A DNA stretch of 20,257 nucleotides from a virus, in IMG/VR virus record IMGVR_UViG_3300025162_000204, positions 1-20,257 of that record; one strand, written 5' to 3'. The translations under genes were made by a program, and so were the position numbers. This document shows, one piece after another, positions 1 through 20,257 of this stretch (its first letter is position 1; the number at the start of each line of letters is the position of its first letter). Below the pieces are notes generated by a model. It saw nothing but the letters and a program-made list of their open reading frames with translations, did not search any database and was not told where the DNA came from.

Positions 1-946
1 TTCTTGCTAATTTTTGATTAGCTCCATTATCTCCAAATGTTACTCCATTATTACTTCCAGCCTGACTCTGGTCTATATTATCTGTGCTACTTACTGCTGT
101 TACTTTAGGATAGAAGAGAGCGGGGAAAGAACCTGAGTTGGTGATGGAGGAGACTTCTTCTAGGGTCATTGAGTTGACATCAAACCAAGCGTCAGAGATG
201 TTGCCTGCATTGTTATTAAGAATAAAAGATAGTGTTAGATATACGCAAGTTGAACCTGATGTGAATGTTTTTGTTAATAAAGTCCAATCATTACTACCAC
301 TTAATGTATTAGTAGATGCTCCGCTTGCGTCAATTCTTGTGCCCGTTGCGTCATATAATCTAAAAGCAGTAAAAACGCCAGAAGCTGTAGTGTTATTAGT
401 TTTAGCATAACAACTGAATTTGTAAGAGGTAGATGGTTTTATTGGTATTGCATATTTAGTTAAACGAGATAAAGAAATAATATTAGCTGGTTCTACAATA
501 TCTCCAATAACACACCAAACTCTACCAGTAATATCTGTCGTAGATACTTTAAGTGTTAATCTACCAGTTCTCGTTACAGCACTATCAAACTCTCCTGAAA
601 TATTAGCCGCTTTGACGTTTAAATAAATTCCATATTTCTCATCTTCTATAGCTCCGTTTGTAGTCCTCGCCACATCCCCTGTAGCACTATCAATAACTCT
701 AACCACTCCACCTTTGACTGTGAGGGGGGTAACTACGGTTGAGGTATTAGATGCACCCGTCATCGTATTAGAATAGTTTGCATCCTTTGAAGCACGATTT
801 TGTACGAGCGATCCTGAATCAGATGCGACACGATGAATTTCCACCATTAATCTGTCTGTGACATGATCTATCTGTAAAGGCAAAGTTCCACTTGTGGTGG
901 ATTTTCCTAAACCTACCTGTACATAATTTGCGTCTCTGTTTGCCAT
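1..946 (-). CDS. Tail or head fibre protein with carbohydrate-binding-like region (partial)
   Basis: The frame is open from an ATG at 946 to the window edge, giving about 315 residues with the C-terminus missing. The start MANRDANYVQVG resembles N-termini of phage virion proteins. Roughly residues 165-265 read like a carbohydrate-binding module of the CBM4/9 jelly-roll type: a stretch with Y-x-I-P-I-K-P and SYKFSCYAKT, then LYDATGTRI, then WTLLTKTFTS and AWFDVNSMTLEE. In such modules the SY-F-x-YAK strand and the closing 'D-x-x-x-L-E' strand are typical. Inference: a surface fibre or adhesin that binds host glycans. The start lies 2 bp past the stop of the upstream gene, in an AT leader without a Shine-Dalgarno. 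Enzymatic activity cannot be judged because the end is missing. Confidence 0.7.
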   Translation of the reverse strand, partial: MANRDANYVQVGLGKSTTSGTLPLQIDHVTDRLMVEIHRVASDSGSLVQNRASKDANYSNTMTGASNTSTVVTPLTVKGGVVRVIDSATGDVARTTNGAIEDEKYGIYLNVKAANISGEFDSAVTRTGRLTLKVSTTDITGRVWCVIGDIVEPANIISLSRLTKYAIPIKPSTSYKFSCYAKTNNTTASGVFTAFRLYDATGTRIDASGASTNTLSGSNDWTLLTKTFTSGSTCVYLTLSFILNNNAGNISDAWFDVNSMTLEEVSSITNSGSFPALFYPKVTAVSSTDNIDQSQAGSNNGVTFGDNGANQKLAR

Positions 947-947
947 A

Positions 948-1289
948 TTAACTTAAATATATAAAAGAAACTCCCTCTTCGTTAACTGCTGAATCTATGT
1001 AAACCTTTGAAAGATTATCTATGTCAATACTCACTGTTTCACCTGCGGACAGCTGAAATCCATTACTAGACGCAACTATACTCGATCCTACGTATATGAG
1101 CCCAGTGTTGACCGATTTTGCACGAACGGTGACCGATTTTATAGCCGTTGTACTCGCCAAAGCCACCCTTGTACCTGCTGTTGTGACAGTTTGAACCCCT
1201 GAACCAACAATTGAATAAGGCAATACGTTGACTCCATTTGTGACTAGTGATGTTAAATTACCGCTTGACCCCTGCTCAATGGAACTCAA
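948..1289 (-). CDS. Small beta-rich virion protein (knob-like), TTG start
   Basis: A 113-residue Ser/Thr/Val/Gly-rich protein without predicted helices or internal methionines. The C-terminal half (TGLIYVGSS, LSAGETVSIDID, VSFIYLS) matches a pattern common in small phage virion proteins: a short beta-sandwich that follows AL..TT..K.VT...KS. It resembles the protein at 2402-2716, which has NILYVNFGD at the equivalent place. No ATG exists in frame. The best start is a TTG at 1289 that overlaps the TGA stop of the upstream HNH gene (TTGA). The original N-terminus may have been displaced when that HNH gene arrived. Inference: the tip domain of a capsid or tail fibre, with the coiled-coil gene at 1917-2399 as its stalk. 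No enzymatic motif is seen. Confidence 0.7.
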   Translation of the reverse strand: MSSIEQGSSGNLTSLVTNGVNVLPYSIVGSGVQTVTTAGTRVALASTTAIKSVTVRAKSVNTGLIYVGSSIVASSNGFQLSAGETVSIDIDNLSKVYIDSAVNEEGVSFIYLS

Positions 1290-1912
1290 AATGAAACTTT
1301 TGATACTGACATTAATTCTCTAAATGTAGGAATTAATCGTTTCTCTTCTTCCCTCTTTTTAGGATGATGGAAGTGGCATAAAGTGATGCCATTGTTTATA
1401 TCAAATCTTAACTCAGGATAATCTTTGTAACTTAAGATGTGGTGTGCTACTAAACGACCTTTGCAATCTTTATTATTAATTTTACATATACACAAATCTC
1501 TTTTCTTTACCGATTGTGACCAATAACGATGTGCTGGACTTCCCCTATCTTTTGAAGCATCGTTGTGTATTTTTAATTTACTCCTATCTTTAATCCATCT
1601 CCAATTGAGTTCTCCTCTACATTTTGATGCTCTTTTTTCAATTGTATCTGGCGACTGTTTATTCCCTAACATCCACATCCCATTTCCATTCGCCAAAGCC
1701 GTTGCTCGTCTTTTCTCTGAAAGAGTGGCTACAACTTCGGGATGTTCTTGAAAATACTTCTTTACTGAATCACTAATCTTTTTCTTTCTTTCTTTTGGTA
1801 CTGGAACTCCTTTGTTGCTCGGTGACATCCCCAGACGAACTTTATTACCCTTGCTTCTTTCCGAAGTGAACCATCCTTTGTTTATTCCGTTTTTTGGATA
1901 ACCACTTGGCAT
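1286..1912 (-). CDS. HNH homing-type endonuclease with NUMOD3-like repeats
   Basis: A 208-residue basic protein. Residues about 30-60 and 84-106 look like NUMOD3-type DNA-binding repeats (NKGVPVPKERKKKISDS; GNKQSPDTIEKRASKCRGE). The C-terminal nuclease core has Cys141/Cys143 and Cys150, then AHHI at 156-159 (catalytic His pair 157-158), Asn174, and the closing CHFHH at 179-183, so the HNH order is intact. Such proteins cut DNA site-specifically and spread as freestanding homing genes. It sits between a coiled-coil gene (4 bp upstream) and a small beta-rich gene (start overlapping its stop), splitting what looks like a stalk/knob pair. It is therefore probably a selfish insertion rather than part of the virion. 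The ATG at 1912 has an AT-rich leader. Confidence 0.85.
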   Translation of the reverse strand: MPSGYPKNGINKGWFTSERSKGNKVRLGMSPSNKGVPVPKERKKKISDSVKKYFQEHPEVVATLSEKRRATALANGNGMWMLGNKQSPDTIEKRASKCRGELNWRWIKDRSKLKIHNDASKDRGSPAHRYWSQSVKKRDLCICKINNKDCKGRLVAHHILSYKDYPELRFDINNGITLCHFHHPKKREEEKRLIPTFRELMSVSKVSF

Positions 1913-1916
1913 GATT

Positions 1917-2399
1917 TTATTCTATTGCTTTTAATAATCTCTCGACTTTTTGTGAATGTGCCGTCTCTTTTTTTAATAAATCTGCAATCCTTTGTGCTAT
2001 TTCTTTTTCCTTTTCTTCAAGTTTTGTCTCTCTTTCATTTATACCTGCAATTGCAATTTCATTGATTTCTTTTAATTGTTTGGTCTCTTCTTGAATTTGT
2101 GCTAACTCTGATTTTTTAATATCAATATCGTGACCTAAAAAACCATTTTGATTTACTTTTTCCTGTATAGCTTTATTTAAGGTACTATCAACAATTTTTA
2201 ATGAATCAATACTTTCTTCTAAATCCTTTATTACAATATGTTTTGCATTAATATCGTTAGTTAAATCTTGAGAAAGTTTTGTGAGTCTTTTGAACTCTGC
2301 CTCCATAATAGTAATATTATTTTGTGCATTCTCAATACGACTCTGTAAATCATCGGGAAGGGGTAGTTGAGGACCTGTTTGATTAAGTGTGTCTAACAT
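1917..2399 (-). CDS. Coiled-coil protein (fibre stalk candidate)
   Basis: 160 residues. After a Pro/Leu-rich lead of about 15 residues, nearly the whole protein (about residues 18-158) is Glu/Lys/Ile/Leu heptad-like sequence with almost no proline or aromatic residues, predicting one long coiled coil. There is no signal peptide and no catalytic motif. The ATG at 2399 lies 2 bp after the stop of the beta-rich gene 2402-2716. The pairing of a coiled-coil gene with a small beta gene occurs twice here (2718-3419 with 2402-2716, and this gene with 948-1289), so a stalk for a virion fibre is a reasonable inference. Rod-like spacer or chaperone roles are alternatives. No named family is recognised. 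Confidence 0.7.
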   Translation of the reverse strand: MLDTLNQTGPQLPLPDDLQSRIENAQNNITIMEAEFKRLTKLSQDLTNDINAKHIVIKDLEESIDSLKIVDSTLNKAIQEKVNQNGFLGHDIDIKKSELAQIQEETKQLKEINEIAIAGINERETKLEEKEKEIAQRIADLLKKETAHSQKVERLLKAIE

Positions 2400-2401
2400 A
2401 T

Positions 2402-2716
2402 TTATAACTCAAGTACTGAGTATGAAGGGCTAGTCCCACCGACTGTAATGAGACCTCTGTAAACATTTCCATCCATCATTGAAAGCGATCCCCCTGTACC
2501 ATCTGCTGTTCCAGTACAAGCTTTGAGTATCGCAATGTAATGTGTTGAATCAGCGGCAACATCTCCAAAGTTTACATAAAGAATATTTGTGCTTTGATTT
2601 TGAATCATAAAACCTGTTCTCGCTGAATTAGCAGCCAAAGCTGTCGTTGATGTTTGAGCACCAACTGCTGATCCTGAACCTAAACTATCTCTAAACTCTA
2701 AACAATTGTTTGCCAT
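2402..2716 (-). CDS. Small beta-rich virion protein (knob-like)
   Basis: 104 residues starting MANNCLEFRDSLGSG. The rest alternates short beta strands and Gly/Ser/Thr turns: TGFMIQNQSTNILYVNFGD in the middle and GNVYRGLITVGG near the end. The pattern 'QN-x-STN-x-LYV-x-x-G' is common in small phage structural proteins that sit beside fibre or capsid genes. It shares this organisation with the protein at 948-1289, so the two are probable paralogues. The GTSPSYSVLEL end gives a closing strand. The ATG at 2716 is 1 bp past the upstream coiled-coil gene's stop, with an A-rich leader (AAAAAAATAAT) and no Shine-Dalgarno. Inference: the head domain carried by the upstream coiled-coil stalk. Sequence alone does not show whether it sits on the capsid or the tail. 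Confidence 0.7.
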   Translation of the reverse strand: MANNCLEFRDSLGSGSAVGAQTSTTALAANSARTGFMIQNQSTNILYVNFGDVAADSTHYIAILKACTGTADGTGGSLSMMDGNVYRGLITVGGTSPSYSVLEL

Positions 2717-2717
2717 A

Positions 2718-3419
2718 TTATTTTTTTAATTGTAGAGCGGCTTTTAATGCCTGTCTCTGTGAATAAATTAATTGCTTTTCTTTTATCAAATCTTGCTCTC
2801 TTACTCTCAAACTTCTCTCTAACTCTTGCAATGAAATCTCTTTGAGTTCGAGTGCTGTCTTTCTATTATTAAAATCTTTTTCTCTGTCTTCCATTTCTTT
2901 TATAAAAAATAATGCTCTTGTGTTTATTTCCTGCGACATTTTTTTGTTACCTTCCTCTTGCATCTGCACTGCTTTTTCTTTGACAAACAAATTTTCTTCC
3001 CTTTTCTGTAGGGATTGGTCTTTTTCGCTAACTTCATCAAGCTTTTCTTCAAGTTTTTCAGAAAGCTCATCAACATAAATTTGTTTATCGGTGGCTGACT
3101 TTAATTTGTCATTTGCCTCCTTGTTTATATTATCTACCCTTTGTTGATATAAATCAATTGGGATTAGTGCCTGTTGTTTCCTTCTCTCCAACACCTTTAA
3201 TTCGGTCTCTAAATCCCTTATTTTACCTAGCGCAACCTCCTCCTCACTGATCCATTTCACCCTTTGATTAGCGAGAGCGACCTCAAACTGTGCATTGACA
3301 TTGTTTAATTCCGTTCTCGCTTTATCAAGAGCTTTCTTTATATCCGAAGTACGCATAACATCACGAGCAAGTTCTGTTGCCTTTGATGATTTAATTTCCT
3401 CTGATGTAAAGAGTTTCAT
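2718..3419 (-). CDS. Long coiled-coil protein (fibre stalk candidate)
   Basis: 233 residues, almost entirely charged heptad sequence (Glu, Lys, Arg, Gln, Leu), from about residue 20 to the end. Examples are KVLERRKQQ-like, SEKLEEKLDEVSEKDQSLQKR and NRKTALELKEISLQ; the only break is around ALIPIDLYQQR (about residues 84-94). No signal peptide, membrane segment or catalytic motif is present. The C-terminal style (E-x-x-L-x-x-x-E ending in AALQLKK) resembles the end of the other coiled-coil gene at 1917-2399, suggesting duplication. The ATG at 3419 lies 2 bp after the upstream stop, with leader AAAAAATAACA. Inference: a stalk or rod component of the virion. A tape-measure role is unlikely because it is short and has no membrane or enzymatic segments. 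Confidence 0.7.
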   Translation of the reverse strand: MKLFTSEEIKSSKATELARDVMRTSDIKKALDKARTELNNVNAQFEVALANQRVKWISEEEVALGKIRDLETELKVLERRKQQALIPIDLYQQRVDNINKEANDKLKSATDKQIYVDELSEKLEEKLDEVSEKDQSLQKREENLFVKEKAVQMQEEGNKKMSQEINTRALFFIKEMEDREKDFNNRKTALELKEISLQELERSLRVREQDLIKEKQLIYSQRQALKAALQLKK

Positions 3420-3421
3420 TG

Positions 3422-3958
3422 TTATTTTTTCTTACTCTTTTTTGCTGCTGCAAATTCAACAGGTTTTTCTGCTGTTTTCTTTGCAACATTATCCACACTT
3501 GCGAAGTTTTCTAACTTCACTCCTGCAACTATCGATGATACCGGTTCTGCTTTTTTAGAACCATTCTCGATGTCTGCTAACACCTGATCACGAATTTGTG
3601 CCTTCATAACTGCGATCTGTGGTGACTCTTCATCCACCTCAAGCTCTCGAACAATCTGATCCTCGTAGACCTTTCTTGCATCAGGAACTCCCATCATATT
3701 AGCTCCACGATAAAATCTATCGGTTTTGCGACCTTCGATTTCATCCTCCTTCGCTTTCTGAATCATGATTTTGTCTACCAATTTTGTGGTAGCAATAACC
3801 ATCAAGTGATGTGGCAACTCGATAGTATCATGAGCTTTTACAGAGATAGGTTTACCATCCCAATGGAATGTAAAGAGATCGTCTGTAATGTTAGTAAATG
3901 CAAAACGTCTCAAAGGGTTAAAAACTCCTTCATCCTTTGGGAATAAATATGTTGACAT
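3422..3958 (-). CDS. Virion-associated hypothetical protein
   Basis: 178 residues. The N-terminal part (about 10-60) reads as a small beta domain: NPLRRFAFTNITDDLFTF, then WDGKPISVKAHDTIELP, then HHLMVIATTKLVDKI. Similar 'FTN-x-x-x-x-x-F-x-x-x-WDGKPY-x-x-x-AG' starts recur in proteins coded near phage capsid genes. A helical, acidic middle follows (about 85-140), then an Ala/Lys-rich low-complexity tail ending KKSKKK. It follows the decoration-protein candidate after a 94-bp gap holding two hairpins, and precedes the coiled-coil genes. The ATG at 3958 follows ATTAATC with no Shine-Dalgarno. Function unknown. A head completion or fibre attachment role would fit the position but is not shown by any motif. 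Confidence 0.65.
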   Translation of the reverse strand: MSTYLFPKDEGVFNPLRRFAFTNITDDLFTFHWDGKPISVKAHDTIELPHHLMVIATTKLVDKIMIQKAKEDEIEGRKTDRFYRGANMMGVPDARKVYEDQIVRELEVDEESPQIAVMKAQIRDQVLADIENGSKKAEPVSSIVAGVKLENFASVDNVAKKTAEKPVEFAAAKKSKKK

Positions 3959-3989
3959 GATTAATGACTAATTAATCTAATAAATAGAT

Positions 3990-4040
3990 GCGATTGACTA
4001 AATCGCCTCTCTACAATCCATTATACTAGATAATGGACTG
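3990..4040 (-). promoter_or_regulatory. Two tandem hairpins in an intergenic gap
   Basis: The 94-bp gap 3959-4052 contains two inverted repeats. One is GCGATT/AATCGC (3990-3995 with 4001-4006, 5-nt loop). The other is TCCATTAT/ATAATGGA (4017-4024 with 4030-4037, 5-nt loop), which extends by two more pairs past one mismatch (4014-4015 with 4039-4040). On the minus-strand transcript they lie just after the stop of the 4053-4808 gene. Neither is followed by a clear U-run, so a classical intrinsic terminator is doubtful. An RNA-processing or 3'-end-stabilising element for the head-gene transcript is possible. Confidence 0.4.
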
Positions 4041-4052
4041 TGTGAGAAGTGA

Positions 4053-4808
4053 CTATGAAATTCTCAAGCTAACTGGACCATATTGTCCGTTTACACCTGT
4101 TTTCAAGTTGTAAGCGATGTCCATCAAAGTAGCTGCTGTGACCTGAAGTGCACCTGCAGTTCCTGAGTTGGGACCTGACAAACCTGTACCAATAGCTGGT
4201 GTACCTGCGATCAAAGCATTTGCAATACCTTTGACTTGTAACCAACCATAATAAGTAGCCGCCAAGTTATTTACTGCAACTCCTACAATCTTTCCTGTGA
4301 TTGTGCTTGGAGCTTGTATAACTGCAGAACATGTTGGTGGAATTATTGTTACTGTGGCTGAAGTTGTAACAGCTGCCATTGCATCTTCAAGTTTCAATGT
4401 TATTGATGTACCTGAAGCTGTAACTGCTGTGTTTGATGAAATCTTTGAAATCTGACCTCCTCCATTAGCAACTGTTCCATACGTAGTATAGAAACCTCCT
4501 GCTAACTGATTTGCTACGATAGCTGTACCTGTTGAAATCGTAAGAGTTGTTGTCAAAGCACCAGCTGCGATTGCAACTGCTGTGACATCGGTCAAATTTG
4601 CTGAGATAGCTGCATCTTGCTGTAGTTGACCTACAATCAAAGGTGAAGCTCCTGCTGAAGCAAATCTAAACTCTCTTCCGTCTCCTGTTGTGGCTCTTAC
4701 GCCCAAGTCAGGAACTTGTGTCATGTAAGGAACTGCGGCTGATGTTGGTGCTACCTGCACTAACAAGTCGGCTCCATTTACGATAACATCTGGTCTAAGT
4801 GATGACAT
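4053..4808 (-). CDS. Probable capsid decoration or structural protein
   Basis: 251 residues, rich in Ala, Thr, Gly and Val, with no cysteine clusters or catalytic motifs. Around residues 44-63 it has DGREFRFASAGASPLIVGQL, and around residues 186-202 VNNLAATYYGWLQVKG. Both blocks, flanking a beta-rich middle with repeated TTTLTIST/TSITLKLED-type strands, recall a family of phage structural proteins coded close to the major capsid gene. The ATG at 4808 follows a TTAATTAATTAATTC leader with no Shine-Dalgarno. It is separated from the beta-helix gene by 26 bp and followed by two hairpins. Inference: an abundant head-surface protein. A second capsid-lattice component or tail role cannot be excluded. 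Confidence 0.65.
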   Translation of the reverse strand: MSSLRPDVIVNGADLLVQVAPTSAAVPYMTQVPDLGVRATTGDGREFRFASAGASPLIVGQLQQDAAISANLTDVTAVAIAAGALTTTLTISTGTAIVANQLAGGFYTTYGTVANGGGQISKISSNTAVTASGTSITLKLEDAMAAVTTSATVTIIPPTCSAVIQAPSTITGKIVGVAVNNLAATYYGWLQVKGIANALIAGTPAIGTGLSGPNSGTAGALQVTAATLMDIAYNLKTGVNGQYGPVSLRIS

Positions 4809-4834
4809 ATTTTTGAATTAATTAATTAATAAAC

Positions 4835-5806
4835 CTAGTTAGTTGATTGTAACGCTATGTGAGTAGCGGCAACCTTTGCATTCAATGCGGCGAATACTCC
4901 TGTCGCTGTAGCTAATGCTGTACATCCAACAGCGGCGGTATCTCCTGATAATAGGATTATACCAACTGTTAGTGTTGCAGAAGTGATAGCTGTAGCTGGA
5001 GCTGAACCCAATGGGTTGGCAATGAATTGACAATCATGGAATTCCATAACTCTCTCAACATCTGTGGCTCCTCCCTTAACAAACGAAGTGGTGACTCCAC
5101 CTGCCTGTTTCCAGAATCTACATCCGTCAAACAAGACATCTCTTGAAACTAACCCAGTTCCGACCGTTCCCTTTGTGAGAAGAACTGCTGGTCTAACTTT
5201 ATTTCCTGAAACTGCATCTGCTAGTGAACCGAATGTACAATTAAAGAATTGGGCTGAGTCTCCATTCAATACCATTTCCGATACTGTATCAGAAGTTAGG
5301 TTTGTTGAATTGTAGAACTCGCAATTCCTGTAAACTGCATATTCTCCACCCTCTCCAACAGCTGCGACGTTCTGAGCAAGTGTATTATCGTTGTAAAATT
5401 TAATACCTGTAAAAGTATTACCTGTCCCTGTATTCTTGACTCCGAACACGTCTGTAGTTGCTGTCGTAATTCCCATGTATACCTTTGCTCTAGGTCCATA
5501 TTGTCTTCCCCATGTATCTCCTACAAAGTGAACTCTGTTTTTTGAAACAGTCAACATTGATGTCAATACGTGGTTTGCATTTGTACTCAATACGATAACA
5601 TCGTCGTTATTCGTTGTTGTAAGTGCATAAGCGGCTGCGACAGTAGCCATTGCGTTTGTTGGTGAAGTACCATTGTTTGTGTCTGATCCATTGGTAGCAT
5701 CAACATAATACACATCACCAAAGGTTGTATATCCACCTCCAAGAATTTCACTTGGTAGAATCTTTGCACCATATTTTAGTGCCGAATTGTAATTATTTAG
5801 TAACAT
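4835..5806 (-). CDS. Right-handed beta-helix-like virion protein
   Basis: 323 residues. After an N-terminal leader (MLLNNYNSALKYGAKILPSE) comes YYVDATNGSDTNNGTSP at about 33-49, the classic entry to pectin-lyase-like right-handed beta-helices ('YVD-x-x-x-GSD-x-x-x-GT-x-x-x-P'). Helical rungs with recurring N-x-x-F-x-x-C/I pieces follow: NTFTGIKFYND, AVYRNCEFYNS, AQFFNCTFGS, VLFDGCRFW, MEFHDCQFIA. It ends in an Ala/Thr/Val-rich tail (about 265-323). Beta-helices in phages usually form spikes or glycan-degrading tails. Here the gene directly follows the major capsid gene, which favours a capsid-attached spike or decoration. No catalytic residues can be assigned. Leader AAGATAAAAAAACAAAATG, no Shine-Dalgarno. 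Confidence 0.75.
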   Translation of the reverse strand: MLLNNYNSALKYGAKILPSEILGGGYTTFGDVYYVDATNGSDTNNGTSPTNAMATVAAAYALTTTNNDDVIVLSTNANHVLTSMLTVSKNRVHFVGDTWGRQYGPRAKVYMGITTATTDVFGVKNTGTGNTFTGIKFYNDNTLAQNVAAVGEGGEYAVYRNCEFYNSTNLTSDTVSEMVLNGDSAQFFNCTFGSLADAVSGNKVRPAVLLTKGTVGTGLVSRDVLFDGCRFWKQAGGVTTSFVKGGATDVERVMEFHDCQFIANPLGSAPATAITSATLTVGIILLSGDTAAVGCTALATATGVFAALNAKVAATHIALQSTN

Positions 5807-5866
5807 TTTGTTTTTTTATCTTAACCATCTCCCGTAGTCATTAACTCGAGGTCAATGGATGAACTA

Positions 5867-6895
5867 TTAAATGCCTGTGATACCTGTTAACTTACCATGT
5901 CTTCTTGGGTTATCTGTACATAGGTTACCTCCAAGAATTATGAATGAGTTAAATGCGAACTGGTTGTTTGATTTGATGAAACCTGTCCAGTAGAATCCTA
6001 GGTTTGAAACCTCATTATATGAGTTACCTGTGAATAGTTTTGAAGCTACTTCTACCTTCTTTGCTCCTTCGAATGCATCGAGTTCTACATCTAGACCATA
6101 GAAATCTACGAAGTTCTCGTTAAGCATTATCAATGATCCTGATGTTGCTTTTCTATCAGGAACTAATTCTAATCCTGCGAACATTAAACCTGAGAATCCT
6201 TCATAACCTTTATAGTTAGGAACGATATTTACTTCCTTGAATATTTTCTCTTGTGGTTGTAACAACTGTTCATACAAAGCCCATGTTGGATAATCTGTAT
6301 AAGCTCTTGTTGGTACAACGGTTGCATCTGCAATGTTGTTAAACAAAGTTCTCATGGTTGCAAGTGACAAAGTTGCGGCTGCTGTAACTGTGGATGCGAG
6401 TGTTGTGTATGTTGATCTTGAAAGACCTCCAATACTTGCAACGACTGATCCATCATCTACGATAGCTGCAAGACCTAGTGGGTCCTTGCTGTTGTTACCT
6501 GTTCCATCTGCCCAAAGCATTGTACCGATTCCATCAGCCAAATCTTGTGCTCTTGAAATCATTTCAATCTTTGTAAGATCCAATACTTTTCTAACTGTGT
6601 TGTTTGCAACGAGGTCTGTACCTGCGAGTGCAACGTTAGCTGTAACGAATCTTGGGTTGTATTTTAGCAATACTCTTGTGTCTGTAAAATCTGTTGGAAG
6701 AGTATCAAATCCGATGAAGGATTTAATTGCTGTTCCTACTTTGAATTTGATTGGGAAGTCCTGTGTAGCTGCATCAAATTTTTTGGTCTTTGATAGCATT
6801 TTTGTTGCAAAGACGTTTCCTCTCAATATTGTATCAACGACTCTTGGAACGATTTCCTCCATCGTGATTGTGTCGACAACGTTATTAAATGACAT
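5867..6895 (-). CDS. Major capsid protein (HK97-fold type)
   Basis: 342 residues, usual for a HK97-fold major capsid protein. The N-terminus (TMEEIVPRVVDTILRGNVFATKML) is the helix typical of such proteins. An E-loop-like beta stretch follows (FPIKFKVGTAIKSFIGFDTLP), then TRVLLKYNPRFVTANVALAG. Residues about 195-225 carry the spine-like LATMRTLFNNIADA, and the C-terminal part holds YEGFSGLMFAGLELVPDR. Placement right after a scaffold-like gene and after the portal is standard for phage head modules. There is no N-terminal delta-domain, consistent with a separate scaffold protein. Leader ACAAATAAAAT before the ATG at 6895. The phage's own GroEL/GroES is a plausible folding helper for this protein. 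Confidence 0.85.
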   Translation of the reverse strand: MSFNNVVDTITMEEIVPRVVDTILRGNVFATKMLSKTKKFDAATQDFPIKFKVGTAIKSFIGFDTLPTDFTDTRVLLKYNPRFVTANVALAGTDLVANNTVRKVLDLTKIEMISRAQDLADGIGTMLWADGTGNNSKDPLGLAAIVDDGSVVASIGGLSRSTYTTLASTVTAAATLSLATMRTLFNNIADATVVPTRAYTDYPTWALYEQLLQPQEKIFKEVNIVPNYKGYEGFSGLMFAGLELVPDRKATSGSLIMLNENFVDFYGLDVELDAFEGAKKVEVASKLFTGNSYNEVSNLGFYWTGFIKSNNQFAFNSFIILGGNLCTDNPRRHGKLTGITGI

Positions 6896-6916
6896 ATTTT
6901 ATTTGTAATTAAGTTA

Positions 6917-7726
6917 TTAAATTCTTCTTCTGTAAGCGTTCCAATCCATAGGGTTGTAATCTTTATTTACTTTTTCTGCCCCTGAAGGTTCGCCATCTGA
7001 ACTGCCTGATGTAAGACGTGTAACTGTTGATCGTGCCCTCTTCGAAGCTTGTCCTTTTGACTGATTTTTCAACTCATAGATTTCCATAGCTTTGTCAAAT
7101 GGTAGTAAATCACCGGAGTAGTTACCATCGGCATCCTTTGGTGTGTATTCATCAACAACCTCTAAGATACCAACCTGTTCTTCCTCTGTTAACTTTCTAC
7201 CGACATAATCCTGCAAATCCTGTAAATTGTTATCAATCACTGACTCGTTTCTAGCAAGTGACTTGACCTCATTCGTTCTTACCTCTTCGTACGTCTCACG
7301 TGCTTTCTGTTCTGCTCTCTGTTCGATATAAGCTATACGTTGAGTTTCAATTTCAGCAGCTTTTCTCGTATTCTCGTTGTCACCATATAATTTTATGAAT
7401 GACTCCAAGATAACTGAATCGACTGGTCTCTCCACGTCTTGCTGAACTGACTCTCTCTGTGATAACAAACGCTCATATCTCTCTTGAGCTTCAATTGCCC
7501 GATCCTCAGCTTCACGCTTTTGATCAGCAATTGTTTTGAACCTTGAGTATGGTACCTTCTGCTCCTCATCTGATACCTCCTCCTCATCCTTCCGAGTGAC
7601 TAGTTCGGCATCGTCTTGTCCCAACTCTTTGATTTGCGAAATCTCGGTTGTTGTCTCCGAGGTGTCTGCTTTATCAGCTCCGACACCGAACGCTGGTGCG
7701 TCAAGATTAACTTTTTTCTCTTCCAT
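6917..7726 (-). CDS. Capsid scaffolding-like protein
   Basis: 269 residues, acidic and mainly helical. The N-terminal 55 residues are disordered and rich in Asp, Glu and Thr. KVPYSRFKTIADQKREAEDR (about 57-76) is a signature of phage scaffold proteins, in which VPYSRF precedes a long coiled coil. Helices follow to about residue 165, then LTEEEQVGILEVVDEYTP, and a basic C-terminal region (SKRARSTVTRL) ending NPMDWNAYRRRI, as expected for the coat-binding end of a scaffold. It lies directly upstream of the major capsid gene (21 bp). No protease is recognised nearby, so removal may not require cleavage. The ATG at 7726 follows CCCCGTAGTT with no clear Shine-Dalgarno. Confidence 0.75.
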   Translation of the reverse strand: MEEKKVNLDAPAFGVGADKADTSETTTEISQIKELGQDDAELVTRKDEEEVSDEEQKVPYSRFKTIADQKREAEDRAIEAQERYERLLSQRESVQQDVERPVDSVILESFIKLYGDNENTRKAAEIETQRIAYIEQRAEQKARETYEEVRTNEVKSLARNESVIDNNLQDLQDYVGRKLTEEEQVGILEVVDEYTPKDADGNYSGDLLPFDKAMEIYELKNQSKGQASKRARSTVTRLTSGSSDGEPSGAEKVNKDYNPMDWNAYRRRI

Positions 7727-7778
7727 AACTACGGGGAGCTTTTTCTTACGAGGGAAGCGCCCGAGCTAACCCACAACG

Positions 7779-7784
7779 ATTATA
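7779..7784 (-). promoter_or_regulatory. Candidate -10 element ahead of the scaffold/capsid genes
   Basis: The 99-bp gap 7727-7825 contains a perfect TATAAT on the minus strand, about 53 bp upstream of the scaffold start. No convincing TTGACA lies 16-18 bp further upstream. The hexamer also sits inside the loop of an inverted repeat, CAACGA/TCGTTG (7773-7778 with 7793-7798). The gap is one of the few untranslated stretches in the window, and a strong promoter before the capsid genes would make sense. The evidence is weak. Confidence 0.3.
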
Positions 7785-7825
7785 ATTAATGAGTCGTTGC
7801 CATCTCTAGTAGAAGTGACTAACCT

Positions 7826-8050
7826 CTACCCAAATAACTCTTTCTCTGTTTCTCTTTGAATACTTTGCTGTTCATCCGTTGTGTAAATCGGTCTGTTATC
7901 CTCTTTTTTCTTATTCTTAAATTGTGGTATTTTCTTTTTATTCACACGAGCTTTAAAAACTGCATGTGCCTCTTTCTTACCAAGATTTGAACTATGTTGT
8001 TTTTTCAACATGTTCCTCGCTATTCTTTTGATAATGTCTGCTTTATTCAT
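7826..8050 (-). CDS. Small Lys-rich protein
   Basis: 74 residues, strongly basic. The N-terminal amphipathic helix (ADIIKRIARNMLKKQ) holds a variant of the KKM motif shared by its neighbours. The middle is Lys-rich (ARVNKKKIPQFKNKKKEDN), and the C-terminus is acidic (QRETEKELFG). Not recognised as a named family. It is the last of the run of tiny genes between portal and scaffold. The ATG at 8050 lies 1 bp after the stop of its upstream neighbour. A nucleic-acid-binding internal head protein is a guess from composition and position. Confidence 0.6.
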   Translation of the reverse strand: MNKADIIKRIARNMLKKQHSSNLGKKEAHAVFKARVNKKKIPQFKNKKKEDNRPIYTTDEQQSIQRETEKELFG

Positions 8051-8051
8051 A

Positions 8052-8270
8052 TTACATTTTTTTAGCCATGTGCTTACCTAAACTGCGAACTCTCGCATAA
8101 CTACCTTCCCCTGAACGATTTTCAATCTGTTTCTTTATCTTTTTACCACTGATTATATCAGCAGTTTTCTTGTGTGATTTTATCATTTCTTTATGAGAAC
8201 CACGCATTTGAGATACTCTCTCAGGATAAGTTAGTTTCTCTTGTTCTGCTTTGAATTTCTTGATATCCAT
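8052..8270 (-). CDS. Small Lys-rich protein ending in AKKM
   Basis: 72 residues, basic and helical, without hydrophobic segments. The first half has EKLTYPERVSQMRGSHKEMIKSHKK. The second half is Lys/Arg/Gly-rich and ends SLGKHMAKKM, so the shared (A/S)KKM motif is the C-terminus itself. Unrecognised family. It starts 5 bp after the stop of the 56-residue gene. Composition and company suggest the same role as the other small basic proteins in the cluster. Confidence 0.6.
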   Translation of the reverse strand: MDIKKFKAEQEKLTYPERVSQMRGSHKEMIKSHKKTADIISGKKIKKQIENRSGEGSYARVRSLGKHMAKKM

Positions 8271-8275
8271 AGTAG

Positions 8276-8446
8276 TTATTTCTTAGGTTCTGATTTTTTC
8301 TCATCTTTCTCCCCAACCTCTTCCTTACCACCTGCCATTTCATAACCCATACCTTTGCCCTTACCTGAGTCCTTGCCGATCATACTGTAACCTTCCTCTT
8401 TTACAGTTGCCTCGTCTCCGACCATACTATATTTCATTTCTGCCAT
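8276..8446 (-). CDS. Tiny protein with three Y-x-M-x-G repeats
   Basis: A 56-residue frame from an ATG at 8446 to a TAA at 8276-8278, filling the gap between two neighbours (5 bp to the next start). It contains three copies of a short motif: KYSMVGD (5-11), GYSMIGKD (19-26) and GYEMAGGK (34-41), separated by Lys/Glu/Gly linkers. The tail is Lys/Glu-rich and ends SEPKK. The internal repeat and exact fit between neighbours support it as a real gene. No family or function recognised. Unlike its neighbours it is roughly balanced in charge. Confidence 0.65.
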   Translation of the reverse strand: MAEMKYSMVGDEATVKEEGYSMIGKDSGKGKGMGYEMAGGKEEVGEKDEKKSEPKK

Positions 8447-8478
8447 TGTATTAAAAATTAAACTAATAAATTTGACCT

Positions 8479-8682
8479 TTATTTATGTTCTGCCTCTTCA
8501 ACTTGTCTTTCTAACATTCGATCCATTCCTTTTCCGAATTTACCACCTACCATTTTTTTAGCAATTTTTTTCTTTGCATCTTTTACAAGTGGAATATGTT
8601 TTGTTTTTTTATTCAACTTATTGGTTTGATTTCTATGCCAATCAGTTGTGTATTCATATGGTTCTCTTGGTTCGTGTGACAT
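8479..8682 (-). CDS. Small Lys-rich protein with IAKKM motif
   Basis: 67 residues. An aromatic, polar N-terminus (PREPYEYTTDWHRNQ) precedes a basic stretch with KDAKKKIAKKMVGGKFGKGM (about 34-53), then a helical acidic end (LERQVEEAEHK). The KKKIAKKM segment matches KKSIAKKM in the protein at 11470-11712. The start at 8682 has AAAGGAA about 10 nt upstream, one of the few Shine-Dalgarno-like sequences here. Function unknown. Confidence 0.65.
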   Translation of the reverse strand: MSHEPREPYEYTTDWHRNQTNKLNKKTKHIPLVKDAKKKIAKKMVGGKFGKGMDRMLERQVEEAEHK

Positions 8683-8683
8683 T

Positions 8684-8884
8684 TTATTTATATTCCTTTA
8701 ATTCTTTCTTTTGCTTATTAAACTCTTCCTTGCGACCTTTACCTGTTTTCAATACTTTTAATAAATGTTTGTGTTCCTTGAGAATTGCAGGTTTTGATAC
8801 AACCATTTTCTTTGACATACTCTTTTTCTCTTCGGCGAGTTCATGTTGAGATTCATTCCATATATCGTTTTGTTTGTTTGACAT
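8684..8884 (-). CDS. Small Lys-rich protein with SKKM motif
   Basis: 66 residues, highly charged. The N-terminus (MSNKQNDIWNESQHELAEE) parallels MANKKMWDWMDKAEG in the protein at 11470-11712. KKSMSKKMVV (about 20-29) carries the shared motif, followed by Lys/Glu helices to the end. It is separated from the next gene by 1 bp. No known family. Probably paralogous with its neighbours and used in or on the head, but that rests on position only. Confidence 0.65.
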   Translation of the reverse strand: MSNKQNDIWNESQHELAEEKKSMSKKMVVSKPAILKEHKHLLKVLKTGKGRKEEFNKQKKELKEYK

Positions 8885-8925
8885 ATTTATATTATCACTT
8901 AAATTATTAAACTTGTAAATTGGGA

Positions 8926-9183
8926 TTAATCAAACTGTCGTTTAGATTTATGTTCTTCTAAAGCTTGAATAAAACTCTGACCTTTATACTTTGGTTTCCA
9001 ATTCCCATTATCGAAACTTGCTGCCTCTGCTTTGTGTGCATCTAATCTCTTCATAAAAGAGTCACGATGATCCACTGACTTCTTCATCTTTTTAGCCATA
9101 ACAGTCGCTAAACTGTGATGTACTTGTTTTTTAGCAGGTTTATTTCCTACCATCTTTTGATATTGTTTTTTTGATAAGTCCAT
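8926..9183 (-). CDS. Small Lys-rich protein with MAKKM motif
   Basis: 85 residues. It has KKQYQKMVGNKPAKKQVHHS at 5-24, then ATVMAKKMKKSVDHRDSFMK (about 26-45) holding the shared AKKM motif, then a more mixed C-terminal half with NWKPKYKGQSFIQALEEHKS. It directly follows the portal gene (2 bp gap) and leads the run of small genes. Lys and His content is high and there are no hydrophobic segments. Function unknown. Its tight link to the portal suggests late expression with head genes. Confidence 0.65.
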   Translation of the reverse strand: MDLSKKQYQKMVGNKPAKKQVHHSLATVMAKKMKKSVDHRDSFMKRLDAHKAEAASFDNGNWKPKYKGQSFIQALEEHKSKRQFD

Positions 9184-9185
9184 AA

Positions 9186-11129
9186 TTATTTTACTGGTAC
9201 ACTTTGTAATAGTTGCTTCGACTGAATTGCAACTGCATCATTTGTCGCTGGTGCTGGTGCTTGACCAGGTGTCGCAGGTCCCATCGGATTTACTGCTGCA
9301 CCCCCAACTCCATCAGGTGCCATTCCAGGAGGTGTCTGTACCCCAGGGACTCCCCCGGGTTGCACCATTCCTGCCACTTGTGGCGCTTGTGCGATGCTAA
9401 ACGAAGGAAGATACTGTTGTGGCTGAATTTGCCCTTTTTGAAGCATTTGCCACAAAATCAACTGATCCGTAGCTTGATCAGGATCTGCGAAATCCAACTT
9501 CTTAAACAACGATCGTGGATCAATAGCTCCTGCACTCCATAAATCAATTGCCTCGTTTCTTTGAGTCATCGCATCCTTTGGAATGAGTGATCCATCCTTT
9601 ACTGTGATGTCCAACGTTTTAGTAAGTAGAAAATCTGTGTTTTTTATCTGCATTATGTTCTGCTGACCATCTGCTCCAACCGACACGAAATCGTGTGGCT
9701 CTGTGTAGTGAACAAACATCAACTGAACCCAATAATTATAAACTGTGTCTGCGATCTGTTCGAGATACTCTGTGATACCACCACCGATACGTGATGCATC
9801 GAGCTGATTAATCATAATTTTACCTCGGGCTGTCTCCTCTGACTTCTGTCCCTGTGGTGTAGAACCTGATGTGCCGAAAATGTTTGATAACTCATTTCTT
9901 GCATCCTTTAGATTATTATACACATCTGCTGGAATACCAGGAGCAGGGAATCGCATAATTGCATCTGTGACTTTACCCTGTGGAACTCTGATCGCCTGAC
10001 CACGTCTCAATGCTGAAGCTGCCTGTGAAGCTTGTTCTGCTGTGAAAGCATTGTTAACAGCCATTCCATTATTCATAGAATCAACGTTTTTATCTATCTG
10101 TCTCATCCTGCGATTTACCAAATCCTGCAATGGAACGTTCTGTAAAATAAGTGATGTCTCATCATGAGGTTGTAATCCTGTACTGAAAATTGAAAGGAAT
10201 GTGTATGGATCTGTTGCCTCATCCAAGAAGTTTTTGCCCTCCTCTGCTTGTGCTGTCAAACCTGTTACCTCATCGGTCTTTGGTTCGATGTCATAATTCC
10301 AATGTGGATTCTTGTATTTACCAAGCACCAACTCATCCATCGTGTAAAATACATCCTTACCCTGATACCACCATTCGATGTACTCCAACTTCGTGCCTTT
10401 CTTTTCTGCTGATCGTAAAGTTATCTCCATTTTTTTCTTAGGGAATAACTCCATCAACTTACCTGCTGATACTTGTTTTCTCTCACCGATGTACTGACCT
10501 GTGAATTTACCTGCCTCATCCATGTGTCCATCGACATCAAATATCATCCTCTTTGGATTGATAACCTCTGTCTCAATTTTGTCTAACAACTCGTTGTAAG
10601 AACACTTGATAACAGCGACTTTGTAAATCAACCAATGTCTGATCATCCTCTTTAATTTTTTCTTTAGTTTTTGCTTGTCTGCCTCGTATACCAAAATTGT
10701 TTTAATCGATGCTGCCAACTTCTGTCCCTGCTCACCCGGGTCTGCTTTTACCACTGGATCAGGATTACTTCTCGTTGCTATCGGTATGAACGTTTCAACT
10801 GCCTCAAATATTTTATTATCTACGAGAGGAACTGTACCAACAACACTGTCGGCATCCTCTGTTCTCTGCTTACCCAACCAATACTCAAATGATAACTTCT
10901 GTCCAGGTTCGATGTCGTTGAAATACTTCTCGTACCTTTCTTTCCAACCACGAACCAACTGATTAACTTCTAACTCAGTAAAATCTGACTCGAACTCATC
11001 AATTGGAGTAGGATTAAAATTATCCTTCTCGGCACTCCCTGCTTTATTCAAACCACTGAAAATATTGAGAGCGCCTTTGATAGCACCCCATATTCCAGTA
11101 CTAGCTTGAGTTGTATCCTGAAGAGCCAC
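9186..11129 (-). CDS. Portal protein
   Basis: 647 residues. The portal forms the dodecameric ring at the capsid vertex through which DNA is packaged and ejected. The N-terminal region has the portal pattern LVRGWKERYEKYFNDIEPGQ, then VPLVDNKIFEAVETFIPIAT and PDPVVKADP, a layout seen in large podovirus/siphovirus portals. The middle includes LIYKVAVIKC and INPKRMIFDVDG (wing region), then LQNVPLQDLVNRRMRQIDKNVDSM and the crown-side EETARGKIMINQLDASRIGG. About the last 80 residues are Pro/Gly/Gln/Ala-rich and probably disordered. It lies between the terminase and scaffold/capsid genes, as expected. The start is a GTG at 11129, 1 bp after the previous stop. No protease or MuF domain is fused. 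Confidence 0.85.
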   Translation of the reverse strand: MALQDTTQASTGIWGAIKGALNIFSGLNKAGSAEKDNFNPTPIDEFESDFTELEVNQLVRGWKERYEKYFNDIEPGQKLSFEYWLGKQRTEDADSVVGTVPLVDNKIFEAVETFIPIATRSNPDPVVKADPGEQGQKLAASIKTILVYEADKQKLKKKLKRMIRHWLIYKVAVIKCSYNELLDKIETEVINPKRMIFDVDGHMDEAGKFTGQYIGERKQVSAGKLMELFPKKKMEITLRSAEKKGTKLEYIEWWYQGKDVFYTMDELVLGKYKNPHWNYDIEPKTDEVTGLTAQAEEGKNFLDEATDPYTFLSIFSTGLQPHDETSLILQNVPLQDLVNRRMRQIDKNVDSMNNGMAVNNAFTAEQASQAASALRRGQAIRVPQGKVTDAIMRFPAPGIPADVYNNLKDARNELSNIFGTSGSTPQGQKSEETARGKIMINQLDASRIGGGITEYLEQIADTVYNYWVQLMFVHYTEPHDFVSVGADGQQNIMQIKNTDFLLTKTLDITVKDGSLIPKDAMTQRNEAIDLWSAGAIDPRSLFKKLDFADPDQATDQLILWQMLQKGQIQPQQYLPSFSIAQAPQVAGMVQPGGVPGVQTPPGMAPDGVGGAAVNPMGPATPGQAPAPATNDAVAIQSKQLLQSVPVK

Positions 11130-11130
11130 G

Positions 11131-11466
11131 TTAGTTTATGTGTGACCATCTATAACCATTAATAATATCGGAGACATGAGATTGGTCTATCCCAAATATT
11201 TCTCCTACCTTTTTTTGTGACATATTTTTGACTAATTGTTTAATTTTTATAACACTTTCTGTTGTTAACTTATGTATATGAACTCTTATTTGTTTTCTTT
11301 TACCACTATCATTATAAACAAAAACATCTAAATAATTTCTTGGTGGGTTTTTTGCTTTCCTCTGAATTATAAACTTATTCCAAAAGCAACTCCAAATCTT
11401 ACCACTTCTAGTAGCTTTGTAGTTTGAAAATCCGGGAATAGTTTTTAATTCTTCTTGTAAAGCCAT
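11131..11466 (-). CDS. NUMOD4/helix-turn-helix protein lacking the HNH core
   Basis: 111 residues. The start (TIPGFSNYKATRSGKIWS, about 8-25) is the NUMOD4 motif found at the N-terminus of HNH homing endonucleases, continuing with YLDVFVYNDSGKRKQIRVH. In intact relatives an HNH core follows ('NHIDGNK-x-NN-x-x-NLEW'). Here the sequence passes directly to a helix-turn-helix, KIKQLVKNMSQKKVGEIFGI followed by SHVSDIINGYRW (about 74-107), as in the C-terminal DNA-binding part of such enzymes. No His/Asn catalytic set is visible, so it is probably a DNA-binding remnant or a repurposed regulator. It sits 1 bp upstream of the portal gene, and both proteins start with MALQ. Confidence 0.75.
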   Translation of the reverse strand: MALQEELKTIPGFSNYKATRSGKIWSCFWNKFIIQRKAKNPPRNYLDVFVYNDSGKRKQIRVHIHKLTTESVIKIKQLVKNMSQKKVGEIFGIDQSHVSDIINGYRWSHIN

Positions 11467-11469
11467 AGT

Positions 11470-11712
11470 TTAATATTTATATTCTCCTTTATAATTTTTA
11501 CTTCCTTTTTTTGTACCTAAATAATCTCTGCCTCTAAAAATAGAATGAGGTTTTTTTGCTTTTTCATTTGCAATATCAATACTTCTTGACATCTTCTTCG
11601 CAATAGATTTTTTTACACCTTGTCGTGCTTTTTCTTTCTCCATATTTTTATAAGACGAGTCTTTTCTGCCTTCTGCTTTATCCATCCAATCCCACATTTT
11701 TTTATTCGCCAT
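11470..11712 (-). CDS. Small Lys-rich protein with IAKKM motif
   Basis: 80 residues from an ATG at 11712. A GTG at 11736 would add eight residues, but the ATG gives MANKKMWDWMDKAEG, which parallels the start of the 8684-8884 protein. About 24 of 80 residues are Lys or Arg. GVKKSIAKKMSRSIDIANEK (about 32-51) holds the shared motif, and PHSIFRGRDYLG plus a Gly/Lys/Tyr tail follow. It is separated from the other members of this set by the portal gene and the NUMOD4 gene. Function unknown. Confidence 0.65.
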   Translation of the reverse strand: MANKKMWDWMDKAEGRKDSSYKNMEKEKARQGVKKSIAKKMSRSIDIANEKAKKPHSIFRGRDYLGTKKGSKNYKGEYKY

Positions 11713-11725
11713 TGAAATATTAAAA

Positions 11726-11851
11726 TTAGCGCACACTAGTAATTACATTAATTTTACACTGAACTCCATAAGAATCAATTGGGATTAGACAACCACCTGT
11801 GAATTTATGTGTACTACAGATGTTTTCTGTACCACAGTTGAGTTCCTCTTT
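11726..11851 (-). pseudogene. Orphan Cys-rich open frame without a start (possible gene remnant)
   Basis: Between the DnaA/HNH gene and the next small gene a frame of 41 sense codons runs to a TAA at 11726-11728. Its translation looks protein-like: ELNCGTENICSTH, then TGGCLIPIDSYGVQCKINV, ending TSVR, with four cysteines. No ATG, GTG or TTG lies in frame after the preceding TAA at 11852-11854, and several further stops separate it from the upstream gene. It may be the C-terminal remnant of a small gene broken by the upstream insertion, or chance. Confidence 0.3.
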
Positions 11852-11907
11852 TTATGAATATCTATATTATTATTAGTACTGTGGACAACTGGTTCTACTG
11901 TGGATAT
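11832..11907. repeat. DnaA-box-like and inverted repeats at the 3' end of the DnaA/HNH gene
   Basis: On the minus strand, two 9-mers within one base of the DnaA box TTATCCACA overlap the end of the HNH gene: ATATCCACA (11899-11907) and TTGTCCACA (11880-11888). Both lie within a direct repeat of TCCACAGTA. Downstream, an ACTGTGG copy whose plus-strand form is CCACAGT (11832-11838) forms a 7-bp inverted repeat with 11878-11884. Their orientation is opposite to the boxes upstream of the gene, so the gene is bracketed by inward-facing boxes. Confidence 0.45.
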
Positions 11908-12376
11908 CTTTAATAGAAAGCATACCTTTATCCGCAAGTGCATGATGATTTGGACATAATAATACAAGATTTTCTTCATCATCTGTTCCTCCATTACAAC
12001 GTTGCAATATATGATGAACTTCAACTATTTCATCAAAACCACAGACAACACACTTACCATTAAATTTCCCTTGTAAATATCCATATCTGCCTGATAATTT
12101 AATTTTAATGACCTTTTTTTCATCAGTTTTTTCATAGTTTTTATTCATTATACCTTTAATCCACTCGGTTTCTTTGAATTTTTTATAAAGATGAATAGCA
12201 GTTGAATGGTCTTTTTTCAATTCTCTTCCAATCGCACTATAACTAAAATTATAATGTTTAGCTAAACATACAAATAAAGCCCTAGCTTTTACAAGTGAAT
12301 CAAATCTTCTTTTTGACAACAGTTGCCCCTTATCAACTCCCATTTCTAACTTAACAATTTCATATATTTTATCCAT
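11873..12376 (-). CDS. DnaA domain IV-like/HNH endonuclease fusion
   Basis: 167 residues. Residues about 3-68 align by eye with the DNA-binding domain IV of the replication initiator DnaA: QLLSKRR (18-24) matches DLLSKRR of E. coli DnaA, CLAKHYNFSYSAIG (37-50) matches the next helices, and KKDHSTAIHLYKKF (54-67) matches the signature GRDHTTVLHACRKI. The residues that contact the DnaA box in DnaA (the basic-loop Arg and the Asp-His-Thr/Ser-Thr set at 56-59) are kept. There is no AAA+ domain. Residues 107-150 form an HNH nuclease: Cys109-x-x-Cys112, VEVHHI (His121-122), Asn136, and CPNHH (141-145). Activity is inferred: a nuclease addressed to DnaA-box DNA. The upstream gap carries DnaA-box-like 9-mers. 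DnaA-C-like domains also occur in some transposases, so a general HTH role is the alternative. Confidence 0.8.
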   Translation of the reverse strand: MDKIYEIVKLEMGVDKGQLLSKRRFDSLVKARALFVCLAKHYNFSYSAIGRELKKDHSTAIHLYKKFKETEWIKGIMNKNYEKTDEKKVIKIKLSGRYGYLQGKFNGKCVVCGFDEIVEVHHILQRCNGGTDDEENLVLLCPNHHALADKGMLSIKDIHSRTSCPQY

Positions 12377-12406
12377 AATTTTTATTGATTAAACTTTTAT
12401 ACACAT

Positions 12407-12435
12407 ATAATAACATTTGTGCATAAAATAATCAA
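12407..12435 (-). promoter_or_regulatory. Candidate sigma70-type promoter for the DnaA/HNH gene
   Basis: On the minus strand, TTGATT (12430-12435) and TATTAT (12407-12412) are separated by exactly 17 bp. The -10 differs from TATAAT at one position and the -35 from TTGACA at two. Transcription would begin near 12400, some 25 nt before the ATG at 12376. The -35 overlaps one DnaA-box-like 9-mer (12429-12437) and lies next to another (12441-12449), which suggests autoregulation. If the host is Bacteroidota its own promoter consensus would differ. Confidence 0.4.
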
Positions 12436-12566
12436 CTTAATTATCAACATTTCTTTGTAAAACTGTTAACTATAATATGGGTATATTAGTTATCAACTTA
12501 TTGTCAACAGTTTGAAAACTCAATTATCGACATCTTATCCTACTATTTCACCCTTACTTATCCACA
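12429..12566 (+). repeat. Cluster of DnaA-box-like 9-mers
   Basis: The 197-bp gap 12377-12573 holds a row of same-strand 9-mers related to the DnaA box TTATCCACA: TAATCAACT (12429), TTATCAACA (12441), TTATCAACT (12490), TTGTCAACA (12501), TTATCGACA (12524), TTATCCTAC (12535) and a perfect TTATCCACA (12558). Three of them are within one base of consensus. The surrounding DNA is AT-rich. This arrangement is what a replication origin or DnaA-regulated promoter looks like, and it lies directly upstream of the gene for a protein with a DnaA-type DNA-binding domain. Confidence 0.6.
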
Positions 12567-12573
12567 ACTAAAA

Positions 12574-14127
12574 TCAATAAAACTTCGGCAAAAACGCTGA
12601 TCCATCGGGCAATGCCTCATACCCAATAGAACCCCACTTCGACACTGGATCCGAGAACGATGCCTGTGAATCCATAAACCTAGACATTCCTATTCTCCAA
12701 TACACAGTCGCCTGAACCCAATCATCACGATCCGAGCGCATCCACGTGAATTTAGTCATACCTGTGTTCTCGTTGTAGTCCTCTACACGATACACGTGTG
12801 ACCAGTGAATCCAATAATCCCACCACTCCGAATCAGTACCATAAATGGGTATGCGTTTTTCTGTGAACTCATCAACAACCAATTGAATACACTTGTTCCT
12901 ATCTGCCTGAACTGTTCCCTTATCATCATCCCAACTGATAAGCTCGTCGTTCTTTTTATCCTGTCTATAAAAACACAAGAATACTCTGTTGGGGTATTTT
13001 TCACGTAGCTTACGAGGTCCAATTATATCTCCACCTTGGTCGATGACCATGATCGCATCACTCCAACGATTGAGTAGTTTCTCAAGCTCCGAGTAATCCT
13101 TACACTCTCCGAAATAGAATAGTCCATATTTATTACCAATCGTGTATCTGATATCCACACCTGTATCGACTCCGATGATAGGTCTGCAATCCTGTGGGTT
13201 AACTCTCTGCGTAAGGTTCTGAAATAACAACGGCTGTGATAACACGTTACCTTTACCAACGTAAGGTACTCCAAGCACGAAATTACAGAACTGCTCATCT
13301 GTATAACTCTTTTTACGATCAAGAACTGCCTGAGCTGATACCCAAGGACACATCAACAGCGATATCTGATACCCTGACACCTTTTTATCTGCCCAACGCT
13401 GAACCCAGCGCCCTTCCCTGCGATTGAGCTCTTTCTTACACTTGGTACACCCAAAATAAGCCGGGGTGCCCATTATGTTCTCCATTGTGAGATACCAATC
13501 ATGACCACAGAACTCGCACTCCACGAACCAATACTTCTGATCCGACTGCTCCCAATACTTATCCACGCCAACCCCAGGCGCACTTGGGTTACTGAAATAC
13601 CAACGCCATCCGAATTTAGAGTGCTGCAACCTAGTTTCAAACTGTGTGACTACATCTTGCTTTGACCTGTCCACCTCATCACCAATGTAAATATCTGCTG
13701 GAATAGACAACGCTGATCGTTCTGTCCACGTACCTCTGAAATATATAATGTGATTACCTAGTTTTTTCTGCTCGATAGAATCAATGTCGTTAGTCCATTC
13801 CTTAAAAATAGGATTAGCATTTATCAATCGATTAGTTTTACCACCAACGAAATCGTGTACATCGGACATCGCAGGTAGAGAGTAAATGATATCTGTACCC
13901 AAATTCTTTGCTACCCACATCATCTTTATATTCGCCAACGTTGACATACCAACCTGTGCTGCCTTTCTTATCGCCTGAACTGGTGTCATATCCCAAAATA
14001 TATCCCACAAAAAAGGATGATCTGTGAAATCAAGTTTTGTACCCTGATCGTTTGTAATGTTATACAACTCTAAAAAGCAGTGTATATCACGACTCGCTAA
14101 CTGTTCCTTTGTTGGTATTACCACCAT
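12574..14127 (-). CDS. Terminase large subunit (GpA-like)
   Basis: 517 residues. It powers DNA packaging and cuts the concatemer. The ATPase half has the variant Walker A RKAAQVGMST (54-63; lambda GpA-type enzymes have KAAQVG-x-S/T here), Walker B IYIGDE (146-151) followed by VDRSKQD, and the coupling-motif-like WRWYFSNPSAPG (175-185). A zinc ribbon follows: CEFC (204-207) and CTKC (227-230), as in the GpA family. The nuclease domain begins at PIIGVDTGVD (Asp321, Asp325), with a second acidic strand AIMVIDQGGD. The family often reaches 600 or more residues, so this is a compact version. The ATG at 14127 overlaps the small-subunit gene by 41 bp. After its TGA comes the DnaA-box cluster. Confidence 0.88.
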   Translation of the reverse strand: MVVIPTKEQLASRDIHCFLELYNITNDQGTKLDFTDHPFLWDIFWDMTPVQAIRKAAQVGMSTLANIKMMWVAKNLGTDIIYSLPAMSDVHDFVGGKTNRLINANPIFKEWTNDIDSIEQKKLGNHIIYFRGTWTERSALSIPADIYIGDEVDRSKQDVVTQFETRLQHSKFGWRWYFSNPSAPGVGVDKYWEQSDQKYWFVECEFCGHDWYLTMENIMGTPAYFGCTKCKKELNRREGRWVQRWADKKVSGYQISLLMCPWVSAQAVLDRKKSYTDEQFCNFVLGVPYVGKGNVLSQPLLFQNLTQRVNPQDCRPIIGVDTGVDIRYTIGNKYGLFYFGECKDYSELEKLLNRWSDAIMVIDQGGDIIGPRKLREKYPNRVFLCFYRQDKKNDELISWDDDKGTVQADRNKCIQLVVDEFTEKRIPIYGTDSEWWDYWIHWSHVYRVEDYNENTGMTKFTWMRSDRDDWVQATVYWRIGMSRFMDSQASFSDPVSKWGSIGYEALPDGSAFLPKFY

Positions 14128-14536
14128 GTGTTTTTATTTCTTTTAGTTTCTCTGCAACCTCACGAGCAATCTTATCAAGGTCGATGCTGGACTCATTATC
14201 CACCTCAACCTTACCCGAATGCTCCACCTTTGACATCATAAGCGCAGTACCATGTGTTCTGTCCAAGTCATCACGGTAGAAACGATAGTCGCCATTTATA
14301 GCCCGAGTGACTCCCTGCTTTACCAACAGTACATCAACCTCCTCAGCTGTTAGACCTTTGTCTTTACCCATCTGAATGATTGCCTCCTCACGTAACGTTG
14401 CGTAGTTTTTCTTACCAGGAGGTCTACCTGCACCAATAACAACCTCGCCTTTTTTCCAAGGTGGTTTCAAGTTCTTATTTTGTACCCTTTCGGTATTTTT
14501 CTCGGTATTTTCAATCATATTATTCAATTTAGACAC
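14087..14536 (-). CDS. Terminase small subunit candidate
   Basis: 149 residues. The core KGEVVIGAGRPPGKKNYATL (about 29-48), then QMGKDKGLTAEEVDVLLVKQ and RAINGDYRFYRDDLDRTHG, is the pattern of short phage DNA-packaging proteins coded just before the large terminase (GRP-x-G basic motif plus a helical recognition domain). The C-terminal third is acidic and helical (SSIDLDKIAREVAEKLKEI). It would bind the packaging site and recruit the large subunit. The start is a GTG at 14536 (an ATG seven codons in is an alternative), overlapping the 33-residue membrane gene by 8 bp. Overlap with the large-subunit gene supports coupled translation. Confidence 0.75.
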   Translation of the reverse strand: MSKLNNMIENTEKNTERVQNKNLKPPWKKGEVVIGAGRPPGKKNYATLREEAIIQMGKDKGLTAEEVDVLLVKQGVTRAINGDYRFYRDDLDRTHGTALMMSKVEHSGKVEVDNESSIDLDKIAREVAEKLKEIKTHGGNTNKGTVSES

Positions 14537-14630
14537 ATCTTTTAATTATATAAATCAACGCTATTGATAAAACAAATGCTCCTGCAATTATACTACCCAT
14601 AACTAAACCCGGTTCAATTATTATTGTCAT
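14529..14630 (-). CDS. 33-residue single-span membrane microprotein
   Basis: An ATG at 14630 (ATGA overlap with the methyltransferase stop) opens a 33-codon frame ending in TAA at 14529-14531, which overlaps the start of the terminase small subunit gene by 8 bp. Residues about 9-28 (LVMGSIIAGAFVLSIALIYI) form one hydrophobic span followed by a positive end, KRCV. The tight fit on both sides argues it is translated. A holin-like or membrane-anchoring role is possible, but nothing specific is visible. Confidence 0.6.
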   Translation of the reverse strand: MTIIIEPGLVMGSIIAGAFVLSIALIYIIKRCV

Positions 14631-15913
14631 TTGTTATTTATCTCACTCCATTTCTTACCATCACTTCTGATAGGTTCTTTTCCTGTTAAAGAAAATCTAG
14701 TCAATATTGCATCACAATACTTTGGATCAAGCTCCATGACTCTTGCATGTCTACCTGCCTGTTCGCAACCGATGAGTGTTGATCCTGAACCTCCGAATGC
14801 ATCAAGTACAATATCCCCGGGCTTACTGTTTTTCATTATAGCCCTCTCTGATAACCTGACTGGTTTCTGTGTAGGATGAACGTACTCGGTTGTTAAATCT
14901 CTATGCTCATACCAAACATCAAGAATGTTAGCAAACTCTTCCTTATCAAGTGAGAACACATCCTTATAATTAGCTAACTTCTTATTAGTGTAATGTGTTT
15001 TACCTTCCTTCCATCCAACCATACATGGTTCATACTGTCTGTGATAGTCGCAACCCATAGAAAATACCATTGCGTTTTTCAACCAAATGATTATCTGACT
15101 GAAATGCCATTTAGACATTCCCCATGCATCGTGATTTATCTTGGCGTTTACATTAGCAAACCACCAATACAACATAGCGCTGTCCTTTGAATTTTCATAT
15201 AAACGATTTAGACACTCGGTGTAGAATACCAAACAATCTGCATCTGTTTTATCATCATTAAAAATCTTACCACCTGTCCCTCCGAACTTCTTGGAATTAT
15301 AATCCAAACCTCCAGGGAATTTATAGTTTACGTTATATGGTGGATCAGTGAATATCAACTGTGCTTTATCGCCCTGCATCAGTTTCTCGAAGTCCTCCTT
15401 TTTAGTACTGTCCCCACATAACAACCTGTGATTGCCTAGTGTCCACAAATCACCCTCCTTTGACACGGCTGGTTTACCATCATCGATGACATCCTTTTCC
15501 TCGAATCCATCCTCTGTAAGAGTCATCAACCCCAACTCTAACTCATTAAAACCCCACTCTACCAAATCATCCTTATCAAATACGTTGCCGAGAATGTCCC
15601 AATCCCATTCGCCGGTGTTCTTATTAGACCTGATGTTGTACTCCTCGTACTCTTTATCTGTGAGTAAACGATTAGGGACACGAACATCAATCAAATCATC
15701 AACCATGCCGAGCGCTGCCATGATCTTGAGTCGCTGGTGACCTGCAATGATTTTGTTATCAGTATTAATAACAGGTATCTCAACCAAATCGAATTTCTTT
15801 AATGATTTAGTAAGCTGATCCACCTGATCCTTTGTCATTTTACGAGGGTTATTCTCATATGGAATGAGCTCCTTAACCAATCGTTTTTCTGTTGTCCACT
15901 TCAATTTTGTCAT
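14627..15913 (-). CDS. ParB-like domain/DNA adenine or cytosine-N4 methyltransferase fusion
   Basis: 428 residues. The N-terminal part (about 10-130) is a ParB/sulfiredoxin-type nuclease-like domain: LIPYENNPRKM (16-26) and IIAGHQRLKIM (55-65). The methyltransferase part has motif IV TDPPYNVNY (189-197) before motif I LDAFGGSGSTLIG (370-382), so it is a beta-type amino-methyltransferase (adenine N6 or cytosine N4). The spacer between them would be target recognition (about 200-345). HPTQKPVRLSERAI is motif X-like. ParB-methyltransferase fusions are common in phages and usually lack a partner nuclease, as here. Likely roles are protection from restriction or marking of packaging sites. The start at 15913 and the stop at 14627 both have ATGA overlaps with neighbours. 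Confidence 0.88.
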   Translation of the reverse strand: MTKLKWTTEKRLVKELIPYENNPRKMTKDQVDQLTKSLKKFDLVEIPVINTDNKIIAGHQRLKIMAALGMVDDLIDVRVPNRLLTDKEYEEYNIRSNKNTGEWDWDILGNVFDKDDLVEWGFNELELGLMTLTEDGFEEKDVIDDGKPAVSKEGDLWTLGNHRLLCGDSTKKEDFEKLMQGDKAQLIFTDPPYNVNYKFPGGLDYNSKKFGGTGGKIFNDDKTDADCLVFYTECLNRLYENSKDSAMLYWWFANVNAKINHDAWGMSKWHFSQIIIWLKNAMVFSMGCDYHRQYEPCMVGWKEGKTHYTNKKLANYKDVFSLDKEEFANILDVWYEHRDLTTEYVHPTQKPVRLSERAIMKNSKPGDIVLDAFGGSGSTLIGCEQAGRHARVMELDPKYCDAILTRFSLTGKEPIRSDGKKWSEINNK

Positions 15914-16134
15914 ATATTTAAATAATGAGGATAAATCTTATAAAATAACGGATCCTTTGGTTGTAGAATATCTCGTTTGAATATCTTTGCGTACTGCTTT
16001 ATCTCTGGCGCACCATTCGGTGACTTTCTTATAACGAATTGTTTTTTACACTGAATACACAATACACGGAGAGCACTATCACCATCAAAAACAGTAATCG
16101 GATCATGTACGTTTGAAATTCCATCGCAAATCAT
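15910..16134 (-). CDS. Small hypothetical protein with one CxxC
   Basis: 74 residues, not recognised. ALRVLCIQCKKQFVIRK (about 21-37) has a single CxxC, as in half of a zinc ribbon, followed by PEIKQYAKIFKRDILQP and an aromatic C-terminus (FYKIYPHY). It is joined to GroES upstream and to the methyltransferase downstream by ATGA overlaps, so it is coexpressed with both. Only one Cys pair is present, so zinc binding would need dimerisation. Function unknown. Confidence 0.6.
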   Translation of the reverse strand: MICDGISNVHDPITVFDGDSALRVLCIQCKKQFVIRKSPNGAPEIKQYAKIFKRDILQPKDPLFYKIYPHYLNI

Positions 16135-16382
16135 TTGATTATTCCCTTAACTCCACCTGTTGTCATATCGATGTAGTAGTATTTTTCACCTTCATCTACA
16201 ATGATATCACAAGCCCAAGCTTTGAAATGTATTTTATCTCCGACTTTTACTTCTCCATAAGTTCCAACTGCGACAACTTCTCCGACTTCAACTGCAGTCT
16301 TCATGGAATCAAGGGATAAAGCTCCTGCTTTAGCTTCATTTATCTTTATAAGTATATTACTTCCTATCGGTTTGATTTTCAT
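16131..16382 (-). CDS. groES: GroES-like co-chaperonin
   Basis: 83 residues against about 97 in bacterial GroES. MKIKPIGSNILIKINEAKAG matches the N-terminal strand of GroES (M-x-I-x-P-L-x-D-x-V-x-V-K). The mobile-loop region has GALSLD in place of the usual GGIVL, followed by VEVGEVVAVGTYGEVKVGDKIHF, the GEV-x-AVG/VGD-x-V-x-F core. The dome ('roof') loop is shortened. GroES caps the GroEL ring and closes the folding chamber. The gene lies downstream of the phage GroEL, separated by a 76-residue gene that overlaps both. The ATG start at 16382 is inside that gene. The mobile-loop hydrophobic residues are partly changed, suggesting it is tuned to the phage GroEL rather than to the host ring. Confidence 0.85.
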   Translation of the reverse strand: MKIKPIGSNILIKINEAKAGALSLDSMKTAVEVGEVVAVGTYGEVKVGDKIHFKAWACDIIVDEGEKYYYIDMTTGGVKGIIK

Positions 16383-16587
16383 TTGTTTTGAAATTGATAT
16401 TAATATTTGCTATCTCTTTACTTGGTTTCCAATCGACATCCTTTACTTTACATAATATTACTAAACCATCACTGCCATCAGGGAACTCAAAAGGAAACGA
16501 CACGATCCTTGCTTTTGATATTGGATCAACTGTGACCTTTGCATAAGGTCCAATCTCTGTATAAAACTGATTAATTTTTTGTATCAT
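16357..16587 (-). CDS. Unknown protein between groEL and groES
   Basis: 76 residues, unrecognised. It contains QFYTEIGPYAKVTVDPISKA, then RIVSFPFEFPDGSDGLVIL and KVKDVDWKP, a mostly beta pattern, and an Asn/Lys-rich end (INFKTNENQTDRK). It overlaps the groEL end by 17 bp and the groES start by 26 bp, so it is translated from the same message. Position suggests a chaperonin-linked role, but no motif supports any particular one. Confidence 0.6.
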   Translation of the reverse strand: MIQKINQFYTEIGPYAKVTVDPISKARIVSFPFEFPDGSDGLVILCKVKDVDWKPSKEIANININFKTNENQTDRK

Positions 16588-18094
16588 TTTTTAATTCTTC
16601 GCATATACTTACACTGCCTGTTATAAACTGGGCTGCATTTGCAATAGAGTTCTCTACTACACATCTCTCGACCTTTGCTGGATCAATAATACCTGCCTTG
16701 ATAAGATCCCCAACTGAATCATTCTTTGCATCGTAACCCATATCTCCATGCAAGTAATACGATACCTCTGCATAATCTTTACCAGCATTCTCACAAATCT
16801 GTTTCAACGGAGCTTTTAATGCCTCCTTTACAATGATCTCCCCTACGGTCTTTGCTTTCATATCCTGTGCTATTCTCCATAAACACATCCCTCCACCTTC
16901 CACTACGCCCTCCTGTAGTGCGACCTTTGAAGCTTTGATAGCGTCATCTGCTTTATCTTTTAGATACTCTCTCTCGAAGTCCTGACCTGCGATTTTCAAC
17001 ACTGCGATTTGACCTCGCAACTGTGATACACGTTTCTCTAACCTCTCTTTGATATACATATTCTGTTCCTCTCTTACGAACTTCTCAAGAAAATCTGCTC
17101 TCTGTTGTGCTGACTTATTATCAACAGGAATGAACAGCGTTTTATTAGCATCGCTGACTATCTTTTTTACTTTACCCAAATACTTATCTGCCTCTGACAT
17201 CATTTGAAATGTGATACCTGTTTCCTCTGAAACCCGGGTAGCGCCTACAACTGACTCGATATCCTTTAATAAGTCCCCTGATGCCTTTATAACAACAGGG
17301 TTAAACCTACCCAAACCCTTATTCATAACTAATAGACCTAACACTGCGTTCTCGATATCCTCACAAACGATAACGCACGATGTGATCCCATTTGCATCGA
17401 AGTAACCAAACAAAGGTGAAATGTCCTGCAACGCTGTTATCTTTTTATCAGTAACAAACACTGGAACGTTAGTCATAACGCACTGTGCCTTTGTCTTTTG
17501 ATTTATAAATGCTGGTGACATAAACCCAACCGAAGTATCATAACCCTCGATAATCTCGTAATCTGTTTTTGCTGAATCGTAACAATCCTCAACAGTGATC
17601 ACTGCATCGTTACCCAACTTATTTATAATCTCGCTGATTTTAGTAGCCAATACCTCGTCCTCACTTGATATGAGTGCTATCTTTTTAATATCCTCTGTCG
17701 CAATTTTGACTGATCGCTTTTTAATCTCTGCCACGATCTTGGGTGACACTTTGAGTAATGACTCCCTGATCGCCATAGGATTTTCTGGTCGTTTCATTGC
17801 CTCATGAACCACTGCCTGTAAGAACACAGCAGTCGTGGTCGTTCCATCCCCGGCATCATCAACTGTTTGACCGAGAGTATTTCTAGCAACCTTTGCTCCT
17901 GAATTTTCAAGTGGATCCTTTAATTCGATGACCTTTGCGATGTTAAACCCATCGTTCGTGAACTTGGGCTGCACTGCATCATCTACCCAAACATTCCTGC
18001 CCTTAGGTCCTAAAGTACCCTTTACGGCATCACATACGACATCCAAACCCCTTAACATACTCTCACGTGGATTAAAATTGACTGACTTACTCAT
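16571..18094 (-). CDS. groEL: GroEL-like chaperonin
   Basis: 507 residues against about 548 in E. coli GroEL. It keeps the ATP-site motifs TLGPKGRN (27-34), TNDGFNIAK (46-54, with Asp48), DDAGDGTTTTAV (79-90) and GVVEGGGMC (396-404), and an Asp at 384 matching the catalytic Asp398 of E. coli. The apical part is divergent: the usual PGFGDRRK segment is replaced by a shorter ASGDLLKDIE (about six residues fewer), and the C-terminal Gly-Gly-Met tail is absent. Phage GroELs, where studied, help fold phage proteins and may work with their own GroES. It starts 8 bp inside the previous gene's end. The changed substrate/GroES-binding face suggests a specialised client such as the capsid protein. Confidence 0.9.
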   Translation of the reverse strand: MSKSVNFNPRESMLRGLDVVCDAVKGTLGPKGRNVWVDDAVQPKFTNDGFNIAKVIELKDPLENSGAKVARNTLGQTVDDAGDGTTTTAVFLQAVVHEAMKRPENPMAIRESLLKVSPKIVAEIKKRSVKIATEDIKKIALISSEDEVLATKISEIINKLGNDAVITVEDCYDSAKTDYEIIEGYDTSVGFMSPAFINQKTKAQCVMTNVPVFVTDKKITALQDISPLFGYFDANGITSCVIVCEDIENAVLGLLVMNKGLGRFNPVVIKASGDLLKDIESVVGATRVSEETGITFQMMSEADKYLGKVKKIVSDANKTLFIPVDNKSAQQRADFLEKFVREEQNMYIKERLEKRVSQLRGQIAVLKIAGQDFEREYLKDKADDAIKASKVALQEGVVEGGGMCLWRIAQDMKAKTVGEIIVKEALKAPLKQICENAGKDYAEVSYYLHGDMGYDAKNDSVGDLIKAGIIDPAKVERCVVENSIANAAQFITGSVSICEELKNDTKN

Positions 18095-18263
18095 TTTTTT
18101 TATTTAGATTATTTATAAAATTATCAACATTATCTGACTTATCAAACACCTCCTCGGGTAGTATCGGCGCACAAAATGATACTACGCCATTGACCTCATC
18201 AGGTGGGTCCTGTGGTGGTTCAACTTCCTTATCCTTTTTTTTGAAAAAATCTAGGAGTTTCAT
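18087..18263 (-). CDS. 58-residue acidic hypothetical protein
   Basis: An ATG at 18263 opens a 58-codon frame ending TAA at 18087-18089, overlapping the groEL start by 8 bp and beginning 1 bp after the stop of the HU-like gene. The N-terminus KLLDFFKKKDKE is amphipathic, PPQDPPDE is Pro/Asp-rich, and VSFCAPILPEEVF is a short hydrophobic segment before an Asn-rich end. The tight overlap supports translation. No family recognised. Confidence 0.6.
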   Translation of the reverse strand: MKLLDFFKKKDKEVEPPQDPPDEVNGVVSFCAPILPEEVFDKSDNVDNFINNLNKKNE

Positions 18264-18264
18264 A

Positions 18265-18498
18265 TTAATAATTTTGTATCTTTTCTTTTACTTTTGTAAA
18301 TGGTCTAAAATGCAATTTGTTATGTGACTGCGTAACGATCTCCTTACCTGAAAAATTGTGATAGAACTTGCGAGGTTTAATTCTCTTTATACTGAATACA
18401 CCAAGTTGTGAAACTCTTATCTTTCCTTTGAATTGCAACCCTGCGTAAATAGTCGCCACATCATCTCTATCCAATTGTACTGTCTTCGGGATTTTCAT
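18265..18498 (-). CDS. HU/IHF-like DNA-binding protein (short form)
   Basis: 77 residues. Residues about 28-75 resemble the arm half of HU/IHF proteins: KGKIRVSQLGVFSIKRIK corresponds to 'G-x-V-x-L-x-GFG-x-F-x-V-x-x-R', then PRKFYHNFSGKEI corresponds to the DNA-inserting arm (RNPxTGKEI in HU), and KLHFRPFTKVKEKI to the end helix. HU has about 45 residues before this part, this protein only about 27, so the dimerising helices are largely missing. HU-type proteins bend DNA. It lies between an HNH gene (32 bp overlap) and the 58-residue gene. Assignment is by eye and uncertain. Confidence 0.5.
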   Translation of the reverse strand: MKIPKTVQLDRDDVATIYAGLQFKGKIRVSQLGVFSIKRIKPRKFYHNFSGKEIVTQSHNKLHFRPFTKVKEKIQNY

Positions 18499-18868
18499 TT
18501 TGTAATCTTATTAAAATCTGTTCGTAATACTGTCTGTTAACTTTATTATATGCTCGACTCTTAATTTTCAACTGATTGAACCAATCCATACCTTTTGCTG
18601 CTAAAATCAAATTGTTATTCGTAGGATCAGGTGACTGATGCAACCTGCAATGCTCCTCTGTCGTAAGTGGTACTAAATTGTCCCAATCATATCTCAACAC
18701 CGAACTGACTGACTTTGGAATGTAGTGATGCATCACATCGGTAGGTAGTCCTGAAATAATTGATCGTGGGAATTTTACCTTGCCAACCCTCTGCATCTCA
18801 GCATCACACTTTTTTCTCATCACTGACAACGGTGTCTTGGACACTCTGTGGAACGGGGTTTTTTTCAT
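18467..18868 (-). CDS. HNH nuclease-like protein (NinG-style)
   Basis: 133 residues. The core DVMHHYIPKSVSSVLRYDWDN (44-64), then LVPLTTEEHCRLHQSPDP, reads as an HNH nuclease: His47-His48, Asn64, His73 and His77. The spacing 'HH-x-(10-12)-RYDW-x-N-x-x-x-L' is like NinG-type and other small phage HNH proteins. There is no CxxC zinc pair before it. The C-terminal part is helical (IKSRAYNKVNRQYYEQILIRL). The ATG at 18868 lies inside the upstream small gene (65-bp overlap). It could resolve recombination intermediates or cut host DNA. Position in the accessory block does not decide. Confidence 0.7.
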   Translation of the reverse strand: MKKTPFHRVSKTPLSVMRKKCDAEMQRVGKVKFPRSIISGLPTDVMHHYIPKSVSSVLRYDWDNLVPLTTEEHCRLHQSPDPTNNNLILAAKGMDWFNQLKIKSRAYNKVNRQYYEQILIRLQNENPEDSTIG

Positions 18869-18986
18869 AAGTAGGTAGGTTATCTAATATAGAAACTAGT
18901 GTTTGAGCATCACGAGATGGAATTGCTGACTGCAATAAATATTCTCTAAACTGATTTACTTGTGATTGCGTTATTATTTTTTCCAT
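18804..18986 (-). CDS. 60-residue hypothetical protein
   Basis: 60 residues, helical in the first half (SQVNQFREYLLQS, then RDAQTLVSILDNLP) and polar/acidic at the end. It overlaps the upstream gene by 41 bp and the HNH gene by 65 bp. These are longer overlaps than elsewhere in the window, so either start could be a few codons later. Composition and sequence look protein-like. Not recognised. Confidence 0.5.
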   Translation of the reverse strand: MEKIITQSQVNQFREYLLQSAIPSRDAQTLVSILDNLPTYEKNPVPQSVQDTVVSDEKKV

Positions 18987-19257
18987 TTTTTCCTAAAAGG
19001 GCGTTTGTAAAAAATCCGCCCTTATTATATTTTGCTGATAAATCTCTCGACCTTTTACATAAATCATTAATCTCCCAATAATTAAAACCTGACTTCTTTA
19101 CTAACCTCAACCAATATCCGTATGTAAATCTTTTAGTCAAACCAACCTCTGCGACAATCAAATCAACAGATCCAGCTAATTCGTGTGGTGGTTTTTTTTC
19201 CACAGATTTTTTCTGTAAATAACCATCAAATAATGTTCCAATGTGTTGTAATGTCAT
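18946..19257 (-). CDS. Hypothetical protein
   Basis: 103 residues, unrecognised. SVDLIVAEVGLTKRFTYGYWLRLVKKSGFNYWEINDLCKR is split over about 30-70 in two helical blocks around Gly/Tyr turns, then DLSAKYNKGGFFTNALLGK ends in a Gly/Asn-rich tail. This resembles small regulatory or replication-loader-type helical proteins without a clear match. The 40 bp upstream (19258-19297) hold an AT-rich leader and one TGTTGATAA. Confidence 0.55.
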   Translation of the reverse strand: MTLQHIGTLFDGYLQKKSVEKKPPHELAGSVDLIVAEVGLTKRFTYGYWLRLVKKSGFNYWEINDLCKRSRDLSAKYNKGGFFTNALLGKNGKNNNAITSKSV

Positions 19258-19297
19258 AATTATATCTTATACACCATATAAGTCAACTGTTGATAAC

Positions 19298-19630
19298 CTA
19301 CAAGAGTTTCATCGTTGCAGGTCCATCAACAGTTGGCTCATCAACAATATAAATAGGTTTCTTTTTGAATAAGTCAATATTGATATACCACTGCTTCTCC
19401 TGACTCTCAGTTTTCAACACTGCATTCTTTATAAAATCCTCGACCAATATTCCCCACTTCTCATTCTTACGCCAATCCTCAAAGATGATCCATACGCATT
19501 TATCTCTCTTGATCTTATTCACAATCTTGGGATTGAGTGAAATTTGTCGACTCTTCCATAACACGGCTTTAGAAAAAGACACAGATTTTACATAGTTCTT
19601 ATTTACAAATTTTCCTTCGTTGATTTTCAT
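19298..19630 (-). CDS. Hypothetical protein
   Basis: 110 residues, unrecognised, rich in Lys, Trp and Ile: VSFSKAVLWKSRQISLNPKI, CVWIIFEDWRKNEKWGILVE, then KKKPIYIVDEPTVDG near the end. The alternating hydrophobic/charged pattern suggests an alpha/beta fold with strands at about 45-65 and 85-100. The ATG at 19630 has an ATGA overlap with the stop of the upstream gene, so the two are probably cotranslated. Confidence 0.55.
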   Translation of the reverse strand: MKINEGKFVNKNYVKSVSFSKAVLWKSRQISLNPKIVNKIKRDKCVWIIFEDWRKNEKWGILVEDFIKNAVLKTESQEKQWYINIDLFKKKPIYIVDEPTVDGPATMKLL

Positions 19631-20184
19631 TGTTTTATCTCCTTATCTATTATCTCTAACATTTGCGACCTGTATTGATTATTTCCTTCTACTTTACCCT
19701 GTATAAATTCTAATCCTTGTATTCCAAATTCTATTTTTGATATTGGGCAGTAATCTTTGGTATATTCTTTCGGCATTTTATCTTTTATGGCTTGTAAAGT
19801 TTCTCTTTTACCTCTCTTATATTCTTCTTCACTATATTTTCGCCACCAATCTCCATTGCTCTCTTTAATCGCCTTACACACTCCCTTTACATCATCTAAC
19901 TCTTTGGGTAAAACTATTCCAAGTAGGGACATTTCTACACCAAACTCTTGCATCCAATTCATTATTCTATTAGTAATTTTGTTTATATCTTGTTTTGTTT
20001 CCTTTTCTATTTGGTTATGTTTCATTTCAATAATATAGCAGGGATTTTTTACTCTATGACAAACACCACCAATTTCAACATCAGCACCACCAATAGTAGT
20101 TTCCATTCCACAAGCACATTTATTATTTTCTTTCATAGCTTCTTCACACTCTTTATCCCATTTCTCTTTTAAGTTATTTTTCAT
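19627..20184 (-). CDS. Hypothetical protein with Cys-rich N-terminus
   Basis: 185 residues, unrecognised. The N-terminal region (about 20-55) has KCACGMETT, GGVCHRV and NPCYII, so four Cys and a His could bind a metal. About 55-75 is a charged helix, followed by NRIMNWMQEFGVEMSLLGIV. The C-terminal half (about 110-185) is helical with KRGKRETLQAIKDKMP and YCPISKIEFGIQG. ATGA overlaps link it to both neighbours. Function unknown. Confidence 0.55.
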   Translation of the reverse strand: MKNNLKEKWDKECEEAMKENNKCACGMETTIGGADVEIGGVCHRVKNPCYIIEMKHNQIEKETKQDINKITNRIMNWMQEFGVEMSLLGIVLPKELDDVKGVCKAIKESNGDWWRKYSEEEYKRGKRETLQAIKDKMPKEYTKDYCPISKIEFGIQGLEFIQGKVEGNNQYRSQMLEIIDKEIKQ

Positions 20185-20257
20185 TTGAAGTTTAATTTAA
20201 TTATTTTTCCGTGAACAGGACAATCCCCTGTTGAAGTTTGGTCATAACAAGTGCATC
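20181..20257 (-). CDS. C-terminal end of a Cys-rich protein (partial)
   Basis: The frame runs in from the window edge and ends at a TGA (20181-20183) that overlaps the next start as ATGA. The last 24 residues are visible: TCYDQTSTGDCPVHGKIIKL with two Cys just before and NFK at the end. CTC followed by GDCPVHG looks like part of a zinc-binding finger. Too little remains to name it. Confidence 0.5.
   Translation of the reverse strand, partial: CTCYDQTSTGDCPVHGKIIKLNFK

Follow-up and report, generated by a model that had tools for sequence, protein, structure and literature searches.

A row of DnaA-box-like 9-mers precedes a phage gene in which a DnaA-type DNA-binding domain is joined to an HNH nuclease domain, and an earlier note on this locus offered three purposes for the row: an operator of the gene, an origin of replication, or a decoy for host DnaA. 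The question of which applies was addressed across the whole stretch of DNA (the window), a 20,257-bp virus record that is probably a fragment and whose main genes are all on the minus strand. Shine-Dalgarno motifs were almost absent from gene starts across the window, where an A/T-rich stretch precedes the ATG, and their scarcity suggests a host among the Bacteroidota; assignment of a host from named relatives failed, the closest named terminase large subunits (TerL) being <30% identical. The window also carries two more HNH genes (1286-1912 and 18467-18868) and a GroEL-like chaperonin gene (16571-18094) followed by small genes, for which the best phage-record matches (Bacteroides phages included) were ~33% identical, with Flavobacterium, Cellulophaga and Vibrio phages matching too.

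DnaA boxes between the TerL gene and the fusion gene

All 9-mers of the gap were scored by mismatch count against TTATCCACA, and candidate sigma-70-like promoters were called by consensus match, giving the following features.

12377-12573, no strand assigned: box array, the gap between TerL and the DnaA/HNH gene (197 bp, 77% AT), with 7 DnaA-box-like 9-mers
12558-12566, plus: perfect DnaA box TTATCCACA, at the same position in the sister phage L006 (973-981)
12524-12532, plus: box TTATCGACA, 1 mismatch; the L006 counterpart (1006-1014) is a perfect TTATCCACA
12501-12509, plus: box TTGTCAACA, 2 mismatches, with TTGACA within it on the minus strand
12490-12498, plus: box TTATCAACT, 2 mismatches, overlapping a candidate -35 element
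12441-12449, plus: box TTATCAACA, 1 mismatch
12418-12426, minus (opposite orientation): box TTATGCACA, 1 mismatch, in the spacer of the candidate promoter at 12407-12435
12397-12405, plus: box TTATACACA, 1 mismatch
12469-12496, minus: candidate promoter TTGATA-16-TATAGT, 10/12, consensus match only
12407-12435, minus: candidate promoter TTGATT-17-TATTAT, with TG preceding the -10, consensus match only

The gap thus holds 7 boxes at ≤2 mismatches, 5 at ≤1 and 1 perfect, six of them on the plus strand and one on the minus; TTATCCATA at 12369 was left out of the count, being created by the start codon. The earlier note had placed seven same-strand 9-mers, one perfect and two within one base, in untranslated DNA at 12429-12566, just upstream of the minus-strand DnaA/HNH gene. 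Mismatch counting confirmed the perfect box and the two 1-mismatch boxes (12558-12566, 12441-12449 and 12524-12532, all plus), and the untranslated position held as well. The row stood and its count did not: five 9-mers at ≤2 mismatches lie in that interval, and seven are reached only over the whole gap, which adds 12397 (plus) and 12418 (minus), with six on one strand.

Dinucleotide shuffles of the gap gave expectations of 0.12 (≤1 mismatch) and 1.29 (≤2 mismatches), against 5 and 7 observed (p ≤ 3e-4), and the remaining gaps of the window held ≤1 box each at ≤1 mismatch. When ~500 permutations of the consensus were run over the gaps of the window and L006, 9 matches were reached by TTATCCACA alone. 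A motif-free search of the same two gaps returned TTATCCAC as the top repeated 8-mer (14 copies at ≤1 mismatch), a repetition equalled by 0 of 200 shuffles; since a blind 9-mer search of the window gap alone was not significant (p 0.17), this blind support needs the L006 gap. The DnaA-box row in the gap is real. Three further ≤1-mismatch boxes were seen in the 3' end of the fusion gene, within 11880-11936 (11880, minus; 11899, minus; 11928, plus; 0.02 expected), and were not found in the L006 allele.

Boxes cover or overlap candidate promoters of the fusion gene, which were called by consensus in AT-rich DNA (12 versus 6 expected). The box at 12490-12498 overlaps TTGATA at 12496-12491, the candidate -35 of a promoter defined by consensus only.

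The fusion protein

11873-12376, minus: DnaA domain IV/HNH endonuclease fusion, 167 aa (PF08299, residues 2-66; PF13391/PF01844, residues 109-155)

DnaA domain IV and HNH were both found by Pfam, NCBIfam, PDB sequence and fold matches. PF08299 (Bac_DnaA_C) matched at 53 bits (cut-off 31.5; 41.4 bits for the L006 allele in the genome search), PF13391 and PF01844 were above cut-off, and the PDB sequence search matched the box-bound domain IV of E. coli DnaA (1j1v). An AAA+ ATPase domain was absent, the 167-aa protein consisting of domain IV and HNH only. The AlphaFold model was of low-to-moderate confidence (mean pLDDT 68, N-terminal part 80-91), and its fold matches were best for DnaA-DBD/box complexes and otherwise for HNH nucleases, with weak E-values.

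DnaA contacts bases through R399, P423, D433, H434, T435 and H439 (PMC5043019, PMC7561715). Alignment to 1j1v showed that R399 (R24), D433 (D56), H434 (H57) and H439 (H62) are retained in both the window and L006 alleles and that T435 and P423 are both Ser in both, leaving 4 of the 6 base-contact residues identical. The two DnaA domains are 35% identical and these four residues are nonetheless kept; on the nuclease side, HH121-122, N136, H144-145 and the cysteine pairs are invariant across both alleles.

Relatives of the locus

12574-14127, minus: TerL, left neighbour, whose stop codon is the cassette left border
11776-11788, minus: cassette right border CTAATCCCAATTG, where identity with L006 resumes; L003 has ATTATCCCAATTG right after the TerL stop

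Comparison with the sister L006 (IMGVR_UViG_3300022555_001155) gave 100% identity up to the TerL stop, ~50% over array and gene, and ~100% again from CTAATCCCAATTG. At the cassette position L006 has a diverged DnaA_C/HNH fusion gene, 44% identical to the window gene, and a gap with its own box row (2 perfect boxes, 4 at ≤1 mismatch versus 0.15 expected). Between the window and L006 the two TerL-proximal boxes align; past the first ~60 bp the positions differ and both gaps are still enriched, a pattern such as box turnover under selection would leave. L003 (TerL 81% identity) has neither fusion gene nor array, its portal gene beginning 249 bp after TerL with no HNH gene between. The block diverging from L006 is exactly array plus gene, and L003 is the empty site of an optional insertion between conserved genes. 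As L006 has its own gene and row and L003 has neither, array and gene behave as one exchangeable cassette and, judging from these alignments, are gained, lost and exchanged together; across the phage group the fusion gene appears dispensable.

Among the other TerL relatives examined, the fusion was present in none and at most one ≤1-mismatch box occurred in the 250 bp after TerL; none of the other virus records searched had PF08299, and tblastn with either fusion protein against the TerL loci gave no match except L006. A wider search (viral-contig and genome-contig scans, phage and plasmid tblastn) returned the fusion in the window and L006 only, its other matches being zinc-finger HNH proteins, ordinary DnaA and unrelated proteins. 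With the fusion in only two phages, the co-variation consists of one presence/absence contrast and one allele pair. Relatives keeping the gene and lacking the boxes, the case named earlier as speaking against a link between the two, were looked for and none occurred. A box row beside a DnaA_C gene was absent from three Pelagibacter phages, C72C1, Microcystis phage Mae-JY35 and three faecal contigs, so a DnaA_C gene alone is no predictor of an array.

Several further observations were made at this spot. The ~85 bp 3' of the fusion gene occur in the window alone. A TATCCC(C/A)-like element lies directly 3' of the TerL stop in many relatives (L003, L009, L013, L081, L087-L090, L135, L139, L142 and L154), is an exact TTATCCACA or TTATCCACT in some of them, and has its window counterpart at 11776-11785; the cassette insertion point is exactly on the TerL side of this element. 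At the L003 empty site, TTATCCCAA differs from the box TTATCCACA at 2 positions; this likeness fits homing weakly, because many relatives have a TATCCC-like element after TerL. A second insertion relative to L006, at the portal gene start (11131-11466), encodes a 111-aa protein that matches the HNH endonuclease profile phrog_59 and a helix-turn-helix with no HNH domain match, and resembles what remains of a homing endonuclease, or the DNA-binding half of one. In L089, a close relative of the gene-less L090, the TerL-portal interval (4481-4651) contains a by-eye HNH end-piece resembling the C-terminus of the 1286-1912 product. This end-piece suggests that the TerL-portal spot is a repeated landing place.

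Readings of the array

Since row and gene co-occur and co-change in relatives, a control switch for the gene itself is the most likely purpose of the row, ahead of a replication origin. We put at about one half the probability that the array serves the adjacent gene as its operator inside a free-standing homing-type HNH cassette. Of the three purposes first offered, autorepression through an operator is the best supported, by the boxes over candidate promoters, by array and gene co-varying, and by the kept box-reading residues. Against it stand the Ser at the P423 contact position and the occurrence of the fusion in only two phages. Array and gene would form a single mobile cassette between TerL and the next small gene, and the gene would make a small HNH endonuclease with DnaA domain IV as its reader of DNA. 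By binding to its own boxes, the fusion protein would cover the promoter and keep its own expression low; the same reading head may also steer the HNH domain to DnaA-box-like targets elsewhere, allowing the cassette to spread by homing. The array, the domain make-up, the reading residues, the array-gene co-variation and the cassette borders were computed directly; binding, repression, cleavage and homing by the fusion protein are what we infer.

I-TevI, which binds to an operator that overlies its own promoter and looks like its homing site (PMC2988022), offers a precedent. The present locus may share with it binding sites over the gene's own promoter and a likeness of target and operator (L003 TTATCCCAA versus TTATCCACA, only suggestive); I-TevI differs in being GIY-YIG and intron-encoded and in using a single long operator, versus the row of 9-mers here. 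With the free-standing HNH homing genes of T4-like phages (mob) the locus shares a small optional HNH gene between conserved genes and the joining of HNH to a separate DNA-binding part (PMC2988022); unlike them, the fusion has an N-terminal DnaA domain IV as binder and a matched site array before the gene, and its homing is only proposed. Domain IV reading residues and a box cluster beside the reader's gene are shared with DnaA, its autoregulated dnaA promoter and oriC, whereas the fusion has an HNH nuclease attached and lacks an AAA+ domain, helicase loading and a dnaN/oriC context. GafA, of the RcGTA gene transfer agent, likewise re-uses a DnaA-type DNA-binding domain as a phage-type regulator outside replication (PMC9638019), but has a sigma-factor-like C-terminal domain, no HNH, and Glu at the DnaA R399 position. 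Each ingredient was known separately: homing genes of the HNH type, operators made of DnaA boxes and, in phage-derived systems, DnaA-like regulators such as GafA (PMC9638019). The papers searched, covering part of the literature, describe no fusion of DnaA domain IV with HNH, and none accompanied by a matched array that is exchanged along with it.

The strongest rival to the operator reading is that host DnaA reads the array, so that a DnaA-controlled promoter would make expression of the phage HNH gene follow the level of DnaA or the state of replication in the host; this is possible, though we hold it to be clearly the less probable of the two, and we are equally tentative about its corollary that the protein's own DnaA domain has another purpose or shares the sites. 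The array boxes fit the general bacterial consensus, similar clusters occur at bacterial dnaA loci (L075, L163), and one unrelated phage contig has a comparable row before an HNH gene.

L066, 4560-5177: zinc-finger HNH gene with a box row, near a terminase gene

The L066 gene lacks a DnaA domain, and its 4 same-orientation ≤1-mismatch boxes (0.13 expected) surround a perfect TTGACA-17-TATAAT promoter, so host DnaA may be what reads the array in the window. However, L066 is a single case from loci fetched by HNH similarity, such a row was present at only 1 of the 43 other phage HNH genes examined, and in the window's phage group there is no array where there is no fusion gene. A common 9-mer target is to be expected for fusion protein and host DnaA, and sequence therefore cannot tell them apart. 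L075 (MT837747.1), filed as Bacteriophage sp., was rejected as a phage with a large box cluster, being a bacterial dnaA locus (rnpA-like gene, dnaA, dnaN), and was kept as a positive control.

In our estimate it is unlikely that the fusion targets DnaA-box clusters of the host, namely oriC, as a phage nuclease that would cut or nick the origin and halt host replication while the array restrains its expression. A slightly lower rating goes to a packaging role, in which an HrdP/HK97 gp74-type HNH protein would help to cut packaging sites and the array would mark or adjoin the cut site. The TerL-HNH-portal order is the same as that of skunavirus HrdP (PMC12724721), an HNH gene between TerL and portal being common to the packaging proteins HK97 gp74, GVE2 and HrdP, and the L066 gene is likewise close to a terminase gene. 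HrdP is nevertheless in all skunaviruses, whereas L003 has no HNH gene and the other relatives examined have no fusion there; unlike these packaging proteins, the fusion is not conserved in its phage group, it has a DnaA domain and a box array, and its allele is hyper-variable between TerL and portal genes that are not.

That the array is a phage replication origin, opened by host DnaA or nicked by the fusion protein, is improbable. It is a box row in AT-rich DNA, and the same count gives bacterial oriC regions similar scores, but GC skew is negative on either side with no sign change, the neighbours are packaging and structural genes, and relatives do without the array altogether; as the window is a fragment, a replication module may lie elsewhere. 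The unchanged skew sign and the lack of an array in gene-less relatives also argue against a decoy.

Titration of DnaA by box clusters is an established form of control in bacteria. It is a subject of PMC12371093. A decoy of this kind is still less probable here than an origin, given the few strong boxes (1 perfect in the window, 2 in L006) and the relatives that lack gene and array alike. Least credible of all is that the array is a by-product of AT-rich promoter sequence with TTGATA/TTGACA -35-like repeats: TGTTGATAA includes the -35-like hexamer TTGATA, so the 9-mer repetition could partly be -35-like sequence, but shuffles that keep dinucleotides and permuted consensus 9-mers fail to reproduce the array, perfect TGTGGATAA copies are not -35 elements, and the other gaps of the window are almost without boxes.

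A nuclease equipped with the DNA reader of the replication initiator, and with a matching array of sites for it, would illustrate on a small scale the passage of a DNA-binding domain from the control of replication to a mobile phage gene. Site, reader and cutter lie within 700 bp, and two diverged alleles and an empty site make the proposal readily testable. Should the protein read host DnaA boxes too, it may be a weapon against the host origin, or a competitor of DnaA.
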